Positions 1 through 64,000 of a DNA stretch of 64,000 bases are shown here, in pieces; the first letter of the stretch is position 1; each line of letters begins with the position of its first letter. The translations under genes were made by a program, and so were the position numbers. This DNA comes from Flavobacteriales bacterium (GTDB lineage Bacteria > Bacteroidota > Bacteroidia > Flavobacteriales_F > PHOS-HE28). The notes below the pieces were generated by a model. That model was not told where the DNA came from. It ran no database searches and saw only the letters and a program-made list of their open reading frames with translations. The stretch is taken from contig JAHCIA010000001.1 in assembly GCA_026129465.1 (NCBI GenBank), positions 2,431,964-2,495,963 on the forward strand. Direction: 5' to 3'.

Positions 1-1
1 G

Positions 2-349
2 GCCGGCGGCAACGGCTTCCCGGACTTCGATCGTACCATCACGGGTCCATTCCCGGGCGCGGGCCCCATCACCAGCAGCGCCACCATCGTGCGCTCGCAG
101 GGTTACACGCTCACCAGCTCCTCGGTGCTCAACGCCGATTCGGTGGTGTTCACCCTGGGCAGTTTGGTGAAGACCCTGCCGGGCAACGCCGCTTCCTGCT
201 CCTTCTCCGTCGCCGAACTTGAAACGCTCGCCGCCGGCGCGTCGCTGGTGCAGATCGCCCCGTACAACAGCACCACGGAGGATATCGGTGGCAAGACCAT
301 CTACTTCGTGAAGCAGGCCTCACGCTCACGCTCTGTGACCCTGCAATAG
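2..349 (+). CDS. C-terminal fragment of an unrecognised protein
   Basis: The reading frame is open from the window edge to a TAG at 347-349, giving the last 115 residues of a protein whose start lies outside. The fragment is rich in Ser, Thr, Ala and Gly with one Cys (ASCSFSV) and ends in VTLQ. That composition would suit an extracellular or surface protein of a Bacteroidota cell, but no conserved domain is recognised and the C-terminus lacks the usual Por-sorting pattern. A strong hairpin follows 19 bases later. Function unknown. Confidence 0.6.
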   Translation, partial: AGGNGFPDFDRTITGPFPGAGPITSSATIVRSQGYTLTSSSVLNADSVVFTLGSLVKTLPGNAASCSFSVAELETLAAGASLVQIAPYNSTTEDIGGKTIYFVKQASRSRSVTLQ

Positions 350-367
350 AACAAGTTCCCCCTGCCT

Positions 368-408
368 GGCGGGCCGCACTTCCGGACACTTCGGAGGTGC
401 GGCCCGCC
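368..408 (+). terminator. Hairpin terminator after the first gene
   Basis: A perfect 12-base inverted repeat (GGCGGGCCGCAC at 368-379 against 397-408) encloses a 17-base loop that can itself partly pair. It lies just after the stop at 349 and before the kinase start at 452. Only a short T run follows (CTTTCC), so it is an imperfect intrinsic terminator. Confidence 0.5.
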
Positions 409-451
409 GCTTTCCACATGCCGCAGGACATCGCACCTTTGCGATGCCCTC

Positions 452-2218
452 ATGCGATCCCTTTACAGGTCCTTCATCGGCGCTGCCACGTGGCTGTTCG
501 CCGCGCAGTGCGCGTTCGCGCAGCCCGCCGACCCAGTGGATTCCATGCTGGCCGTACCCTACAACGACCTGGTGCGCGACCTGCGCGCCTCCGAGATCGG
601 TCTGCGCGCGGCCATCCAGCAAGCCAAAGCCAGCGGCCGCCGGGAGGCACAAGGCGACCTGCATCGCCTGATGGGAACCGTCATTGGTTTGACCGGCCAG
701 AGCGACAGTGCCGCTTTCCATGGCTTGGCCGCCGCGGACATTTTCCGCCAATTGGGCCACCGCCGCAAACTGGGCGTGATGCTGTGCGACATGGGCCATG
801 GCACCAAGCGCCGCGACCTGGACAAGGCTTTCGACTACTACCGTGAGGGGATCGCCATACTGGAGGAATTGGATGCGCGCAGCGAGCTCACCCGCGGCTA
901 CAACAACTTCTCCATGCTCTTCGAGATGCGCGGCGACGTGGACAGCGCACTGATCATCGCGCGTAAAGGACTGGCATTGAAAGAGGAGTTGAATGACAGC
1001 ACCGGTCTGCCCTACGGTTTGAACCGCGTGGCGCTCTACCTTTTACACAAGGAACGCTTCGAGGAGTCGCTGGCCTTGATGCGGCGTGCCGAGGAGATCC
1101 GCCGGCTGACCAACGATGTGCATGGCCTGGCAGAACAACAGGTGTTCTTCGGTGACCTGCACCAGGCCTGGGGCCGCATACCGGAGGCCATCCACCATTT
1201 CCGCGAGGGAGTGCGCCATGCGCAAGCAATGGGCATCCCCTACATGGAGCAATACTGCCAGGAGCGCCTGGCCGAGATCCATGAACGGCGCGGCGAACCT
1301 GACCTGGCGCTGATCGCCACCCGCCGCGCCTTCGCCATCAAGGACAGCCTGCTCAACGAGCGCAACAGCCGTGTGATCCTGGAACTGGAACAGCGCTATG
1401 AAGTGGCCGAGAAGGACCGCGCCATCGCCGAATTGGGCGCTGCCGCCATGCGACGTCAATTGATGGTCTGGCTGGCGCTGGCCACCTTGGTGGTGGTGGT
1501 GGTGAGTGGCCTGCTTTTCTATCAGGTGAAGCGTCGCAGGCAGCGTGCTGAACGCGATGCGGCCATCATCCGCGAGCGCGAATCCGGCTTGAAGGCCGTG
1601 TTCGAGGCCACCGAGAACGAACGCCGCAGGCTCGCGGCCGAATTGCACGATGGCGTGGGCCAGCAGCTCGGCGGATTGAAGCACCGCCTGGAGAGCATGC
1701 GCGAAAAAATGCCGCCCGGCGATAGCACGGCACCCCTGGCCGATGTGATCCACATCGTGGACGACACCAGCCGCGAAGTGCGCGACCTGGCCCACCAGAT
1801 GATGCCCAAGGCGCTTGGTCGTCTCGGCCTGGTACCCGCGCTGGAGGAGATGCTGCGCCGCGCCTTCCAAGACACCGGTACCAACTTCTCCTTCGACCAC
1901 TTCGGCGTGGACGGCGAACTCCGTTCCGAGGTCGCCACCGGTCTTTACCGCATCGCCCAGGAACTGGTGGGCAACATCATCAAGCACGCCCAGGCCAACC
2001 AGGTGGATGTACAATTGCTGCGCAACAAGGACCACCTGGTGCTGATGGTACAGGACGATGGCCGGGGCTTCACCGGCAGCAACGGCCAGGGCATCGGCAT
2101 GAGGAATGTCAGCGATCGTGCACGGGCCATGGGCGGAGCTTTCGAGATCGAAGGACGGCCCGGGCAGGGCACGGAAGCCACCGTGCGCGTACCGTTGCAA
2201 GTGGAACAGGAGGCATGA
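452..2218 (+). CDS. TPR-containing sensor histidine kinase (HisKA_3 / LuxR-type partner)
   Basis: A 588-residue membrane histidine kinase. Residues 1-24 form a signal peptide ending AFAQ. A helical TPR-like sensor region spans about 60-320, followed by a coiled segment and one membrane helix near 335-355. The dimerisation/phosphoacceptor domain carries AAELHDGVGQ with phospho-His at residue 399. The C-terminal HATPase domain has an N-box-like segment (ELVGNIIKHAQA) and glycine loops (DDGRGF, GQGIGMRN). This is the NarX/DegS-like kinase class that pairs with NarL-type regulators. Its stop overlaps the next gene's ATG by four bases (ATGA), so the pair is translationally coupled. The signal is unknown; periplasmic TPR sensors of this type are common in Bacteroidota. 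Confidence 0.9.
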   Translation: MRSLYRSFIGAATWLFAAQCAFAQPADPVDSMLAVPYNDLVRDLRASEIGLRAAIQQAKASGRREAQGDLHRLMGTVIGLTGQSDSAAFHGLAAADIFRQLGHRRKLGVMLCDMGHGTKRRDLDKAFDYYREGIAILEELDARSELTRGYNNFSMLFEMRGDVDSALIIARKGLALKEELNDSTGLPYGLNRVALYLLHKERFEESLALMRRAEEIRRLTNDVHGLAEQQVFFGDLHQAWGRIPEAIHHFREGVRHAQAMGIPYMEQYCQERLAEIHERRGEPDLALIATRRAFAIKDSLLNERNSRVILELEQRYEVAEKDRAIAELGAAAMRRQLMVWLALATLVVVVVSGLLFYQVKRRRQRAERDAAIIRERESGLKAVFEATENERRRLAAELHDGVGQQLGGLKHRLESMREKMPPGDSTAPLADVIHIVDDTSREVRDLAHQMMPKALGRLGLVPALEEMLRRAFQDTGTNFSFDHFGVDGELRSEVATGLYRIAQELVGNIIKHAQANQVDVQLLRNKDHLVLMVQDDGRGFTGSNGQGIGMRNVSDRARAMGGAFEIEGRPGQGTEATVRVPLQVEQEA

Positions 2219-2868
2219 GCGGAGGAACGAACGACATCCGGGTGTTGCTGGTTGACGACCACCGCATCATACTCGACGGTCTCAAGGGACTGCTGGAGGC
2301 GGCCGTGGACATCAACTGCGTAGGCACCGCATCGGACGGTGCCGATGCCATCTACCAGTGCGGCCACCTCGGCGCCAATGTGGTGCTCATGGACATCGAC
2401 ATGCCGGTGCTCGATGGCATCGCCGCCACCGAACGCCTCAAGCGCGACCACCCGCAGGTGAAGGTGATCATCCTCAGCATGCACGACGAGGCCGCCTTGG
2501 TCCGGCGCGTGATGGAGTTGGGTGCCGATGGCTACCTGGTGAAGAATTGCGGACGCGAAGAACTGCTGCTGGCCATCCGCGATGTGCATGCCGGCCGCAA
2601 GCACTTCAGCAGCGCGCTGATGGAAAGTCTGTTGCACCAGAAGATCGAGAGCGATCAACAGCACGATCTGTTGAAAGACCTCAGCGAACGCGAGGTGGAA
2701 GTGCTCGCCGCGCTGGCCGAGGGGCTCACCAACAAGGAGATCGGCGAGCGGCTCTTCATCAGCCCCCGCACCGTGGACACCCACCGCACCAACCTGATGA
2801 AGAAGCTAGGCACCCACAACGTGGCGGGACTGGTGCGTATCGCGATCAAGGCGGGGCTGGTGAAATAA
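2215..2868 (+). CDS. NarL/FixJ-type response regulator
   Basis: A 217-residue two-component regulator, the evident partner of the upstream kinase. The receiver domain has the acidic pair (VDDHR) near residue 16, the phospho-acceptor Asp60 in VVLMDIDMP and the conserved Lys in YLVKN. The LuxR-type helix-turn-helix follows at about 155-215 (LSEREVEVLAALAEG, NKEIGERLFISPRTVDTH). It probably acts as a DNA-binding activator when phosphorylated. It is convergent with the TSUP gene, with only eight bases between them. Its targets cannot be read from the sequence. Confidence 0.92.
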   Translation: MSGGTNDIRVLLVDDHRIILDGLKGLLEAAVDINCVGTASDGADAIYQCGHLGANVVLMDIDMPVLDGIAATERLKRDHPQVKVIILSMHDEAALVRRVMELGADGYLVKNCGREELLLAIRDVHAGRKHFSSALMESLLHQKIESDQQHDLLKDLSEREVEVLAALAEGLTNKEIGERLFISPRTVDTHRTNLMKKLGTHNVAGLVRIAIKAGLVK

Positions 2869-2876
2869 CAAGCACT

Positions 2877-3638
2877 TCACATCACCCCCAGCAGCAACGC
2901 CAGGGCGAAACCCAGCACCAGCAGGCCCACGATCACCTGCACGCTGCGCAGGGTCACCCTGGGGATGAGGCGCCTGCCCCACCAGGACCCGAGAAATGCG
3001 GCCAGCACAGAGGCGATGAGCAGCGGCCATTGGGCCTGCAACTGACCCGCCGGCAGATGGGTGGCATAGACCGGCAGCCGGACAAGGTCCACCAATACGG
3101 CGATGACCGTGCCCGTAGCGATGAAGGCCTCCTTGCCCATTCCGGTGCGCAACAGGAAGATGCTGCGCAACGCGCCCTGGTGACCGCTGAGGCCGCCGAA
3201 AAAGCCGCTGAGCGCACCACCCGGCACCAGCCAGCGCGGCGAGAGCGCCCAAAGTTTCGCCCCGGGCCACAACTCCAGCAGTGCGAACACGGCCATCAGC
3301 AGCGCGATCACCAATTGCGGGGCGCTTACCGGCACATGTAAGCCAGGATAGAGATAAGGCACCCCTTCCAACCGCACCAGACAGCTTGCGCCCAGCCATG
3401 CTCCTGCGATGCCCGCCAGGCCGAAACGCAGCACCACACCGCGATCGGCCGAGCGCCACAGCAGGCCGGTCTTGAACAGGTTGTTCAGCAGGTGAACCGC
3501 CGCCGTCAACGCCACAGCCAGGTCCACCGGAAAGAAGAGCACGAAAGCCGGCAGTAACAGGGTGCCCAGCCCGAAACCGGCGAAAAGCGTGAGCAGCGAA
3601 GCGGCCAATGCGGCCAGGGGGATCCAGAGTTCCGCCAT
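2877..3638 (-). CDS. TSUP-family membrane transporter (TauE/SafE-like)
   Basis: A 253-residue polytopic membrane protein with about eight hydrophobic helices and Gly-rich turns typical of the TauE/SafE (TSUP) family, for example GFGLGTLLLPAF near residue 25 and SGFFGGLSGHQGALRS near 150. The repeated glycine-rich signature in the N- and C-terminal halves fits the family's internal duplication. Members export sulfite, sulfoacetate or other organosulfur anions, or move sulfur compounds in either direction; the substrate here cannot be told. The gene stands alone on this strand between two plus-strand units. The ATG at 3638 is the natural start, giving a hydrophobic first helix. Confidence 0.8.
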   Translation of the reverse strand: MAELWIPLAALAASLLTLFAGFGLGTLLLPAFVLFFPVDLAVALTAAVHLLNNLFKTGLLWRSADRGVVLRFGLAGIAGAWLGASCLVRLEGVPYLYPGLHVPVSAPQLVIALLMAVFALLELWPGAKLWALSPRWLVPGGALSGFFGGLSGHQGALRSIFLLRTGMGKEAFIATGTVIAVLVDLVRLPVYATHLPAGQLQAQWPLLIASVLAAFLGSWWGRRLIPRVTLRSVQVIVGLLVLGFALALLLGVM

Positions 3639-3705
3639 CAGGCTTCCAAGGTCGGAACGGAAGTCCTTCAGGCAACGCGGGCGGCTCCGGCGCGGTCATT
3701 GTTGC

Positions 3706-3713
3706 TACCTTCG
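3706..3713 (+). promoter_or_regulatory. Bacteroidota -7 box ahead of the redoxin gene
   Basis: TACCTTCG matches the TAnnTTyG form of the Bacteroidota sigma -7 element and lies 37 bases before the redoxin ATG at 3751. No clear -33 TTTG was seen. Confidence 0.45.
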
Positions 3714-3750
3714 GGTCCCTTCCTTCAACGCAACCTTCCAACACACCGAC

Positions 3751-4386
3751 ATGATGATCAAGATGCTTTCCGTAGCCGCGCTTGGCGTGCTGGCCACCGC
3801 CGCGCACGACCCCCTGCCCACCTTGGAACTGGGCGCCAAACTGCCCGCCGCCGGTCAGAAGATGATGGACGTCTCCGGCAAGGAGGTCTCCCTGCAGGAG
3901 ATCGCCGGCGGCAATGGCCTGCTGGTGGTCTTCACCTGCAACACCTGTCCCTTCGTCATCGGCCGGGGTGCCGAGAACGTGGGCTGGGAGGGCCGCATGC
4001 CCGAGCTGGCCGCCATCGCCAAGCGCTTCAGCATCGGTGTGGCGCAGATCAACAGCAACGAGACGAAGCGCGGCGAGGGCGACGGCTTCGAGGACATGAA
4101 GACGCGCTACGCGGAGAAGAACCTCGGCGGACATTACCTGCTGGACAAGGGCCATGTGGTGGCCGATGCCTTCGGCGCGCGCACCACGCCGCACGTGTTC
4201 CTCTTCAACAAGAACATGGAACTGGTGTACAAGGGCGCCATTGACGACAACCACGCGGACCCCGCGCAGGTGAAGGAGCCCTGGCTGAAGAACGCCATGG
4301 TCAACCTGAACAACGGCCAGCCGATCGACCCGGCTACGACGCGCAACATCGGTTGCAGCGTGAAGCGCGCCGAACACAAGCACTGA
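3751..4386 (+). CDS. Secreted thioredoxin-fold (redoxin/AhpC-TSA-like) protein
   Basis: A 211-residue protein starting MMIKMLSVAALGVL, a short export signal ending near AAHD. The thioredoxin-like fold carries a CxxC motif (Cys63 and Cys66 in TCNTCPF) after the beta strand GLLVVF, and the cis-Pro loop TTPHVFL is visible near residue 150. It resembles the family of periplasmic redoxins with a CNTCP active site that lack a separate partner gene. Likely role: thiol-disulfide or peroxide reduction outside the cytoplasm. The frame is open further upstream to 3562, but that stretch overlaps the opposite-strand TSUP gene; the 3751 start gives a signal peptide and follows a -7 box. Confidence 0.8.
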   Translation: MMIKMLSVAALGVLATAAHDPLPTLELGAKLPAAGQKMMDVSGKEVSLQEIAGGNGLLVVFTCNTCPFVIGRGAENVGWEGRMPELAAIAKRFSIGVAQINSNETKRGEGDGFEDMKTRYAEKNLGGHYLLDKGHVVADAFGARTTPHVFLFNKNMELVYKGAIDDNHADPAQVKEPWLKNAMVNLNNGQPIDPATTRNIGCSVKRAEHKH

Positions 4387-4512
4387 TCCCCTCCACTCCT
4401 TTCGAGCGACGCCGTGTCCCGCAGGGGGCGCGGCGTTGTTCATTGGTGGATAAAATGCCCGCCGCCCGCCGGGGCGCGCACCGTTCCTTTGTGGGAAAGC
4501 ATCCTCAGCGGC

Positions 4513-5835
4513 ATGAACGTATTGCTCATCGGTGGCGGCGGCAGGGAACACGCGCTGGCCTGGAAAATGGCCCAGAGTTCCCTGCTGGACGAATTGTGGG
4601 TCTCGCCCGGCAACCCGGGCACCCTGCGCCATGGGCGCAATGTGGACCTGGACCTGAAGGACCAGAAGAAGTTGCGTGCCTTCCTGCTGGAGAAGCGCAT
4701 CCGGATCGTGGTGGTGGGTCCTGAGGCGCCCCTGGTGGATGGTCTGCACGACCGCATCGCCGACGATCCCGAATTGGCGGGTATCGTCACCGTGGTCGGC
4801 CCACGTGCCGAAGCGGCAAGGCTGGAGGGTTCGAAGGATTTCGCCAAGGAGTTCATGTTCCGCCACAACATCCCCACGGCCGCGTACCGCACTTTTCTCA
4901 AGGGGCAGCACCAGCAGGCCGTCGACCATCTCGCAAGCATGTCGCCGCCCTATGTGATCAAGGCCGATGGCCTGGCCGCCGGCAAGGGCGTGGTGATCAC
5001 CGACGACCTGCGCGCTGCCACCACCACCGTTAAGGACATGCTCTCGGGCAAGAGCTTCGGCAGCGCCGGTGAGCGTGTGGTGATCGAGCAATTCCTCAAG
5101 GGCGTCGAGCTCAGCGCCTTCCTCATCACCGATGGGGAGTCCTTCAAGATGCTCCCGGCCGCCAAGGACTACAAGCGCATCGGCGTGGGCGATACCGGCC
5201 CCAACACCGGCGGCATGGGCGCTGTATCGCCGGTGCCCTTCGCCGACAAGGACTTCATGCAGAAGGTGCACGATCGCGTCGCGGCGCCCACCATCCGCGG
5301 CCTGCGCATGGACGGCATCCCTTACAGCGGCTTCCTGTTCATGGGGTTGATGAACGTGGGCGGCGACCCCTACGTGATCGAATACAACGTGCGCATGGGC
5401 GATCCCGAGGCCCAGGCCGTGCTGGCCCGCCTGCGCAGCGACCTGCTGGACGTGTTCGAGGGTATCGCCACCGGCACCCTGAGCGAAAGCCACGTGGATG
5501 TGGACGACCGCACGGCGGTGAGCGTGGTGCTGGCCTCAGAGGGCTATCCCGGCAGAACGGAGAACGGCCGCCCCATCACCGGACTGGAACTCGTACGCAA
5601 CGCCTACGTGTTCCAAGGTGGCACAGCCGAAAAGAACGAACGGCTGGTGACGAACGGCGGCCGCGTGATGACGGTGACGGCCCTGGGCAAGGATCTGGAA
5701 CAGGCCATGCTGAACGCCTACGCGAACGCGGCCTTGATCAGCTATGAGGGGAAAACGATGCGGCCCGATATCGGCAGCGACCTGGTGCGCAACAAGCAGG
5801 GTTCTGCGCAGCCCAGTGCCAAAGCCGGGGTGTAG
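4513..5835 (+). CDS. purD: Phosphoribosylamine-glycine ligase
   Basis: A 440-residue GAR synthetase, the second step of purine biosynthesis (phosphoribosylamine + glycine + ATP). The N-terminal domain begins MNVLLIGGGGREHALAWK. The ATP-grasp core has KADGLAAGKGVV near residue 155, the GVELSAF strand, NTGGMGAVSP near 235 and the metal-binding EYNVRMGDPEAQ near 295. Length fits the family (about 420-430) with a slightly extended tail (QGSAQPSAKAGV). The frame is open to 4414, but the family N-terminus begins at the 4513 ATG. The purQ gene lies two genes downstream in the same direction. Confidence 0.96.
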   Translation: MNVLLIGGGGREHALAWKMAQSSLLDELWVSPGNPGTLRHGRNVDLDLKDQKKLRAFLLEKRIRIVVVGPEAPLVDGLHDRIADDPELAGIVTVVGPRAEAARLEGSKDFAKEFMFRHNIPTAAYRTFLKGQHQQAVDHLASMSPPYVIKADGLAAGKGVVITDDLRAATTTVKDMLSGKSFGSAGERVVIEQFLKGVELSAFLITDGESFKMLPAAKDYKRIGVGDTGPNTGGMGAVSPVPFADKDFMQKVHDRVAAPTIRGLRMDGIPYSGFLFMGLMNVGGDPYVIEYNVRMGDPEAQAVLARLRSDLLDVFEGIATGTLSESHVDVDDRTAVSVVLASEGYPGRTENGRPITGLELVRNAYVFQGGTAEKNERLVTNGGRVMTVTALGKDLEQAMLNAYANAALISYEGKTMRPDIGSDLVRNKQGSAQPSAKAGV

Positions 5836-5842
5836 GAAGGCT

Positions 5843-6022
5843 TCAGGCGATGGTGCCCTGCTCCTTGGCCTTGCGGTTGTACTTGCCCTGCAGGCCCAGC
5901 CAGTACACCATGCCCAGAACACCGATGATGGTGAAGAGGATGTTGGGCAACCAGCCCAAGGCGGGCAGGACGGTGAAGGTGGCCTCGAGGAACTTGGCGA
6001 CGGCGAACGCGATATCCTGCAT
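5843..6022 (-). CDS. Small single-span membrane protein, DUF6341-like
   Basis: A 59-residue protein starting MQDIAFAVAKFLEATF with one strong helix (PNILFTIIGVLGMVYWLGL, about 25-45) and a basic tail KYNRKAKEQG. It resembles the small flavobacterial DUF6341 proteins, which have the same plan (amphipathic start, one helix with YWL, short charged tail) and occur beside DUF6427 and purine or pyrimidine genes, as here. Function unknown. A perfect TATATTTG promoter box lies 21 bases upstream. It is divergent from the DUF6427 gene. Confidence 0.7.
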   Translation of the reverse strand: MQDIAFAVAKFLEATFTVLPALGWLPNILFTIIGVLGMVYWLGLQGKYNRKAKEQGTIA

Positions 6023-6043
6023 CGGTGTGGGGCTTGCGTGGGC

Positions 6044-6051
6044 CAAATATA
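6044..6051 (-). promoter_or_regulatory. Perfect -7 box for the DUF6341-like gene
   Basis: On the minus strand this reads TATATTTG, an exact TAnnTTTG match, ending 21 bases before the ATG at 6022. It is unusually AT-rich for the surrounding DNA. Confidence 0.55.
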
Positions 6052-6082
6052 GCGCTGGCCCGGAGCCCGGCACCCCGCATCC

Positions 6083-7054
6083 ATGATCGCCACGACCTTC
6101 CGCAGCAACCGTCCCGCGGTGCTTCTGTTGGCGCCCCCCCTGTGTCTGCTGCTCTTTGGTGGCATGCCCTTCCGGACCTATCACCCCTATGGTGAAGCCA
6201 TGCCTCTTTATGCGTTGCTGCAGTCGGTGGCGGGGCTGACGCCCTGGTTGCCCGGCATCGTCGGCGTGCTGCTCATCATGGCCATCACCGTGCAGCTGGC
6301 CCGGCTCGCCAACGACACCGAACAACTGGACCGGCGCAACCACCTGCCGGCGATGCTCTTCCCCTTGTTCCTGGCCACCTTCGGTCAGGGCCTGGTACTG
6401 GACCCCGCGCTGGCGGGCATGCCCCTGGTGCTGTGGGCCATGCGCCGCACGTGGGCCGTGGGCAAGGCAGGCCATGCCTTGCGGCAGGTCTTCGATGCGG
6501 GACTGCTGCTCGGGGCCGCATCGCTCTTCTACCTGCCCTATGCCTTTCTGCTGGTGGTGGTATGGTCCTCCGTGGCGGTTATCCGGCCTTTCCAATGGCG
6601 CGAGTACCTGCTGCCCGTCATCGGTGTTGGAGTCGTCTTCTTTTTCGCCTGGGCCTGGCTCCATGTCAGTGGCATGGGGCCGTGGCGGCCACTGACCACC
6701 ATACCGGAATGGGGACGGCCCGTGGTGCCCGCGCCCGCGGGACAACGTGTGCTGGCCTACCTCGTGGCCGGCGGGCTTGCGCTGGTGTCGATCATCAACT
6801 ACAGCTCCAGCTACCAACGCGCCGTGGTCCGGTTGAAGAACCTGCGGGCTTCGTTCATGGGGTTGGTGGCGGCCCTGGGCGTGGTCGTCCTCGCGCTGCG
6901 CCTGTTGAACGGCGCCTTCCCGCCGGTGCTCTTCGCCGCGCCCATGGCCGTCTTCCTCGCGCATCCCTTCCTCGGTGAGCGGCGCGCCTGGCTCCAAGAG
7001 ACCACTTGTCTGGCGCTGCTCATTCTGGCGCTGTGGGCGCAGTGGGGCGCCTAA
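6083..7054 (+). CDS. DUF6427-like polytopic membrane protein
   Basis: A 323-residue integral membrane protein with roughly nine to ten helices. The order of features (FRSNRP start, a helix pair, a short TEQLDRRNHLPA loop, the FDAGLLLGAASLFYLPY helix and a REYLLPVIGVGV segment) matches the flavobacterial DUF6427 family. Function is not known. It lies between purD and purQ and opposite the DUF6341-like gene, the usual company of this family. About 60 bases separate its ATG from that of the divergent small gene. Confidence in the family is moderate because it rests on recalled pattern, not alignment. Confidence 0.7.
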   Translation: MIATTFRSNRPAVLLLAPPLCLLLFGGMPFRTYHPYGEAMPLYALLQSVAGLTPWLPGIVGVLLIMAITVQLARLANDTEQLDRRNHLPAMLFPLFLATFGQGLVLDPALAGMPLVLWAMRRTWAVGKAGHALRQVFDAGLLLGAASLFYLPYAFLLVVVWSSVAVIRPFQWREYLLPVIGVGVVFFFAWAWLHVSGMGPWRPLTTIPEWGRPVVPAPAGQRVLAYLVAGGLALVSIINYSSSYQRAVVRLKNLRASFMGLVAALGVVVLALRLLNGAFPPVLFAAPMAVFLAHPFLGERRAWLQETTCLALLILALWAQWGA

Positions 7055-7069
7055 GCGGGCACGGGCATG

Positions 7070-7077
7070 TACCTTCG
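7070..7077 (+). promoter_or_regulatory. -7 box ahead of purQ
   Basis: TACCTTCG, 29 bases before the purQ ATG, fits TAnnTTyG. Confidence 0.45.
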
Positions 7078-7106
7078 CCGCGCCGATCGAAAACCGGCGG
7101 TATACC

Positions 7107-7796
7107 ATGCGCACAGGCGTCGTCATCTTCCCGGGATCGAATTGCGACGAGGACATGATCCAGGTGTTGTCCAGCGTGACGGGCCGTGAGGTGGAGCGCC
7201 TCTGGCACAAGGAGCACGACCTGAAAAAGGTGGACCTGGTGGTGTTGCCCGGTGGTTTCTCCTACGGCGATTATCTGCGCAGCGGGGCCATCGCGCGCTT
7301 CTCGCCGATCATGACGGAGGTGGCCTCGCATGCCGCGAAAGGCGGTTTGGTGCTGGGCGTCTGCAACGGATTCCAAGTGCTGTGCGAAGCGGGCCTGCTG
7401 CCAGGCGCGCTACTGCACAATGAAGGGCAGCGCTTCATCGCGAAGAACGTGTTCATCCGCCCGGCCACCCGCAAAACAGTGCTCACCGCCGCCGTCCCCG
7501 ACCGTGCCCTGAAGATCCCCATCGCGCATGGCGAAGGGCGCTACCATGCCGACGGTGCCACGCTGAGGTCTTTGCATGAGGGCGACCAGGTGATCTTCCG
7601 GTATTGCGACGCCGAGGGGCGCATCACCGAGACGGCCAACCCGAACGGCAGCAAGGAGAACATCGCGGGCATCTGCAACGCCGCACGCAACGTGTTCGGC
7701 ATGATGCCCCACCCGGAGCGCGCAGCCGATGAACGCCTGGGCAACACCGACGGCCGCTCGCTCTTCGAGTCGCTGCTGCAGGCCGTGGCCGCCTGA
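7107..7796 (+). CDS. purQ: Phosphoribosylformylglycinamidine synthase, glutaminase subunit
   Basis: A 229-residue class I glutamine amidotransferase that supplies ammonia to PurL in step four of purine synthesis. It starts [17 protein letters not shown], the family N-terminus. The oxyanion/nucleophile motif is [13 protein letters not shown] with catalytic Cys near residue 87, and the His-Glu pair is in MMPHPERA near 199-201. [10 protein letters not shown] and HGEGRYHA are further PurQ signatures. Length equals the family norm. The separate small PurQ implies a separate PurL and PurS elsewhere; neither is in this window. Confidence 0.95.
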
Positions 7797-7803
7797 TCGG
7801 ACA

Positions 7804-9888
7804 TCAACGCACCACGTGCCACACCTGGCCAATAGGCCGGAACAGCGGGCGCAGTCTCCTCGTCTTCGCGGGATCGAGGGTGATGCTGGGTGACGTGTCA
7901 TCCACACCCTTCCATCCGGCGAATTCGTGGCCTGCGGCGGGTATCGCTTCAAAACGCAGCGGCACACCGGTTAGGCAGTGCAACTGCCGGGCCCCGGGCG
8001 ACAGGGCGAGTCCTTCGATGCGCAACTCGCCCATGGCGACGGGCGGCGCTTCCACCTCCATGCCGCGCTGCTTGTGGCCGGTGTGGTTGGCGAGGTGTCG
8101 CATCAAGTGCGCAGGACGCTGATCGATGAAGCCGCGCATGGCCGTGCGTGAAGCATCGGGCGACGGGTGCTCCAACTCCAGGTCCCAGCGGCGGTGGTCG
8201 GTCCAGAGTTCGTTGGCGTGCGCGCTGTGGATGCTGTCCACCATCGGGATGGCATGGTCCGGATGGAAGGCCGTGGCTTGCAGCGCAACAAGGCGCGCGA
8301 GGAGCTTCGGCGCCACTTGCGGATGCGTCAAAAGCCAGGGCACATAAGGTGTTTCCGGCAGATGAGCACCGGCCATGCGCGCCACGCTGTTCTCTTCCGG
8401 TGCGGCCCAAAGGTCCATGTCGAAGAGCACCCAGCGCCATCGGCCTCCGCTCACTGCCGGTCGATGCGCACGCACGTTGAGGTCGTGGTCTCCCCGTCCG
8501 GTCCACAGGTCGATACAGGCCAGATCGATCAAGCTGGCCAGATCGATCAACGCCTCCAAGGTGTCGATCGGTGCGCGTGAAACGATGGCCTGCTGCGCGC
8601 GGCGGAAATGCTTGGCGCTGCCGGCCACCTTGCGTGCGGCGGGGCCGGCCACCACCTCCACCGCTTCGGCGCCAAGCACCTGCCGGGACCATGCGGGATC
8701 CTTGGCGGGCATCCAGCGGTACAGGCCCCAGTAGCGGCCGTTGAGGTAGAGCGGCAAAGGTTCGGAGCATTGCACGTCCACGTCCAATCCGTAGCGCGTC
8801 ACCATCGTCTCCATCAGGCGGTTCCGCAAAAAAGCGTGCGGGCTGGCGTCCGCGCGCAGGATGCCTTCGCGCAGCTTGATGCCACCGGGCAAGGGCAACG
8901 CATCAGGGCCGCCATATCGATCGCGCGCGAAGAGCTTGAACGACCGCTTCGCCAGCCCGCGCGAGCCGCTGCCATGCAGCCGTGCACCAACAGGAGCAGG
9001 TGGCTTGCCGGGAATTTCCAGCATGGCCGCTCGCTCCCACGCCCGGCCCTGCCGCGTGTGGTTCGCCGACGTCCCCGGTCCGTAGATGCCCGAGTCGCCG
9101 TGCAGGTCCTCCGGCGGCATGCTCAGTGCGATGCAGGGACGACCACCGTTGCCGATGATGTAGGTGGCGTGCAGCTCCTCTCCGGGCAGGCGGTCATTCG
9201 CATAGGCCCTGGTGCGCAACACCGCGTTGCGCTCGATCGTGATCGGCGCGGTGTACAACATCGCATGCGGACCATCGGGACCACTGCCATCCAGCGTGTA
9301 GCGCGCTTCGCATCCCGGACAAGCATGCAGGACCACTTCCACCGGCGCCGGATGCTGACCGCCTGCCACGGAGGCCACAGGCGCTGGCGTCAAGCCCTTG
9401 CGCATATGATCGGTGGCATTGGCCGACCCCGGGGTCGGGGGATCGAAGAGACTCCATCCTCGCGCACCATCGGGCTGGCGGCCCATGGAAACATCGGCCG
9501 GCAATGCGGGCCAGGTGAATACATCCAGGATGGCAGTGCCATCGGCGGCCACCAGCAACAGCGTTCCGCCCGAGCGTGGCAGGCGGAAGGCCAGGTGATC
9601 CGGCCCCGGCTTCACCTGACCCGAAGCGAAGAGCAATGCGTGGTCCTTCGGCGGCACGATCCGCGATGCCTCGAAGACATGCACCCGGTCGCCCAGCGCC
9701 AGCCGCATGCCCCGCAGGTCCACCGGCCGGGCGCCGGCATTGTAGAGTTCCAGCAGGTCGGGACTGCGGCCCTGGCCATCGGTCCAACTGCCGCCGTTGG
9801 CGGGCAGCACCTCGTTGATGAGCAACTGCCCCGCGGCCGGAACCAGCCCGGCGCACAGCCATACCAGCAGGGTTGAAGCCGCTCTCAC
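7804..9888 (-). CDS. Secreted CotH-family protein with lamin-tail domain
   Basis: A 694-residue exported protein read from a GTG at 9888 (signal peptide to AAGQ). Order of domains: a lamin-tail-like domain ([29 protein letters not shown]; about 20-130), a chitobiase/FN3-like segment ([11 protein letters not shown]; about 185-245), then a CotH kinase-like core with [21 protein letters not shown] (about 305-325) and VLFDMDLW (about 485). A short repeat-like end follows ([12 protein letters not shown]). CotH proteins are atypical extracellular kinases; in Bacteroidota this domain set is common on large secreted proteins. The last residues ([10 protein letters not shown]) do not look like a T9SS signal. 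It is divergent from the next gene. Confidence 0.8.
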
Positions 9889-9892
9889 CGGC

Positions 9893-9900
9893 CGAAATTA
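9893..9900 (-). promoter_or_regulatory. -7 box directly before the CotH gene
   Basis: On the minus strand this reads TAATTTCG and ends only four bases before the GTG start. If it is used, the transcript would be leaderless or the true start lies further in. Confidence 0.4.
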
Positions 9901-9928
9901 GGGCGGACGCGCACCTTGCACCATCTTC

Positions 9929-11527
9929 GTGGATGACAACTCCCTATTGGAACAGGTGGTCATCAGACTCCCGCATGTGATCGTCGTCTCCGTCCTTTCC
10001 TGCGCGGCGTTCGCCCAGGAAGTGGATGTTCTTTGGAGCGCGACCTACGGTGGTACGCATGGCGACTGGCTGGATGACGTGAAGTGGTGTCCGGATGGCG
10101 GAGTCATTGCCGTTGGCAGAACGCTGTCCAACAACGGCGATGTGACCGGCAACCACGACCCTACCGAGCACCACATGGACATCTGGCTGGTGAAGCTTGA
10201 CAGTACCGGAGCATTGGAGTGGCAGGGCTGCTATGGCAGCCCCATGGTGGACTACCCCAGGCGCGTGGCTGTAGCCGCCGACGGCGGCTATTTCGTCGTG
10301 GGGACGGCCACGGTGAATGGCGGTGATGTGAGCGGATGCCACGGTGGCAAGGACGGCTGGATCTTCAAGACCGATCAAGCCGGGACGCTGGTCTGGCAGA
10401 ACTGCATCGGCGGCTCCGCGGATGACGAATTCTGGGATGTGGAAGCGCTGCCGGATGGTGGTGCGTTGATCCTGGGCTACACGTACTCCAACAATGGCGA
10501 CGTCTCCGGCCATACTGGTACGTCCACGGACGCCTTGCTGGTCCGTGTGGATGTGCACGGCACCATCATCTGGCAGCACTGTTTCGGCAACGACCAGGAA
10601 TATGGCCGCACCATGACCCGCACGCCGGATGGACACGTCACCATTCTGGGGGAGCGTTTGGGAAATGCCGGTTGTCCGTGGGGCGGTTATGAGCTCTGGG
10701 CGGCCAGTTTGAACGCGGCCGGGGTCCCGGTATGGACCACTTGCGCGGGTGGCAGTGGGCATGAATCCGCAAGGGGGATCGCCCGCACTGCGGATCATGG
10801 ATATGTGTTCGTAGGCGCATCCACTTCCACCGACCACCATGCCACGGGGAACCACGATCCCAGTGGATCCACTTGGGACATGTTCGTCGTACGAACGAAC
10901 AGCACAGGGGCCATTCTATGGTCCAAAATGCTCGGCGGAACAGGGAATGATGGCGCTGAGGATGTAGCGGTGCTCCCCGATGGGACCATCAGGGTCGTAG
11001 GCTGGACCAACTCGAACGATCACGACGTGTCGGGCAACCATGGGTCCAGGGATGTGTGGATCGTGGACCTGGACGATGGAGGTCAGATGCTGTGGTCGCA
11101 GAGTTTTGGTGGCTCCCTTTTCGATGAAGGCTGGGCGATGGATGTATCACCCACCGGAGCCACCGTCATTGGAGCACGATCCACCTCAAGCGATGGCGAC
11201 GTTCCAGGAACTCCCATGAACTGGATCGACTACTGGGTGTTCGCGATAGCGCCGAAGGACTTTACCACACATGGAGGACAACCCCTATCGGCAGGGCCTG
11301 ATATACAAGTGGCGTACGACCCTACCGCCGGGATACGGATCACCTGCGCCACACCGCTTCGCGGGAGAGTGTCGATCCTGGATGCCACCGGCCGGATGAT
11401 CCAGGAGACCGGCATGGACGGCACGGACCTGCACATGCCGGTTCCCGGCGTCGCTCCAGGGCTCTACTATCTGAGCATCACACACAGTGTTGGCAGGCGG
11501 GTGAAGAAGATGATGCTCTCGCCCTGA
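9929..11527 (+). CDS. T9SS-secreted beta-propeller-like repeat protein
   Basis: A 532-residue exported protein. A signal helix (VIVVSVLSCAAFAQ) is followed by seven or eight repeats of about 55 residues built on the pattern GG..D..WDV....DGG.I..G.T.S..GDVSG.HG, a WD-like/propeller layout common in Bacteroidota T9SS cargo. The end (about 450-532) has the type A Por-sorting plan: a beta-rich segment with VSILDATGRM, PGLYYLSI and a basic close VKKMMLSP. The ATG at 9929 gives a rather long polar lead; a GTG at 9956 (VVIRLPHVIVV) would give a more typical signal peptide. Role probably extracellular or surface-bound; ligand unknown. Confidence 0.82.
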   Translation: MDDNSLLEQVVIRLPHVIVVSVLSCAAFAQEVDVLWSATYGGTHGDWLDDVKWCPDGGVIAVGRTLSNNGDVTGNHDPTEHHMDIWLVKLDSTGALEWQGCYGSPMVDYPRRVAVAADGGYFVVGTATVNGGDVSGCHGGKDGWIFKTDQAGTLVWQNCIGGSADDEFWDVEALPDGGALILGYTYSNNGDVSGHTGTSTDALLVRVDVHGTIIWQHCFGNDQEYGRTMTRTPDGHVTILGERLGNAGCPWGGYELWAASLNAAGVPVWTTCAGGSGHESARGIARTADHGYVFVGASTSTDHHATGNHDPSGSTWDMFVVRTNSTGAILWSKMLGGTGNDGAEDVAVLPDGTIRVVGWTNSNDHDVSGNHGSRDVWIVDLDDGGQMLWSQSFGGSLFDEGWAMDVSPTGATVIGARSTSSDGDVPGTPMNWIDYWVFAIAPKDFTTHGGQPLSAGPDIQVAYDPTAGIRITCATPLRGRVSILDATGRMIQETGMDGTDLHMPVPGVAPGLYYLSITHSVGRRVKKMMLSP

Positions 11528-11636
11528 ATGGATCGCGCGACGCTGTGGCTCCGGCCATGCCCCGCCAGCCATCGGCGATCCGGAATATGCGGCCCTGCGC
11601 GATAGTTCGGAACTTCGTCCCCGCGTTCCCATCATC

Positions 11637-12947
11637 ATGACCGAGCAACTCACCCGCAGCCAGGAACTCATCGCCCGCCGCAAGGCCGCCATACCCAATG
11701 GCGTGGGCATGTTCAACTACGCCACCGCAGCCAGTGCCAGCGGCGCCGTCATCACCGACCTGGACGGCCGCGAACTGATCGACTTCGCCGGGGGCATCGG
11801 CGTGGTGAACGCCGGCCACTGCCCGCCACCCGTGGTAAAGGCCATCCAGGAGCAGGCGGAGAAATTCCTGCACGTCAGCTTCAACGTGGCCAGCTACGAG
11901 CCCTACATCGCCCTCTGCGAGAAGCTCAACGCGCTGCTGCCCCACGGCGGGCCCACCAAGACGATGCTGGTGAACACCGGTGCCGAAGCCGTGGAGAACG
12001 CCATCAAGATCGCCCGGCAAGCCACCAAGCGCCCCGGGGTGCTCTGCTTCACCGACGCCTTCCATGGCCGCAGCATGATGGCCATGACGCTCACCAGCAA
12101 GGTGGGCTACAAGCCGGATTGCGGCCCCTTCGCACCGGAGGTCTACCGTACGCAGTACCCCAATTTCTACCGCTACGGCGCAGGACGCAGCGAGGCGGAA
12201 TTCGTCAAGGCCGAGCTGCATCGCTTGGAGGAACTCTCCCACAACACGGTGGACCCCAAGCAGCTGGCCTGCGTGATCATCGAACTGGTGCAGGGCGAAG
12301 GCGGTTTCAACGTGGCGCCCAAGGGTTATGTGGAGGGTATGCGGAAGTGGTGCGATCAGCACGGCATCCTGCTGATCTTCGACGAGGTGCAGGCGGGCTT
12401 CGGCCGCACTGGTGCGTGGAGCGCCTTTGAGCATTTCGGCGTGGTGCCCGACCTGAGCACTTGGGCGAAGAGCTTGGGCAGCGGCATGCCCATTGGCTGT
12501 GTGATGGGCAAGGCGGAGATCATGGACAAGGCCGGCCCCAGCAGCATAGGCGGCACCTACATCGGCAACCCGGTGAGCTGTGCAGCGGCGCTGGCCACGA
12601 TCCAGTACATGGAGGAGATCGACATCAATGCCAAGGGTAGGCACGTGGGCGACGTGATCCGCAAGCGTTTCGAGAAGATGAAGGCCAAACACGCCTGCAT
12701 CGGCGAGGTGCGCGGCCTGGGCGCCATGATCGCCATGGAGTTCGTGAAGGACCATGACCCCCTGCAGCCCGACGCCGAGACCTGCACCGCGCTGATGAAC
12801 GCCTGTGCCAAACGCGACCTTATCGTGATCACGGCCGGCACCGACAAGAACGTGATCCGTGTGCTCAGTCCGCTGGTGATCGGCGATGAGCTGCTCAACA
12901 AGGGGCTGGACATCATGGAGGAGGAATTGGACAGGATCGCGGGGTAG
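11637..12947 (+). CDS. gabT: 4-aminobutyrate-type (class III) aminotransferase
   Basis: A 436-residue class III PLP aminotransferase close to GabT. Visible motifs: NAGHCPPPVVKAI, the phosphate-binding NTGAEAVENAIKIAR near residue 115, FHGRS, IFDEVQAGFGRTG with the cofactor Asp near 247, and PLP-lysine Lys278 in TWAKSLGSG. The enzyme would move the amino group of GABA or a related omega-amino acid or diamine to 2-oxoglutarate. It heads a run of six plus-strand genes that includes an Orn/Lys/Arg decarboxylase, which suggests amines as substrates. A heptad-repeat hairpin fills the gap to the next gene. The omega-substrate is inferred, not proven. Confidence 0.88.
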   Translation: MTEQLTRSQELIARRKAAIPNGVGMFNYATAASASGAVITDLDGRELIDFAGGIGVVNAGHCPPPVVKAIQEQAEKFLHVSFNVASYEPYIALCEKLNALLPHGGPTKTMLVNTGAEAVENAIKIARQATKRPGVLCFTDAFHGRSMMAMTLTSKVGYKPDCGPFAPEVYRTQYPNFYRYGAGRSEAEFVKAELHRLEELSHNTVDPKQLACVIIELVQGEGGFNVAPKGYVEGMRKWCDQHGILLIFDEVQAGFGRTGAWSAFEHFGVVPDLSTWAKSLGSGMPIGCVMGKAEIMDKAGPSSIGGTYIGNPVSCAAALATIQYMEEIDINAKGRHVGDVIRKRFEKMKAKHACIGEVRGLGAMIAMEFVKDHDPLQPDAETCTALMNACAKRDLIVITAGTDKNVIRVLSPLVIGDELLNKGLDIMEEELDRIAG

Positions 12948-12955
12948 TAACCGGT

Positions 12956-13043
12956 CGTTAGTTGTCGGTTGCCAGGCCTCCGTCGCGATCGCGTCACGCT
13001 GGCACCACTGACAACGGACAACCGAGGCCTGACAACTGAACGA
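12956..13043. repeat. Heptad-repeat hairpin element (family C)
   Basis: The whole gap between the aminotransferase and the amidase is an inverted repeat made of 7-base units. The right side reads CCACTGA, CAACGGA, CAACCGA, GGCCTGA, CAACTGA in direct succession (from about 13003). The left arm is the complement (AGTTGTC, GGTTGCC, AGGCCTC from 12960). The same units recur in frame inside lipB at 26408-26438. It is not coding and could act as a terminator, RNA structure or mobile repeat. Confidence 0.7.
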
Positions 13044-13045
13044 GC

Positions 13046-14026
13046 ATGAAGCCCTTCTCAATAGCCGGCATCCAGATGCGCGTGAGCGCCTCCTACAGCA
13101 ACGTGGAGGCCATGAAGCTGAAGCTGGACATCGTGATGAACATCTACCCCTGGGTGGACATGGTGTTGTTCAGCGAGCTGGCACCTTACGGGCCGCTCAC
13201 GCATCACGCGCTCACACGGATCGAGGACTTCGAGGAGCAGATGCAGGCCATGGCGCGCAAGCACAAGATCTGGCTGTTGCCGGGCAGCGTGTTCGAGAAG
13301 GACGCCGAGGGCCGGATCTACAACACCGCCAGCGTGATCGACCCCGAAGGCAACGTGGTGGCGCGCTACCGCAAGATGTTCCCCTTCTACCCTTATGAAG
13401 TGGGCGTGACGCCGGGCAGTGGATTCTGCGTGTTCGACATCCCGGACGTGGGGCGCTTCGGGGTGAGCATCTGCTACGACATGTGGTTCCCCGAGACCAC
13501 ACGCACCCTGGCCGTGATGGGCGCCGAGGTGATCCTGCACCCCACGCTCACCGGCACCATCGACCGCGAGATCGAGCTGAGCATCGCACGCGCCAGTGCG
13601 GCGATCAACCAGTGCTACTTCTTCGACATCAACGGCCTGGACGCCGGTGGAAGCGGACGCAGCATCGTGTGCGGTCCGGAGGGGCGTGTGTTGTACCAGG
13701 CCGACAACAACGAGGAGATCATCCCCATCGAGATCAACATGGAGAAGGTGCGCCGCAGCCGCGAACTGGGCGTGCTGCGCCTGGGCCAGCCGTTGAAGAG
13801 CTTCCGCGACAACATCAGCGACTTCGAGATCTACCAGAAAGGCGCGCAACTGCCTTACCTCGACAGCCTCGGTCCGCTGATCAAGCCCAAGCGCGTGAAG
13901 GAGTTGGGCGATCTGCAGATCCAGGAGGAGACCGGCACGCCGGGCAAGCCCACCTTCGTACCGAGCATCAGGCCCCACCAGCCGGGACACCCACCGGCAA
14001 CCACCACCACCGATATCACCGACTAG
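13046..14026 (+). CDS. Nitrilase-superfamily carbon-nitrogen hydrolase
   Basis: A 326-residue nitrilase-fold amidase. The catalytic triad is visible: Glu44 in LFSELAPYG, Lys110 in RYRKMFPFYP and Cys143 in GVSICYDMWFPE. Family members split or make C-N bonds in amides, nitriles or N-carbamoyl compounds; several act in polyamine and arginine-derived amine routes (for example N-carbamoylputrescine amidase). The extended C-terminal 40 residues (Thr/Pro-rich, ending TTTDITD) are unlike the core. It is followed 11 bases later by the VOC gene, so the two are probably co-transcribed. Exact substrate unknown. Confidence 0.85.
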   Translation: MKPFSIAGIQMRVSASYSNVEAMKLKLDIVMNIYPWVDMVLFSELAPYGPLTHHALTRIEDFEEQMQAMARKHKIWLLPGSVFEKDAEGRIYNTASVIDPEGNVVARYRKMFPFYPYEVGVTPGSGFCVFDIPDVGRFGVSICYDMWFPETTRTLAVMGAEVILHPTLTGTIDREIELSIARASAAINQCYFFDINGLDAGGSGRSIVCGPEGRVLYQADNNEEIIPIEINMEKVRRSRELGVLRLGQPLKSFRDNISDFEIYQKGAQLPYLDSLGPLIKPKRVKELGDLQIQEETGTPGKPTFVPSIRPHQPGHPPATTTTDITD

Positions 14027-14037
14027 CAAGACCTACC

Positions 14038-14562
14038 ATGGGATCCACCGCCAAACCCGCATCGCGCAAGGCCGCCGCACCGAAGGAATACGTCAGCTGG
14101 TTCGAGATACCCGCCTACGACCTCGGGCGCGCCAAGATCTTCTTCGACCATGTCTTCGGCATCAACATGGACACGCACCATGCGGGCGAATATGCCATGG
14201 CCTACTTCCCTCCGAACGGCTCATCGGGCGGTGCGGTGGTGCAGGGTCCGGGTTGCATACCCAGCGACTGCGGCGCGCTGATCTATTTGAACGCAGGTGA
14301 AGACCTGGACGGGATGCTTTCCCGGGCGGAAGAGGCCGGAGGCCGCGTGGTGATGGGCCGCACGCTTATCAGCGAGAATGCCGGGTCCTTCGCCCTGATC
14401 GTGGACAGCGAAGGCAACCGGCTGGCGCTGCATGAGAAACCGAACGCGGCCACCAGGCCCGTGGCCAGCAAGGCTGGTGCGAAGGCCGGCGCGCCCAGGA
14501 CGAAGAAAGCCACGGTGAAGAGGAAAGCGGCACCGAAGAAAGTGGCCGGCAAGAAGCGGTAG
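14038..14562 (+). CDS. VOC-family (glyoxalase/bleomycin-resistance fold) protein with basic tail
   Basis: A 174-residue protein. The core (about 18-140) has the VOC plan: WFEIPAYDLGRAKIFFDHVFG at the start, YFPPNGSSGGAVVQG in the middle and LIVDSEGNRLALHE as the last strand with its metal-type Glu. The first 16 residues (AKPASRKAAAPK) and the last 35 (Lys/Ala/Pro-rich, ending KKVAGKKR) are low-complexity and strongly basic, like histone H1 or AlgP tails. The next-but-one gene product also has such a tail. The catalytic role is unknown; VOC proteins range from glyoxalases to dioxygenases and binding proteins. Confidence 0.8.
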   Translation: MGSTAKPASRKAAAPKEYVSWFEIPAYDLGRAKIFFDHVFGINMDTHHAGEYAMAYFPPNGSSGGAVVQGPGCIPSDCGALIYLNAGEDLDGMLSRAEEAGGRVVMGRTLISENAGSFALIVDSEGNRLALHEKPNAATRPVASKAGAKAGAPRTKKATVKRKAAPKKVAGKKR

Positions 14563-14601
14563 GCCGGCCTGCTGTGCTGGCGGCCGCGATACGGCGCTTC
14601 C

Positions 14602-14609
14602 TACCTTTC
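14602..14609 (+). promoter_or_regulatory. Possible -7 box before the decarboxylase
   Basis: TACCTTTC, 17 bases before the ATG at 14627, is a one-off match to TAnnTTTG. It is weaker than the others. Confidence 0.25.
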
Positions 14610-14626
14610 CGCCTCTGCGCATCCGC

Positions 14627-17362
14627 ATGGCCGACCACGCCCAAGCCCATTTCAACGCCTCGCGCCTGCGCACCTACACGTGGGACCGCCTGAAGCTGGC
14701 CACCGAGCAGCTCGCCAACGCCTCGGCGAAACCGGCACGCAAGGAAGCCGAACAGCAAGTGGAGCTGCTCCTCCAGGACCTGGAGGTCATCGAGCGCTAC
14801 TGGGCCTACCCCGGCTGCGAGGCCGTGCGCGAGTTGCGCGGGCTTTTGACCGAAGCGAAGTACAACACGCTGGAACAATCCGTGGCCCAGCGCGTGCGCA
14901 CCCTGGTCAGCGGCGCCTTCCGCAGCGAACCCGGCCTGCACGCCGATCACGCCGGCGACGAGGAGGAAGGCCGTCCGCGGCCCAAATACTTCGAGGTGCT
15001 CTTCGTGGACGAACTGGACGATGCCGAAACGCAGGACCTGAAACGCCGCCTGGCCGAGGCCCGCGACCCGCACGATCCCTTCGTGTACGACGCGATCGTG
15101 GTGCCGACGGTGCAGGACGCCTTGATCGCCCTGCTCTTCAACCCCAACATCCAGGCCTGTGTGGCGCGCTATGGCATCCCCTTCCCGTCGCCGAACATCA
15201 AGGGTCTGCTCAGCGAATACACCCGCGCCATCCAGGACATGGACCTCAGCGGTGTGCCCAAGGCCGACATGGGCCCCATGCTGGGCCGCATCATGCGCTG
15301 GTTCCGACCCGAGGTGGACCGCTACTACGTCACGGACACCCCGGTGATCGACCTGAAGGACAAGACCGTGCAGACCTTCCGCCGGATCTTCTACCGGCAG
15401 GAGGACCTCAAGGAACTGCACCTGCACATCCTGCGCGGTATCCAGGAGAAGTACGACACGCCCTTCTTCACCGCGCTCACCGAATACAGCCGCCGGCCCA
15501 TGGGCGTGTTCCACGCCATGCCGGTGAGCCGCGGCAACAGCGTGTTCAAGAGCCGCTGGATCCAGGACTTCGGCGAGTTCTACGGCCGCAACCTCTTCCT
15601 TGCCGAGACCAGCAGCACCACCGGCGGCCTCGACTCGCTGCTGCAGCCCACGGGTCCATTGAAGAAGGCGCAGGAACTGGCCGCACGTGCCTTCGGGGCG
15701 CGGCAGACCTTCTTCGCCACCAACGGCACCAGCACCAGCAACAAGGTGGTGCTGCAGGCGCTGATCGAACCCGGCGACCTGGTGCTCATCGACCGCGATT
15801 GCCACAAGAGCCACCACTACGGCATGGCCCTCTGCGGCGCCTACCCCGTGTACCTGGACAGCTATCCCCTGCCGGATTTCAGCATGTACGGCGCCGTACC
15901 GCTGGAGCACATCCGAGAGAAGCTGTTGGAGCTGAAACGCGCCGGCCGCCTGGACAAGGTGAAGATGCTGCTGCTCACCAACAGCACCTTCGATGGTGTG
16001 GTGTACAACGTGCAGCGCGTGATGGAGGAGGTGCTGGCCATCAAGCCGGACATGGTCTTCCTGTGGGACGAGGCCTGGTACGCCTTCGCGGGCTTCAGCT
16101 ACCTCTTCAAGCAGCGCACCGCCATGTACAGCGCCGCGCGCCTGCACCGCCGCTACCACAGCCCGGAGTACCGCGAGGAGTACGCCGCGCACATCGCCAC
16201 CCTCAAGCCGGGTGGAACACCTCGCATGCCCGATCCGGACAAGGTGCGCATCCGCACCTACGCCACGCAGAGCACGCACAAGACGCTCACCTCGCTTCGG
16301 CAGGGCAGCATGATCCACATCTGGGACGAGGACTACAAGCGCCTGGTGGAGGACGCCTTCCACGAGGCGTACATGACGCACACCAGCACCTCGCCCAACT
16401 ACCAGATCCTCGCCAGCCTGGACATCGGCAGGCGGCAGGTGGAGTTCGAGGGCTACGAGCTGGTGGAGAAGGCCGCCGAGCTGGGCATGCTGCTGCGCCG
16501 CAAGATCAACGACCACCCCAAGCTGCGGAAGTACTTCGACATCGTCACCATCGAGGACCTCATTCCGGAGCAATACCGCCCCAGCGGCTTGAAGGAATAC
16601 TACACCGCCGGCAAGGGCTGGAACCGGATCGAGGAGGCCTGGGCGAAGGACGAGTTCGTGGTGGACCCCACCAAGATCAACCTCTATGTGGGCAAGACCG
16701 GCGTGGACGGCGACACGTTCAAGAACCGGTACCTGATGGACAAGCACGGGATCCAGATCAACAAGACCTCGCGCAACTCGGTGCTGTTCATGACCAACAT
16801 CGGCACCACGCGCGGCAGCGTGGCCTACCTGATCCGCGTGCTGCTCAGCATCGCCGACGAACTGGAGGAGCGCGTGCAGGCCATGAGCTTCGCGGAGAAG
16901 AAGGTGCATCTGGCACGCATCCGCAGCCTTACCCAGGAGGTGCCGCCGTTGCCCGACTTCAGTCGCTTCCACGACAGTTTCCGCGCCGTGCCCAACGTGC
17001 CCGGCGGCAACCTGCGCGAGGCCTTCTTCCTGGCCTACAAAGAGGAGCACTGCGAATATGTGAAGCTGCACGACTGTCCTGCCGTATTGCGCGGCGGGCG
17101 CCAACTCGTCTCGGCCAACTTCGTCATCCCCTACCCCCCCGGCTTCCCCGTGCTGGTGCCCGGCCAGATCATCAGCGAGGGGATCCTGGACTTCCTCATC
17201 GCCCTGGACGTGAAGGAGATCCACGGCTACCGCGCCGAGCTGGGCCTGCGCGTCTTCGCCGATGCGGCGCTGAAGCGCAAGATGACGGGGACGGCACTCG
17301 GCGGCGCACGGGCGACAGCGATGGGCAATGGAGGAGGTGCGGCGCGAAGGGGGAAGGTGTAG
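14627..17362 (+). CDS. Orn/Lys/Arg decarboxylase family PLP enzyme
   Basis: A 911-residue fold-type I decarboxylase of the OKR group (AdiA/CadA/SpeF-like, usual length 710-760, so about 150 longer). The PLP lysine is Lys552 in TYATQSTHKTLTSLRQG, a classic family motif; the FATNGTSTSNKVV phosphate loop (about 365-378) and the aspartate in MVFLWDEAWYAF (about 470-482) are present. The N-terminal 280 residues are alpha-rich and carry a wing-like region, DDAETQDLKRRL. The reaction would turn arginine, ornithine or lysine into agmatine, putrescine or cadaverine. The family is recognised, the substrate is not. The 5' gap is 64 bases; the following gene is 59 bases away in the same direction. Confidence 0.9.
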   Translation: MADHAQAHFNASRLRTYTWDRLKLATEQLANASAKPARKEAEQQVELLLQDLEVIERYWAYPGCEAVRELRGLLTEAKYNTLEQSVAQRVRTLVSGAFRSEPGLHADHAGDEEEGRPRPKYFEVLFVDELDDAETQDLKRRLAEARDPHDPFVYDAIVVPTVQDALIALLFNPNIQACVARYGIPFPSPNIKGLLSEYTRAIQDMDLSGVPKADMGPMLGRIMRWFRPEVDRYYVTDTPVIDLKDKTVQTFRRIFYRQEDLKELHLHILRGIQEKYDTPFFTALTEYSRRPMGVFHAMPVSRGNSVFKSRWIQDFGEFYGRNLFLAETSSTTGGLDSLLQPTGPLKKAQELAARAFGARQTFFATNGTSTSNKVVLQALIEPGDLVLIDRDCHKSHHYGMALCGAYPVYLDSYPLPDFSMYGAVPLEHIREKLLELKRAGRLDKVKMLLLTNSTFDGVVYNVQRVMEEVLAIKPDMVFLWDEAWYAFAGFSYLFKQRTAMYSAARLHRRYHSPEYREEYAAHIATLKPGGTPRMPDPDKVRIRTYATQSTHKTLTSLRQGSMIHIWDEDYKRLVEDAFHEAYMTHTSTSPNYQILASLDIGRRQVEFEGYELVEKAAELGMLLRRKINDHPKLRKYFDIVTIEDLIPEQYRPSGLKEYYTAGKGWNRIEEAWAKDEFVVDPTKINLYVGKTGVDGDTFKNRYLMDKHGIQINKTSRNSVLFMTNIGTTRGSVAYLIRVLLSIADELEERVQAMSFAEKKVHLARIRSLTQEVPPLPDFSRFHDSFRAVPNVPGGNLREAFFLAYKEEHCEYVKLHDCPAVLRGGRQLVSANFVIPYPPGFPVLVPGQIISEGILDFLIALDVKEIHGYRAELGLRVFADAALKRKMTGTALGGARATAMGNGGGAARRGKV

Positions 17363-17391
17363 GGGCCAGGTATCCTTACGCCATCGCCTGC

Positions 17392-17399
17392 TACCTTGG
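17392..17399 (+). promoter_or_regulatory. -7 box ahead of the ATP-grasp gene
   Basis: TACCTTGG lies 22 bases before the ATG at 17422. The T-to-G change in the last pair makes it a near match to TAnnTTyG. The lpxD box is identical. Confidence 0.35.
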
Positions 17400-17421
17400 C
17401 CCTGTAGTACCAAGCATTCCC

Positions 17422-19077
17422 ATGGCCAAGAAGAAGTCCTCCTCCCGCCGCCGCGGGAAACCAGCCCCCAAAGCCTCAGCGAAGGCTCCGACGAACAAGC
17501 GGAGAACGAAGAGCGCCAGGAAGCCCGCCGCCAGGAAGAAGGCGCCCGGCAAGGATCCGGCCGCACGGAAGAAGGCCTCCACCCGGAAGCCGCGGACCAC
17601 CCCCAAGATGCTCCGTGGCGTCAGCGATATCCGCCGCTTCTTCTACCGCAACGAGGTGCCCATCTACTTCATCAGCGCCACCAGCTTCAACGTACTGGGC
17701 GCCGACGAGTGGATCAAGGGCTTCCGCTTCATCACCTACATCGACTGTTTCGACGGGCTTCACCCCAACAGCTTCACCCCGCAGGAGGAGCTTCCCCACG
17801 AGGAGTTCCAGAGCATCGAGGACATCAACAACTACCTGCTGGAGCACAAGGAGGTGCACGACTTCATCGAGAGCAGGATGCAGAAGGGACGCGCGGGCAA
17901 GGCCATGTTCCTGATGTTCGATGAGAAGACCGAGAAGCTGGCGCGCAAGCTGGGGCTGGAGGTGATCTTCCCTCCGGCCAAGCTGCGCACCTTCATGGAC
18001 AACAAGGTGAACACCAACCGCATCGCCGAGAAAGCCGGTGTGGCCTGTGTGCCCTACGTGCTGCACCATGTGAAGAACTATGAGCACCTGCTGAGCTTGG
18101 CGCAGAAAGGCAGGCTGGGCACCGACCTGGTGGTGCAGACGCCCTTTGGCGACAGCGGCCACACCACCTTCTTCATCAACAGTGAGACGGACTATGACAA
18201 GTACAGCAAGGAGATCGAGGCGGAGAAGGAGTGCAAGATCATGAAGCGGATCAACTGCCGGGGCGCGGCCATGGAGGCCTGCGTCACGCAGCACGGCACC
18301 ATCGTGGCGCCGCTGATGACCGAGCTGGTGGGCTTCAAGGAGCTGACCCCCTACAAGGGTGGCTGGTGCGGCAACGAGATCTACGCCGATGCCTTCACAC
18401 CAAGCATCCGCCGCAAGGCGCGCATGTACACCCAGCGCTTCGGCGACCAGCTGCGCAAGGAGGGTTACAAGGGCTACTTCGAGCTGGACTTCCTGATCGA
18501 CCAGGACAACGGCGAGATCTACCTCGGCGAGCTCAACCCCCGCATCACCGGCGCCAGCAGCATCACCAACCACGCGGTGTTCGCCCTGGCCGATGCACCG
18601 CTGCATCTCTTCCACATCCTGGAATGGATGGACCAGCCCTACGCGCTGAACGTGAAGGCGCTGAACAGCCGTTGGGGCCGTGCGGAGAACATCGACGGAT
18701 GGGGGCAGCTGGTGATCAAGTTCACCGACGACCGCGTTGAGCGCGTGACCGAAGCGCCCCGCAGCGGCATCTGGCGCATGGGCAGGGACGGCCGTATCAA
18801 CTTCAACCGCATGGACAGCCATCGCCGCGCCGTGGAGGGGGAGAACGAGGCCTTCTTCATGCGCATCACACGCACCGGCGACTGGCTTTACGAGGGCGCC
18901 GACATGGGCATTCTGGTGATGCGCGGCCGGATGATGACCGACGACTTCAAGCTGACCGAGCGCGCGAAGAAGTGGATCGCCGCGATCAAAGGGCAGTACA
19001 AGAGCGTGGTGCCCGGCGGCATGGGCGCGAATGGCGATCAGGGGGTGTTGGAGATCGGGGGCTTCAAGATGATGTGA
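17422..19077 (+). CDS. ATP-grasp (biotin carboxylase-like) ligase with histone-like N-terminal tail
   Basis: A 551-residue protein in two parts. Residues 1-62 are almost only Lys, Arg, Ala, Pro and Ser (start MAKKKSSSRRRGKPAPKAS). From about 65 an ATP-grasp enzyme follows: a pre-domain (YFISATSFNVLGADEW), the nucleotide loop VQTPFGDSGHTTFFI near 240, GAAMEACVT, and the metal-binding GEIYLGELNPRITGASS near 370. Such enzymes join a carboxylate to an amine or thiol with ATP. Next to a decarboxylase, an amidase and a C45 acyl hydrolase it may build an amide from the amine product. It carries no biotin-carrier partner, so true carboxylation is unlikely. Partner substrates are unknown. Confidence 0.85.
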   Translation: MAKKKSSSRRRGKPAPKASAKAPTNKRRTKSARKPAARKKAPGKDPAARKKASTRKPRTTPKMLRGVSDIRRFFYRNEVPIYFISATSFNVLGADEWIKGFRFITYIDCFDGLHPNSFTPQEELPHEEFQSIEDINNYLLEHKEVHDFIESRMQKGRAGKAMFLMFDEKTEKLARKLGLEVIFPPAKLRTFMDNKVNTNRIAEKAGVACVPYVLHHVKNYEHLLSLAQKGRLGTDLVVQTPFGDSGHTTFFINSETDYDKYSKEIEAEKECKIMKRINCRGAAMEACVTQHGTIVAPLMTELVGFKELTPYKGGWCGNEIYADAFTPSIRRKARMYTQRFGDQLRKEGYKGYFELDFLIDQDNGEIYLGELNPRITGASSITNHAVFALADAPLHLFHILEWMDQPYALNVKALNSRWGRAENIDGWGQLVIKFTDDRVERVTEAPRSGIWRMGRDGRINFNRMDSHRRAVEGENEAFFMRITRTGDWLYEGADMGILVMRGRMMTDDFKLTERAKKWIAAIKGQYKSVVPGGMGANGDQGVLEIGGFKMM

Positions 19078-19082
19078 TGGAA

Positions 19083-19197
19083 GAGTGGCGAGTGGTGAGT
19101 GGCGGCCCACAGGGCCAACCCGCCGAGTGGCGAGTGAATGCCCTGGGCGAACACGTTCCGTGCAGGGCATGCACTCGCCACTCACCACTCGCCACTC
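19083..19197. repeat. Heptad-repeat hairpin element (family B) with 59-base core
   Basis: A perfect 22-base inverted repeat (19083-19104 against 19176-19197) made of GAGTGGC/GAGTGGT 7-base units. Inside it, 19125-19183 is a second hairpin: the 21-base arms pair with one mismatch and end in AATGCCC on the left and GGGCAT on the right, and the tip contains CACG-TTC-CGTG. The core has the same length (59) and arm sequence as that at 41844-41902. It lies between the ATP-grasp and C45 genes. Confidence 0.85.
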
Positions 19198-19236
19198 ACC
19201 TCTCTTCCTCCCCCCAACACGACCTTAGGGCTTAGC

Positions 19237-20229
19237 ATGTTCGTCCAACTAAAGCTCATCCACGAACCAAAGCCCAGCGAACGCTGGCAGCGCTTCTGGC
19301 ACCGGGTGTGGCCCTTGTACAAGCACTGGTTCCTGGGCGAGGGCATCGAGGCACGCGCGGGCTACACCACCAGCCTCAGCATGCTGCAGGAGCACATGCC
19401 CGAACTGCTTCCCACCTATGAGCGCCTCTGCGAACTGGCCGGCGGCGGCGATCTGGAAGCACGTTTCCTGAGCATGTGGAACCCGCCGCCATACATGGCC
19501 GGTTGCTCGCAGGCCGCCTGGGTGCGCGGCAACCCCACGCTGGTGCGCAACTACGACTACGACCCGCGCTTCTTCGACGGCCGCATGCGCCACACCGAAT
19601 GGCTGAGGCCCGTGATCGGCATCCAGGACAGCGCCTGGGGCATCCTCGATGGCATGAACGCCGACGGATTGGGCGCCGCGCTGGCCTTCGGGGGCCGCAA
19701 GGTGAGCGGCGAGGGCTTCGGCATCCCGCTGGTGGTGCGCTATGTGTTGGAGACCTGCGGCACCGTGGCCGAAGCGGTGGCGGCGATCACACGCATCCCC
19801 GTGCACATGAGCTACAACGTGCTGCTGCTGGACAAGAGCGGCCGCTACGCCGTGGTGTATGTGAATCCTGACCGACCCGCACGCGTAGTGGAGCGCCCCG
19901 TATGCACCAACCACCAGGACCAGGTGGAGTGGGACGAGTACGCCGCCTTCACACAGACCGTGTACCGCCGCGACTATCTGGAGGAGTGTCTGCTGGACGA
20001 GAACATCGACCGGGCACAACTGCTGAAGCGCTTCCTGCGTCCGCCCCTCTACCACCAGCAGTACCTGCGCGGCTTCGGCACACTCTATTCGGTGAGCTAC
20101 GACCTGGCCCAGGGCCGATTCAAGGTCTTCTGGCCCGGCAAGCAGGTGGAGGGCGGCTTCAAGAAGTTCGAAGAGCAGTTGGTGCAGGTGACGCTGCTGC
20201 GGCCCGTGGGGCGGTACATGGCGAAGTGA
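19237..20229 (+). CDS. C45-family acyltransferase/amidohydrolase (NTN-hydrolase fold)
   Basis: A 330-residue protein of the C45 autoproteolytic acyltransferase group (relatives: acyl-CoA:6-APA acyltransferase, N-beta-alanyl-amine hydrolases). The expected nucleophile is Cys90 in MAGCSQAAW, followed by the family's RNYDYDPRF and GMNADGLGAALAFGG strands and the substrate-side CTNHQDQ near 225. In the family this Cys becomes N-terminal after self-cleavage; here the processing site would be the Gly-Cys bond. Upstream in-frame codons exist to 19138 but lie in the repeat element; the 19237 ATG is the sensible start. It ends the six-gene amine/amide run and precedes a strong terminator. Confidence 0.82.
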   Translation: MFVQLKLIHEPKPSERWQRFWHRVWPLYKHWFLGEGIEARAGYTTSLSMLQEHMPELLPTYERLCELAGGGDLEARFLSMWNPPPYMAGCSQAAWVRGNPTLVRNYDYDPRFFDGRMRHTEWLRPVIGIQDSAWGILDGMNADGLGAALAFGGRKVSGEGFGIPLVVRYVLETCGTVAEAVAAITRIPVHMSYNVLLLDKSGRYAVVYVNPDRPARVVERPVCTNHQDQVEWDEYAAFTQTVYRRDYLEECLLDENIDRAQLLKRFLRPPLYHQQYLRGFGTLYSVSYDLAQGRFKVFWPGKQVEGGFKKFEEQLVQVTLLRPVGRYMAK

Positions 20230-20247
20230 GGACAGGCACACACGAAA

Positions 20248-20270
20248 CAAGGGGCCTCCAAGGCCCCTTG
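20248..20270. terminator. Bidirectional intrinsic terminator
   Basis: A perfect 10-base stem (CAAGGGGCCT with AGGCCCCTTG) around a three-base loop, between the convergent C45 gene and the small minus-strand gene. Short A and T runs flank it on either side. Confidence 0.75.
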
Positions 20271-20297
20271 CTTCATGCGGATGATATGCGGGAAGAT

Positions 20298-20738
20298 CTA
20301 CCGGATCCGTGCGATCTCGCGTTTGCTCGCGACCATATAGCTCCGGTACTCGTCGCGGACCTCCTTGAACTTCTCCACGGTGCCGAAGTGCGCAATTGCA
20401 GCCTGGCGCCCTTTTACATTATCGGGGCGCACCTCCCAGTTCATGTCCTCGATGCCGCCTTCCATCTTCCAAACGATCATCACATCCCATTCGCCGGTGC
20501 TCATGCGCAGCCTCAGCACAGGCTGCGGCGTGCCCGCCTTTTCGTTGATCTTGTCCATATCGTCCCAGATCTGCTGGATCCGTGCCATTTTTCCAGCTTG
20601 GAATTTGATGTGAACGACACTGTGCCATTGGGGGTTGTCCAGGCGTTTGGCTTCAAGAACATCCTGGGCCAGGACGTTGGTGGACATTGACAGCCCGATG
20701 AACAGGGCTACTGCGAGGTAGAGGATCGTGTATTTCAT
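20298..20738 (-). CDS. Small secreted protein, family not recognised
   Basis: A 146-residue protein with a clear signal peptide (MKYTILYLAVALFIGLS to VLAQ). The mature part has a repeated alternation of charged and aromatic residues (WHSVVHIKFQAGKMARIQQIWDD; GEWDVMIVWKMEGG) that resembles a ferredoxin-like alpha-beta fold such as the dimeric alpha/beta-barrel (DUF1330/NIPSNAP) class, but this is a guess. Its base composition is a little more AT-rich than its neighbours. It is divergent from the propeller kinase, with the ACTACAATTA motif in the shared gap. The in-frame codons before 20738 are not needed. Confidence 0.65.
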   Translation of the reverse strand: MKYTILYLAVALFIGLSMSTNVLAQDVLEAKRLDNPQWHSVVHIKFQAGKMARIQQIWDDMDKINEKAGTPQPVLRLRMSTGEWDVMIVWKMEGGIEDMNWEVRPDNVKGRQAAIAHFGTVEKFKEVRDEYRSYMVASKREIARIR

Positions 20739-20805
20739 GGTATGGTGTGGTTGGATGTTTCCTGTCGCGGTCCAAACCAACGCACATCACGGGCGCCCAT
20801 CAAGT

Positions 20806-20819
20806 ACTACAATTAATAC
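20806..20819 (+). promoter_or_regulatory. Candidate regulator-binding motif, copy 1
   Basis: ACTACAATTAATAC lies in the 142-base divergent gap between the small secreted protein and the propeller kinase. A 13-of-14 match occurs in inverse orientation at 23937-23950, just before the response regulator gene. The site is AT-rich against a GC-rich background. Confidence 0.4.
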
Positions 20820-20880
20820 CGGCTCTGCTGAAAGCGTGGTATCGTATGCTTGTGGGGCCTTTTGCTGAACAAGCTCTTCC

Positions 20881-23800
20881 ATGCGTCATCTGCTCCTGAC
20901 CAGCCTGCTCATCCCAACGCACTGGTGCGGTGCACAAGGCATGGTGAAAGACCGCGAACTGGTGGTGTCGGTGCGCGCGTTCGGTGTTCCGGATGGCCTG
21001 CTTCATCGTCATGTTTGGCAGGTGGTGGAAGACCGGGATGGGTTCATCTGGATGGCCACATCGGGAGGCGCGCAACGTTTCGATGGGAACGTCTTCACCA
21101 GCTGGACCACCGCCGAAGGGCTTACCACCAATGCCATCGCGGCCATCTGGCCCGATGCCAAGGGCAACTTCTGGTTGATCTCCCAGGGGCTCTCGGAGAT
21201 GGGCACGGTGAACTCGATCGACATTCTGCACCCCCGCACCGGCGCGGTCCGCACTTTCGCGCAGCACTTCGGGGCCGATGTCCAGCTCCAGGCCAATGAG
21301 ATCTGCGGAAAGGCCATCGTCCTTGATGACAGCACCTTGGTGATGGGCGCAGCGGGGCGCTTGATCTTCTACGACAAGTCCGGTTTCCGCGAGCTGCCCG
21401 TCGCGGTGGATGGCATCCTCAGGCCGCTGATGATGGATCGGCAGGGGGCGGTCTGGTGCATGCGCTTCTTGCCCGGTGGACCCTACCTGGACCTGGTGAA
21501 GGTGGATCCCACGGGCAGGGTGGAGCGGGATCCGTCATCACCGTTCCGCACGGGCATCATTGGCGATGTGCAGGGCTGCGACATGCGCACCAAGGACCAC
21601 GGCTTCTACTTCGTGGCCGAGCAAGAGAACAAGAGCATCCATGAGTTCTGGATACCCCCCCAGGGACAGGTACGGCGCATGACCACGCGTCTGCCTGATG
21701 AGGCCATCGACCGGTTGTGGAAGCCATTGTTGATGCCACTTGGCAACGACCGCTGGCTGGTGGGTAACAGTGTTCGACAGATGCGGCCCGGTGACGACCC
21801 GTTGGCGGCACCGTTGCTACAGGGACTGGGCCCGCAATTGCCACTGGACCATGATGGCCCCATGCGGGCTTGGATGGACCAGCGCGGCAACATCTGGATC
21901 TGCGGTCAACTTGGCCTCTGGCAGTTACGCATCCGGGAAACGCGCTTCCAACGATGGCTTCAGAACCATGCCGGCAGGATCTCCGAGAGGAACAGCATCC
22001 GGGGAATGGCACTGATCGGCGACAGCTTGTTCGTGAATACGGAGAAGAACGGGCTCTGGCGCTTGGATAGCCGCAGTGGCGATGCCGTATGTCTCGAGGA
22101 CGGCAGTGGGTCGCTGCGCTATGGGTTGGCTTCCGATGGGCGTGGCGGCCTGTACGGCAGTTCGGGAAATGGACTGTACCACTGGAAGGACGGCAGGCTG
22201 CGCGGCACAGTGAGCACACCTTACAACATGGTGTGGAACATCCTGCCTCTGGAGGATGGCCGCCTGCTGTTGGGCACCCTCTTGGGTCTGGCTTGGAGCG
22301 ATACAACACTCGGGCATTACTCCCCCATCCCTCCTGCGGTACACGGCATGCCCGAAAGTTCACCAGTGAACCATTTGTGCAGGGATCCTCAAGGAAAAAT
22401 CTGGGCGAGCACCACCACGGGGCTGTTTGAACTCGATGCCGAAGGAGCACCCCTGGCCCGCTGGTGGATCGGCAGCACCACCAACCCGCTTCCAGCCGAT
22501 ATGTTCCACCATGTGTTCACCGACGATGACGGGATCATGTGGCTGGCCACCGCTTCCCACGGTCTGCTCCGATGGGATCGTGTTAGCGGGTCGGTGCGTG
22601 CCATCACCATGCGCGATGGCCTGCCCAGCAACGGCATTTATGCCACCTACGCCGACACACGCGGGAACCTCTGGCTGCCCACGGACAACGGCATTGCGCG
22701 CTATGTCCCCAACTCCGGACAGGTCGCGATCTTCAATGAGGAAGACGGCATCGCACACCACGAATTCAACAGGCTTGCCCACCTGCAGGGTCCCGATGGC
22801 ATGCTGTATTTCGGTGGCCTTGATGGGATCACGGTCTTTCATCCGGACAGTCTGTTGGAACGTACGGGCCGTGGCCATGCGCCCTTCGTCATCGCCAGCG
22901 TGCAGCAGTTCATCGGCGCACGGGACAAGCTGGAGGACCGCAGTTCCGAAGTGATCGGCAATGGTACCATCACCCTGCTGCCGAACGACCGCTTCTTCAC
23001 CCTGCGCATGGCACTGCTGAGCTACGAAGAACCCGGGAACATCCTCTACGGTTGGCGCGTCGATGGCATCGATCAGGATTGGAATCTGCAGCGGGAACCC
23101 ACGATCCGCTTCGCATCGCTGCCCTATGGAGAACATGTGCTCCGCCTGCGAGCCAAGGGTGCCGATGGGGTTTGGAACCCGAAGGAACTGTCACTGCTGG
23201 TCCGGATGGTTCGTCCATGGTATTTGCGCTGGTGGGCTTTTGCGTTGATGGCAGTGCTCATTTTTGCTTCGGTCTACGGCCTTTTCCGCTATCGGCTGGC
23301 ACGCGTGCGGGCCATGGTGCGCATGCGCGACCGCATCGCGCTGGACCTCCACGACGAGGTGGGCAGCACCCTCAGCAGTGTGGCGCTCTTCAGCACCGTG
23401 GTGAACCGCAGGGCAGCGGACCGCAGCCCGGAGGAGGGCGCCATGCTCCGCCGCATCGCGGAGAACAGCGCACAGGCCATGGAGAGCATGAACGACATCG
23501 TGTGGAGCGTGAACTCGCGCTACGACGACCTGGGCGATGTGCTGGACCGCATGCAGCAATATGCAGGGCCGCTGGCCGAAGCACAGGACTGGGACCTGCA
23601 CATCACCATGAGCGACGAACTGCGCAGCATGAAGCTGGGCATGAACGAGCGGAAGAACCTCTACCTGGTGTTCAAGGAGGCGGTGAACAACGCCGCCAAA
23701 TACGCACGCTGCGATCGCATGAACATCTCGGTGGCCCGCAAGGGGGATCTCATCGAGCTTTCGGTGGCGGACAATGGCGTGGGACTGGAGGTGGGGTCCA

Positions 23801-23940
23801 ACGGCGGCAGCGGGTTGGGCGGCAATGGCCTGCGCAGCATGGAACAACGGGCTGCGGACATCCGGGGCATATTGGAGGTACTTAGCGCGCCGGGCCAGGG
23901 CACCACCATCACCTTGCGTTTCAGGCCCCAGCGGGGGTAG
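20881..23940 (+). CDS. Two-component-regulator propeller sensor histidine kinase
   Basis: A 1019-residue one-protein sensor. A signal peptide (to about 19) is followed by about 14 Reg_prop-type propeller repeats (for example DRDGFIWMATSGGAQRFDG, DPQGKIWASTTTGLFELD, DTRGNLWLPTDNGIARY) over residues 30-680, a Y_Y_Y domain (about 690-775), one membrane helix (about 783-803), then the HisKA_3 domain with phospho-His824 in DLHDEVGSTLSS and a C-terminal HATPase (NNAAKYARCD, DNGVGLEV, GGNGLRSM). This plan is typical of Bacteroidota sensors related to hybrid glycan sensors but here without the receiver/AraC part; the receiver is the next gene. The ligand is unknown. Confidence 0.93.
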   Translation: MRHLLLTSLLIPTHWCGAQGMVKDRELVVSVRAFGVPDGLLHRHVWQVVEDRDGFIWMATSGGAQRFDGNVFTSWTTAEGLTTNAIAAIWPDAKGNFWLISQGLSEMGTVNSIDILHPRTGAVRTFAQHFGADVQLQANEICGKAIVLDDSTLVMGAAGRLIFYDKSGFRELPVAVDGILRPLMMDRQGAVWCMRFLPGGPYLDLVKVDPTGRVERDPSSPFRTGIIGDVQGCDMRTKDHGFYFVAEQENKSIHEFWIPPQGQVRRMTTRLPDEAIDRLWKPLLMPLGNDRWLVGNSVRQMRPGDDPLAAPLLQGLGPQLPLDHDGPMRAWMDQRGNIWICGQLGLWQLRIRETRFQRWLQNHAGRISERNSIRGMALIGDSLFVNTEKNGLWRLDSRSGDAVCLEDGSGSLRYGLASDGRGGLYGSSGNGLYHWKDGRLRGTVSTPYNMVWNILPLEDGRLLLGTLLGLAWSDTTLGHYSPIPPAVHGMPESSPVNHLCRDPQGKIWASTTTGLFELDAEGAPLARWWIGSTTNPLPADMFHHVFTDDDGIMWLATASHGLLRWDRVSGSVRAITMRDGLPSNGIYATYADTRGNLWLPTDNGIARYVPNSGQVAIFNEEDGIAHHEFNRLAHLQGPDGMLYFGGLDGITVFHPDSLLERTGRGHAPFVIASVQQFIGARDKLEDRSSEVIGNGTITLLPNDRFFTLRMALLSYEEPGNILYGWRVDGIDQDWNLQREPTIRFASLPYGEHVLRLRAKGADGVWNPKELSLLVRMVRPWYLRWWAFALMAVLIFASVYGLFRYRLARVRAMVRMRDRIALDLHDEVGSTLSSVALFSTVVNRRAADRSPEEGAMLRRIAENSAQAMESMNDIVWSVNSRYDDLGDVLDRMQQYAGPLAEAQDWDLHITMSDELRSMKLGMNERKNLYLVFKEAVNNAAKYARCDRMNISVARKGDLIELSVADNGVGLEVGSNGGSGLGGNGLRSMEQRAADIRGILEVLSAPGQGTTITLRFRPQRG

Positions 23941-23950
23941 TAATTGTAGT
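23937..23950 (-). promoter_or_regulatory. Candidate regulator-binding motif, copy 2
   Basis: On the minus strand this reads ACTACAATTACTAC. It overlaps the kinase stop codon and lies 40 bases before the response regulator ATG. It matches copy 1 at 20806 in 13 of 14 bases, in inverse orientation. Confidence 0.4.
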
Positions 23951-23989
23951 CATTGGCAAAGGCGCTTCCGGGTGTGTTCCTTTGAAGGG

Positions 23990-24625
23990 ATGATACGCGT
24001 GGCCCTTTTTGATGACAACCGCGAGCAGCGTGATGCCCTGTGCGCACTGCTGGACGATGTGGACGCCACCACCTGTGCTGGTGCCTTCGCCGATGCGCGC
24101 AACGCCGTGGCCGATGTGGAGGCCTGCCTCCCCGATGTGGTGTTGATGGACATCGACATGCCCGGTATCAACGGCATACAAGCCACCGCCGAGCTACGCC
24201 AGAAGTTCACCGACCTGCGCGTCATCATGCTCACGGTGATCGAGGACGACGACCGCATCTTCGCCGCCATCCGCGCCGGTGCCGATGGCTACTTCCTTAA
24301 ACAGACCGCACCACTGAAGTTGATCGACGGCATCGCCGAGGCCATGGAGGGTGGCGCACCCATGAGCCCCGGTGTGGCGCGTCGCGTACTGGGCATGGTA
24401 CACGGCCCCGATCGCGAAAAGGAAGCGGAGAAATTCCAACTCACCGAACGCGAACACGAGATACTGGGCTTGCTTGTGAAAGGCTGGACCTACAAGCGCA
24501 TCGCCGCCGAACTGGGCATCGCTTTCCCTACGGTGAACAAGCATGTGGGCCATGTGTACGTGAAGCTGCGCGTGAAGAGCGTGGGCGAGGCCGTGGCACT
24601 GGCCGTGCGTAGGGGGTTGGCCTAA
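23990..24625 (+). CDS. NarL/FixJ-type response regulator
   Basis: A 211-residue regulator, partner of the propeller kinase. The receiver has FDDNREQ near residue 8, phospho-acceptor Asp54 in VVLMDIDMPG and Lys in YFLKQ. The LuxR-type helix-turn-helix covers about 145-208 (LTEREHEILGLLVKGWTYKRIAAELGI, TVNKHVGHVYVKL). It starts 49 bases after the kinase stop, so co-transcription is likely, but the ACTACAATTA motif in that gap could give it its own control. The frame stays open upstream into the kinase gene; the 23990 ATG fits the family start. Confidence 0.92.
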   Translation: MIRVALFDDNREQRDALCALLDDVDATTCAGAFADARNAVADVEACLPDVVLMDIDMPGINGIQATAELRQKFTDLRVIMLTVIEDDDRIFAAIRAGADGYFLKQTAPLKLIDGIAEAMEGGAPMSPGVARRVLGMVHGPDREKEAEKFQLTEREHEILGLLVKGWTYKRIAAELGIAFPTVNKHVGHVYVKLRVKSVGEAVALAVRRGLA

Positions 24626-24650
24626 GGGCACATTAGCAGAGATCCCGAAC

Positions 24651-24677
24651 AGCCTCTAAGGGCGCATTCAAGAGGCT
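24651..24677. terminator. Weak convergent hairpin
   Basis: A perfect 7-base repeat (AGCCTCT and AGAGGCT) around a 13-base loop between the response regulator and the serine hydrolase, overlapping the latter's stop. No clear T run. Confidence 0.3.
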
Positions 24678-25825
24678 TTCGACGATGCCAATACCCGCGC
24701 GATGGCGACCCACTCGAACACGTCCGTGGGGTGCCCCGTGGCATGTACCTCCTCACGCTTCATGCCCATGCGCACCAGCACCAATCGCTCATGCGGTACC
24801 ACCACCACATACTGGCCGTGGAAGCCGCGTGCGTACCAGATGGGTTCGCCGTCCAGTTCGGCCAACCACCAGTAATAGCCATAGCGTCGGTTGGGGCCGT
24901 CCTTGTCCATGATCGCTGCCGGGGTGATCGAAGCCTGCCAGTATTCGAGCGGCACGATCTGGCGTCCGTTCCAGCGGCCGCTGTCGAGGTACAACTGGCC
25001 CAGCCGGGCGAAGTCGCGCGCCGTGGCATAGAGGCAGCAGAAGTGCTTGAGGTCGCCATCCGGGCGGTCCTTGCCCCAGTAGGCGGTGTGCTCGGCCTGC
25101 AGCGGGGCCCAGATCTTCTCGCGAACCAGTCGGTCCAGGTCGCGTCCATAGGCGGCTTCGAGCACTTCGCCCATGATCTGCGTGCTGCCGCTGATGTACT
25201 CGAAGCGCTTGCCGGGCGCTTCCGTGCAGGGGAGCGACATGCTCAGCTCGCGCACGTTGCGACCGTAGTAGCCTTTGGCGTTCTCACCGAAAGGGTTGGG
25301 CTTCTCGTTCCAGTCCAATCCAGTGCTCATGGTCAGCAGGTGCCACAGGTTGATCTTCGCCCTGCAGCCCTCCTTGAACTCCGGCAGAAAATCACCCACC
25401 GGCTGGAATACGCTTTGGATCACCCCTTCGTCCATGGCCATGCCCACCAGGATGCTCACATAGCTTTTCGCGATGCTGAAGGCGTTCATGGTGCTGTCCT
25501 CCGCCCAGCCGTCGAAGTAACGCTCAAAGAGCAGGCTGTCGTGATGCACCACCACGAAAGCCGCGCTGTACAACGCTTTCAAGCGATCCTCCTGTGCGGC
25601 GTCCAGATCGACCCCCCCATACCGTACGCTCTTCGGCCAGGGCCGTGGCGCATCCGCGGGGATCGTCGCATACGGGAAGAAGCTGCGGTCGTCGATCTCC
25701 GGTGCGTCACGGCCGATCAGATAGGTGTACCGCAACCCGCGGAACAGGTGCGCGTTGCCGGTGAGGTGGACCAGCGCGAAGAAGGCCAGCACGATGGCGG
25801 CGAGCCAGAGAAATATCCTGCGCAT
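24668..25825 (-). CDS. Serine hydrolase of the class C beta-lactamase family
   Basis: A 385-residue membrane-anchored or exported enzyme (N-terminal helix MRRIFLWLAAIVLAFFALVHL). The catalytic S-x-x-K is Ser117-Lys120 in NAFSIAKSYVS. The expected tyrosine region FEYISGSTQIMG lies near 204 and the third box is ARGFHGQYVVVV near 345. The family includes D-Ala carboxypeptidases, esterases and class C beta-lactamases; nothing here points to antibiotic hydrolysis. It is convergent with the response regulator; lipB lies upstream in the same direction 23 bases away, and the two could share a transcript. Confidence 0.85.
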   Translation of the reverse strand: MRRIFLWLAAIVLAFFALVHLTGNAHLFRGLRYTYLIGRDAPEIDDRSFFPYATIPADAPRPWPKSVRYGGVDLDAAQEDRLKALYSAAFVVVHHDSLLFERYFDGWAEDSTMNAFSIAKSYVSILVGMAMDEGVIQSVFQPVGDFLPEFKEGCRAKINLWHLLTMSTGLDWNEKPNPFGENAKGYYGRNVRELSMSLPCTEAPGKRFEYISGSTQIMGEVLEAAYGRDLDRLVREKIWAPLQAEHTAYWGKDRPDGDLKHFCCLYATARDFARLGQLYLDSGRWNGRQIVPLEYWQASITPAAIMDKDGPNRRYGYYWWLAELDGEPIWYARGFHGQYVVVVPHERLVLVRMGMKREEVHATGHPTDVFEWVAIARVLASSKAS

Positions 25826-25848
25826 GCGGTGGCGAAGCTATTCGTGCG

Positions 25849-26550
<702 letters not shown>

Positions 26551-27032
26551 TTTCACCGCAGAGACGCGGGGGCGCAAAGTTCGCGGAGGAGCGCAACAGA
26601 CCTGCGGATCATTCGCTCAAGCCGTTGACCACACGTCGCAGGCCACTCCTCAGCAGAGCCTCATTGAAGTTGATGAGCAACCCCGGCTTGCATCCGGTGA
26701 GCTTCAGGTAGGTGAGCAGTTGTGCCATGTGGTTGTCGTGCAGCGCATCGACGGCCTTGACCTCGATGATCACCAAGCCTTCCACGATGATGTCCAAACG
26801 CAACGTGACCCCGAGGTCCTTTCCGCGAAAGGAGACCGGCACGGGGACCTGCTGCTCCACGCGCAGGCCCATGTCGAGAAGTACCTGGACGAGACAGAGC
26901 TCATAAACACCTTCGAGCAGTCCGGGCCCAAGCTCCCGATGTACCTCGATCGCTGCTTGGATGATAATGGAGCTGAGTTCGTTGTGCGTCATCTCCCTGC
27001 GCCCTCAGCGTCTCCGCGACTCTGCGGTGAAC
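26551..27032. mobile_element. GxxExxY cassette 1 with octad terminal inverted repeats
   Basis: The gene at 26609-26992 is bracketed by inverted copies of a TTCACCGCAGAG-type end: 26551-26588 (plus strand) and 27032-26991 (minus strand). Each arm continues as loose 8-base units (CGCAGAGT, CGCGGAGA, CGCAGAGA). One end touches the lipB ATG, the other lies seven bases from the isomerase stop, so the element fills the gap between two housekeeping genes. No transposase is present; movement would need an outside factor. Confidence 0.6.
26609..26992 (-). CDS. GxxExxY protein (PD-(D/E)XK nuclease-like), copy 1
   Basis: A 127-residue protein. The name motif is GLLEGVY near residues 24-30 (after HRELGPG). 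The nuclease-like core is LRLDIIVEGLVIIEVKAV (about 64-81), with Asp...Glu-x-Lys in the PD-(D/E)XK arrangement, followed by AQLLTYLKLTGCKPGLLINFNEA, the most conserved part. The Pfam PDDEXK_3 group has this plan; its biochemical role is not established. It is about half identical by eye to the copy at 29686, so the two are not a recent duplication. Its own octad repeats flank it on both sides. Confidence 0.85.
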   Translation of the reverse strand: MTHNELSSIIIQAAIEVHRELGPGLLEGVYELCLVQVLLDMGLRVEQQVPVPVSFRGKDLGVTLRLDIIVEGLVIIEVKAVDALHDNHMAQLLTYLKLTGCKPGLLINFNEALLRSGLRRVVNGLSE

Positions 27033-27038
27033 ACCCCC

Positions 27039-28025
27039 TCACTTCACCTCCGCCAACTTCCCCTTCAGCATGTTGATCACCGCGATCTCGCTGGGGTCCA
27101 CGCCCTTTTTCTGTGCCCAATAGAGGCTCACCCAGTCGCCCAGGTTGATCAGGTACAACTGCCGCGCGAAGGCCGTGTCGCCCTTGCTCCACACCTCGTG
27201 GATGTGCGGCGTGTACCGCGCGAAGACCTCCTTGTTGATCTCCACGCGCATCTGCGTGCGTTCGTGGTCGGTCTTGTGGCGGAAGATCAGCACGGCGATG
27301 TCGTCCCTGCCACCGGCCCAGCCCACCAGTTCGTTGTGGTTCATCTCGGGGATGGCGTGGTGCCAGCAGAGCTCCTTGCTGTTCTCATTCACCTGCTGGC
27401 GGAAACGGATGCTCACGGCCTCGGTGTTGGCCTCGCTGTAGATCACCAGCCGCTTGCCCACGAGATTTTCGGTGAGTTCCTGTGCGGCCTTCTTGATGTC
27501 CTCCTTGTCGTCGGCCAGCATGCCCGCGGCGGTCTTGATCGCGCCCTCGAAGCCATCGCCTATGATGCCGAAGTGGTGCAGCAGGTAGAACTGTTGCACC
27601 AGCGAGTAGGCCAGCATGGTGCGGGGCGGGTTGCCGCCGGGGATCACGATGTGGTCCAGCCCTTTCGCCTTGGCCATCTCCAGCATGGTGCCACCGCTGG
27701 TCACCACGCACACCCGGGCGCCTTTGCCGATGGCCTGTTCCATGGCGGCGATGGTCTCTTCCGTATTGCCGCTGTAGCTGCAGGCGATCACCAGGCTCTT
27801 GTGGTTCACATAGCCCGGCAGGTAGTAGTTGTTGTACACCTCGATGGGGCACTTGGCCTCCTTGTGCACCAGCTGTGCGGCGATGCGCCCGCCGATGCCG
27901 CTTCCGCCCAGGCCGGTGACCACCACGTTGCTGTATGGCCCGCCGGGGGCTTTCAAGGTGGCCTTGCGGCCGATCTCCAGGGCTTCCTTGAGTTGTTTGG
28001 GGAAGGCGTCGATGAGGTTGTACAT
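27039..28025 (-). CDS. SIS-domain bifunctional phosphoglucose/phosphomannose isomerase
   Basis: A 328-residue sugar isomerase of the archaeal-type PGI/PMI group. It has two SIS domains: VVTGLGGSGIGGRIAA (about 35-50) and CSYSGNTEETIAAM (about 82-95) in the first, and the second with KRLVIYSEAN and PEMNHNELVGW (about 208-230), whose Glu and His are catalytic in the family. The enzyme interconverts fructose-6-phosphate with glucose-6-phosphate or mannose-6-phosphate, so it may feed the sugar-nucleotide route used by the glycosyltransferases further on. The true start (MYNLIDAFP, 28025) has a promoter box 23 bases ahead; the longer frame overlaps lysS and is rejected. It is divergent from lysS. 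Confidence 0.88.
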   Translation of the reverse strand: MYNLIDAFPKQLKEALEIGRKATLKAPGGPYSNVVVTGLGGSGIGGRIAAQLVHKEAKCPIEVYNNYYLPGYVNHKSLVIACSYSGNTEETIAAMEQAIGKGARVCVVTSGGTMLEMAKAKGLDHIVIPGGNPPRTMLAYSLVQQFYLLHHFGIIGDGFEGAIKTAAGMLADDKEDIKKAAQELTENLVGKRLVIYSEANTEAVSIRFRQQVNENSKELCWHHAIPEMNHNELVGWAGGRDDIAVLIFRHKTDHERTQMRVEINKEVFARYTPHIHEVWSKGDTAFARQLYLINLGDWVSLYWAQKKGVDPSEIAVINMLKGKLAEVK

Positions 28026-28048
28026 GCGGGCGTTGTGATATGCGGGGA

Positions 28049-28056
28049 CGAAATTA
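28049..28056 (-). promoter_or_regulatory. -7 box for the sugar isomerase
   Basis: TAATTTCG on the minus strand, 23 bases before the ATG at 28025. It faces the lysS box at 28096 across the 100-base divergent gap. Confidence 0.5.
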
Positions 28057-28095
28057 GGGGCCTTCCTACGCGCCCTGTCCTGGCGGTGTTGCCGG

Positions 28096-28103
28096 TATCT
28101 TCG
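28096..28103 (+). promoter_or_regulatory. -7 box for lysS
   Basis: TATCTTCG, 22 bases before the lysS ATG at 28126, in the divergent gap. Confidence 0.5.
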
Positions 28104-28125
28104 CGGGCCATTTTCTTCATCCCCT

Positions 28126-29640
28126 ATGTCCCACGCCCTTTCCGACCAGGAGATCGTCCGCCGCGAAGCCCTCCAGAAGCTCCGCGACCTCGGTATCGAA
28201 CCCTTTCCCGCCGCTGAATTCAAGGTGACCGCCACCGCGCAGGAGGTGAAGGGCCTGTTCAAGGAGGAGGGTGAGCCCGCCCGGGTGACCCTCGCCGGCC
28301 GCCTGATGAGCGTGCGCCTGATGGGCAAGGCCAGCTTCGCCGTGCTGCGCGACCACGCCGGCGACCAGCAGATCTACATCGCCCGCGACAGCATCTGCCC
28401 CGGCGAGGACAAGACCCTGTACGACGAGGTGTGGAAGCACCTGCTGCACCTGGGGGACTTCATCGGCGTGGAGGGCTTCGTGTTCAAGACCCGCACCGGC
28501 GAGATCACCGTGCATGTGGAGCAGTTCACTGTGCTGAGCAAGGCCCTGCGCCCGCTGCCCGTGGTGAAGACCGACGATGAGGGCAACGTGCACGATGCCT
28601 TCACCGACCCCGAGCAGCGCTACCGCATGCGCTACGTGGACCTGGTGGTGAACCAGCAGGTGAAGGAGACCTTCCTGAAGCGCACCCGGATCTTCGATTC
28701 CATGCGCGGCGCCTTCCAAGAGGCTGGCTACTTGGAAGTGGACACGCCCGTGCTGCAGGCCATACCCGGTGGTGCGGCGGCGCGGCCCTTCGTTACGCAC
28801 CACAACGCGCTGGACGTGCCCTTCTACCTGCGCATCGCCAACGAGCTCTACCTGAAGCGCCTGATCGTGGGCGGCTTCGATGGCGTGTTCGAGTTCAGCC
28901 GCAACTTCCGCAACGAGGGCATGGACCGCACCCACAACCCGGAGTTCACCGTGATGGAGCTGTACGTGGCCTACAAGGACTACCGCTGGATGATGGACTT
29001 CATCGAAGGCGTGTTCCGGCGGGTGGCCAAGCTGACCAATGGAGACACCAAAGCGACCTTTCAAGGCAAGGAGATCGATTTTGGACAACCTTTCCGGCGT
29101 ATCACTATGGTGGGCAGCATCGAGGAGAAGATCGGCCTCAACGTGCTGGACATGGAGGAGGAAGACATCCGGGCCTTGTGCCTGAAGCACGGCATTGAAG
29201 TGGCGCCCAGCATGGGCAAGGGCAAGCTGATCGACGAGCTGTTCAGTGAACTGGTGCAGCCGGAGTTGATCCAGCCCACCTTCGTCACCGACTTCCCGCT
29301 GGAGATGAGCCCGCTGTGCAAGAAGCACCGCGAGGATCCGCGCCTCACCGAGCGCTTCGAGCTCTTCGTGGCCGGCTTCGAGGTGGCCAACGCCTACAGC
29401 GAACTGAACGACCCCATCGATCAACGCGAACGTTTCGAGGAGCAACTGAAGCTGATGGAGCGCGGCGACGACGAGGCCATGTTCATCGACCAGGATTTCC
29501 TACGCGCGTTGGAGTACGGCATGCCACCGACCAGCGGCATCGGCATTGGCATGGATCGTTTGGTGATGCTGCTGACCGACAACCCTGCCATACAGGAGGT
29601 GCTGTTGTTCCCGCAAATGAGGCCGGAGAAATTCGAATAA
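28126..29640 (+). CDS. lysS: Lysine-tRNA ligase, class II
   Basis: A 504-residue class II lysyl-tRNA synthetase. The OB-fold anticodon domain (about 60-170) includes AGRLMSVRLMGKASFAVLRD. Class II motif 1 is GYLEVDTPVL (about 201-210), motif 2 is FSRNFRNEGMDRTHNPEFT (about 258-276) and motif 3 is GIGIGMDRLVML (about 469-480). Length matches bacterial LysS. The last residues (MRPEKFE) and a TAA stop at 29638-29640 end just before GxxExxY cassette 2. Confidence 0.97.
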   Translation: MSHALSDQEIVRREALQKLRDLGIEPFPAAEFKVTATAQEVKGLFKEEGEPARVTLAGRLMSVRLMGKASFAVLRDHAGDQQIYIARDSICPGEDKTLYDEVWKHLLHLGDFIGVEGFVFKTRTGEITVHVEQFTVLSKALRPLPVVKTDDEGNVHDAFTDPEQRYRMRYVDLVVNQQVKETFLKRTRIFDSMRGAFQEAGYLEVDTPVLQAIPGGAAARPFVTHHNALDVPFYLRIANELYLKRLIVGGFDGVFEFSRNFRNEGMDRTHNPEFTVMELYVAYKDYRWMMDFIEGVFRRVAKLTNGDTKATFQGKEIDFGQPFRRITMVGSIEEKIGLNVLDMEEEDIRALCLKHGIEVAPSMGKGKLIDELFSELVQPELIQPTFVTDFPLEMSPLCKKHREDPRLTERFELFVAGFEVANAYSELNDPIDQRERFEEQLKLMERGDDEAMFIDQDFLRALEYGMPPTSGIGIGMDRLVMLLTDNPAIQEVLLFPQMRPEKFE

Positions 29641-29643
29641 GGA

Positions 29644-30122
29644 GACCACAGAGGCACAGGGACACGGAGAACACTGGGATCAGGTATGGCCAGGGCTGAA
29701 CTGAATATGCTCACCTCCAATGTATTGGCGGCGGCCATAGAGGTGCACAAGGAATTGGGGTCTGGGCTCTTGGAGTCCATTTACGAACACTGCCTTGCAC
29801 AAGATCTCCAGGACCGTGGGCTGGACATCCAGGGGCAGGTCATTGTACCTGTGCGCTATAAAGGCAAGCCAGTGGGACCATCCATGAAGTTGGACTTGCT
29901 CGTGGAGCAAAGGGTCATCATCGAAGTGAAGGCCGTCGAATGCCTCCATGAAGCACATCGCGCCCAACTGCTGACGTATTTGAAGCTCACCGGATGCAAG
30001 CCGGGGTTGCTCTTGAACTTCAATGAGGCATTGATGAAAGAGGGCGTCATTCGCGTGGTGAACGGAGATCTTGATGCCCCTTAATGGTCCTTTCCCTCCG
30101 TGCCCCTGTGCCTCCGTGGTGT
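29644..30122. mobile_element. GxxExxY cassette 2 with octad terminal inverted repeats
   Basis: A 24-base inverted repeat with two mismatches (29646-29669 against 30096-30119, starting CCACAGAGGCACAGGG) brackets the gene at 29686-30084. The arms are 8-base units (CACAGAGG, CACAGGGA, CACGGAGA). The element begins four bases after the lysS stop and ends about ten bases before the stop of the opposite-strand cyclophilin gene. No transposase gene. Confidence 0.7.
29686..30084 (+). CDS. GxxExxY protein (PD-(D/E)XK nuclease-like), copy 2
   Basis: A 132-residue relative of the protein at 26609. Motifs: HKELGSGLLESIYE (GxxExxY near 27-33), MKLDLLVEQRVIIEVKAVE (nuclease-like Asp...Glu-Val-Lys, about 67-85) and AQLLTYLKLTGCKPGLLLNFNEA (about 94-116). 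The two copies differ by about half of their residues while keeping the core, so each has been under selection or came separately. The ATG follows GATCAGGT, a sequence shared with the empty element at 35164. Function unknown; a role in DNA or RNA cleavage is only suggested by the fold. Confidence 0.85.
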   Translation: MARAELNMLTSNVLAAAIEVHKELGSGLLESIYEHCLAQDLQDRGLDIQGQVIVPVRYKGKPVGPSMKLDLLVEQRVIIEVKAVECLHEAHRAQLLTYLKLTGCKPGLLLNFNEALMKEGVIRVVNGDLDAP

Positions 30123-30131
30123 AGCCCTCAT

Positions 30132-31979
30132 TCACTCCACCCGCTCCACCTTCTCCATCACATCTCCCACCTGCAGCCGCCACACCACATCCATGCCCTC
30201 CACCACCTCAGCGAAGCGTGTGTAGCGGCCATCGAGGTGCGGAGTGGCGCTGTGGGTGATGAAGAACTGGCAGCTTTCAGTATCCCTTCCTGCTGAGGCA
30301 AGACCAACGGAACCAGCGGTGAATGGCTTGCGGCCGATCTCCGTGCGCAGCGTCCAGGGCATGCCGCCGTAGCCATCACCGCGCGGACAGCCACCCTGCA
30401 CCACGAAGTTGGGCACCATGCGGTGGAAGGCCTTGCCGTCATAGTAGCCAGCGCTGACCAGCGAGTCGAAAGCCAGGCTGCTGCCGGGGCAATCGTTGAC
30501 ATCGGTGGCGAGGATGATGGTGCCCTTTGATGTGGTGATCCGGTAGCGTTGGCCTTGGGGGAGGGCGCGCAGCTTGGCGGGGTCGATGGGGTGGTTGAAG
30601 GTTGGTGCCGCATGCTTCGGCGGCGGAAGCCCATCGCGCTTGGCGGCTACTTGATCGAGCAGCAGACGTGCCTCCAGATCGCGGATGGGCAGCAGTGGGG
30701 CGCGCGCTTGTTGCTCCGCGGCCGCATCGAGCATCTGGCGGATGGCTTCCGCATCGAATTCCAGCAGCAACTCCGCAGCGGCACTTATCAGGCCCGCATC
30801 GCCCGTGGTCATGGCCGTGCGCACCACTTCGCCCAACTGGGCATATTGCGCCTCCACGCTAGCGAATCGGGCGGTGGCCATGAAGTCGCGCACTTCCTGC
30901 ACCAGGGCTTGGAACACGGCCTGGCGAACAGCGGCATGCTCGTCCGCTTTCAACATCACCCATAGGTCGGGCCGCTCATCCGGCGTACGGTCGTTCACCA
31001 CCACACGGATCCATTCCGCGTAGGCATAGGGCGCGTTCCGTGCATCGGGAATGGCACCCTTGTATGGATGTTCCGAGCGCAGCCCGTGACGGTTCAGCAA
31101 CCCATACCACGGAATGAAGAGCATGGCATCCTCCGGATCGACCGCAGTGTTCATGAGCAGTTCGGCAGCGAGCGGCCCATCCAACCTGCCCAATTCTTCC
31201 AAGGCCGCATGGCGCACCACAGGATCGGCATCGACCAGGGCCGCCAAAAGCGGTGCCTCCTCACGCGGCCGCCACATGGATGTGAAGGCCCGCATCGCGT
31301 TGATCCGCAAGGGCTGCGGCATTTTCACATCCATACAGCGCAGGACAAGACCCTTCGCCTGCTCGCTGCGCATGACCCCCATCCCGCGTACCAGCATCGC
31401 CTTCACCTCCACCTCCTGTTCGGCCTCCACCAAGGCGATGTGGTCCGCCTCCATGGCCAGGCGCGCGCTGTCCGGCAAGCGCCGCAACGCATCCGCCGCG
31501 CGTACCCGGTCCTGCGCACTGCTGCTTTGCAGAAAGTAGATGATCGCCGCCGGGTCCTTCAGCATCCCGCTGCGCTGCATGGCCAGGAAGGAAGCACTGA
31601 GGTAGGCGCGCTGCACGGCGCTGTCCCTTTCGGTCATCGCCTCTTTCGCCATGCGCTCAATGGTGAGACTGTCGGCCACGAAGCCCAACGCATACAAGGC
31701 GGTGGAGCGCACGTTCGCGAACTCATCGCGCAGCACCTCCAGCAGGCATGGGATGGCCAGGGTGTCCTGCACACTTGCGAAGGCCAGGGCCGCCGCCTCG
31801 CGCACCTCGGCGGCTTCGTGCTTCAGAAGCGCGCACAACGCCCCGGTGTCGCGGTGTTCCTGGGCCTCCAGCACGGGCCACAAGCGTTCATCGGCCCAGC
31901 GGTTGGAAGCGGCTTCGGGTGTTCCGTTGGTACAGGACCCGAGGGTGAACAGCAGCGCGATCGGCAGGGTCCTGCGCAT
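30132..31979 (-). CDS. Lipoprotein fusing HEAT repeats to a cyclophilin-type peptidyl-prolyl isomerase
   Basis: A 615-residue protein. The start at 31979 gives a lipoprotein signal (LLFTLGSC, lipobox Cys16). Residues about 40-430 are HEAT-like helical repeats (LLKHEAAEVREAAALAFASV; LLEVLRDEFANVRSTALYALG). The last 165 residues are a cyclophilin domain: KAFHRMVPNFVVQGGCPRGDGYGG, SVGLASAGRDTESCQFFIT and HLDGRYTRFAEVVEGMDVV. It would sit at the cell envelope, probably in the periplasm, and help fold secreted or outer membrane proteins. It follows the DUF1232 gene by 66 bases in the same direction. Confidence 0.88.
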   Translation of the reverse strand: MRRTLPIALLFTLGSCTNGTPEAASNRWADERLWPVLEAQEHRDTGALCALLKHEAAEVREAAALAFASVQDTLAIPCLLEVLRDEFANVRSTALYALGFVADSLTIERMAKEAMTERDSAVQRAYLSASFLAMQRSGMLKDPAAIIYFLQSSSAQDRVRAADALRRLPDSARLAMEADHIALVEAEQEVEVKAMLVRGMGVMRSEQAKGLVLRCMDVKMPQPLRINAMRAFTSMWRPREEAPLLAALVDADPVVRHAALEELGRLDGPLAAELLMNTAVDPEDAMLFIPWYGLLNRHGLRSEHPYKGAIPDARNAPYAYAEWIRVVVNDRTPDERPDLWVMLKADEHAAVRQAVFQALVQEVRDFMATARFASVEAQYAQLGEVVRTAMTTGDAGLISAAAELLLEFDAEAIRQMLDAAAEQQARAPLLPIRDLEARLLLDQVAAKRDGLPPPKHAAPTFNHPIDPAKLRALPQGQRYRITTSKGTIILATDVNDCPGSSLAFDSLVSAGYYDGKAFHRMVPNFVVQGGCPRGDGYGGMPWTLRTEIGRKPFTAGSVGLASAGRDTESCQFFITHSATPHLDGRYTRFAEVVEGMDVVWRLQVGDVMEKVERVE

Positions 31980-32001
31980 GGCGAGGTAGGTGGGGGTGGT
32001 A

Positions 32002-32039
32002 AAGATGGTGAGGGTGGAGGTTGCCTCCCTTACCATCTT
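32002..32039. repeat. Hairpin between DUF1232 and the cyclophilin gene
   Basis: AAGATGGTGAGGG (32002-32014) pairs with CCCTTACCATCTT (32027-32039) in 12 of 13 positions around a 12-base loop. The surrounding purine-rich GGTGG-like text looks repeat-derived. It could lower readthrough into the cyclophilin gene or be another short repeat family. Confidence 0.5.
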
Positions 32040-32045
32040 CCCCCT

Positions 32046-32270
32046 TCACCCCGCCTTCCCGAAATCCACCGCCCGGTATCGCGTGAACATGCGCGTGAAG
32101 TCCCAACCATGATAGCGCAACGCTCCCAGCAATACCATGGTGGCCGTGGCCTCGTCCAAGTTGCCCAGCAACGGAATGTTGTCCGGCAGGAACTCGAACA
32201 CGCCGAAGCCAGGGTTGAGCAGGTAGAATAAGGACAGCAGGCCGGCGAAGGTGACGAGCAGGGGCTTCAT
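32046..32270 (-). CDS. DUF1232-family small membrane protein
   Basis: A 74-residue protein with one or two hydrophobic stretches (LLVTFAGLLSLFYLL) and the DUF1232 core FLPDNIPLLGNLDEATATMVLL, seen also in YkvA-like proteins (LPD.IP..G..DD pattern). Function unknown. The tail (TRMFTRYRAVDFGKAG) is basic. It leads a possible two-gene unit with the cyclophilin lipoprotein. Confidence 0.75.
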   Translation of the reverse strand: MKPLLVTFAGLLSLFYLLNPGFGVFEFLPDNIPLLGNLDEATATMVLLGALRYHGWDFTRMFTRYRAVDFGKAG

Positions 32271-32392
32271 GGAGCAATGGTCTATGGTCGCTGATGCGGG
32301 ATGGATGGATAACGGAGGCCAGATGATGAAAGTGCGAGGGTGCCAATGCGGGTTGACCGGTCCCCGCGCATGCTGGCACCATCCACCGAGGG

Positions 32393-32400
32393 TAACTTCG
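32393..32400 (+). promoter_or_regulatory. -7 box close to the M28 peptidase start
   Basis: TAACTTCG ends seven bases before the ATG at 32408. If used, the mRNA would have almost no leader. Confidence 0.4.
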
Positions 32401-32407
32401 CCGTCCC

Positions 32408-34084
32408 ATGAAAAATCGCCTCACCATCTTGCTGCTTCCTTTGCTGCCACTGCTGCCGCTGCTGGCACCGGCGCAGTTGATGCCCGACCCGGCGGCCATC
32501 GCGCGCATGACCGCCGATGTGCGCTACCTGGCCAGCGAGGAGCTCGAAGGCCGCGAAGCGGGGACCCCCGGCGAACGCCTTGCCGCCGAATACATCGCCG
32601 CCGAGTTCGAACGCCTGGGCCTGAAACCCAAGGGCAACATGGGCTCCTACCTGCAGGCCTTCAACTTTCAGGCACCGCCCGTGGCGGGTCCCGCCAGCCG
32701 TCTGCAGATCGGCCGCAGCCACCTGGAAGTGGGCGCCGATTTCATCACACCGCTCTACTCGGCCAGCGGCACGGCACGCGGCAAGATCACGAAGGTGGAA
32801 TTCGGCATCCACGCACCGGAGCTGGGGCATGACGACTACAAGGACGTGGACCTGAAGGACCGCATCGCCGCCATGCTCATCGGTTCGCCGGACGGCATCC
32901 ACCCCCACAGCAAGTACATCGCGCATCACGACCTGCGGGGCCGCATCGAACAGGCCGTATCTCGCGGGGCGCTCGGCGTGGTGCTCTACAACGAGGACGC
33001 CAACGCGGAAACACCGGACGCTGAAAGCCGCCGCCGCACCCAGCCCGTAGCCGTGCCGGTGGTCTTCCTCAATAAGGACGAACACCACGGCCTGCTGATC
33101 GACAACAACCCCTGCGTGATCCACGCCGACGTGCAGCGCGAGGAGCGCACGGCGTACAACGTGGTAGGCCTGCTGGACAACAATATCGGCCGCGCCACGG
33201 TGACAGGCGCGCATTATGACCACCTGGGCTGGGGCGATGAGGGCAGCCGCCACCGCGGGGAGAAGGCGATCCACTACGGCGCCGACGACAACGCCAGCGG
33301 CACCGCCGTGCTGATGCAACTGGCCCGCGACATGAAGGAACTGGAAAGCACGCGCGCCAGCGATCATCTGTTCATCGCCTTCAGTGGCGAGGAGAAGGGC
33401 CTCTACGGCTCCAACTTCTGGACAAAGAACCCCACCTACCCGCTGGATGGCATCAACTACATGCTCAACCTGGACATGGTGGGGCGCTTGGACAGCCTGG
33501 GCAGCATCGGCATCAACGGTGTGGGCACCTCTCCCGCATGGAGCGCGGTGGACAGTCTGAAGGCCGGTGAGCTCACCATCAAAAGCACCCTCGGCGGCAT
33601 CGGCAGCAGCGACCACACCAGCTTCTACCTGCAAGGCATCCCCGCCATACACTTCTTCACCGGCACGCATCCTGACTATCACAAACCCAGCGACACCTGG
33701 GAGAAGGTCAACTATCCGGGCATGCTGCGCGTCACGCGTTTCATCCAGGAACTGATGGCAAGGCTGGATGGACGTGGCCGGCTGCCGTTCACAAAGACCG
33801 AGGAGGAGAACGCCGCCGCCACACCGCGCTTCAAGGTGACCATGGGCGTGGTGCCCGACTACATGTTCAACGGCACCGGCATGCGCATCGATGGCGTCAC
33901 CGAAGGGAAGCCCGCCGCCAACGCGGGGCTGAAGCAGGGCGATATCGTGCTGCGCATCGGACTGGTGGAAGTGCCTGATATGATGGGTTACATGAAGGCC
34001 CTGGGCCAGTTCAACAAAGGCGATACCGCGACGGTCAAGATCCTCCGGGATGGAAAGGAGGTGATGGTGGAGGTTGTTTTCTGA
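32408..34084 (+). CDS. Secreted M28-family zinc peptidase with PA and PDZ domains
   Basis: A 558-residue exported aminopeptidase-like enzyme. A signal peptide (LLLPLLPLLPLLAPAQ) is followed by an N-terminal M28 segment (SEELEGREAGTPGERLAAEYIA), a protease-associated insert (about 100-250), then the metal site: AHYDHLGWG, GADDNASGTAV, FSGEEKGLYGS (general base Glu), LNLDMVGR and DYHKPSDTWEKV. All expected His/Asp/Glu ligands are visible. Residues about 475-555 form a PDZ domain (GKPAANAGLKQGDIVLRIG). Likely role: peptide hydrolysis in the periplasm or outside the cell. The gene ends where heptad element B2 begins. Confidence 0.93.
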   Translation: MKNRLTILLLPLLPLLPLLAPAQLMPDPAAIARMTADVRYLASEELEGREAGTPGERLAAEYIAAEFERLGLKPKGNMGSYLQAFNFQAPPVAGPASRLQIGRSHLEVGADFITPLYSASGTARGKITKVEFGIHAPELGHDDYKDVDLKDRIAAMLIGSPDGIHPHSKYIAHHDLRGRIEQAVSRGALGVVLYNEDANAETPDAESRRRTQPVAVPVVFLNKDEHHGLLIDNNPCVIHADVQREERTAYNVVGLLDNNIGRATVTGAHYDHLGWGDEGSRHRGEKAIHYGADDNASGTAVLMQLARDMKELESTRASDHLFIAFSGEEKGLYGSNFWTKNPTYPLDGINYMLNLDMVGRLDSLGSIGINGVGTSPAWSAVDSLKAGELTIKSTLGGIGSSDHTSFYLQGIPAIHFFTGTHPDYHKPSDTWEKVNYPGMLRVTRFIQELMARLDGRGRLPFTKTEEENAAATPRFKVTMGVVPDYMFNGTGMRIDGVTEGKPAANAGLKQGDIVLRIGLVEVPDMMGYMKALGQFNKGDTATVKILRDGKEVMVEVVF

Positions 34085-34165
34085 AGTGGCAAGTGGCGAG
34101 GTTGGCAGCTGGCAAGTCAAACCCCGCTAATCGCCAACTTGCCAACGTGTAAACTCGCCACTGTT
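34084..34165. repeat. Heptad-repeat hairpin element (family B, degenerate)
   Basis: AGTGGCGAG (34092-34100) pairs with CTCGCCACT (34154-34162), and inside it TGGCAAGT (34110-34117) with ACTTGCCA (34137-34144). The element fills the gap between the M28 stop and the gpsA ATG at 34168. It has the same outer units as those at 19083 and 41822 but lacks the AATGCCC core. Confidence 0.65.
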
Positions 34166-34167
34166 CC

Positions 34168-35160
34168 ATGGAAAGAAAGATCGCGGTAATAGGCGCCGGC
34201 AGCTGGGGCACCGCCCTGGTGAAGCTGCTCTCTGCGAACGCCGACAAGGTGGGCTGGTGGGTAAGGCGCGAGAGCACCATTGAGCACATCCGCAAGTACG
34301 GCCACAACCCGGACTACATCAGCGCCGCGCAGTTCGAGGTGGATCGCCTGGCCATGAGCAACGATATCCATGCCGTCGTGTCCGCCGCCGACGTGCTGGT
34401 GATCGCCGTGCCCAGCGCATTCCTGCAGGCCACCATGGACCTGCTGGACCCCTCCGAGTTGAAGGGGAAGACCGTCTTCAGCGCGGTAAAGGGGATCGTG
34501 CCGGCGACCAACCAGATCGTGGGCAGTTATCTCTTCGAGCACAAGGCTGTGGCCGAGAACGACTTCGGGGTGATCTGCGGTCCCTGCCATGCCGAGGAGG
34601 TGGCCCTGGAGCGCCTCAGCTACCTCACCATCGCCTGCCAGGACACGGCCAAGGCACAGGCCATGGGCAAAGCCTTGAACGGCCGCTTCATGAAGACCAC
34701 GCTCAGCGACGACATCTACGGCACCGAGTACGCCGCCATCCTGAAGAACGTGATCGCCGTTTGCGCCGGCATCAGCGTGGGGCTGGGCTACGGCGACAAC
34801 TTCCGCGCGGTACTGGTGAGCCGCGCCATCCAGGAGATCGCCCGCTTCGTGGAGGCGGTGCATCCCATCCGGCGCGACATCAACGAACCGGCCTACCTGG
34901 GCGATCTGTTGGTGACGGCCTACTCCACCTTCAGCCGCAACCGCGAGTTCGGCACCATGGTGGGCAAGGGCTACAGCGTGCGCGCAGCCCAGATGGAGAT
35001 GAACATGGTGGCCGAGGGTTACCATGCCGTGAAGTGCGTGCATGAGATCAACCAGCAGCTCAAGGTGGACATGCCCATCACAGAGACCACCTACCGCATC
35101 CTCTACGAGAAGATGGCGCCCATGATGGAGATGCGTTTGCTGAGCGATCGGCTGGCGTAG
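34168..35160 (+). CDS. gpsA: NAD(P)H-dependent glycerol-3-phosphate dehydrogenase
   Basis: A 330-residue enzyme that reduces dihydroxyacetone phosphate to sn-glycerol-3-phosphate for phospholipid synthesis. The Rossmann motif GAGSWGTALVKLL begins at residue 9; GKTVFSAVKGIVP, VICGPCHAEEVALERLS (family GP.HAEE) and the catalytic Lys in EYAAILKNVIAVCAGI (about 190-205) are present. The GDNFRAVLVSRAIQEI and RNREFG segments complete the C-terminal domain. Length fits GpsA. Confidence 0.93.
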   Translation: MERKIAVIGAGSWGTALVKLLSANADKVGWWVRRESTIEHIRKYGHNPDYISAAQFEVDRLAMSNDIHAVVSAADVLVIAVPSAFLQATMDLLDPSELKGKTVFSAVKGIVPATNQIVGSYLFEHKAVAENDFGVICGPCHAEEVALERLSYLTIACQDTAKAQAMGKALNGRFMKTTLSDDIYGTEYAAILKNVIAVCAGISVGLGYGDNFRAVLVSRAIQEIARFVEAVHPIRRDINEPAYLGDLLVTAYSTFSRNREFGTMVGKGYSVRAAQMEMNMVAEGYHAVKCVHEINQQLKVDMPITETTYRILYEKMAPMMEMRLLSDRLA

Positions 35161-35163
35161 GAA

Positions 35164-35290
35164 GACCACAGAGCCTATGGGAACCACAGAGGTCACAGAG
35201 AGATCAGGACCAATGGCCATGGCCCAACCCGTTCTGGCGGGCGGCTTTCCGCGGCAATAACTCCGTGCCCTCCGTGCCTCTGTGGTGAAC
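35164..35290. mobile_element. Empty octad-repeat element
   Basis: The left end has two CCACAGAG-type units (35166 and 35184) and the right end is CTCCGTGCCTCTGTGG-like (35261-35285), the inverse of the left. The inside is only about 70 bases. It keeps AGATCAGG followed by ATGGCC, as in cassette 2, but has no GxxExxY gene. A 15-codon frame starts there (35213-35260) and ends at TAA. It lies between gpsA and the small conserved gene. Confidence 0.6.
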
Positions 35291-35302
35291 GAATACACGA
35301 GC

Positions 35303-35539
35303 ATGCCCCGCATACGCCTCCACTGGGATTTCTTCGGGCCCGATGCGCCCGTGACCGCAGAGCACTTCCTCAGGCACCTGGACGAGTTCTGCGCACGTGA
35401 AGACGTGAGCGGATACGAACACTGGACACGCCATGATGCGGTGCGCACCACGGCCATCATGGAATGCGACGAACGATACTTGAAGATGCTGCGCGAAGCC
35501 CTGCGCCCGGTGCGGGGGGAGCGTGTGCTCGGGGAATGA
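35303..35539 (+). CDS. Small conserved protein of unknown function
   Basis: A 78-residue protein, MPRIRLHWDFFGPDAPVTAE onward, with a mixed alpha-beta pattern: a first strand, then HFLRHLDEFCARE helix, a GYEHWTRHDAVRTTAIMEC strand pair and a final LKMLREALRP helix. The layout looks like a ferredoxin-like or small metal-binding fold, with two Cys and three His. I recall similar small proteins in other Bacteroidota but no function. It follows gpsA and an empty octad element; the longer upstream frame lies in that element. Confidence 0.65.
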   Translation: MPRIRLHWDFFGPDAPVTAEHFLRHLDEFCAREDVSGYEHWTRHDAVRTTAIMECDERYLKMLREALRPVRGERVLGE

Positions 35540-35546
35540 CCCCTGG

Positions 35547-37154
35547 TCAGCGTATGAAGCGCACCACCTTGCGCAACTCGCCTGCCTGCAGTCGCACCAG
35601 GTAGGCGCCTGCCGCCAGGTCCTGCACATCCACACGCATGCGCTGGCCACCTGCCGGAATGCGGGCCGACAACAACTGCCGCACCTGCCTGCCACTGCTG
35701 TCGAGGAGATCCAGCGCCACCATGCCGCCAACTTCCAGGTCGATGGTGATGTACACCTCGCCACTGCCCGGCACGGCGCTCACGGTCATGATCTCCCGGC
35801 TGGTGGCCTCGGCATCATCGAGGCTTGTGGTCACATCCTGCACGAGGAGCACGCGGAACACCCGCGCGGTGGCGTCGCTCTGTGTGCCCGTGTTGACGAA
35901 GAAGATGTTGCGCGCACTGCTTTCGATACCGCCCACGATGTGGCCCGCGAGCACCGTATCGCCCACGAGCGCGTCCAGGTCCACGATGGCATCGGAGATC
36001 AGGGGGATGTCCGGGTTGTGGATGAACTCCGCACCCGCCCCCATCAATGCGGGCATTTCGCCGATCGCGAATTCCTCCATACTGCCATCCCCCTCGCGCA
36101 CCACCATGCTGATCGTGTTCACGAAGGGCACGTTCACATCGTCCACCAACTGGCCGTTGGCGTTGAAGTAGTAGCGGCCGATGCCACCGAAGAACACCGT
36201 GCCCATGCGGTTCTCGTTCGTGCTGTACACCGGCATGTGGCCACCGTGGTACTGATTGAGCAACTGCTCGAAATCCGGCACGGCCGTGTAGGCGTCCGCG
36301 GTGATGTCCACGGTGTTCAGCCAGGGGATGTCGGCCTCATACTGGAACACACCACTGAAGGCCGTGTAGCCGGGCGTGCCATCGGGGAAGATCTGCGCCA
36401 CCAGGTTGTAGTCCCGGCGGTGCAACTCCAAGGTGTCCACCACTTCGGTGAAGTCCGTGATAGCCAGGTTGGCCCCGTCGTCCGCGATGCGGAAGCGGCG
36501 GATCGCGTTGGTGTATTCCTGGATGAAGCCCGGACCGAAGTCGGGGCCCTGCGGGTTGTAACGGCCGATGAAGCGCTGACCGCCCACCAAGTGGAAGAGG
36601 TCGCCCACAGTACCCAGATATCCGCCGGTCACCGCCATGCGCTGGTCCGTGATGGAGCGGAAATGCGGAGCGATCTCCTGTCCGTTCTTGATGGCGTTGA
36701 TGGCTTCGGACACATCCACCGCGGTGAGGCGCGGGTGGGTGATGTGGTCGTTGGCCAGGGCGGCGAACCCATATCCCCCGATGATGTACAGTGTGTTGCC
36801 CACCTGCTCGTACTCCATGTTGGTGCTCTGCAACTGCTGGTACACCGCAGCGGGCAGGCTGCTCATGGGCGTGCTCCAAACTTGTTGTAACACGGGATCC
36901 ACCACGTAGGCCACGGTGTTGTTGTCCTCGGCCAAAAAGGCCGCGAAGGGCTGCCGACGGTGCAATCCATCGGTGCGGCCGCCGATCAGCAGCCACTCGC
37001 CATTGTGCTGCCCCCATGCGAAGGATTGCAGGCCCGGCATGTTGGGGATCGTGATCTCCTGCAGCACCACATGGCGATCGCCGAGGTCCTGGGCGAAGAG
37101 GCTGGTGGCACAGAGGCCGAAGGTGAGGAGCAGGGGCCGCGAGACAGGGTTCAT
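35547..37154 (-). CDS. T9SS-secreted kelch-like propeller protein
   Basis: A 535-residue exported protein (signal peptide LLLTFGLCATSLFAQ). The body has kelch/propeller features (WLLIGGRTDGLHR, NTLYIIGGYGFAAL, GTVFFGGIGRYYF), each a strand followed by a Gly-Gly pair. The last 80 residues form a Por-sorting domain: VYITIDLEVGGMVALDLLDSSGRQVRQL and LAAGAYLVRLQAGELRKVVRFIR. It is likely surface-bound or released. It is followed in the same direction, 45 bases after its ATG region upstream, by nothing on that strand within 1 kb; the GT2 gene's stop lies 46 bases upstream of it. Confidence 0.82.
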   Translation of the reverse strand: MNPVSRPLLLTFGLCATSLFAQDLGDRHVVLQEITIPNMPGLQSFAWGQHNGEWLLIGGRTDGLHRRQPFAAFLAEDNNTVAYVVDPVLQQVWSTPMSSLPAAVYQQLQSTNMEYEQVGNTLYIIGGYGFAALANDHITHPRLTAVDVSEAINAIKNGQEIAPHFRSITDQRMAVTGGYLGTVGDLFHLVGGQRFIGRYNPQGPDFGPGFIQEYTNAIRRFRIADDGANLAITDFTEVVDTLELHRRDYNLVAQIFPDGTPGYTAFSGVFQYEADIPWLNTVDITADAYTAVPDFEQLLNQYHGGHMPVYSTNENRMGTVFFGGIGRYYFNANGQLVDDVNVPFVNTISMVVREGDGSMEEFAIGEMPALMGAGAEFIHNPDIPLISDAIVDLDALVGDTVLAGHIVGGIESSARNIFFVNTGTQSDATARVFRVLLVQDVTTSLDDAEATSREIMTVSAVPGSGEVYITIDLEVGGMVALDLLDSSGRQVRQLLSARIPAGGQRMRVDVQDLAAGAYLVRLQAGELRKVVRFIR

Positions 37155-37199
37155 GGCACAAAGGTCCCGGACGTGAGCACCTACGCTCCGTGACCTGGG

Positions 37200-38216
37200 T
37201 CACGCCGCCAGCACGAAGTCCTCCCCCTCCACCAGACCCCGTCCGGCCAGATACCCTGCGATCCGGTCCCCCGTGCCGCGCTGGCTGATGAAGCTCACGA
37301 TGAAAGCCTCACCAGCGGGTGGCAGCCGGTCGTGCGGGATCCAGCGATAGCCCGGCACCTTGCGCGTGCGCACATCGGTGTAGGCGTCCACGCGCATGCC
37401 TTGTTCGCGCAGCAGCCGCGCACGCTCGCGGCACATGGGGCTGGTGCCCGCGATGACCACCGGTCGCGCGTTGGCATACTTGCGCTGGTACCACCTCGCC
37501 AGCCATTTCGCCTTGGTGGTGAAGAAGGCCGCCTTGCCATAGTTGGCGTGCGTGCGGCTCAGGCGGGTGGGATGATCGTGCCACGTGAGCAGTTCTTCGG
37601 GCAGCTTCGCGAAGCGCACCCCGGCATGCATCCAGCGCATCCACAGCTCGTGGTCCTCGGGCAGGGGACCGGTGTCGTAGCCGCCATGCCGTTCCATCAA
37701 CTCGCGCCGGAACATCACGGTGGGGTGTGCGAGTGGCGCATCCACGAAACGCTTCACGTAATGCTCATGCGGAGAAAGGATGGCGTTCTGCCAGCCCACG
37801 AACCACTTCATGCCGCTGTTCCTCTCCACGGTGGTGGCGAAGACCGTGCACGTGCCCAGCACACCGATATCCGGGTGCGTGTCGAGGTAGGCCACCTGCT
37901 TCGCCAAGCGCTCCGGGTGGCACACGTCGTCGGCATCCATGCGGGCGATGTACGTGCCTCTTGCGTGCTTCAGCCCGGTGTTCAGCGCGTGGGCGATGCC
38001 AATGACGGGTTCGTGCAACAGACCGACACGCGGATCCCGATCCGCCCATTCCCGGGCGATCGAAGGACCTGCGCCTGTGGAGGCATTGTCGACGAGCAGC
38101 AATTCCCAGTCCTGGAAGGTCTGCGCCACGACGCTGGCGATGGCGGCATCCAACGTGTCGGCCGCATCGCGGTATGGAAGCAGAACCGACACGAGGGGGC
38201 GATCGCGCGTCACCAT
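37200..38216 (-). CDS. Family 2 glycosyltransferase with C-terminal extension
   Basis: A 338-residue GT-A enzyme. It starts MVTRDRPLVSVLLPYRDAADTLDAA; the nucleotide-sugar site shows WELLLVDNASTG and the metal-binding YIARMDADDVCHPERL (about 89-104). The acceptor side has GGYDTGPLPEDHELWMRW with the catalytic Asp/Glu. The last 90 residues (VVIAGTSPMCRERARLLREQG, then RGLVEGEDFVLAA) look like a small Rossmann-like module found after some family 2 enzymes. Donor and acceptor are unknown. Its start overlaps the end of the upstream barrel-like gene by seven bases, so these two are coupled. Confidence 0.85.
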   Translation of the reverse strand: MVTRDRPLVSVLLPYRDAADTLDAAIASVVAQTFQDWELLLVDNASTGAGPSIAREWADRDPRVGLLHEPVIGIAHALNTGLKHARGTYIARMDADDVCHPERLAKQVAYLDTHPDIGVLGTCTVFATTVERNSGMKWFVGWQNAILSPHEHYVKRFVDAPLAHPTVMFRRELMERHGGYDTGPLPEDHELWMRWMHAGVRFAKLPEELLTWHDHPTRLSRTHANYGKAAFFTTKAKWLARWYQRKYANARPVVIAGTSPMCRERARLLREQGMRVDAYTDVRTRKVPGYRWIPHDRLPPAGEAFIVSFISQRGTGDRIAGYLAGRGLVEGEDFVLAA

Positions 38217-39112
38217 GCCAATTGTGCGAAAGAACGCACATAGGTGATCGACGCGCCCGACCAGGGCCTGTCGTTCAGGCCATGGAACAGGCCCACACGC
38301 CACATGCTCCGCGAATCGCCACGCCATTCCAAGGCCCCGCGCAATTCCATCGGGCGGTCCTGCTCATTCAAATAGCCCGCGTACCCGGCCAGCGAAAGCT
38401 CGCTCCACCAGCGGCCATGGTCCGCCACGATACCAAGACCGTAGAGCAGGCAGTCGTTCTGGAAATAGTCCACACGGTTGGTCTGGTACACCAGGAAACC
38501 GAGCGTGGCATGCGGACGCAGACGTTCCAGCCACGGCTTGTCGATCGTGTACCAGCGCCCGGTGGAGAGGTCGAAGGAATAGCCCGGCGCATCGGTGTGG
38601 CGCGCGCCCTCCAGGTTGTTGCCGCTGGCGGTGCGCAGGCGCATGCGCAGCAAAAGGCCCATGCGCCCTTCGCGCTCGGGGACCAGTTGCAGCAGTGTGT
38701 TGAGGTTCACGTCGCCGGTGCTGAAGCCCCGGCCATCACGATCGCGCGCGCGGCGCAGGTCGCGGGTCACCGTGTCCATCACGTAGTGCTCCAGCGCCAT
38801 CCAGTCCAGCCCCACGGCCACACGCCCGCCGGCGAAGGGCAGATGCAGCTTCACCGTGGCGTCCAGCGTCGTTTCTCCAGTGGCGAAATGACCGCGACCG
38901 CCCAGCTCGAAACGGCCCAACGTATCGATGCGACCCTGTTCCAGCGGCGGTATCGGCAGGGCGTTCGGTCCGAGCAGCGCGGGGCTGTACACGAGGTAGC
39001 GCGTCCAGTGCGTCACATTGTCCCAGTCGTGGGTCTCATTCCACCACGTGAAGTCCTGCGCGGCGGCGGCACGCACCAGCAGTAACAGGGTAATGAACAG
39101 AAGCCGCCGCAT
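38210..39112 (-). CDS. Outer-membrane beta-barrel-like protein, not otherwise recognised
   Basis: A 300-residue exported protein (signal MRRLLFITLLLLVRAAAAQ). The mature part alternates aromatic and polar residues in about 10 strand-like stretches (GRVAVGLDWMALEHYV; HATLGFLVYQTNRVDYF; WWSELSLAGYAGYL) and ends in an aromatic residue (FAQLAW), which suits a beta barrel in the outer membrane. No family is recognised. The start is taken at 39112, where the signal peptide begins. Its last bases overlap the GT2 start. Confidence 0.65.
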   Translation of the reverse strand: MRRLLFITLLLLVRAAAAQDFTWWNETHDWDNVTHWTRYLVYSPALLGPNALPIPPLEQGRIDTLGRFELGGRGHFATGETTLDATVKLHLPFAGGRVAVGLDWMALEHYVMDTVTRDLRRARDRDGRGFSTGDVNLNTLLQLVPEREGRMGLLLRMRLRTASGNNLEGARHTDAPGYSFDLSTGRWYTIDKPWLERLRPHATLGFLVYQTNRVDYFQNDCLLYGLGIVADHGRWWSELSLAGYAGYLNEQDRPMELRGALEWRGDSRSMWRVGLFHGLNDRPWSGASITYVRSFAQLAW

Positions 39113-39248
39113 GGGCACGAAGTTGAGCATCGCGCACGATGGATGACCTAACGCGTTGCCTGGAACACCGCGTCGAGCGGTTCGCCCAAGAGCAGGCTCA
39201 CGAACAACATGCTCAGGACCACATAGAGTACGAAGGTCACCGGCACCA

Positions 39249-39899
39249 TCACCAGGCCTTCATCACCGTCCATACCCCACGCCGGTGCAGATGCACACAA
39301 GCCCATGCGACGATGCCCAGGATGATCACGAAGCTCAACAGGTGGGCCGGTGGCCAGAATTTCACCACAATGAGCAGCGTGCTGGAGATGAACAGATAGG
39401 TGCCCGCTGTGAAGGTGTAGTGCACCAGACGCTCCACCCAACGCAGCCCGGTGCGTGGGAAAAGCACGCGATCGAAGGTGGCGAGCAACGCGATCAGGAT
39501 CGGTTGCAGCAGGTTCACATGGCGACTCATCCAATGGTTCACACGCATGGCGGGCGTATCGGGCGGTGCCATTCCTCCTGCGCTGGCCACTGCGGCGTCC
39601 ACGGGATCCCATTGCAGCACCCAGCGCACCAGGTAGTAGAAGGCCATGCCGAAGAGAAAGTAGCGCACCGGCGGCGTGAAGGACTTGCGGCGCCCTGCGA
39701 TGAAGGCCCGCGTGAGCTTCGCCGGACCGGAGAGGAAGGTGCGCAGCGTGTTCAGAAAGGGCCCTTCGATATTGAAGACCGAGGCGAGAGCATCCTCCAG
39801 CACCTCCTTCAGCCGGATGCCCGGAACCACGCGCTTCTGGCCGCAGGCGGGACAGAAGGCGCCGTCATGCGCATGGCCGCAGTTGGCGCAGGGTGCCAT
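39249..39899 (-). CDS. DUF3667-family membrane protein, probably frameshifted at the end
   Basis: A 216-residue protein with an N-terminal zinc-ribbon-like pair (CANCGHAHDGAFCPACGQKR) and the DUF3667 segments LEDALASVFNIEGPFLNTLRTFLSGPAKLTRAFIAG and FTPPVRYFLFGMAFYYLV, then three to four membrane helices. It stops after TVMKAW at a TGA (39249-39251). A further frame directly continues with a strong helix (VMVPVTFVLYVVLSMLF to ATR, stop at 39148). The two parts together would give a normal family length of about 250, so one base seems missing near 39250-39265. Function unknown. Confidence 0.75.
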   Translation of the reverse strand: MAPCANCGHAHDGAFCPACGQKRVVPGIRLKEVLEDALASVFNIEGPFLNTLRTFLSGPAKLTRAFIAGRRKSFTPPVRYFLFGMAFYYLVRWVLQWDPVDAAVASAGGMAPPDTPAMRVNHWMSRHVNLLQPILIALLATFDRVLFPRTGLRWVERLVHYTFTAGTYLFISSTLLIVVKFWPPAHLLSFVIILGIVAWACVHLHRRGVWTVMKAW

Positions 39900-39958
39900 C
39901 GGGAGCAAGGTAGGTGCAGGGTGGCATCGGCGCTTCCTGAACAAGGGTCCGCGGGCAG

Positions 39959-41758
39959 CTATTGCGAGGAGGCCAATCCCCGCATCACCACTTCCGCCTT
40001 CTTGGCCCCCACCGTGGCCACCACATCCTCGGGCAGCGCCTCGCGGATGCCCTTGATGCTGCCAAAGCGGTTGAGGAGCTTCTGCGCGGTGCCGGGCCCG
40101 ATGCCGGGGATCTCCTCCAGGCCGGTGCGCACGATGCGCTTGCTGCGCTTGCCGCGGTGGTGCGTGATGCCGAAGCGGTGCGCCTCGTTGCGCATGTGCT
40201 GGATGACCTTCAGGCTGCTGCTGCGTTTGTCGATGTGCAGCGGGTAGGGGTCGCCGGGGAAGTAGATCTCCTCCAGCTTCTTGGCGATGCCGATGATGGC
40301 GATCTTGCCGCGCAGCCCCAGGCGGTCCAGTGCTTCGAGGGCGGCGCTGAGCTGGCCTTTGCCACCGTCGATGACGATGAGCTGCGGCAGCGGTTCGCCT
40401 TCGGTGACGAGCCTGCTGTAGCGGCGCTCCACGGCCTCGGTCATGCTGGCGAAATCGTCCGGCCCCTCCACCGTGCGGATGTTGAAGTGGCGGTAGTCCT
40501 TCTTGCTGGGCTTGGCGTCCTTGAACACCACGCAGGCGCTCACGGGATCGGTGCCCTGGGTGTTGCTGTTGTCGAAGCACTCGATGTGGCGCGGCAGCTC
40601 GTTGAGGCGCAGGTCCTGCTTGAGCTGCTCCAGGGTGCGGGTGGTGGCGCCCTCGGGGTCGGTGAGCTTCTCCTGCTTCTGCTTGTCCAGCATGAAGTAG
40701 CGCACGTTGCGTTCGCAGAGCTCCAGCAGCTTCAGCTTGTCGCCGCGCTGGGGCACGGTGAAGGTGAGGCCGGGCACCTCGATCTCGGGGTCGAAGGGCA
40801 CGATGGCCTCGGGTGAGAGGCTGTGGTAGCGGCTGCGCAGTTCGGCGATGGCGAGCTGGAGCATCTCCACGTCGGTCTCGTCCAGGCGGCGTTTCAGCTC
40901 GATGGTGATGCCGTGCACCACGGCGCCATCGATGACGCGCATGTAGTTGACGTAGGTGCTGGCCGTGTCGCTCACCAGGCCGTAGATGTCCACATCGCCG
41001 ATGTCGGGGTTCACCACGATGCTCTTGGCGCGGTAGCTCTCCAGCCGTTCGATCTTCTGGCGGTACTCCTCGGCGGCCTCGAACTCAAGCTTCTCGGCAT
41101 GCTCGTGCATCAACGGCTTCATCACCTTCAGCAGCCCGGCCACGCGCCCCTTGACGATCTCGCGCACCTGGCCCATGTGCTCGTTGTACTCGGCCTCGCT
41201 CTGCAGGCCTTCGCAGGGGGCCTTGCAGTTGCCGATGTGGTACTCCAGGCAGCGCTTGAACTTCTTCTGCTCGATGTTCTTCGGCGAGAGGTCGTAGTTG
41301 CAGGTGCGCAGCTTGTACAGCTTGTGCACCAGGCCGAGCACGGTCTTCATGGTGCGCACGCTGGCGTAGGGGCCGAAGTAGTCGCTGCCGTCGCTCTCCG
41401 GGTTGCGCATGCCCTCCACGCGGGGGAAGCGTTCGTTGCGGATGCGGATGAAGGGGAAGCTCTTGTCGTCGCGCAGCAGGATGTTGTAGCGCGGCTGGTG
41501 TTCCTTGATCAGGCTGTTCTCCAGCAGCAGCGCCTCGAACTCGGTGGGCACGTGGATCACGCGCAGGTCGGCGATCTTGCGGACGAGCAGGCGGGTCTTG
41601 CCGTCGGTGTGCTCCTTGGCGAAGTAGCTGCCCACGCGGTTGCGCAGGTCCTTGGCCTTGCCCACGTAGAGGATGACCCCTTCGGCATCGAAGAACTGGT
41701 ACACGCCGGGGGTGTGCGGCAGCAGGCGGACCTTCTCGCGGACGTCGAGGGGGTTCAT
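39959..41758 (-). CDS. uvrC: UvrABC system protein C (excinuclease subunit)
   Basis: A 599-residue nucleotide excision repair endonuclease. The GIY-YIG domain opens GVYQFFDAEGVILYVGKAKDLRNRV (about 17-41), the CNYDLSP/CPFCAPC-like Cys cluster region lies near 150-175, a UVR motif (LEFEAAEEYRQKIERLES) near 218, the RNase H-like C-terminal nuclease has CFDNSNTQGTDPVSACVVF (about 390) and VIDGGKGQLSAAL, and a helix-hairpin-helix tail ends GIGPGTAQKLLNRFGSI. All parts expected of UvrC are present. The long upstream frame before 41758 is not coding. Confidence 0.96.
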   Translation of the reverse strand: MNPLDVREKVRLLPHTPGVYQFFDAEGVILYVGKAKDLRNRVGSYFAKEHTDGKTRLLVRKIADLRVIHVPTEFEALLLENSLIKEHQPRYNILLRDDKSFPFIRIRNERFPRVEGMRNPESDGSDYFGPYASVRTMKTVLGLVHKLYKLRTCNYDLSPKNIEQKKFKRCLEYHIGNCKAPCEGLQSEAEYNEHMGQVREIVKGRVAGLLKVMKPLMHEHAEKLEFEAAEEYRQKIERLESYRAKSIVVNPDIGDVDIYGLVSDTASTYVNYMRVIDGAVVHGITIELKRRLDETDVEMLQLAIAELRSRYHSLSPEAIVPFDPEIEVPGLTFTVPQRGDKLKLLELCERNVRYFMLDKQKQEKLTDPEGATTRTLEQLKQDLRLNELPRHIECFDNSNTQGTDPVSACVVFKDAKPSKKDYRHFNIRTVEGPDDFASMTEAVERRYSRLVTEGEPLPQLIVIDGGKGQLSAALEALDRLGLRGKIAIIGIAKKLEEIYFPGDPYPLHIDKRSSSLKVIQHMRNEAHRFGITHHRGKRSKRIVRTGLEEIPGIGPGTAQKLLNRFGSIKGIREALPEDVVATVGAKKAEVVMRGLASSQ

Positions 41759-41821
41759 CTGTTGCCAAAGTTCGTTGTTGGGCTTCGCCCGTAGCGATCC
41801 GTCGTTGATACAACATGGGTT

Positions 41822-41937
41822 GAGTAGCCAGTGGCGAGTAGGCGAGTGGCGAGTAAATGCCCCATACCGGCGCTTATCGCCGAGGGCATTTACTCGCCAC
41901 TCGAAGGTCGCAGGCCGAACTCGCCACTCGCCACTCT
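41822..41937. repeat. Heptad-repeat hairpin element (family B) with 59-base core
   Basis: Outer GGCGAGTGGCGAGT-type units face ACTCGCCACTCGCC-type units. The core at 41844-41902 has the same 59-base length and the same arms (GAGTGGCGAGT..AATGCCC and GGGCATTTACTCGCCACTC) as that at 19125-19183, while its tip is different (CGGCG-CTTAT-CGCCG) but again self-complementary. It lies between uvrC and lpxD, divergent genes. Confidence 0.85.
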
Positions 41938-41943
41938 CCCCCC

Positions 41944-41951
41944 TACCTTGG
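41944..41951 (+). promoter_or_regulatory. -7 box for lpxD
   Basis: TACCTTGG, 21 bases before the lpxD ATG at 41973, identical to the box of the ATP-grasp gene at 17392. Confidence 0.4.
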
Positions 41952-41972
41952 CGGTCCACACTGAACAGCCTC

Positions 41973-42992
41973 ATGCAATTCACCGCCGCGCAGATCGCCC
42001 AACTCCTCCAAGGCACCGTGGAAGGCGACCCCAACGCCACCGTCAGCAAGCTCTCCAAGATCGAGGAAGGCGGTCCGGGGTCGCTGAGCTTTCTGGCCAA
42101 CCCCGCCTACACACAATACGTGTACGACACCACCGCCAGCGTGGTGATCATCGGTGAGACTTTCATGTTGACCGGTCCGGTGAAGACCACCCTGGTGCGC
42201 GTGGCCGATGCACAGGGCGCCTTCGCGAAGGTGCTGGCGATGTACAACACCATCAAGCTGGACAAGAAGGGCATCGCACCCCAGGCGGTGATCGAGGAGG
42301 GTGCCACCTACGGCAATGACTGCTACATCGGCGCGCTGGCCTACATCGGCGCCAACGCGAAGCTGGGCAACAACGTGAAGGTCTACCCGCATGCGTACAT
42401 CGGCGACAACGTGACCATCGGTGACAACACCACCGTTTTCGCCAACGTGACGATCTATTCCGACTGTGTGGTTGGCGCCAATTGCATCATCCACAGCGGC
42501 ACGGTGATCGGCAGCGACGGCTTCCGTTTCGCGACCGGCCCGGATGGTGGCGCCAAGATCCCGCAGATCGGCAACGTGGTGCTGGAGGACGATGTGGAGA
42601 TCGGCGCCAACTGCGCCATCGACCGCGCCACGCTGGGCAGTACGATCCTGCGCAAGGGCGTCAAATTCGACAACCTCATCCACATCGCGCACAACGTGGA
42701 GGTGGGCGAGAACACCTATTACGCCGCAGGCGGTGTGGTGGCGGGCAGCACCAAGATCGGCAGGAACTGCATGTTCAGCGGGCAGGTGGGGATCATCGGC
42801 CATTTGAAGATCGCGGACGGCACCATCATCGCGGCACAGAGCGGCATCAGCAAAGACACCAAGGCGGGCGAGACCTACATGGGTTCACCGGCCTTCGAGG
42901 TGGGCCGGTACCGCAAGAGCTACATCCACTTCCGCAACCTGGACAGCCTGGTGGAGCGGGTGAAGAAGCTGGAAATGGCCCAGGGTGGCTGA
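41973..42992 (+). CDS. lpxD: UDP-3-O-acylglucosamine N-acyltransferase
   Basis: A 339-residue lipid A enzyme, third step of the pathway, acting on UDP-3-O-acyl-GlcN with acyl-ACP. The N-terminal uridine-binding domain (MQFTAAQIAQLLQGTVEGD) is followed by a left-handed beta helix of hexapeptide repeats (IGANAKLGNNVKVYPHAYIG; GDNTTVFANVTIY) and the active-site His in LIHIAHNVEVGENTY (about 235). The end is a helix (YIHFRNLDSLVERVKKLE). Length and order match LpxD, which shows a Gram-negative outer membrane with lipid A. It is followed by a bidirectional terminator. Confidence 0.96.
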   Translation: MQFTAAQIAQLLQGTVEGDPNATVSKLSKIEEGGPGSLSFLANPAYTQYVYDTTASVVIIGETFMLTGPVKTTLVRVADAQGAFAKVLAMYNTIKLDKKGIAPQAVIEEGATYGNDCYIGALAYIGANAKLGNNVKVYPHAYIGDNVTIGDNTTVFANVTIYSDCVVGANCIIHSGTVIGSDGFRFATGPDGGAKIPQIGNVVLEDDVEIGANCAIDRATLGSTILRKGVKFDNLIHIAHNVEVGENTYYAAGGVVAGSTKIGRNCMFSGQVGIIGHLKIADGTIIAAQSGISKDTKAGETYMGSPAFEVGRYRKSYIHFRNLDSLVERVKKLEMAQGG

Positions 42993-43027
42993 TCGCGTCA
43001 CCACCACGGTGGCCCCCGAAAAGAAAA

Positions 43028-43047
43028 GCGCCCCCTTGCGGGGGCGC
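43028..43047. terminator. Bidirectional terminator after lpxD
   Basis: GCGCCCCC and GGGGGCGC form an 8-base stem with a TTGC loop. An A-rich run (AAAAGAAAA-like) precedes and CTTCCTT follows, suiting both lpxD and the convergent secreted-protein gene. Confidence 0.7.
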
Positions 43048-43076
43048 CTTCCTTGTGGGTCTGTCAGAAGTTCCGA

Positions 43077-45074
43077 TCAGCGCGCGATGACGATGCGCTG
43101 CACACTGCGCTGGCCGTCGAGTTCCAGGCTCAGCACGTAGGTGCCGTTGGCCAGGCCGCTCACGTCCAGGGTGATGGTGCGCTGCTCGCCGCTGTTCAGC
43201 ACCACCGTGCTGGTGGGCAGGGCCAGACGGCCTGTGGCGTCCATCAGCAGCACGGCAACTTGACCGGAGATGTTCGCGGTGATGTTCACATTCAGGCGGT
43301 CGGAGGCCGGGTTGGGGAAGGCCAGCAGGTCGGCGATGTTCGCCAGCTCCAGCGCCTTGTTGTCTCCCGGCGTTCCCTTGCCAGCGCAATCCACCTTGCC
43401 CTTGTTGGTATTGCCGTCCACAAAATTCTCGTTCACAAGGGTCAGGGCCTCGTTCAGCTGACTGGCGGTGTATGGGGAGGCGCAGCCACCGATGAAGTGG
43501 TTGGCGGCATCCAGCAGTTCCTGCACGGTCCAACCGGCGAAGCTGCCATGGTTGATCACCGCGTTGGCGAGCAGACCGCCGGTGCCGAAGTTGGGGTCGT
43601 AGTTGTCGAAGCCCACGCTGAGGGTGAGGGCCACCAGCTGGCCGGCCAGCACGTTCTTGTAGCTGTTGCCGGGGTTCACCAGGTTGGTGGTGAGCTTCTT
43701 GGGCGTGCTGCCGCTGGGCAGGAAGTTCTGCACCGCCTGCGCGCTGTTCAGGGTCAGCGTGTAATTGCAGCCGATGGTGAGGCCGCCGGGGAAGGCCGCC
43801 GCGAAGTGGGCGTTGCGGTAAGCGCCGGGGTTGTTGCCATTGGCGGGTGCGCCCCAACCGCCCTGGGTCTGCGTGCGCAACGCGCAGGGTTCCTCCTTGT
43901 CGTCCTCATCGTCGTGCTTCTTCTCGCAGTCGATGGTGAAATACTTGATGGTCTGGCAGTCGGCCGCGTCGATCACCGACACGCTGTAGTCGCCATTGGT
44001 CAGGCCGGCCACGAAGGCCACCTGGGCACCATTGCTCCACAGGATGTGGTAGGGGGTGATGGCGCTCACGATGTCGGTCACCAGGGCGTAGCCGGTGCCA
44101 TCGGGGGCACAGCCGGTCTCCACCACGAAGTCCAGGTTGCAGTCGCCGGTGGGCTCATCGCCGGTGCGCATCTCACCGTGGTGCATCATGTTCTTGTCGT
44201 CGCCGGGGTGGTCCTTCTTGTCGTCGCAATCCACCTTGCCATTGTTGGTGGTGCCGTCCACGAAGTTGTTGTTCACCATGTCCAGCGCGTCGTTCAGCTG
44301 TCCGGCGGTGTAGGGCGAGGCGCAGCCGCCGATGAAGTTGTTGGCGGCGTCCAGCAGTTCCTGCACGGTCTTGCCGGCGAAGGTGCCGTGGTTGATCACC
44401 GCATCGGCCAGCAGGCCACCGGTGCCGAAGTCGGGATCGTAGTTGTCAAAGCCCACGCTGAGGGTGAGGGCCACGAGCTGGCCGGCCAGCACGTTCTTGT
44501 AGCTGCTGCCGGGGTTCACCAGGTTCTGGGTGAGCTTCTTGGGCGAAGTGCCACTGGGCAGGAAGTTCTTTACCGCCAACGCCGTGGTCAGCGTAAGTGT
44601 CTTGTTGCAGCCGATGGAAAGACCTCCGGGGAAGGCAGCGGCGAAGTGGGCGTCGCGGTAAGCCCCCGGGTTGTTGCCGTTGGCCGGGGCACCCCAGCCA
44701 CCCTGGGTCTGCGTGCGCAGCTGGCAGGGCTCCTCCTTGCCGTCATCACCACCATCGTCCTTCTTGATGCAATCGATCGTGAAGTACTTGATGGCGGTGC
44801 AGTTCGCCGCGTCGGTCAGCGTCACACTGTAGTCGTTGTTCACCAGGCCCGCAACGAATTGGTTGCTGCCGCCGAACGACCAGCTGATGCCGTACGATCC
44901 GATGTTGTTGACGATGTCCGTCACCAGCGCGTACCCCGTTCCGTCGGGCGCGCATCCCACCTCCACAGTGAAGTCCAAGTTGCAATCCGTGTCCCGGGCA
45001 TCCACTGTGGTCCCAAGGCCAAAGACCATGATCAGGATGGCCAGGCGGCCGATGATGGTGTTGAAAACTGCCAT
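43077..45074 (-). CDS. T9SS-secreted protein with two tandem copies of a 280-residue unit
   Basis: A 665-residue exported protein (signal MAVFNTIIGRLAILIMVFGLG to VDA). Residues about 30-310 and 311-570 are near-identical copies: each begins DCNLDF.VE.GCAPDGTGYALVTDI (a SprB/PKD-like beta unit), has an acidic Asp/Glu/Lys linker, then LRTQTQGGWGAPANGNNPGA and a helix-rich part (TVQELLDAANNFIGGCASPYTA). The last 85 residues form a type A Por-sorting domain (LLAFPNPASDRLNVNI, VAVLLMDATGRL, VQRIVIAR). Likely a surface or adhesive protein. The signal start at 45074 is chosen because a hydrophobic leader begins there. Confidence 0.85.
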   Translation of the reverse strand: MAVFNTIIGRLAILIMVFGLGTTVDARDTDCNLDFTVEVGCAPDGTGYALVTDIVNNIGSYGISWSFGGSNQFVAGLVNNDYSVTLTDAANCTAIKYFTIDCIKKDDGGDDGKEEPCQLRTQTQGGWGAPANGNNPGAYRDAHFAAAFPGGLSIGCNKTLTLTTALAVKNFLPSGTSPKKLTQNLVNPGSSYKNVLAGQLVALTLSVGFDNYDPDFGTGGLLADAVINHGTFAGKTVQELLDAANNFIGGCASPYTAGQLNDALDMVNNNFVDGTTNNGKVDCDDKKDHPGDDKNMMHHGEMRTGDEPTGDCNLDFVVETGCAPDGTGYALVTDIVSAITPYHILWSNGAQVAFVAGLTNGDYSVSVIDAADCQTIKYFTIDCEKKHDDEDDKEEPCALRTQTQGGWGAPANGNNPGAYRNAHFAAAFPGGLTIGCNYTLTLNSAQAVQNFLPSGSTPKKLTTNLVNPGNSYKNVLAGQLVALTLSVGFDNYDPNFGTGGLLANAVINHGSFAGWTVQELLDAANHFIGGCASPYTASQLNEALTLVNENFVDGNTNKGKVDCAGKGTPGDNKALELANIADLLAFPNPASDRLNVNITANISGQVAVLLMDATGRLALPTSTVVLNSGEQRTITLDVSGLANGTYVLSLELDGQRSVQRIVIAR
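43360..44987. repeat. Tandem ~840-base duplication within the secreted-protein gene
   Basis: Unit 1 is coded by about 44145-44987 and unit 2 by about 43360-44144, offset 280-281 codons. Long stretches are identical or differ only at third positions, for instance GGGTCTGCGTGCGCA before both LRTQTQ segments. Confidence 0.8.
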
Positions 45075-45443
45075 GTCGAGTTGTGTTGGTTTTTTGAATT
45101 TGCGGGGCCAAGGTTTTCGCAAGTCGAAACTATTGTCAAGTTGGTCGATGATAATTACGCGTTCGTCGATAGAATTGAGGTTGGCATTGATCTCATTTTC
45201 CCCTGATGGTCAACGACTTGTGTAACATCAACCCCTCCGCAAGAAAAATTCGTCGATATGATCAGGGTGTTTGTCGAAGGGCCTGGGGGTGTCTCCCAAG
45301 CGGCCCGGAACGGTCCTCCGCCCACCCGCCGATCACCCCTGGGCAGCCCGAAAAAGCCGATCGGCCGACCCGTGTCCCTATCAGGACCACCGACCGGCCG
45401 ACCAGCCAACTATGAATCGCATACTGCCAACTGGCAACTTCCC
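45075..45443. other. Intergenic gap with an AT-rich half and a GGCCGACC-rich half
   Basis: No gene is seen in these 369 bases. 45080-45260 is clearly AT-rich and may hold the promoter of the minus-strand repeat protein: a TAGTTTCG box on the minus strand at about 45126-45133 lies about 50 bases before its start. 45340-45415 contains short direct repeats of the form GA(T/C)CGGCCGACC and ends in a stretch (TGCCAACTGGCAACTT) that resembles a decayed heptad element. Confidence 0.4.
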
Positions 45444-48400
45444 CTACGGCACCTGCCCCTGCCGGATGTTGGTGGGTACGGAACCGCCCACGTTCACCAG
45501 AATGGGGTCGCGGTCGTTCTCCGGGCCGGTGTATTTCACCAAGCCGTCCAGGTTGATGTCCTCGGGCCAGTAACCTGGCACTACCGCACTGGGCACTATC
45601 CCGCCGATTCGGGCCAGGATCGGGTCGCGATCGTTGCCCGGACCAGTGTACTGGATGTTGCCGTTGCCGGTGACGTCACCCGCCCACAAGGCACGCACCC
45701 CGCTGGGCAGGGTCTTCCGCGCATCGGTACCCCAGGTGGCCAGGCCCGCGCTGCCGAAGTCCACAATGGTGATGCCCGTGCCGAAGGTCTGCGGCGCAGC
45801 CGTCATGGCCGGCAGGTGGTTGCGGTGGCTTACAAGCACGTGGTAGTTGCCGCGCGCCACGGTGGGGAAACGCAGCGGGTTGGAGCCGTCGGCCATCACC
45901 ACCTTGCCGTTGGCTTGCACCAGTCCGGCCAGTTCGGCCACCACGGTGGTGGGGCTGTTGGGATCACGCAGCTGCACCAGCACCCAGTCCACCACGGCCT
46001 GCGGACCCACCCGCTCCAGCACACTGGGTTTCAGGGAAGTGGTCAGCCCATAGGGGTCGCTGGTGGGGATCAGGCCGTTCAGGCGCAGGTCCGTACGCAT
46101 CACCGGGCCGATCACCGGGCCTTCCAACCAGGTGGTCAGTTCCATCTCCACGTCGCCGTCGATGAAGTCGTAGACGCCGTCCATGTCGCGGTCGATACCC
46201 AGGCGCATGGCGGCGTGCTTGTGGACCACCGTCCAGGTCAGGGTGCTGTTATTCGCCGCGTTCGTGGCATAAGCCACCAGTGCATCATGGGTGATCGTGG
46301 GTGCGCCGTTCTCATCCGGTTGGTATACACTGCTTCCTCCGGTGCCCGTTCCCACATAGAGGAACCCGCGCCGTTGTCCGTTCCAAGTGCCCTTCACGAT
46401 CACCCCCAACTCCGTGGGGAAGTTGTTGGCCAAGCTTCTCAAGAAGTTCACGTTGTTCGGCTGTTGTCCAGTGCCGTTGCCAATGGTGCCACTGAGCGTA
46501 TGCTGAAGGCCAACGGCAGGCAGGGAGTGGTTGTCATCGTGCCACAAGCCGGGGCCTACGTCGTCGCTCCCGGGGCTGTTCACCAGATCAACGCCCCCGT
46601 TCCACCCAAGCAGTTCCGCTTGGTAGTCACCGAAATAGTGCTGAGTACCCGTCTGGTTCAACCACGTTTCGAATGCTCCATCGGACATGTAGCCAAAACC
46701 TGCTGTGCTGTTCGCGTTGAAGTAGAAACCCATCTTCTTATGCGCCGTGCGCAGATCGGCCCCGATGTTCTCATTGCCCGCCTGCACATGGTTGCTGCGG
46801 CCGGTCTGCATCTGGTGGCAATGGTTGCAGTTCACCTCCATCACCGCGAACAGCTTCACGCCCGCGTTCTGGATCGTTTGGAAGGTCGTACCAGGACCCC
46901 GTACGCGGTCATAGGGGATCTGGGTGCTTGAGTTCATCCGCCGAAGCTGATAGCCGCCACCATCGCTGTTCGCGCCGGAGGTATACCAGTTCCGATATGG
47001 GCTTGGATGGTAGTAGGTGTTGGCCAGGAAGTCGCTGAACTCCTGCATGCTCTGGGGGTCCATGGGGGCTTCGAGGCCCTGCAAGTGGTGGAAGGCGCCG
47101 GCGAAATCGTGGAAGGTCTCCTTGTCGCCGCGCCAGTGCAGGAAGCCGGTGCCCTTGTCGATGATGTCGATGAGCCACTGGGTGGTCTTCAGGCCCTTCA
47201 TGGGGTGGAAGAGCTTGTTGCCCACGGTGACCTGCTCGCCACTGGGGTCGCCCAGGTCCCAGGCCAGGCGGTCCCAACGGGCATCCACGTGGCAGCTGCC
47301 ACAGCTGATGTGGCCGGTGCCGCTGCCGGTGTGCGTGTCATACAAGTGGCGGCGGCCGATCTTGATCACTTCGGGCGTGGGGTCGAAGAACTTGGTGCGC
47401 GCCACTTCCTTGCCGCTGGCCATGTTCACCGTGCTGATGCTGCCGTCGAACTTGTTCAGCACGAAGAAGCGCTCGTTGGCCTCGTCCAGCTTGATGCCCG
47501 TGGGACCTTCGCCCACCACGATCGGCTCGGAGCCGATGCGCGCGCCGTTCTGGTCCACCATGATCACGTTGTTGCTGCCCATGCCGGTGATGTAGGCGGC
47601 GGTGCCATCGGCCTTCCACGCGATGCCGCGCGGATCGCCGATGCTCTGCTTGCGCAAGGCCGGCGCCACCGAGGGGGTGCTGTAGTTCAGGTGCGGGTTC
47701 AGGTCGGTGATGGCGGTGCTGGCCTGGCTGCCTTGGTTGAATTGGCTGATGTTCACCCGCAGGAATTTGCCGTTGAGGTTGGGCTCGAAACGGATCTCGT
47801 TGGTGGCGTCGGTGCCTACCACGCTGATCTTGCCCGTGGCGGGGTTCACGGCCATGGCCATGAGGATGTTGCCCAGATGCTTCTGGTAACTGACGGTGTT
47901 GGTCTGCGGGTTGGCCACATCGATCACCGCCACGTCATGGTCCAGCAGGTCCCAGCCATTCACGCGCACACCCTGCCCGCCGCTCACCAGATTGGTCCAG
48001 TTGCGGTTGTTGTCGTCCATCCACTGCCCGGCGGCGTTCTTGCGCACCACCATGCTGGCCATGTCGGTCTTGACGGGGTTGGCCGGATTCATCGGCGGGT
48101 TGAAACCTGAGGGGCCGCTGTTGGGCACGGGGCGTATGCCCCCATATGGGCCAACGGGCTTGGCCACGTCGTTGGCCACGATGGTCCCGGGGCCATTGCC
48201 GTTCTGCGGCGACTTGAAACCCTGGGCCATGAACTCGTTGCCGGGGATCACCGTGGTCTGGTTGCCGCTCTCGAAGAAGGCCGCGTAGACCTTTTGGCCG
48301 TTCTGGCTCACGGCCAGTGCGCGCGGTTGTTCGCCCACCAACAGCACCTCGGTGGGCGCGGCGGCCAGGTTGGCGGTGTTGAATACCCACACGGCCTTGC

Positions 48401-48884
48401 GCTCGCTGCAGCTCACGAAGGCCTTGCCGCTGGCGAAGACCACATCGGCGGGCTCATCCTCCACCTGCAGCGTGCGGAACACGCGGTTGGTGGTGAGGCT
48501 CGCCACGCTCACGTTGTCGCTCACACGATTCACCACCCAGAACTCCGTGTTGGTGCGTGCCCTCACCGTCACCGGTTCCACGCCCACGGTGATGGACACG
48601 CTGTGGCGGATGCCGTCGGGCAGGATGTCGTAGACCTCCACGCTGTTGTTGCCCGTGTTCACCGCCAGCAACTTGTTGCCGTCGGGGGTGATGTCCATGG
48701 GGTGCACGTGGGCGCTCTCGAAATTGGCGAAGGTGCTGGCGGGGACGCCCTTGGGGGTGCCTTCGCTCTCGGCAGGGGGCGGTGCGCCGCTGCGGTCAAA
48801 GGCCTCGAAGGCCGAGAAGCCCAGCACGGCCGTGGTGGCCAGCAGGGACAACGCAAGCTTGGGGCGGGTACTCCATATCCTCAT
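45444..48884 (-). CDS. Large secreted YVTN-propeller protein with two c-type haem motifs
   Basis: A 1146-residue exported protein (N-terminal helix LALSLLATTAVLGFSAF). Residues 50-510 form a YVTN-type propeller (DITPDGNKLLAVNTGNNSVEVYDI, PRALAVSQNGQKVYAAFF, YITGMGSNNVIMVDQNG). Two CxxCH haem-binding motifs follow: CGSCH near residue 527 and CNHCH near 686, as in di-haem peroxidase-like or MauG-like halves. The C-terminus has two dockerin-like repeats (GDVTGNGNIQYTGPGNDRDPIL and EDINLDGLVKYTGPENDRDPIL) that replace a classic sorting domain. Role probably extracellular electron transfer or oxidation; partner unknown. Confidence 0.85.
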   Translation of the reverse strand: MRIWSTRPKLALSLLATTAVLGFSAFEAFDRSGAPPPAESEGTPKGVPASTFANFESAHVHPMDITPDGNKLLAVNTGNNSVEVYDILPDGIRHSVSITVGVEPVTVRARTNTEFWVVNRVSDNVSVASLTTNRVFRTLQVEDEPADVVFASGKAFVSCSERKAVWVFNTANLAAAPTEVLLVGEQPRALAVSQNGQKVYAAFFESGNQTTVIPGNEFMAQGFKSPQNGNGPGTIVANDVAKPVGPYGGIRPVPNSGPSGFNPPMNPANPVKTDMASMVVRKNAAGQWMDDNNRNWTNLVSGGQGVRVNGWDLLDHDVAVIDVANPQTNTVSYQKHLGNILMAMAVNPATGKISVVGTDATNEIRFEPNLNGKFLRVNISQFNQGSQASTAITDLNPHLNYSTPSVAPALRKQSIGDPRGIAWKADGTAAYITGMGSNNVIMVDQNGARIGSEPIVVGEGPTGIKLDEANERFFVLNKFDGSISTVNMASGKEVARTKFFDPTPEVIKIGRRHLYDTHTGSGTGHISCGSCHVDARWDRLAWDLGDPSGEQVTVGNKLFHPMKGLKTTQWLIDIIDKGTGFLHWRGDKETFHDFAGAFHHLQGLEAPMDPQSMQEFSDFLANTYYHPSPYRNWYTSGANSDGGGYQLRRMNSSTQIPYDRVRGPGTTFQTIQNAGVKLFAVMEVNCNHCHQMQTGRSNHVQAGNENIGADLRTAHKKMGFYFNANSTAGFGYMSDGAFETWLNQTGTQHYFGDYQAELLGWNGGVDLVNSPGSDDVGPGLWHDDNHSLPAVGLQHTLSGTIGNGTGQQPNNVNFLRSLANNFPTELGVIVKGTWNGQRRGFLYVGTGTGGSSVYQPDENGAPTITHDALVAYATNAANNSTLTWTVVHKHAAMRLGIDRDMDGVYDFIDGDVEMELTTWLEGPVIGPVMRTDLRLNGLIPTSDPYGLTTSLKPSVLERVGPQAVVDWVLVQLRDPNSPTTVVAELAGLVQANGKVVMADGSNPLRFPTVARGNYHVLVSHRNHLPAMTAAPQTFGTGITIVDFGSAGLATWGTDARKTLPSGVRALWAGDVTGNGNIQYTGPGNDRDPILARIGGIVPSAVVPGYWPEDINLDGLVKYTGPENDRDPILVNVGGSVPTNIRQGQVP

Positions 48885-49174
48885 GACGGGGCAGGTTTGG
48901 TGCGGGTTCCGGAAGCAGGTGCCGGCATTCGCACACCAAGCGGGGCGTCACCACACCCAGCGCAGGAAGTACCGGAGCGCCAGCAAGCTAAAGCAGAGGC
49001 CGACAGGATGCAAACAGGTGGTGGGCGGTTCTTGTAGACTTGACGGAAGCTTAACGCGGGGAGGGGAGGTGAAGGCTTGGCCGCGACAGGCGCACGCGGA
49101 GGCGCGGAGGAGGCAGGGGCAACTCAGTGCCTCCGCGTCTCTGTGTGGGATGCTCGGCCCACCAGCCTGGACCT
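48885..49174. other. Intergenic gap
   Basis: 290 bases between the minus-strand propeller gene's start and the aldehyde dehydrogenase's stop. It holds an empty octad-repeat element at 49085-49150 and presumably the promoter of the propeller gene at its left side. No reading frame of convincing composition is seen. Confidence 0.5.
49085..49150. mobile_element. Short octad-repeat element without cargo
   Basis: Left CGCGGAGG units (49096-49110) face CCTCCGCGTCTCTGTGTGG (about 49130-49148), whose complement starts CCACACAGAGACGCGGAGG. Only about 20 bases lie between the arms. It is the smallest member of the same family as the GxxExxY cassettes. Confidence 0.5.
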
Positions 49175-50641
49175 TTAGAATACCAAAAGCCGCGGCTCGC
49201 TCATCTCCTCGATGGCGTACTTCAGCCCTTCGCGCCCCAGGCCGCTGTCCTTGATGCCGCCGTAAGGCATGTTGTCCACCCGGAAGCCCGGGATGCCGTT
49301 GATGATGACGCCACCCACCTCGAGTTCCTCGTGGGCGCGCTTCACGTGCGGGAAGTGGTCGGTGAAGACGCCTGCCTGCAGACCGTAGGCGCTGTCGTTC
49401 ACCCGCGCGATGGCCTCGCCGAAGTCCTTCACCCGTTCCAGCGTGGCCACCGGACCAAAGGCCTCGGCGCAACCCACCTTCATGTTGTTGTTCGTGCCAG
49501 TGAGCAGGGTGGCCGCATGGATGTGGTGCGCGGCATCGGCCACGGTGCCACCGGCCAGCACTTGGGCACCGCCCTGCTTCGCCTCCTCGATCCAGTCGTC
49601 GATGCGCTTGAGGTGGCCGCGATCGATGATCGGCCCCACGATGGTCTTCGGGTCGGCGGGGTCGCCGCAGGGGATCTTCTCCACTTCCGCCACCAGCAGC
49701 TCGCGGAACGGTTCGAAGATGCTGTCCACCGCGAAGATGCGCTGGGTGCTGATGCAGATCTGCCCGGCGTAGAGGTAGGCACCGGTGGCCACGGCCTTCG
49801 CCACGGCGGGCAGGTCGGCGCTTTCATCCACGATCACCGCCGCGTTGCCGCCGAGCTCCAGGGCCACCTTCTTCTTGCCGCAGATGGCCTTCAGGTGCCA
49901 GCCCACGGTGTCGCTGCCGGTGAAGCTGAGCATGGCCACGCGGTCGTCCTTCACCAGTTTCTCCGCCACCGGAATGCCGCAGAGCAGGGTGCTGAAGCTG
50001 CCCTCGGGATAGCCGAGCCGTTCGATGAGGCCGGCCAGCGCCAGCGCGCTGAGGGGGGCCTGGGGCGCGGGTTTCAGCACCACCGGGCAACCGATCGCCA
50101 ACGCGGGCGCCACCTTGTGCAGCACCAGGTTCAGGGGGAAGTTGAAGGGCGTGATCGCCGCGATGACGCCGATGGGGAAGCGCTTGGTGAAGGCGGTCTT
50201 GCCAGCGCCCGCGCCATGGTCGATGGGCACCACCTCGCCGCCGAAGCGCAGGGCCTCGGCCGCGGCGGTGCGCACGGTGACGATGCAGCGGGCGATCTCC
50301 GTGCGCGCATAGGAAATGGGCTTGCCGGCCTCGTGCATGATCAGCTGCGCCAGGGCCTCCTCATGCTCCTTCAGCAGGGCCGCCAGGCGTTCGAGCTTTT
50401 CGCTTCGCTCGCCGGCGCTCAACTTCCACAGCGGTCCGCGTGCCGCATGCGCCGCCGCGATCGCCGCCTCCATCCGCTCCGCCGTGGCGTGTGGTATCCG
50501 CGCCAGCTCGTAGCCGTGGTACTTCTCCACCACCGTGTTGAAGGTGCCATCGCCCGCATCGCTCCAGCGGCCGGCGATGAAATTGCGGTCGTGAACAAGG
50601 GCTTGTATGCTCTTCGGCAGGGTGGCGGTGGCGGTGGACAT
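49175..50641 (-). CDS. NAD(P)-dependent aldehyde dehydrogenase
   Basis: A 488-residue enzyme of the aldehyde dehydrogenase superfamily. The cofactor motif is ITPFNFPLNLV with Asn167; the general base Glu262 is in LELGGNAAVI and the nucleophile Cys296 in YAGQICISTQR. FTGSDTVGWHL is the dinucleotide loop, and EAFGPVATLERV and GGIKDSGLGREG near the end complete the family set. It looks close to the GapN/lactaldehyde or succinate-semialdehyde branch; a role after the GABA aminotransferase is possible but they lie 37 kb apart. The start is chosen at MSTATATLPK, with a perfect promoter box 23 bases before it. Confidence 0.92.
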   Translation of the reverse strand: MSTATATLPKSIQALVHDRNFIAGRWSDAGDGTFNTVVEKYHGYELARIPHATAERMEAAIAAAHAARGPLWKLSAGERSEKLERLAALLKEHEEALAQLIMHEAGKPISYARTEIARCIVTVRTAAAEALRFGGEVVPIDHGAGAGKTAFTKRFPIGVIAAITPFNFPLNLVLHKVAPALAIGCPVVLKPAPQAPLSALALAGLIERLGYPEGSFSTLLCGIPVAEKLVKDDRVAMLSFTGSDTVGWHLKAICGKKKVALELGGNAAVIVDESADLPAVAKAVATGAYLYAGQICISTQRIFAVDSIFEPFRELLVAEVEKIPCGDPADPKTIVGPIIDRGHLKRIDDWIEEAKQGGAQVLAGGTVADAAHHIHAATLLTGTNNNMKVGCAEAFGPVATLERVKDFGEAIARVNDSAYGLQAGVFTDHFPHVKRAHEELEVGGVIINGIPGFRVDNMPYGGIKDSGLGREGLKYAIEEMSEPRLLVF

Positions 50642-50664
50642 GGGGCGCGGGAAAAGGTCGAGCA

Positions 50665-50672
50665 CAAAGGTA
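50665..50672 (-). promoter_or_regulatory. Perfect -7 box for the aldehyde dehydrogenase
   Basis: TACCTTTG on the minus strand, an exact TAnnTTTG match, 23 bases before the ATG at 50641. Confidence 0.55.
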
Positions 50673-50859
50673 TCCCGGTGGGCAGGGTGCGCGCTCGCAG
50701 CCAGGATCCGCCGTGTTGATGCGGCCATTCCCATTCATCCAAGTCCATTCGCGGTTCCTGAACGTCTCGATGCGACATGCCGAAGTTCCTCACGCCCACG
50801 GTGCCTCCACGCCTTCGTGGTCCTGCGCGCCATACAACTCCCCTTCCGACCTTTGCCCC

Positions 50860-51264
50860 ATGCGCAAGGACATCCACGAACCCGCTGTGGAAGGCGTTTC
50901 CATGGCGGTGGTGCGCGAGACGGACGACGACGGTGGGACGGCCTGGTACGTGTACCTGATCAACCGGCAGGAGGTGAGGCTGGACAATGTGCTGGTGAGT
51001 TCACGCGGCTACGGCGAACTGGAAGGTGAACAGCGCCGCACCAGCGAGATGCGCCACTTTCTCGAACACCTCGGTCCGCGCAGTTGGGCACGCCTCGAAC
51101 GCATCATGGAGGACGTCTTCGGCCTCAGCAACCAATACTGGCTCAGCTACTACATCGGGGGCGTGTTGCACGACAAGAAGTTCATCTTCCTGCCGGACAG
51201 CATCCTGGAGGAACACTTCACGGAGTTGCCGTTGATGGGGAAGCGCGGGGTGTTGATCGGGTGA
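50860..51264 (+). CDS. Conserved Bacteroidota protein of unknown function
   Basis: A 134-residue cytoplasmic protein: MRKDIHEPAVEGVSMAVVRE, VYLINRQEVRLDNVLVSSRGYGE, RTSEMRHFLEHLGPRSWARLE, ending FLPDSILEEHFTELPLMGKRGVLIG. I recall the same layout in many Bacteroidota genomes, where it is sometimes labelled phenylalanyl-tRNA synthetase subunit alpha, which the sequence does not support. No catalytic motif is visible. It is followed 49 bases later by the exonuclease gene in the same direction. Confidence 0.75.
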   Translation: MRKDIHEPAVEGVSMAVVRETDDDGGTAWYVYLINRQEVRLDNVLVSSRGYGELEGEQRRTSEMRHFLEHLGPRSWARLERIMEDVFGLSNQYWLSYYIGGVLHDKKFIFLPDSILEEHFTELPLMGKRGVLIG

Positions 51265-51286
51265 AGGGTGAGGGGTTGGTGCGCGT

Positions 51287-51294
51287 TACATTCG
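51287..51294 (+). promoter_or_regulatory. -7 box ahead of the exonuclease
   Basis: TACATTCG, 19 bases before the GTG start at 51314, fits TAnnTTyG. Confidence 0.4.
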
Positions 51295-51313
51295 CTCACA
51301 CATCTTCTTCGCC

Positions 51314-52045
51314 GTGCGGCACGACCAGATCCGCGATCTTTCCAAGGTCCTTTTTCTCGACATCGAGACGGTGCCGCAGACCGCGCGTTGGGAGGATGTG
51401 GACGAGCGCACCGCGGAACTCTTCGCGCAGAAGACCCGCTACGAACAGGAACGCGGCGACAAGAGCGCCGCGGATCTCTGGCCCGAGCGCGCGGGCATCC
51501 TCGCCGAGTTCGGCAGGATCGTCTGCATCGGGGTGGGCGCGCTGATCAAGCGACCGGACGGCCGCCACGGATTGCGCGTGTCCAGCTTCCACGGCGACGA
51601 CGAGCGCGATCTGCTCCTGCGTTTCAAACAGATGCTGGACGAACACTACGACAGCGACGAGCACTGGCTCTGCGGCCACAACGGCAAGGAGTTCGACTTC
51701 CCGTGGATCGCGCGCCGCTGCGTGGTGCACCGCATCCAGTTGCCGCGCCTGCTGGATATCGCAGGCCTGAAGCCCTGGGAGGTGGGCCACCTGGACACCA
51801 TGCAACTCTGGGGCTTCGGCGACCGCAAGGCCTTCACCTCGCTGAAACTGCTCACGCACATCCTGGGCATCCCCACGCCGAAGGACGACATCAGCGGCGC
51901 CGACGTGGCACGCGTGTACTGGGAGGAACGCGACGTGGAACGCATCGCCACCTACTGCAAGAAGGACGTGGTGGCCACTGCGCAACTCTACCTGCGCCTC
52001 ACCGGCCGCGAACTGGTGCCCGAGGCCAACATCACCCTGGCGTGA
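51314..52045 (+). CDS. Predicted 3'-5' exonuclease (DnaQ-like, PolB-exonuclease related)
   Basis: A 243-residue nuclease read from a GTG at 51314. The RNase H-like fold has ExoI VLFLDIETVPQ (Asp and Glu, residues about 15-17), ExoII GHNGKEFDFPWIARR with Asp near 134, and ExoIII YCKKDVVATAQLY with Asp near 221. This is the PF10108-type group related to family B polymerase proofreading domains. It would degrade DNA or RNA from 3' ends. Its stop overlaps the GTG of the ABC gene (GTGA), so translation of an exonuclease and of a transport ATPase is coupled, an odd pairing. Confidence 0.85.
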   Translation: MRHDQIRDLSKVLFLDIETVPQTARWEDVDERTAELFAQKTRYEQERGDKSAADLWPERAGILAEFGRIVCIGVGALIKRPDGRHGLRVSSFHGDDERDLLLRFKQMLDEHYDSDEHWLCGHNGKEFDFPWIARRCVVHRIQLPRLLDIAGLKPWEVGHLDTMQLWGFGDRKAFTSLKLLTHILGIPTPKDDISGADVARVYWEERDVERIATYCKKDVVATAQLYLRLTGRELVPEANITLA

Positions 52046-53754
52046 ATACGGACAAGGCGCTCCTTGATGTGCGCGACCTGAACGTGCGCTTCGGCGACAG
52101 CGTCGTGGTGGACGATGTGTCCTTCACGCTGAAGGCCGGGGAGTGCCTGGGCCTGGTGGGCGCCAGCGGCAGCGGAAAAAGTGTCACGGCCCTCGCATTG
52201 ATGGGTCTGCTGGACCAGCGTCACGCCGCGGTGCGCGGACAAGCGTCGCTCACCACACCCGAAGGCGAAGTGGACCTGCTGGCCCTGCCGCAGGAAGCCC
52301 TGCGCCGCTTGTGCGGCCGCCACATCGCCATGGTCTTCCAGGAGCCGATGACCGCACTGGACCCGGTGTACAGCGTGGGCGAGCAGGTGGCCGAGTCGCT
52401 GCGCTGGCACCTGCGCATGGACCGCACCGCCGCGCGGCGTCGCGTGGTGGAACTCTTCCGCGAAGTGCTGCTGCCGGATCCCGAAGCGCTCTACGACCGC
52501 TATCCGCATCAACTCAGCGGCGGCCAGAAACAGCGCGTGGTCATCGCGCTGGCGCTGGCCTGCGAACCCGCTGTGCTCATCTGCGACGAACCCACCACCG
52601 CACTCGATGTGCTGGTGCAACGCGAGATCATCGACCTGCTGAAGCTGCTGCAACGCGACCGCCGGATGGGCATGCTCTTCATCACGCACGACCTCGGCGT
52701 GGTGCGCGAACTGGCGCAACGCGCGCTGGTGATGCGGCACGGCCGTGTGGTGGAAAGCGCGGAGGTCGGCACGCTCTTCAGCGCGCCGCGACATCCATAC
52801 ACGCGCGGCCTCATCGCCTGCAGGCCCGACCCCACGCGTCATCCCGAGCGGCTGCCCACCGTGGAGGAATTCCTCGCTCACGAAGGCGCCGCGCCCGCGC
52901 ATGGCCAGCGCTCCGCGGCCGATCGCGCGGAGCGCTTGGGATCGCTGCGCGCACAGCCACCGCTGTTGGAGGTGGAGGCGCTGAACAAGAGCTATCCCGG
53001 TGAGCGCGGCCTCTTCCGCCGACCCAGGCCCGATGCGCACATCCTGCACGACATCTCCTTCCGTGTGCATCCTGGCGAAACGCTCGGCATCGTCGGTGGC
53101 AGCGGCAGCGGCAAGACCACCCTGGGCCGCAGCATCCTGCGCCTGATCGAGCCGGGCAGCGGACGTGTGCGTTACGACGGCCGGGAACTGACCACGCTCG
53201 CCGCGGACGACATGCGCCGCCTCCGCCGCGAGCTGCAGATCATCTTCCAGGACCCTTACTCCTCGCTCAACCCGCGCATCACCGTGGGGGGCGCCATCGC
53301 CGAGGCCATGCGTGTGCACGGCATCGGCCGCGATGACGGGGATCGGCGCGGTCGCATCACCGCGTTGTTGGAACGCGTCGGTCTGGAGGCCGCGCACTAC
53401 GACCGTTTCCCACACCAGTTCAGCGGCGGGCAACGGCAGCGCATCGTCATCGCGCGCGCCATCGCGCTGGAGCCCCGCTTGATCGTGTGCGACGAAAGCG
53501 TGGCGGCACTGGACGTGAGTGTGCAGGCGCAGGTGCTCAACCTGCTGAACGACCTGAAGGAGGAGAAGGGCCTCACCTACCTCTTCATCAGTCACGACCT
53601 CAACGTGGTGAAGTATTTCTGCGACCGCATCCTGGTGCTGGAGCAGGGCCGGCTGGTGGAATGGGGCCCGGCGGACGAGGTGTATGGAAACCCGCAGGCG
53701 GCGTACACGAAGAAGTTGATCGCCGCGATCCCGGGAGCTTCCCCCGGGCCTTGA
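52042..53754 (+). CDS. Fused double ABC ATPase of the dipeptide/nickel type (DppD-DppF)
   Basis: A 570-residue protein with two complete nucleotide-binding domains. Domain 1: Walker A GASGSGKS (about 40), signature LSGGQKQRV (about 158) and Walker B AVLICDEPTTALD. A short oligopeptide-type linker (RHPYTRGLIACRPDP) follows. Domain 2: Walker A GGSGSGKTT (about 350), signature FSGGQRQRIV and LIVCDESVAALD. Fusions of this kind power Dpp/Opp/Gsi importers, but no permease or binding protein is in this window. The GTG start at 52042 overlaps the exonuclease stop; the longer upstream frame is a shadow. Confidence 0.92.
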   Translation: MNTDKALLDVRDLNVRFGDSVVVDDVSFTLKAGECLGLVGASGSGKSVTALALMGLLDQRHAAVRGQASLTTPEGEVDLLALPQEALRRLCGRHIAMVFQEPMTALDPVYSVGEQVAESLRWHLRMDRTAARRRVVELFREVLLPDPEALYDRYPHQLSGGQKQRVVIALALACEPAVLICDEPTTALDVLVQREIIDLLKLLQRDRRMGMLFITHDLGVVRELAQRALVMRHGRVVESAEVGTLFSAPRHPYTRGLIACRPDPTRHPERLPTVEEFLAHEGAAPAHGQRSAADRAERLGSLRAQPPLLEVEALNKSYPGERGLFRRPRPDAHILHDISFRVHPGETLGIVGGSGSGKTTLGRSILRLIEPGSGRVRYDGRELTTLAADDMRRLRRELQIIFQDPYSSLNPRITVGGAIAEAMRVHGIGRDDGDRRGRITALLERVGLEAAHYDRFPHQFSGGQRQRIVIARAIALEPRLIVCDESVAALDVSVQAQVLNLLNDLKEEKGLTYLFISHDLNVVKYFCDRILVLEQGRLVEWGPADEVYGNPQAAYTKKLIAAIPGASPGP

Positions 53755-53766
53755 AGCGCCCCTGCC

Positions 53767-55617
53767 CTACTCCTCCTGGAAGGTGCGGACCACCTCGATG
53801 GTAAGACCGCGCAACAAGAAGGGCTTCTTGCCGATGTTCCAGATATAAAGTTTGTTGAAGGTACCGGCCGAGCGGGGTGGGATACGGTATCGGTGCTCAA
53901 ATGCGCCATCGCCAATGGCACTCGACCGGTAGCCCACTGAACCAGCCGGATGGTCCTCTGAAAAGACCAATTGTGCCCCCCCCGCACCATCGGGCCAGGA
54001 CACTTCGCCACGGATCACCAGGTCGGCGAAGCTCATGCCCACCTCCTCCAGGTCAAGCCCCGTGATCTCGAGGGGATACTCCACCCCGGGAAAACACAAC
54101 TCCTCTGGCGCACAAGACATCGTATCCGCCCGCACTCCTTCCACACCGCGCTGGACGAGCCCCATCAACAAGGTGTCCAACGTTTTCCAGCGTCTTCCAC
54201 GTCCATGCTCGAAGATGTTGACCTCCATGGCCCGGCCGTTGAGCCGCACCATATGCTCCTTGGGCACCAGCGTGGCCATAAGCCGCAGGGTACTATCGGA
54301 CAGCATGTCCTCCAAGGAACGATCGACCTCACTGGGTCCGAAGTGCGCATCCCAAACAAGCCGATCTCCAGGGCCGAACCTTTGGAATCCCGGCCAACAC
54401 TGCGATACGCGCTCCATGTCGAAGGGGTCGAGACCGCTGCGATAGGCGACGTATGGGTGGAAGACGATGGTCCTGCCCTTGGGCAAAGGCATGGTGGCCA
54501 AATGATCGCCGCAGCGGTCCAGAAACTCCAATTCGGCATGCGTCGCCACGGGGATCGCCTGCTCGGCTTGAAAGGCGCGGACGCCATAGAAGGTGTATGG
54601 CAGGATGAATGCCCATGAAGCCAGGTGGATCCGCCATCCCGGCCCTGTCCACAAAGCCACTGCGCGAGACACGGTCCACACCGCGAAGAGCGCGAACAAT
54701 GGCACCGCGGTGGCCAGCACGCGCACCAGGCCCAAGGAACCCTTCAGGCCCTTCCACCAAAGAATGGAATGCAGCAAGGCGATGCACAGCGCAGGCAACA
54801 GGGCCACCACGATGAGCAAGCGCAACATCGGCCGCTCTTCCGCCTTGCGCCACCACAACAGGGCTGAGACAGGCATTGCGAGCGCAAGGACCCACAACAG
54901 CGGGCCGCCGAGGATCTGTTCGCGGCGTTGCCAGAAGTGGTCCAGATCGCCACTGCCATAGATGTCCGCCGCGCCGACGTATGGGTCCCGGTGGAAATAC
55001 CACAGCGCATCATTGAAGTGGAACGCGCCCAGGGCGCCATAGACCAAGTGGCCGAGAAGCAGCCAGGGCAGGGCGCGCCATTGGCGGTGCCAGGCCAGCC
55101 AAAGCAGCACCGCAGGCACGAAGGCGACATACTCAGGACGCGTAAAGGGCATTAAGGAGGCGATAGCTGAGGCGAGCACAGGGCGCCGATCGGCCAGTGC
55201 GCGCACCACCAGCACGGCGAGCAGGCCGAAGAGGATCTCGGTCATGCCCGCGAGTACCATGGTGCCGTAGACCGGCGCCAGCAACAAGGCGGGCGGATAG
55301 AGCCAGCTCGCCAGTGCACCCGCGCGACGGAGGATCCCGTCGGCTGCCCAGCAGGTGGCAGCGAAACACAGCGCATTGAAAAGCGCCATGCCCCAATGGC
55401 CCAGCTGCGCGAAGGGGGAGGCGAGCAGGGTGAAGAGCGGCTTGCCCCAGTGGTCGAGGTACAACTCCGGATGCTTCCACGAGAAGCGCGCGATCTGGTA
55501 GTGCTGGATCCCGTCGCCGGCTTCCAGGATGCCCTCTGAAAGCAGCCGGACGACCACGGCCGCAGCGGCCCACAGCACCCACCAGACGGGGGGTCCAACA
55601 GCGTGGCGGCTTTCCAT
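53767..55617 (-). CDS. Multi-spanning glycosyltransferase-like membrane protein with extracytoplasmic C-terminus
   Basis: A 616-residue protein. The first 400 residues form about 10-11 membrane helices; near the start GDGIQHYQIARFSWKHPELYLDHWG has the acidic-loop look of GT-C glycosyltransferases (mannosyltransferase type), and MPFTRPEYVAFVPAVLLW is a further GT-C-like segment. The last 220 residues are soluble and beta-rich. No precise family is recognised. It heads a block of similar proteins and is divergent from the next one. Start MESRHAVGPP at 55617. It ends 13 bases from the convergent ABC gene. Confidence 0.7.
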   Translation of the reverse strand: MESRHAVGPPVWWVLWAAAAVVVRLLSEGILEAGDGIQHYQIARFSWKHPELYLDHWGKPLFTLLASPFAQLGHWGMALFNALCFAATCWAADGILRRAGALASWLYPPALLLAPVYGTMVLAGMTEILFGLLAVLVVRALADRRPVLASAIASLMPFTRPEYVAFVPAVLLWLAWHRQWRALPWLLLGHLVYGALGAFHFNDALWYFHRDPYVGAADIYGSGDLDHFWQRREQILGGPLLWVLALAMPVSALLWWRKAEERPMLRLLIVVALLPALCIALLHSILWWKGLKGSLGLVRVLATAVPLFALFAVWTVSRAVALWTGPGWRIHLASWAFILPYTFYGVRAFQAEQAIPVATHAELEFLDRCGDHLATMPLPKGRTIVFHPYVAYRSGLDPFDMERVSQCWPGFQRFGPGDRLVWDAHFGPSEVDRSLEDMLSDSTLRLMATLVPKEHMVRLNGRAMEVNIFEHGRGRRWKTLDTLLMGLVQRGVEGVRADTMSCAPEELCFPGVEYPLEITGLDLEEVGMSFADLVIRGEVSWPDGAGGAQLVFSEDHPAGSVGYRSSAIGDGAFEHRYRIPPRSAGTFNKLYIWNIGKKPFLLRGLTIEVVRTFQEE

Positions 55618-55665
55618 GCTCGGCCAAAGATGGCGTTCTTTGGGCGGCCTGCCAGGCCCTCTCCC

Positions 55666-56964
55666 ATGGTCACATTCCTGCGATCCCTCCAGCGACAGGG
55701 CATGCCGAATGCCGAATGGGTGCTGGCCATCCTGCTCTTCGTGGTAACGGCGCGCACCGGCTACCTGGTGAACACGCATCACCTAAGTACCATGCTCACA
55801 CACGGCAGCGACCCCTGGGGCTACTACCAGTTCCTGCCCGCGCTCTTCGGCACTCACGACTGGTCCATGCTGCCATGGACGCATCATCTGGAGAATGGCA
55901 AAGGTCTGAGCATGTTCACCATCGGTGTGGCGTTGATGCAACTGCCCTTCTTTCTGATCGGCGCCTCGTGGGCCGCTCTATCCGGGCAGACCGCGGACGG
56001 TTATTCGCATCCCTTCGCCATCATGCACTTCATCGGCGCGGCCTATTACCTGGCAGCCGGATGCCACCTGCTCTTCCATGCCCTGCGCCGCCTGGTGGGC
56101 AGGCCGCTCGCGCTGCTCACCCCCATGCTGCTCTACGGTGCAACCAATCTCTTCTTCTACAGCACCTGGCAGCCGGGCATGTCGCATGTGTATGCCTTCT
56201 TCCTCTTCGCTGGCCTGCTGTATCTCACCCTGCGCATGCTGGCAAGACCCACGCCGGGTGCGCTGTTCCTGCTGATCGTCTGCGGCGGCATGGTGGTGCT
56301 GATCCGGCAGTTGAACATCATCGCCCTGCTGCTGCCCCTGTTCCTGGGCAGCGCACGGCCTTGGGAAGCACTGCGTATCCGGCTCGGCTGGCTGCGCGCC
56401 CACCCCATCGCGGCCGGTGCCGGCGTGTTGGTGGTGGCGCTGCTGTTCGTGCCACAGTTCCTCTATTGGAAGCACATCACGGGTGAATGGTTCGTCTTCA
56501 CCTACGGCAAGAAGGGCGAGGGATTCAACTGGACCGAACCGCACCTGCTCGATGTGCTCCTAAGCCACCAGAATGGTTGGTTCATCTACACCCCGCTCAT
56601 GGCGATCACCATGGTGGCACTGTTGATCGGCGCCTTGCGCGGCCTGCCCCACATGCGGCTGGTTCTGCTGACCTGGGTCCTGGCTTGGTACATCTACGCC
56701 AGTTGGTGGAGTTGGTGGCTTGGGGGCTCTTTCGGCCACCGTGGCTTCATCGAATACTATGCCTTCCTGGCCATTCCCCTGGCCGTGGGCCTGAAGTGGT
56801 TATGGTCGCACGGCCCACGGTGGCGCTGGCTTTCGTACCTGCCACTTTACCTGCTGGTGTTCATCAACATCCGGCTCAGCAAGCTCTACATCTGGCCGTG
56901 GGAAGGACCTGACTGGAACTGGGACCGGCTCATCGAGGTATGGCTAGAGATCCCCAGTTTCTGA
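55666..56964 (+). CDS. Multi-spanning glycosyltransferase-like membrane protein A
   Basis: A 432-residue protein with about 11 helices. The first outer loop (THGSDPWGYYQFLPALFGTHDW) carries Asp residues as in GT-C enzymes. GWFIYTPLMAITMV and SWWSWWLGGSFGHRGFIEYYAFLAIPL are shared, in sense and spacing, with the minus-strand protein at 58840 (GWLLYTPLMLFAVL; WTNWWYAESFGSRAMVGSYAVMVLPL), so the two are paralogues. Sugar donor and acceptor unknown. The chosen ATG at 55666 gives a short basic lead. The next gene starts seven bases after its stop. Confidence 0.75.
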   Translation: MVTFLRSLQRQGMPNAEWVLAILLFVVTARTGYLVNTHHLSTMLTHGSDPWGYYQFLPALFGTHDWSMLPWTHHLENGKGLSMFTIGVALMQLPFFLIGASWAALSGQTADGYSHPFAIMHFIGAAYYLAAGCHLLFHALRRLVGRPLALLTPMLLYGATNLFFYSTWQPGMSHVYAFFLFAGLLYLTLRMLARPTPGALFLLIVCGGMVVLIRQLNIIALLLPLFLGSARPWEALRIRLGWLRAHPIAAGAGVLVVALLFVPQFLYWKHITGEWFVFTYGKKGEGFNWTEPHLLDVLLSHQNGWFIYTPLMAITMVALLIGALRGLPHMRLVLLTWVLAWYIYASWWSWWLGGSFGHRGFIEYYAFLAIPLAVGLKWLWSHGPRWRWLSYLPLYLLVFINIRLSKLYIWPWEGPDWNWDRLIEVWLEIPSF

Positions 56965-56970
56965 AGAACC

Positions 56971-58743
56971 ATGTTGAACTTCCTCCGAAGCGTCCACCGC
57001 CGTGATGTGCTGCTCCTCATGCTGGCCGCGCTGATCGTGCGGCTGGCCATGTTGCCTTGGGCGCGTACCGTGCAGGCCGATGCCGTGAGCCGGATCCATA
57101 TCGCCTACGAGTGGCTCCTTGACCCCCACTACATCAAGGAGGGCTACTGGGGACCTCTGCACCACTACTTGAACGCACTCTTCATGTTGGTGCTGCCGGG
57201 CAAAACGGCCGGACCGTTGGCGCTCAACCTGCTCTGCGTCACCCTCACGGTGATCCCGCTCTACGGCTTCACGCGCAACGTCTTCGGTTCGCGGCGTGGT
57301 GCAGTGCTCGCCTCGCTGCTCTACGTCTTCAGCCCCATCGTGCTTTGGACCAGCATGCAGGCCCTCTCTGAAGTGTCCTATGGGTTCTTCCTGGCCATGG
57401 CGATCTATGCTTTGTCCTCGCCACCGCAGCATGGCCAGAACTACCGGGGCATGATCCTCGGCGGCCTGCTGATCACCTGTGCCGCCGCGCTGCGCTACGA
57501 GGCTTGGGTGATCATCGCCACGTTGACCTTGGTGGTGTTCCTGCTGCGCGGCTGGCGCCATACGGTGGTGTTCTGGCTCTGCGCCATGATCTTCCCGGCC
57601 ACCTGGATGATCGGCAACTGGGCGGCCTTCGGCGATCCGCTGTACAGCGTGAACCAGAACGATGTGTGGAACATGGTGAAGGAGGGCATCAACGACGATG
57701 TGCTGCCGGTGGATCGGTTGAAGCGGACACTCTTCTTCCCGTGGTCCTTCATGCTGAATTTATCCCCCATCGTGGTGGTGATGATGCTGGCCTCCTTGGT
57801 GTACGCCATCATACGGCGAAGGCTCGCCCGCGATCAATGGGCATGGCTGATCCCGATCGTGGTGATGGTCGCAGTGTTTCTGATCAAGGCCCGGGATGGG
57901 TCGTTGATGATGCAGCACCGGTTCATTATCACCTGGCTGGTGCTGGCCCTGCCCTTCGTGGCGCTCGTGTTCCAGGGCGCGCGATGGCTGCACCTGCGCA
58001 CCGCAATGGTCATCGCTGGTCTTGTTTCGGTGATCCCCATGACATTGGTATGGGACAAGGTCGATCACACCAGGCATTTCGGCGAGGGGCGCTTCGGTCC
58101 TGCGATGGACGACCTGGTGCTGGCCTATTATCGTGAGATGGAAGTAGTGCCACGTCTGCCCGATCCGGAGACCGACGAACTGCTGGCTTTGATCAATGCC
58201 GCTGGCAAAGCCAGGCCTGGAAGTGGCTTGATCGTGGATTTCCATGGCTGGGACAAGACCTATTATCTGTTGCTGCACGCGCAGGCCAACACGATCGTTG
58301 TCGGCGGCGCCAAGCATGAAGCCTACCCCTTGCAGGAGGTGCAGAACATCACGCGCGTCCACGCCCATGGCATGATCGTTTGCAGCCGCACTGGCATGCT
58401 CAACGGTCATCTGCGACTGCGTGGGAACACGATGGAAATGGAGGGCGCGCAAGCCCCTTTGGTGATCGAGGACATGCATACGCTACGCGGTCTTCGGCTA
58501 TACAGTTACCGCGTGGCCAAGGAAGATGATCCCGAAGTGGTGGCCGCTGCCGATGAAGAACCGCACGCGGTTTTCCCTCCGGGAAAGGACGCTGAATATT
58601 TCGACCAGCAGATCCGCAGCGATGAGCGCTGGTTCAACATGGTGAAGCGACAGGCCCACTGGGAGCGCAGACCTTTGGAAGAGGTGCTGCGCGGGCATGT
58701 GGACTATCTGGTGGCCATGGAGACCCAGCAGAGGGAAGATTGA
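56971..58743 (+). CDS. Glycosyltransferase family 39-like membrane protein
   Basis: A 590-residue protein. The N-terminus has a GT-39/PMT_2 pattern: LLMLAALIVRLAMLPWARTVQADAVSRIHIAYEWL (acidic first loop), GYWGPLHHYLNALF, and LLYVFSPIVLWTSMQALSE; 9-10 helices extend to about 370. The remaining 220 residues form a soluble domain with DFHGWDKTYYLLLHAQ and EDMHTLRGLRLYSYRVA. Enzymes of this class move sugars from a polyprenol phosphate carrier on the outer face of the inner membrane. Seven bases separate it from the previous gene, so the two are co-transcribed. Confidence 0.8.
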   Translation: MLNFLRSVHRRDVLLLMLAALIVRLAMLPWARTVQADAVSRIHIAYEWLLDPHYIKEGYWGPLHHYLNALFMLVLPGKTAGPLALNLLCVTLTVIPLYGFTRNVFGSRRGAVLASLLYVFSPIVLWTSMQALSEVSYGFFLAMAIYALSSPPQHGQNYRGMILGGLLITCAAALRYEAWVIIATLTLVVFLLRGWRHTVVFWLCAMIFPATWMIGNWAAFGDPLYSVNQNDVWNMVKEGINDDVLPVDRLKRTLFFPWSFMLNLSPIVVVMMLASLVYAIIRRRLARDQWAWLIPIVVMVAVFLIKARDGSLMMQHRFIITWLVLALPFVALVFQGARWLHLRTAMVIAGLVSVIPMTLVWDKVDHTRHFGEGRFGPAMDDLVLAYYREMEVVPRLPDPETDELLALINAAGKARPGSGLIVDFHGWDKTYYLLLHAQANTIVVGGAKHEAYPLQEVQNITRVHAHGMIVCSRTGMLNGHLRLRGNTMEMEGAQAPLVIEDMHTLRGLRLYSYRVAKEDDPEVVAAADEEPHAVFPPGKDAEYFDQQIRSDERWFNMVKRQAHWERRPLEEVLRGHVDYLVAMETQQRED

Positions 58744-58839
58744 CCCGGGTCCCCTTCCGGACTACCCGCAATATGGTCCGCTCACTCTCATGCAACCCTC
58801 TGGGGGCCGATGAGAATGGCTGACGTTTCGCCATCTCCA

Positions 58840-60678
58840 TCAACGCGACCGCTCGGGCTCGAAAACACGCAGACGGGGACCCTCCACCAATATGGGTAGG
58901 GTGTCCCGGGCCCAATAGAACGCGAGAAAAAGGTCCTTGTCGCTGCGGACCACAGGTGGACGATAGTAGGTGACGACCTGGTTCCACACGCCTGGCCGCA
59001 TGCTATCGACCTCCAAGGGCTTGTCAAAGTATCCATAGCATCCGCCTTTGTGCTCCATCTGGGCCACCGCCGATCCGCGGACCGATCGGCCCAAAGGCAT
59101 GATGTTCCATGTGAGTTCAATCCAGATGTGGTCCGTTGTGGTCATCGCACCAAAGGGTATCCGCACGGCCGGGGAGAACTCCCATGGGCCGCCGAGCAAA
59201 TAGGCCTTCCTCAAGCCTGCTCCGTTGGGGTCCAACAGCAGTGTGTCCATTCCGGAAGGCTCGGTCCGCAACAAATCCCAGGACAGGGACTTGGGCAGAT
59301 AGCCGGCCATTCCCTTAGGCGGCGCATCGGCAGGGCCGGAACGATCCACAAGCAGCAGATCCTTCATCCCTTGCACCGGCTGGAGCTTGCCGAAGCCAGC
59401 CCAATATGCCCTGGCCGTCATCCGCGAGCCATGGATGACCCCCCGCATGTACTGCGCATGCTGAAGAAAATTGAAAGCGACGAGCGCGGCCAATAGCACA
59501 ATGAACCCGGTACCGGGCAGCTTGCGCCACCCGCGAGCGCGGTGCAGCAGACCAGCAAGAGGCAGGACCATGACCGCATAAGACCCCACCATGGCGCGCG
59601 ATCCAAAACTCTCGGCATACCACCAATTGGTCCAACTCGACACCAGGTAGAGGTTGAGGAGAAAGAACGAAAGGACGGGGATGAAGGCCTCATTCCAAGC
59701 ATTCCGCAGATACGCGATGCCCAAGACCGCGAATAGCATCAAAGGGGTGTACAACAACCATCCCTTGCGGAAACTGAACAGGAATGACCAAGTATGTGGT
59801 GCAAGAAGGTCCAGACCCTCTCCAGGATTGTTGTAAGGGTCGATCAGCGGTTTCCCGGTGGCGGCATACCAATAGATCGGTTGCGGCAGCACCACCAGGA
59901 ATATGACCACGGCCATGATGGACCATTGTCCCCGAAGCCGCCATATCCGCCGCAGGAAGGATCCCCTTTCATTCTCACCCCGCCAGAACAGGGGGAGCAA
60001 CAGGCACACCGCCTCGGTAGGCCGGACCAGTATGGCCAGCCCCAGAAGTATTGCCAACTTGACCGCGTTGACCAGGCGGCGGTCGTTGGTCCATACCACC
60101 GTGAAATACAGGATGCCTCCGTACAAGGAGAAGAGCAGCACATGTGGCATGCTGATCCCGTTGAGGGTCTGGTCCAACAGGTTCGTGCCCACCATCAGCA
60201 GAAACAAGGCGCAGGCTGTCGTACGGTCACAGAAGCGCCTCAGCAACACGCTGCGTAGCGCCAGAATGCCCAGTAGCAGATGGATCAGGATGCCCGCATG
60301 TATGGCCCGTTGATAGGGCATGGAATAACCGTCCGCAGGCTGGCCACCGAGCATGGCCATTCCATGCCCCAACAAGAACCACGGGGACCAGATCACCGCC
60401 TGCCCCATGGGATAGCGGATCACCCTGCTACCATCCGGGTAATGCGACAACTGATACAGATCCGGCGATGCGGACCACTTCTCCCGGGCCTCCTCGACCC
60501 ACTGCAGGTCCTTCAGTAAAGGATCGTTCTCGATGAACGCGGCGGGCAGATACAGGTGGTAGCCGAAAACATCCCAAGCGAACAGTTCTCCGTGCTGCCG
60601 CCACAAGCTGCCTGCCACTAGGACCAGCCATAGGGATACCACCAAAAGAAAAGAAGGAGAGCGGAGGGGGATCCGCAT
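58840..60678 (-). CDS. Multi-spanning glycosyltransferase-like membrane protein B
   Basis: A 612-residue protein, paralogue of the one at 55666. About 11 helices are followed by a soluble C-terminal domain of about 190 residues. The first loop is WDVFGYHLYLPAAFIENDPLLKDLQW with acidic residues as expected for GT-C enzymes. TNLLDQTLNGISMPHVLLF and ILVRPTEAVCLLLPLFW lie in the mid part. The start at 60678 (MRIPLRSPSF) gives a standard first helix; the frame stays open far upstream through the shadow of holB and is cut there. It is likely co-transcribed with the GT2 gene, which ends eight bases ahead. Confidence 0.75.
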   Translation of the reverse strand: MRIPLRSPSFLLVVSLWLVLVAGSLWRQHGELFAWDVFGYHLYLPAAFIENDPLLKDLQWVEEAREKWSASPDLYQLSHYPDGSRVIRYPMGQAVIWSPWFLLGHGMAMLGGQPADGYSMPYQRAIHAGILIHLLLGILALRSVLLRRFCDRTTACALFLLMVGTNLLDQTLNGISMPHVLLFSLYGGILYFTVVWTNDRRLVNAVKLAILLGLAILVRPTEAVCLLLPLFWRGENERGSFLRRIWRLRGQWSIMAVVIFLVVLPQPIYWYAATGKPLIDPYNNPGEGLDLLAPHTWSFLFSFRKGWLLYTPLMLFAVLGIAYLRNAWNEAFIPVLSFFLLNLYLVSSWTNWWYAESFGSRAMVGSYAVMVLPLAGLLHRARGWRKLPGTGFIVLLAALVAFNFLQHAQYMRGVIHGSRMTARAYWAGFGKLQPVQGMKDLLLVDRSGPADAPPKGMAGYLPKSLSWDLLRTEPSGMDTLLLDPNGAGLRKAYLLGGPWEFSPAVRIPFGAMTTTDHIWIELTWNIMPLGRSVRGSAVAQMEHKGGCYGYFDKPLEVDSMRPGVWNQVVTYYRPPVVRSDKDLFLAFYWARDTLPILVEGPRLRVFEPERSR

Positions 60679-60686
60679 GGCGATCG

Positions 60687-61400
60687 CTAAAGCCCGTACT
60701 TCATGATGCACCAGATCGCGCGGAAGCCGTCCTTCCAGCCGATCTTCTTGCCCTCGGCGTAGGTGCGCCCGTAGTAGCTGATGCCCACCTCGTAGATCCG
60801 TATGCCCGGCACGCGCGCCAGCTTGGCCGTGACCTCGGGCTCGAAACCGAAGCGCTTCTCTTGCAGCTTCAAACCTTTGGCGACGTCGCTCCGGATCAGC
60901 TTGTAGCAGGTCTCCATGTCCGTCAGGTTCAAGTTGTTGAACGCGTTGGACAGGAAGGTGAGGAACTTGTTGCCGATGCTGTGCCAGAAGAAGAGGATGC
61001 GGTGCGGGTGGTGGCCCATGAAGCGCGATCCGTAGACCACATCGGCGAAACCTTCCAGCACGGGGCGCAGCAGGTCGTTGTATTCGCGCGGGTCGTACTC
61101 CAGGTCGGCGTCCTGGACAAGCAGGTATTCGCCAGTGGCCTCCAGAATGCCGCGATGTATGGCCGCGCCCTTGCCCATGTTCCTCGGCTGCTGGAAGAAT
61201 TTGATCCCCATCTCCGGATGCGCCGCCATGTAGCGCTCCACGGCCTGCACGGTGCCGTCCTTCGATCCGTCGTTGACGATCACCACCTCCTTGGCGATGC
61301 CGTTGACCAGTTCCACCGCCCGGACCTTGTCCAGGATCAGGTGGATGGTGCGCTCCTCGTTGTAGGCGGGAATGATGATCGATAGGGTGCGGACGTCCAT
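60687..61400 (-). CDS. Polyprenol-phosphate sugar synthase (Dpm1-like family 2 glycosyltransferase)
   Basis: A 237-residue GT-A enzyme: [38 protein letters not shown], the metal-binding [14 protein letters not shown] (Asp-x-Asp near 93-95) and [14 protein letters not shown]. This is the layout of dolichol/undecaprenol-phosphate mannosyl or glucosyl transferases without membrane helices. It would charge a polyprenol with a sugar for the GT-C-like proteins around it. Start [10 protein letters not shown] at 61400; the longer frame runs into holB on the other strand. Confidence 0.9.
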
Positions 61401-61479
61401 GGGCGATGGCGACGAAGATATCCGGTGGCGGCAAGCGGCGCATGGTCGTGCGGCGTTGCGCAACTTCGCATCCCCGCCC

Positions 61480-62601
61480 ATGCTCTTCTCCCACATCGTA
61501 GGCCATGGCGCCCTGAAGGCCCGCCTCATCGGCAACATCCGCGAGGGCCGTGTACCGCACGCGCAGCTTTTCCTCGGCCCGCGCGGCAGCGGCAACCTGC
61601 CCCTGGCGCTGGCCTATGCGCGCTATCTCCTCTGCGAAAAGCCCGATCTGGCCGACGCCTGCGACGTGTGCCCCGCCTGCAAACAGATGAACCGCCTGGA
61701 GCACCCGGACCTGCACCTGATGTTCCCCATCGCCCTCAGCGACAAGCAGCGCACCTGCGACAAGCTGCTGCCCGATTGGCGGGCCATGGTGCTGCGTGAG
61801 CCCTACGCCGACCTGGACCTCTGGCGCACCGGCATGGAGGAGGAGAACAAACAGCTCATCATCGGCAAGGACATAGCCCTGGAGATACAACGGCTGCTTT
61901 CCATGAAGTCCTTCCGGGGCGGTTGGAAGGTGATGCTCCTCTGGCTGCCGGAGACGATGAACATCGAAGCGGCCAACAAGCTGCTGAAGACCCTGGAGGA
62001 GCCCGAACCCATGACGGCCATCATGCTTGTGGGCCACGACCCCCAGCGCCTGCTGCCCACCATCCTGAGCCGGACCCAACAGGTGCAGGTGCCTGCCCTG
62101 CGACCCTCCGAGGTGGCCGAGGTGCTCCGCGAACGCCACCCGGACCTGGCCGACGATGAGGCCATGGCCATCGCCCTGCGCAGCGAGGGCGACCTGTTGG
62201 AGGCGCAGGCCATCGCCGCCAAGGGCGAGGAGGAGCTTTTCGTCTTCTTCCGCGACTGGCTCCGCATGTGCTACGAGGCGCGCATCGCCGTGGTGACCGA
62301 ATTCGCCGAGGGCTTCCAGAAAATGGGCCGCGAGAAGCAGAAGGCCCTGATGCGCTACGGCCTCTACCTCATCCGCCAGTGCGTGTTCCAATGGCAGCGC
62401 GCCGAGGAACTGGTGCGCACCATGGGCCAGGAAAAGGAGTTCGTCACGGGCTTCAGCAAGCTGCTCAACGCGTCCAACGCCGCCGGCATCCGCGCCGAGC
62501 TGGAGACCGCCCACCAGCATGTGGAGCGCAACGCCAACCCCAAGGTCCTCTTCATGGACCTGAGCTACGCCATGATGCGCATGCTGCGGAAAGGGCGGTA
62601 G
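61480..62601 (+). CDS. holB: DNA polymerase III, delta-prime subunit
   Basis: A 373-residue clamp-loader AAA+ subunit. It starts [20 protein letters not shown]. The Walker A-like loop reads [18 protein letters not shown], with Asn in place of the usual Lys, which suits delta-prime proteins that do not hydrolyse ATP. A four-Cys zinc site is [16 protein letters not shown] (about 60-75), then the family's [18 protein letters not shown] and [11 protein letters not shown] (sensor 1 region). The next gene is the PSP1 protein, as in many Bacteroidota. Divergent from the GT2 gene with about 80 bases between. Confidence 0.9.
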
Positions 62602-62634
62602 GACCCGGCGCTCCCTCACCCTTCGCGCCCCGCC

Positions 62635-62642
62635 TATCTTCG
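62635..62642 (+). promoter_or_regulatory. -7 box ahead of the PSP1 gene
   Basis: TATCTTCG, 38 bases before the ATG at 62681, same sequence as the lysS box. Confidence 0.45.
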
Positions 62643-62680
62643 CACGCGCCGCCCACCAGGGTGGCCACAAGGAAGAACGC

Positions 62681-63982
62681 ATGGCCTGTGCAGGATGCAG
62701 CAGTGGGGCGGACGGCAAGCCCGCAGGGTGCAAGAGCAACGGATATTGCAGCACCAGCGGCTGCAACAAGCTGGATGTCTTCGACTGGCTGGCTGGGGTG
62801 CCCCTTCCCGCCGGGCAGCAACCCTTCGATGGCGTGGAGGTGCGCTTCAAGAACACGCGCAAGGGCTTCTTCCGCAACACCGCGGGGCTTCAGCTGATGC
62901 CCGGCGACCTGGTGACCGTGGACATGGCACCGGGCTTCGATGTGGGCATGGTGAGCCTGGCCGGTGAACTGGTGCGCGCCCAGATGGAGCGCCGCAAGCT
63001 GACGGGCGACACCTTCGAGTTGAAGAAGATCCTGCGCAAAAGCCTCCAGGATGACATCGACAAGTGGCACGCCAGCCGCAAGCGCGAGGACGAAACGCTC
63101 TTCGAGGCACGCCGCATGGTGCGCGAGACGCGGCTGGACATGAAGGTGACCGACGTGGAATTCCAGGCCGACGGGCGGAAGGCCACCATCTACTACAACG
63201 CCGAGGAACGCGTCGATTTCCGGGGCATCGTGCCGAAGATGGCCGAGCGCTTCGGGGTGCGGGTGGAGATGAAGCAGATCGGCGCGCGCCAGGAGGCCGG
63301 CCGCATCGGCGGCATCGGCAGCTGCGGCCGCGAGTTGTGCTGCAGCACCTGGCTCACGGACTTCCGCAGCGTCACCACCAGCGCCGCGCGCTACCAGCAG
63401 CTCGCCCTCAATCCCCAGAAGCTCGCCGGGCAGTGCGGCAAACTGAAGTGCTGCCTGAACTATGAGCTGGACATGTACATCGAGACGATCAAGGGCTACC
63501 CCAGCCAGAACGCCAAGTTGAAGACCCTGCAGGGAACCGGCACCCACATCAAGACGGACATCTTCACCGGCAGGATGTGGTACGGTTTCAAGAAGCCGGG
63601 CGAACCCTTCGTGATGGCCGGCTTCCCCGTGGACGTGGTGCGCGACATTCTGACGAAGAACAAGGAAGGGTTGCTGCCCGAGGTGGACCTGGCCATGGCG
63701 GACGAACCGGTGGCCGCTGAAAAGACACCCGATTATGAGAACGTGGTGGGGCAGGATGAATTGACGCGCTTCGACGACAAGCTGAAAGGCGGCAAGCGGC
63801 GCAAAAAGCGCAAGGCCGGGCCATCGGGCGGCCCGCGTGAGGGCCAGGCCCAGCGCCGCGCGGCTGGACCGGCGGCCCGGCAGCCCGGCGCTCCGGAGCG
63901 CAAGCGCGATCGGGGTCGGGGACGCGGACGGGGACGGGGTGGGCGCAGTGGCGAAGGCCCCGCCAAAAACCCTGCGGCGTGA
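62681..63982 (+). CDS. PSP1-domain protein (RicT-like) with Cys-rich start and Arg/Gly tail
   Basis: A 433-residue protein. Residues 1-31 hold six Cys (MACAGCSSG to SGCNKLDVF). The PSP1 core (about 60-280) has RFKNTRKGFFRN, GDLVTVDMAPGFDVGMVSL, RIGGIGSCGRELCCSTWL and QCGKLKCCLNYE; the paired Cys motifs bind iron-sulfur clusters in the B. subtilis Y complex (RicT), which acts with RNase Y. The last 80 residues are Lys/Arg/Gly-rich and unlike the core. In Bacteroidota this gene precedes gldH; here the stop overlaps a possible GTG (63979-63981) of a next gene that runs off the window. Confidence 0.9.
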   Translation: MACAGCSSGADGKPAGCKSNGYCSTSGCNKLDVFDWLAGVPLPAGQQPFDGVEVRFKNTRKGFFRNTAGLQLMPGDLVTVDMAPGFDVGMVSLAGELVRAQMERRKLTGDTFELKKILRKSLQDDIDKWHASRKREDETLFEARRMVRETRLDMKVTDVEFQADGRKATIYYNAEERVDFRGIVPKMAERFGVRVEMKQIGARQEAGRIGGIGSCGRELCCSTWLTDFRSVTTSAARYQQLALNPQKLAGQCGKLKCCLNYELDMYIETIKGYPSQNAKLKTLQGTGTHIKTDIFTGRMWYGFKKPGEPFVMAGFPVDVVRDILTKNKEGLLPEVDLAMADEPVAAEKTPDYENVVGQDELTRFDDKLKGGKRRKKRKAGPSGGPREGQAQRRAAGPAARQPGAPERKRDRGRGRGRGRGGRSGEGPAKNPAA

Positions 63983-64000
63983 ACACTCGTGGTCTTGCGG

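Follow-up and report, generated by a model that had tools for sequence, protein, structure and literature searches.

The window, by which we mean the whole stretch of 64,000 nucleotides of a Flavobacteriales genome that was analysed, contains inverted arrays of short tandem units that surround either a short loop or a single small open reading frame (ORF). The features are as follows (hairpins and their arms carry no strand).

12957–12980, no strand: left arm of the family C heptad hairpin, TTAGTTG TCGGTTG CCAGGCC, read from the letters; clearer in the ortholog of relative G024
13006–13039, no strand: right arm of the family C heptad hairpin, CACTGA CAACGGA CAACCGA GGCCTGA CAACTGA, read from the letters
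19083–19104, no strand: left arm of a family B heptad hairpin, GAGTGGC GAGTGGT GAGTGGC G, with 22 of 22 bases complementary to 19176–19197
19125–19145, no strand: inner left arm GAGTGGCGAGTGAATGCCCTG; this inner hairpin is common to the elements at 41822 and L012
19163–19199, no strand: right arm of the family B heptad hairpin, with an inner ATGCCC stem
26552–26591, no strand: left arm of GxxExxY cassette 1, 8-nt units
26609–26992, minus strand: GxxExxY protein (TIGR04256/PF13366) of cassette 1
26993–27031, no strand: right arm of GxxExxY cassette 1, 8-nt units
29645–29669, no strand: left arm of GxxExxY cassette 2, 8-nt units CACAGAGG
29686–30084, plus strand: GxxExxY protein (TIGR04256/PF13366) of cassette 2
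30096–30120, no strand: right arm of GxxExxY cassette 2
34092–34162, no strand: degraded hairpin with heptad-like arms AGTGGCGAGG... / ...CTCGCCACT
35183–35286, no strand: octad hairpin without a gene, ACCACAGAGGTCACAGAG ... CTCCGTGCCTCTGTGGT
41822–41854, no strand: left arm of a family B heptad hairpin, imperfect units with one indel
41884–41936, no strand: right arms of the family B heptad hairpin
49094–49138, no strand: octad hairpin without a gene, ACGCGGAGGCGCGGAG ... CTCAGTGCCTCCGCGT

Direct inspection of the letters in the gap at 12948–13045 revealed inverted 7-nt units on both arms, in register, including a degraded unit (GGCCTGA) in the right arm, and no ORF belonging to the element. 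The description of both arms as 7-base units, made in an earlier note on this DNA, holds for the sequence, even though the single copy is marginal when scored as an inverted repeat (12.1 against a shuffle maximum of 11.8); the orthologous gap of the nearest relative, G024, is clearer (score 17.7; arms TCAGTTGTCGGTTGTCAGTG / CACTGACAACGGACAACTGA). TRF does not list the element at 12956, and a lag scan of the whole window at strict thresholds, too strict for degenerate arms, detected the array at 19172 alone. GAGTRRY heptads make up the clear hairpins at 19083 and 41822. The three hairpins at 12957–13039, 19083–19199, and 41822–41936 group as gene-less members of a dispersed class; for the units at 12956–13043, we hold their reading as the arms of such a gene-less member with about even confidence.

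Period statistics used the window together with 400 kb sampled from the host genome, 464 kb in total. Because multiples of 3 dominated a scan that covered coding and non-coding DNA alike, autocorrelation was restricted to 193 intergenic gaps (28.4 kb) and compared at lags 2–30 to dinucleotide shuffles. The highest positive value among these lags was found at lag 7 (z = 7.9), with z = 4.9 at lag 15 and z = 2.3 at lag 8. An inverted repeat scoring above every shuffle was present in 18 of 192 gaps, and the best arm lag was 7 in nine of these 18. Among 92 ordinary small host genes (90–230 aa) used as controls, lags were multiples of 3, and one gene had a strong lag-7 score. The intergenic 7-base period that had been proposed is thus real, standing well above shuffled DNA, and is not a product of coding; the signal sought at lag 8 is weak genome-wide but clear at the GxxExxY cassettes.

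When the heptads of 107 loci were aligned circularly, each taken as the 5' arm, they yielded the degenerate register N-R-G-H-N-N-Y, with G in 88% of the loci (93% in the many-phyla set described below) and a total information of 2.57 bits, compared to a null maximum of 2.11 when columns were permuted within loci. GAGTGGC of family B and CAGTTGT of family C both match this register, which supports the suggestion that the two families are variants of one heptad-based element. The observation offered for that kinship, a two-base difference between CCACTGA and CCACTCG, is literally correct but was set aside as evidence of relatedness because it depends on an arbitrary register. Fixed unit sets per family were likewise found in part: GxxExxY arms have a core, CRCRRA[G/T], whereas the heptads keep the R-G-H core and a constant period while their sequence drifts from locus to locus, so that they do not form fixed families.

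The commonest factor shared by the elements is the enclosed ORF. Six genes of the host genome score above the curated cut-off for the four-helix-bundle family (PF05635/TIGR02436). Each is enclosed by inverted short-unit arrays, mostly heptads, with a unit that differs per gene (TCAGTTG, GAGTGAA, AAGTGGC, CTGGCTA, GACATAG, and CATGNNN). Arrays of 8 or 9 nt flank the three GxxExxY genes of the host (TIGR04256, PF13366), two of which are in the window (26552–27031 and 29645–30120). Within the genus, the best lag was 7 or 14 in 50 of 75 flanks of four-helix (IVP) genes; for GxxExxY flanks it was 8 or 9 in 27 of 32 and 7 in none, and shuffles were flat in both sets. Shuffles and control genes were used for these same-genus sets, where a null of mismatched flanks was unusable because orthologous loci share arms.

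A profile scan of GTDB genomes with six proteins recovered 80 four-helix loci from about ten phyla (Bacteroidota, Acidobacteriota, Chloroflexota, Planctomycetota, Desulfobacterota, Proteobacteria, Firmicutes, Fibrobacterota, Omnitrophota, and Ignavibacteria). Most of them lie between 7-nt arrays, with a median flank complementarity of 18.4 against 10.0 for mismatched flank pairs; 33 of the 80 exceed the 99% null, 30 of them with lag 7 or 14. The phylum-wide GxxExxY loci keep the core CRCRRA[G/T] (e.g., CACAGAG, CGCAGAT) at a spacing of 8–11 nt. Therefore, GxxExxY arms conserve sequence with loose spacing, whereas four-helix arms conserve spacing and little sequence. The 8-base unit claimed earlier for the GxxExxY cassettes agrees with their 8–9 nt spacing here and widens to 8–11 nt across the phylum. 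Four-helix loci with an 8- or 9-nt period form a minority that is clustered on the protein tree, on which the period changes 6 times, compared to a shuffled mean of 11.5 (minimum 9). Unit sequence varies by locus, and the period tracks the protein. Among the four-helix loci, one subclade (L034, L102, L109, L121, and L132) carries long 9-nt arrays (AAGGGAGGT type) at several different sites.

The elements are dispersed, and their sites show turnover. The family C motif GTTGTCRGTTGTC is present in 51 copies in the host and in 0–153 copies per genus member, compared to mostly 0–1 per strand for the reversed control, and these counts are lineage-specific bursts. Family C is also abundant in some genomes whose examined IVP loci include none with a C unit (e.g., G025, 47 matches), which counts against the reading preferred below. 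A second motif, GAGTGGCGAGTGG, has 12 matches at eight separate loci. In more than 20 relatives, the orthologs of the 19083 and 12956 gaps contain various heptad families (GAGTGGC, GGTGAAT, GGGTATT; TCAGTTG, GGGTTGA, GGGTACA), octad hairpins, complete GxxExxY cassettes, or hardly any sequence (near-empty gaps of 14, 57, and 13 nt). With occupant classes assigned by eye from the gap sequences, parsimony on the flanking-gene tree gave 13 and 14 occupant changes in the two orthologous gaps, and recombination between species may have produced some of this turnover. The near-empty 13-nt gap of L191 in G021 (TTGAGCGTTCACC) ends in TTCACC, the outer end of octad elements, and is possibly a loss scar.

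Insertion was also observed within a gene. The host dnaE-like DNA polymerase III alpha gene (L005:1–2376; C1, about 1377702–1380077) carries hairpins of families C, B, and C in its open frame. Compared to Thermus DnaE, the first is an insertion (query 210–264 against 7 target residues) and the second a 24-residue insert; the third, beyond the alignment, is probably an inserted hairpin as well, judging from its arms. Beside GxxExxY cassette 1 in the window, family C heptads (GTCGTCAGTGGTCAGTTGTTCGTTGTCAGG, 26407–26436) overlap a minus-strand frame at 25849–26577 and may represent another insertion into a coding gene.

Our preferred reading, which we regard as about evenly balanced against all others, is that the elements are mobile hairpins resembling the intervening sequences (IVSs) of 23S rRNA, whose arms would be series of binding sites for a ring protein that sets their spacing. 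We observed the architecture directly, whereas the way in which the elements move is inferred. They would be selfish and mobile and would belong with the 23S rRNA IVSs, their arms bound by the four-helix protein, putatively a ring, at one subunit per heptad. Binding of this type would constrain the spacing and a small number of bases per unit, leaving the remainder free. New unit variants would subsequently propagate through each arm by slippage, and the protein, acting with host functions, would transfer or copy the bound hairpin to other locations. Elements of the GxxExxY class may move through their own nuclease, and gene-less hairpins such as that at 12956 would be non-autonomous copies served in trans.

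A solved relative of the four-helix protein, XCC0516 (2gsc), is homologous at a profile E-value of 7e-35 and is described in PMC4990558 (citing Lin 2006) as a homopentameric toroid of four-helix bundles. The number of units per arm has a median of 4.6 in the genus and 4.8 across many phyla, although the spread is wide (IQR 3.4–7.6 in the genus) and the figure depends on the detection threshold. A pentameric relative together with 4.6–4.8 units per arm favours arms that are binding-site arrays with one subunit per heptad, and the repeated protein-binding site suggested in the earlier note, still a putative one, is consistent with these data. The family to which GxxExxY is assigned, PDDEXK_3, has a nuclease fold, and a candidate D...ExK pattern was recognized by eye in the window copy; therefore, this class may cut. 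A bolder version, which we put forward tentatively and think rather doubtful, is that all of these are small selfish cassettes whose ring protein reads spacing, not sequence, at 7 nt (four-helix) or 8–11 nt (GxxExxY) per subunit or unit, with the IVSs as the tip of the class. If the protein does read spacing, arms could change their sequence freely and yet remain recognized and moved, which would amount to a new way of recognizing and mobilizing nucleic acids.

Changes within the arms bear on the alternative that slippage and intrastrand template switching alone generate the elements, in which case quasipalindrome correction would keep the arms complementary, the ORFs would be passengers, and the period would be an accident of the founding unit. 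At one orthologous four-helix gene, five species have arms of TCAGTTG and two have arms of GTAGGGC; both arms switched together, in place, and intermediates such as AGTTCGT remain visible. Between two genomes that are about 98% identical at an array-bearing locus, the sole indels (assembly Ns aside) are +28 and +7 nt, i.e., whole units, a kind of array growth and loss that slippage can account for. Such joint changes and unit-wise indels, as well as the long arrays at some loci, are what this alternative expects, and PMC4679880 reports that a bacterial excess of heptanucleotides has been ascribed to polymerase slippage. However, slippage alone leaves unexplained how one unit recurs across a genome at numerous unrelated sites, the in-frame dnaE-like insertion, the turnover of element classes at one site, the tie between period and protein family, and the R-G-H position conserved across phyla; we consider it unlikely, if still a serious contender. 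Against mobility, the fetched loci included no pair of near-identical gene-bearing copies at different sites of one genome, therefore recent gene-bearing transposition is not supported. Target-site duplications could not be resolved in the relatives compared because these are too diverged.

Alternatively, the hairpins could act on the expression of neighbouring genes or function as RNA stems. The elements are mostly intergenic, and almost every species examined has an occupant in the orthologous gaps. In Beggiatoaceae, TAACTGA repeats directly precede start codons (PMC4679880), and RNase III cuts the stem of the 23S IVS (PMC4990558). Against these points, some sites are empty in relatives, some insertions are within a coding gene, and sense-strand mismatches in IVP arms show no bias to G-U (G-U versus A-C: 187 versus 240 in the genus and 192 versus 286 in the many-phyla set). 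RNA pairing is therefore probably not the conserved function, a role at the DNA level is favoured, and we judge this explanation improbable. The excess of A-C over G-U mismatches on the sense strand of the many-phyla IVP arms (286 versus 192; p = 2e-5) is a strand asymmetry.

Mobilization of REP/RAYT-type elements by a Y1 tyrosine transposase would also produce small intergenic palindromes, and PF01797 is encoded by 33 of the 45 genus members. As in REP/REPIN-RAYT systems and MITEs, the elements are small, dispersed, intergenic palindromes with autonomous and non-autonomous forms; unlike in these systems, their arms are drifting unit arrays, no transposase is required across the genus, and there is no fixed REP tag. 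PF01797 is missing from 12 of the 45 genomes, six of which are at least 93% complete, and a RAYT as a requirement was rejected on this absence. Near-complete genomes without PF01797 (G003, G004, G008, G019, G038, and G039) carry IVP and/or GxxExxY genes, so that a Y1 transposase is not a constant of carrier genomes. The PF01797 genes have no flanking heptads. Inspection of the arms found no fixed GTAG/CGTC tag, nor the tagged 20–40 bp palindrome of REP elements, their units being subject to drift. We regard this mechanism as very improbable.

DGR-like retroelement copying, in which a reverse transcriptase would carry out the repeat-templated copying that had been proposed, is scarcely credible, even though the four-helix protein has a likeness to Avd (PF05635 and Avd are structural homologues, PMC10053308, and the L034 protein weakly matches the Avd model, E = 2.7e-4): it was largely ruled out for this genus by the missing RVT_1, which is absent from the host, where no reverse transcriptase with a TR/VR pair was found, and from 39 of the 45 genus genomes (present in 6).

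The IVS-like mobile hairpin that we prefer was compared to known systems. In the 23S IVS of Coxiella, a tandem run of three GACAGAT heptamers, whose number varies among strains, lies just upstream of a four-helix ORF (PMC4990558). The elements share with the IVSs of Coxiella and Leptospira (PMC4990558) terminal inverted repeats that form a stem around one PF05635/TIGR02436 ORF, and with that of Coxiella the variable-number tandem heptamers beside the ORF; an S23p/four-helix ORF between inverted repeats was found in gene-bearing members in the host, the genus, and many phyla. Unlike the IVSs, they are located outside rRNA, between ordinary genes or in a protein gene, and have heptad arrays with locus-specific units on both sides and abundant gene-less copies. 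Because the defining rRNA location (helix 9, 25, or 45) fails, with the window elements between protein genes and no rRNA at the loci, the elements are classed as IVS-like, not as IVSs. A mobile-element origin of IVSs was suggested in 1993 and left open, according to PMC4990558.

The TAACTGA repeats of Beggiatoaceae, cyanobacteria, and Bacteroidetes (PMC4679880) and the cyanobacterial STRR are similar in being intergenic 7-nt tandems with reported indels in 7-nt steps, and TAACTGA fits the heptad register on the opposite strand (TCAGTTA, i.e., cAGTTAt). Unlike the elements here, they are presented in PMC4679880 as direct repeats on one side only, fixed in sequence and proposed to be regulatory, with no tie to a four-helix protein or to inverted arms; across our loci, no fixed heptamer sequence is shared, only the R-G-H spacing. 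The GGGAATC / GGGGAYT heptamers of Xanthomonas and Nostoc likewise occur in arrays, often two inverted close together, and X. campestris also encodes the four-helix protein XCC0516; these heptamers are, in contrast, interpreted as G-quadruplex repeats in PMC4692102. The roles proposed for the heptamers reported in PMC4679880 and PMC4692102 are regulation, rearrangement, and G-quadruplexes. CRISPR and simple SSRs have head-to-tail units without an inverted partner, whereas the two arms here are inverted partners. Rickettsia palindromic elements are palindromic repeats located in frame in protein genes, a likeness to the in-frame hairpins of the dnaE-like gene; we know of no heptad arms or associated ORF in them.

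The 23S rRNA IVSs were first described in 1990, and their function and origin were called unclear in 2016 (PMC4990558). In the open-licence literature, we found no general tie of heptad arrays to a four-helix protein, nor of GxxExxY to octads, and GxxExxY is scarcely mentioned. To our knowledge, the four-helix (S23p) and GxxExxY proteins are widespread without an assigned function. The heptad class may explain what the intervening sequences of bacterial rRNA genes are, and the tie of protein family to period across phyla would make the IVSs and both proteins one question, that of ring-protein binding to heptads. If correct, this tie would unite the heptamer reports from cyanobacteria, Beggiatoaceae, Xanthomonas, and Bacteroidetes.

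Several loci have compound or decaying arrangements. A tandem pair of four-helix genes lies within 900 nt at L027/L108 (G040:C23), octad elements are stacked in tandem or nested at one site at L088, L189, and L346, and L346 contains two GxxExxY genes about 1.2 kb apart. Broken GxxExxY genes, some with stops, are present at G031:C37:41193-41541, G006:C22:23857, and G023:C1:83502; as these genes are in pieces, the cassettes decay in place.

Follow-up and report, generated by a model that had tools for sequence, protein, structure and literature searches.

The 64-kb window (the whole stretch of DNA that was analysed) holds a large sensor kinase gene, an adjacent response regulator gene and a small gene that diverges from them:

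20298–20738, minus strand: divergent small secreted protein, 146 aa, the predicted target; N-terminal signal-peptide-like stretch by eye
20881–23940, plus strand: sensor histidine kinase, 1019 aa, with Reg_prop propeller, Y_Y_Y, HisKA_3 and HATPase_c
23990–24625, plus strand: NarL/LuxR-type response regulator, 211 aa, with Response_reg and GerE; proposed binder of both operators described below

The regulator ATG lies 49 nt past the kinase stop codon. Pfam matches above the cut-offs were Response_reg and GerE in the regulator and HisKA_3 and HATPase_c in the kinase, and the best solved relatives of the regulator include VraR, NarL and DevR. By their domains, the two proteins are a NarL/LuxR-type (REC-GerE) two-component system with a HisKA_3 kinase, for which phosphotransfer is predicted. 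Propeller-sensor relatives are numerous, as the window's genome alone has 25 stretches matching the kinase, itself included. The 146-aa protein matched no Pfam family at 0.001. Homologues of it were found in 3 of 44 genus relatives, one of them marginal, and the two regions fetched around such homologues (G030, 6.4 kb; G034, 11.1 kb) contained no relatives of the kinase or regulator.

A repeated word brackets the kinase gene

A sequence-only reading had described an inverted 14-base motif on either side of the kinase gene, and its coordinates and single difference were confirmed: the word ACTACAATTA(A/C)TAC occurs at 20806–20819 (plus strand) and, inverted and one base apart, at 23937–23950 (minus strand). 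The second copy does precede the response regulator, as that reading had it, but it also overlaps the kinase stop codon (TAG, 23938–23940). The motif had been called AT-rich in GC-rich surroundings, and region 20739–20880 is indeed 52% GC, against 63.5% for the window. The match between the copies extends beyond 14 bases (GTAkTAATTGTAGTmmTTG, 16 of 19 identical), and the original motif proved to be the core of a 16-bp site at both places. Within the window there were 2 exact matches and 6 with at most 3 mismatches, compared with a shuffle mean of 0.85. A 13/14 match between regions 23890–23989 and 20739–20880 was reached by 5 of 1,000 shuffles; this probability of ∼0.005, for a chosen pair of short regions, is suggestive, not decisive.

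The genome was searched for the motif, as had been proposed. The whole 3.88-Mb genome has two exact copies of ACTACAATTA(A/C)TAC, both at the kinase-regulator locus; near matches (one with 1 mismatch and fifteen with 2 in the rest of the genome) were not in excess, with a total of 18 against 36 for the reversed control. All 16 fall within open frames of 321 codons or more, which is weak evidence because the DNA is GC-rich and the exact sites themselves sit under chance open frames, one of 244 and one of 500 codons. Scanned in one orientation, none of the 16 is accompanied by a full TnnnTTTG at promoter distance. When the two copies were combined into a longer pattern (word, TTG and TnnnTTTG), the genome gave no third match, and the reversed control gave no match at all. 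As near matches are fewer than in the control and lack the −7 box in the orientation scanned, we rejected the idea that the window's word marks a regulon spread over the genome; the two sites appear to form a local circuit.

The inverted copies might also be the ends of a mobile cassette, as they enclose exactly one gene. We give this almost no credence, since the kinase stop codon lies within one copy, the bracketed segment is taken up by the kinase frame without room for a transposase, the genome has no further exact copies of the ends, and 19 of 21 related loci hold kinase and regulator together.

Both copies abut promoter-like elements

Each 16-bp site lies within a recurring layout:

20773–20780, minus strand: −7 box TTGGTTTG of the divergent promoter, 23 nt from operator 1
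20801–20803, minus strand: TTG right after operator 1, −33-like element of the divergent promoter
20804–20819, minus strand: putative operator 1, 16 bp, GTATTAATTGTAGTAC on the minus strand, in the gap between kinase and divergent gene; holds the 20806–20819 motif; dyad with 5 of 8 pairs
20845–20852, plus strand: candidate kinase-promoter −7 box TATGCTTG, 25 nt from operator 1; weaker match
23937–23952, plus strand: putative operator 2, GTAGTAATTGTAGTCA, preceding the regulator and overlapping the kinase stop; holds the 23937–23950 motif; dyad with 3 of 8 pairs
23953–23955, plus strand: TTG right after operator 2, −33-like element
23977–23984, plus strand: −7 box TTCCTTTG of the regulator promoter, 24 nt from operator 2

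At the regulator and divergent promoters the site is followed by TTG and, after 20–21 nt, by a Bacteroidota-like −7 box, TnnnTTTG, which is scarce in the window (26 in 128,000 positions on both strands). The consensus quoted for Bacteroidota promoters in PMC6847099 is TTTG/TAnnTTTG; TTCCTTTG and TTGGTTTG lack the A at the second position of TAnnTTTG, and in the kinase candidate TATGCTTG a C replaces the first T of TTTG. By the −7 numbering of that paper, the site centres fall at −44.5, −43.5 and −45.5 in the window's three promoters, abutting the upstream promoter element, and the regulator transcript is predicted to start at ∼23989, adjoining its ATG (23990). No TTG was found after the site towards the kinase. 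Judged by orientation and spacing, the first copy fits the divergent gene best, in line with the earlier suggestion that the secreted protein is a possible target; the kinase promoter is the least certain of the three, and TATGCTTG may serve as its −7 box. A generic sigma-70 promoter scan returned 2 matches against 1.5 expected, neither at the sites, and none of the listed terminator-like sites overlaps the repeats, which set aside a terminator reading.

The copies do lie within promoter-like sequence, and TTG plus TnnnTTTG resembles the TTTG/TAnnTTTG elements quoted in PMC6847099, so the repeats could be nothing more than core −33/−7 elements for the housekeeping sigma factor, without a regulator of their own. 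This is very improbable in our estimate: the word sits upstream of the −33 and has no further exact copy in the genome, where core elements would be expected at many promoters, and PMC6847099 describes the −33 motif as much less evident in F. johnsoniae.

As dyads the window's sites are weak (3/8 and 5/8 pairs), and in a palindrome scan its regulator promoter did not stand out: 57 of 60 shuffles equalled or beat it. A reading of the site as a direct repeat (GTAGTAATT GTAGTCATT), judged by eye, was dropped because relatives show dyads.

Regulator promoters of relatives carry dyads at the same position

In the palindrome scan, 49 of the 94 scored regulator promoters (95 were given) met a cut of at most 3/60 shuffles, and the spacing to the −7 box was 22 or 23 nt in 43 of these 49, though 20–27 nt was allowed. 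With spacings of 14–34 nt allowed, 43 of 75 loci scored at least 11, compared with 10 of 73 kinase-interior controls and 199 of 1,500 shuffles; spacings of 22–24 nt accounted for 25 of the 43 high-scoring loci and 26 of the 199 high-scoring shuffles. These 75 loci came from a scan of public contigs and lie mostly outside the genus, although at least two (L168 and L171) are, to judge from their coordinates, other regulators of G023 and G013. Five loci, L104–L108, were left out here, in the palindrome scan and in the wider kinase-side comparison below, as their contigs match in length genus contigs already used (G017:C22, G005:C145, G060:C14, G058:C353, G023:C12). Many of the loci are close kin (Dyadobacter, Hymenobacter, Sediminibacterium; G005 and G017), so the promoter-scan counts are not independent.

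At the same distance (mostly 22–23 nt before the −7 box, centre ∼−43.5), many relatives have 16-bp dyads that differ in sequence. Three regulator orthologues have CTACA-type sites resembling the window's, paralogues have TCATTGGnnCCAATGA, and Chitinophagaceae have TCACAT....ATGTGA. The three orthologues (G060, G058a and G023; regulators 64–68% identical) have TGAGTGGATGTAG, or a variant of it, with a spacing of exactly 23 nt and with TGTAG in register with the window's site, and they too failed the palindrome scan (13/60, 33/60 and 13/60 shuffles, respectively). The two closest orthologues, G005 and G017 (regulators 74% identical), carry another site ahead of the regulator gene. In the window's own genome, five regulators were read among the 23 other matches, and one (L185) showed a clear dyad by eye, with a weak −7 box. 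The divergent site of G058b departs from the rule, with a spacing of 20 and 2 of 8 pairs.

We then compared the regions upstream of kinase and regulator. With named operators, 12 of 16 genus pairs shared a site at a shuffle fraction of at most 0.04; G008b, for which no operator could be named, was omitted. In this comparison, as in the helix correlation below and the table of dyad pairs and spacings, operators were hand-picked after the regions had been viewed. An unsupervised test, free of operator choice, is weaker: 7 of 17 pairs reached at most 5/100 shuffles, the window itself scoring 2/100. G060 and G023 repeat their related word in inverted form before the kinase, an arrangement like the window's. 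Beside the G060 kinase-side copy, no −7 box stands where one would be expected. No matching site was found before the kinase in G005 and G017, and G009 and G058b also failed. In the wider set, limited to loci whose regulator promoter scored at least 11, the site was repeated upstream of the kinase in only 6 of 36 testable loci (at most 5/100 shuffles).

The genus genomes contain 15 exact copies of TCATTGGnnCCAATGA, spread over 8 of the 45, and none of the reversed control. By eye, 14 of the 15 precede one of three kinds of gene: regulators (5), propeller kinases (4) and other genes whose products begin in the manner of exported proteins (5). Among the last five neighbours, L209 is doubtful. 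A −7 box of at least 5/6 letters stands at 21–23 nt from 8 of the 15 sites; among the five not associated with a kinase or regulator gene, only one is followed by a good −7 box within 20–27 nt.

These comparisons bear on whether the window's word is shared by coincidence between two AT-rich promoter stretches. The shuffles that reach 13/14 and the many places offered by 64 kb leave room for this, as do the lack of excess near matches elsewhere and the failed dyad scan of the window's promoter. Both copies are nonetheless followed by TTG and the rare TnnnTTTG at the spacing seen in relatives, and the inverted arrangement recurs, with a related word, in two orthologues, so we regard coincidence as improbable.

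Operator similarity followed regulator similarity, with partial correlations of 0.34 for the receiver domain and 0.24 for the recognition helix, the latter reached by none of 5,000 permutations (42 operators assigned by hand). As the receiver value is not smaller, the helix was not singled out as the specific determinant of the operator, and overall relatedness of the regulators may account for the similarity.

Discussion

We consider it likely, from sequence, that the word is the operator of the regulator at 23990–24625, providing local autoregulation and control of the adjacent secreted protein and possibly of the kinase. The sequence-only reading had placed the motif where autoregulation would act, and this reading has gained ground: the word stands 23–24 nt before TnnnTTTG at the regulator and divergent genes, and many relatives have a dyad at this position of the regulator promoter that, within the genus, often matches one before the kinase. 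From position and conservation we infer that the window's regulator binds these sites. The stimulated propeller kinase would phosphorylate the NarL-type regulator, a dimer of which would bind the 16-bp site. With its centre at ∼−44, this site adjoins, on the upstream side, the −33 position of a promoter of the Bacteroidota housekeeping type, and there the dimer would activate RNA polymerase. The site in the 3′ end of the kinase gene would drive the regulator gene, and the one between kinase and divergent gene would drive the secreted protein and possibly the kinase, giving a self-amplifying sensor module with an adjacent exported output.

Less probably, the site belongs to another regulator, or the regulator represses from it, and the kinase-regulator pair is one target among others. 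The window's sites are poor dyads whose binding is predicted, and operator similarity follows how closely the regulators are related, without pointing specifically to the DNA-reading helix; these points are compatible with such a reading. We find it rather unlikely, as the sites are confined to this locus and genus pairs differ in site sequence at a nearly fixed position, which fits each pair's own regulator. As for repression, a site abutting the −33/−35 is an activator position for NarL (PMC7419079), though repressors can sit there.

A broader version of the local autoregulatory circuit, which we hold to be somewhat better than an even bet, would be that regulators of this subfamily, throughout the Bacteroidota, recognise a private 16-bp dyad at a near-fixed position (∼−43.5, abutting the −33 of TAnnTTTG promoters). 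Genus pairs would mostly repeat the dyad before the kinase (12/16 named, 7/17 unsupervised), often beside an exported-protein gene, forming self-contained modules in which the operator varies from pair to pair and the geometry is constant. To our knowledge, the targets of such propeller sensors are mostly unknown. If the operator is recognisable by its position in the regulator's own promoter, the outputs of many such sensors become predictable from sequence; if the dyad is private, inspecting the promoter of an uncharacterised pair could reveal its operator, which could then guide a search for targets, as four extra TCATTGGnnCCAATGA sites in genome G008 suggest. For the window this yields a concrete circuit of one sensor, one regulator and one small secreted protein. 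Among the publications listed as matches (titles and starts of abstracts), none dealt with operators of propeller-kinase/NarL pairs in Bacteroidota, from which we claim no absence from print.

The closest parallel in geometry is NarL, which at E. coli yeaR and ogt acts from a 7-2-7 dyad abutting the −35, centred at −44.5 at ogt (PMC7419079). Like NarL at yeaR-yoaG and ogt, the window would pair a NarL-type regulator with two 7-base elements and a 2-bp gap (16 bp), centred at ∼−43.5 to −44.5. The two inverted half-sites with a short gap are clear in many relatives; the window's own, at 3/8 and 5/8 pairs, fall below the scan cut. Unlike the NarL case, the operator sequence is different, the promoter is of the TAnnTTTG type and the dyad is imperfect, and whereas NarL acts at many promoters, the exact word is found in the window's genome at local genes only.

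Several other systems share parts of this arrangement. The Bacteroides hybrid two-component systems have the same Reg_prop/Y_Y_Y sensor architecture, but in the window the two functions are split between a kinase and a regulator protein, and the latter has a GerE DNA-binding domain in place of an AraC-type one. Porphyromonas gingivalis FimS/FimR, a LuxR-type pair, is likewise a Bacteroidota two-component pair, one that controls surface structures. VraR, LiaR, DesR and DevR belong to autoregulated NarL-family systems, and VraR, DevR and DesR are among the solved relatives of the window's regulator. As in these systems, a HisKA_3-type kinase is encoded beside a NarL/LuxR-type regulator that, in the window, is predicted to bind its own promoter; the window differs in its large propeller sensor (Reg_prop/Y_Y_Y) and in its predicted extra target, the adjacent exported protein.

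Motif copies in two putative promoters of a sensor module

The 14-base motif that a sequence-only reading had placed on either side of a propeller kinase gene was found exactly at 20806-20819 (+) and 23937-23950 (-). The features are as follows:

20298-20738, -: divergent small gene, 146 aa, signal-peptide-like start (judged by eye)
20806-20819, +: first motif copy, ACTACAATTAATAC
20881-23940: sensor kinase, 1019 aa (Pfam Reg_prop, Y_Y_Y, HisKA_3, HATPase_c)
23937-23950, -: second motif copy, ACTACAATTACTAC
23990-24625: NarL/LuxR-type regulator, 211 aa (Pfam Response_reg, GerE)

The first copy lies between the divergent small gene and the kinase gene; the second shares bases with the kinase stop codon and lies ahead of the regulator gene. 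VraR, NarL and DevR are the best solved relatives of the regulator, and Pfam at 0.001 gave no family for the 146-aa product. Neighbours of the module encode an AAT-domain protein (19234-20226, +; PF03417) and a beta-lactamase-family protein (24668-25825, -; PF00144).

A search of the whole genome (3,875,355 bases), also proposed in that reading, returned no exact match besides the two window copies. With up to two mismatches, 18 matches were obtained versus 36 with the reversed pattern, so look-alikes are not in excess. None of the other 16 near matches had a full TnnnTTTG box after it in the single orientation examined. All 16 lay within open frames 321 codons long or longer, which is weakly informative here because both exact sites also sit under chance frames. 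A 13/14 match between the two short regions, in either orientation, arose in 5 of 1,000 shuffles, which points beyond chance without settling the matter.

The telling feature of the copies is their position. Read toward the regulator and toward the divergent gene, both have the same orientation and a common continuation, GTAkTAATTGTAGT-mm-TTG, followed after 21 or 20 nt by TTCCTTTG or TTGGTTTG. Bacteroidota promoters are described as TTTG/TAnnTTTG, with the -7 box covering -12 to -5 (PMC6847099, PMC9723704), and TnnnTTTG is rare in the window (26 in 128,000 positions, both strands). On the published -7 scale, the centre of the 16-bp site falls at -44.5 ahead of the regulator gene and at -43.5 ahead of the divergent gene. 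The best -7 candidate of the putative kinase promoter, TATGCTTG at 20845-20852, puts the centre at -45.5 and lacks the TTG. A pattern composed from both copies, TAATTGTAGTNNTTGN{18,23}TNNNTTTG, matched nowhere else in the genome, and its reversed control gave zero. Dyad pairing in the window sites extends to only 3/8 and 5/8 positions.

The -7 box ends merely 4-6 nt ahead of the regulator ATG in the window (23977-23990) and in the genus genomes G005, G017, G007, G009 and G064, so that regulator mRNA from such a promoter would be (nearly) leaderless; leaders exceed 10 nt in 87% of predicted F. johnsoniae transcripts (PMC6847099).

Layout and words in relatives

Relatives of the kinase and regulator are present throughout the genus and beyond. 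For three regulator orthologues (G060, G058a and G023; 64-68% identity), TGAGTGGATGTAGTGA or a close variant precedes an nnnnTTTG box by exactly 23 nt, and TGTAG is common to these sites and the window's, in register. The site is repeated inverted upstream of the kinase in G060 and G023 (14/16 and 13/16 bases matching); on the divergent side at 23 nt, the G023 copy has a -7-like box, TTCCTTCG, and the G060 copy has none. By eye, an apparent second word, TGAATGGATCCAACGA then TTG, lies nearer the divergent gene upstream of the G060 kinase (locus L079).

Paralogous pairs carry other words, often TCATTGGnnCCAATGA, with 22-23 nt separating them from TAGYTTTG or a box like it. In a more distant pair (G007), a divergent gene has TCGAGAACATTCTCGA 23 nt ahead of its -7, and the copy preceding the regulator is decayed. 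Regulator promoters in a wider contig scan showed TCACATnnnnATGTGA in Chitinophagaceae and Hymenobacter, TGGCAAATATTTGCTA in Dyadobacter, and also TTACCCnnnnGGGTAA-like words and others. Of 23 other matches in the window's genome, five regulators were read and one, a paralogue, had the layout: at ~5801 of locus L185, a dyad, TAGAACAAATGTTCTA, with TTG stands 24 nt before a weak -7, CACCTTCG, arranged as in the window with a different word. The sequence of the site tracks overall regulator relatedness, the DNA-reading helix not being distinct from the receiver domain.

A dyad scan was entered with 95 regulator promoters, 94 of them scorable; 49 reached the cut (at most 3/60 shuffles), 43 of these spaced at 22 or 23 nt. 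Three of the 49, at spacing 27, carry sites of this type read with a four-base offset (23 in another scan). The window's regulator promoter failed (57/60 shuffles), as did those of G060, G058a and G023 because of weak dyads; these four sites are supported through position and shared sequence. When spacings of 14-34 were allowed at 75 loci taken from the scan of public contigs, 43 scored at least 11, versus 10/73 kinase-interior controls and 199/1500 shuffles, and 25 of these 43 were spaced at 22-24 nt, versus 26 of the 199 high-scoring shuffles.

With operators named by the author, 12 of 16 kinase-upstream/regulator-upstream pairs matched at a shuffle fraction no higher than 0.04; the 17th pair, G008b, was excluded as no operator could be named. 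The four failures were the closest orthologues, G005 and G017, and also G009 and G058b. An unsupervised best 16-mer placed 7/17 pairs at no more than 5/100 shuffles, and in a wider set the site was repeated upstream of the kinase at only 6/36 loci.

TCATTGGnnCCAATGA sites across the genus

Among 45 genus genomes, 8 contain the palindrome TCATTGGnnCCAATGA in exact form, at 15 sites in all (reversed control, 0). By eye, five precede a regulator, four a propeller kinase and five other genes with exported-like product starts (locus L209 doubtful), the exception being in G016. A -7 box of at least 5/6 letters lies at 21-23 nt in 8/15 sites, and in only one of the five situated away from kinase and regulator genes. 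Genome G008 has six exact sites (L204, L208-L212): apart from those at its C9 kinase-regulator locus, there are four, on contigs C10, C13, C17 and C52, the last carrying two other pairs. Three of the four precede genes with clearly exported-like products and the fourth is doubtful, which suggests a small regulon.

In six hand-picked tandem cases (L096, L092, L200, L208, L212, L203), a second TCATTGG word follows exactly 32 bp on in five and 34 in the sixth; 32 bp is about three helical turns. A stretch F(N/S)YQ(A/G)V(A/V/I)R(D/N) follows the signal peptide in exported-looking products of divergent or site-linked genes, upstream of kinases in G013 (L093), G008b (L090), G008c (L091) and G025 (L092) and at G008:C52 (L212); these proteins apparently form one family.

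Homologues of the window's small secreted protein were found in 3/44 genus relatives, one marginal, and the two fetched had no kinase or regulator relatives beside them; the output gene therefore varies among species.

A probably self-activating module of a known kind

The computed position, uniqueness and conserved layout of the sites support the sequence-only reading's idea that autoregulation acts here: the motif lies in the putative promoters of the regulator and of the divergent gene, and relatives keep the layout. Bound at the site, presumably when phosphorylated, the regulator would activate its own gene and the divergent gene for the secreted protein; the kinase gene may also be a target. 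Against this reading stand the imperfect pairing of the window's sites, the link of site sequence to overall regulator relatedness, the layout being seen in one of five other regulators, and the change of output gene among species. The locus reads as a local sensor module that probably activates itself and has the exported neighbour as its output. More interesting than this single locus, which belongs to a kind already known, is the wider rule of a private dyad whose promoter position hardly varies; a limited literature search found no paper on it. At yeaR, one 7-2-7 NarL site just upstream of -35 is described as sufficient, and at ogt one NarL site abuts -35, centred at -44.5 (PMC7419079). 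The arrangement in the window resembles that of NarL at these simple promoters, and by this likeness the motif word is most likely the operator of the adjacent regulator (23990-24625).
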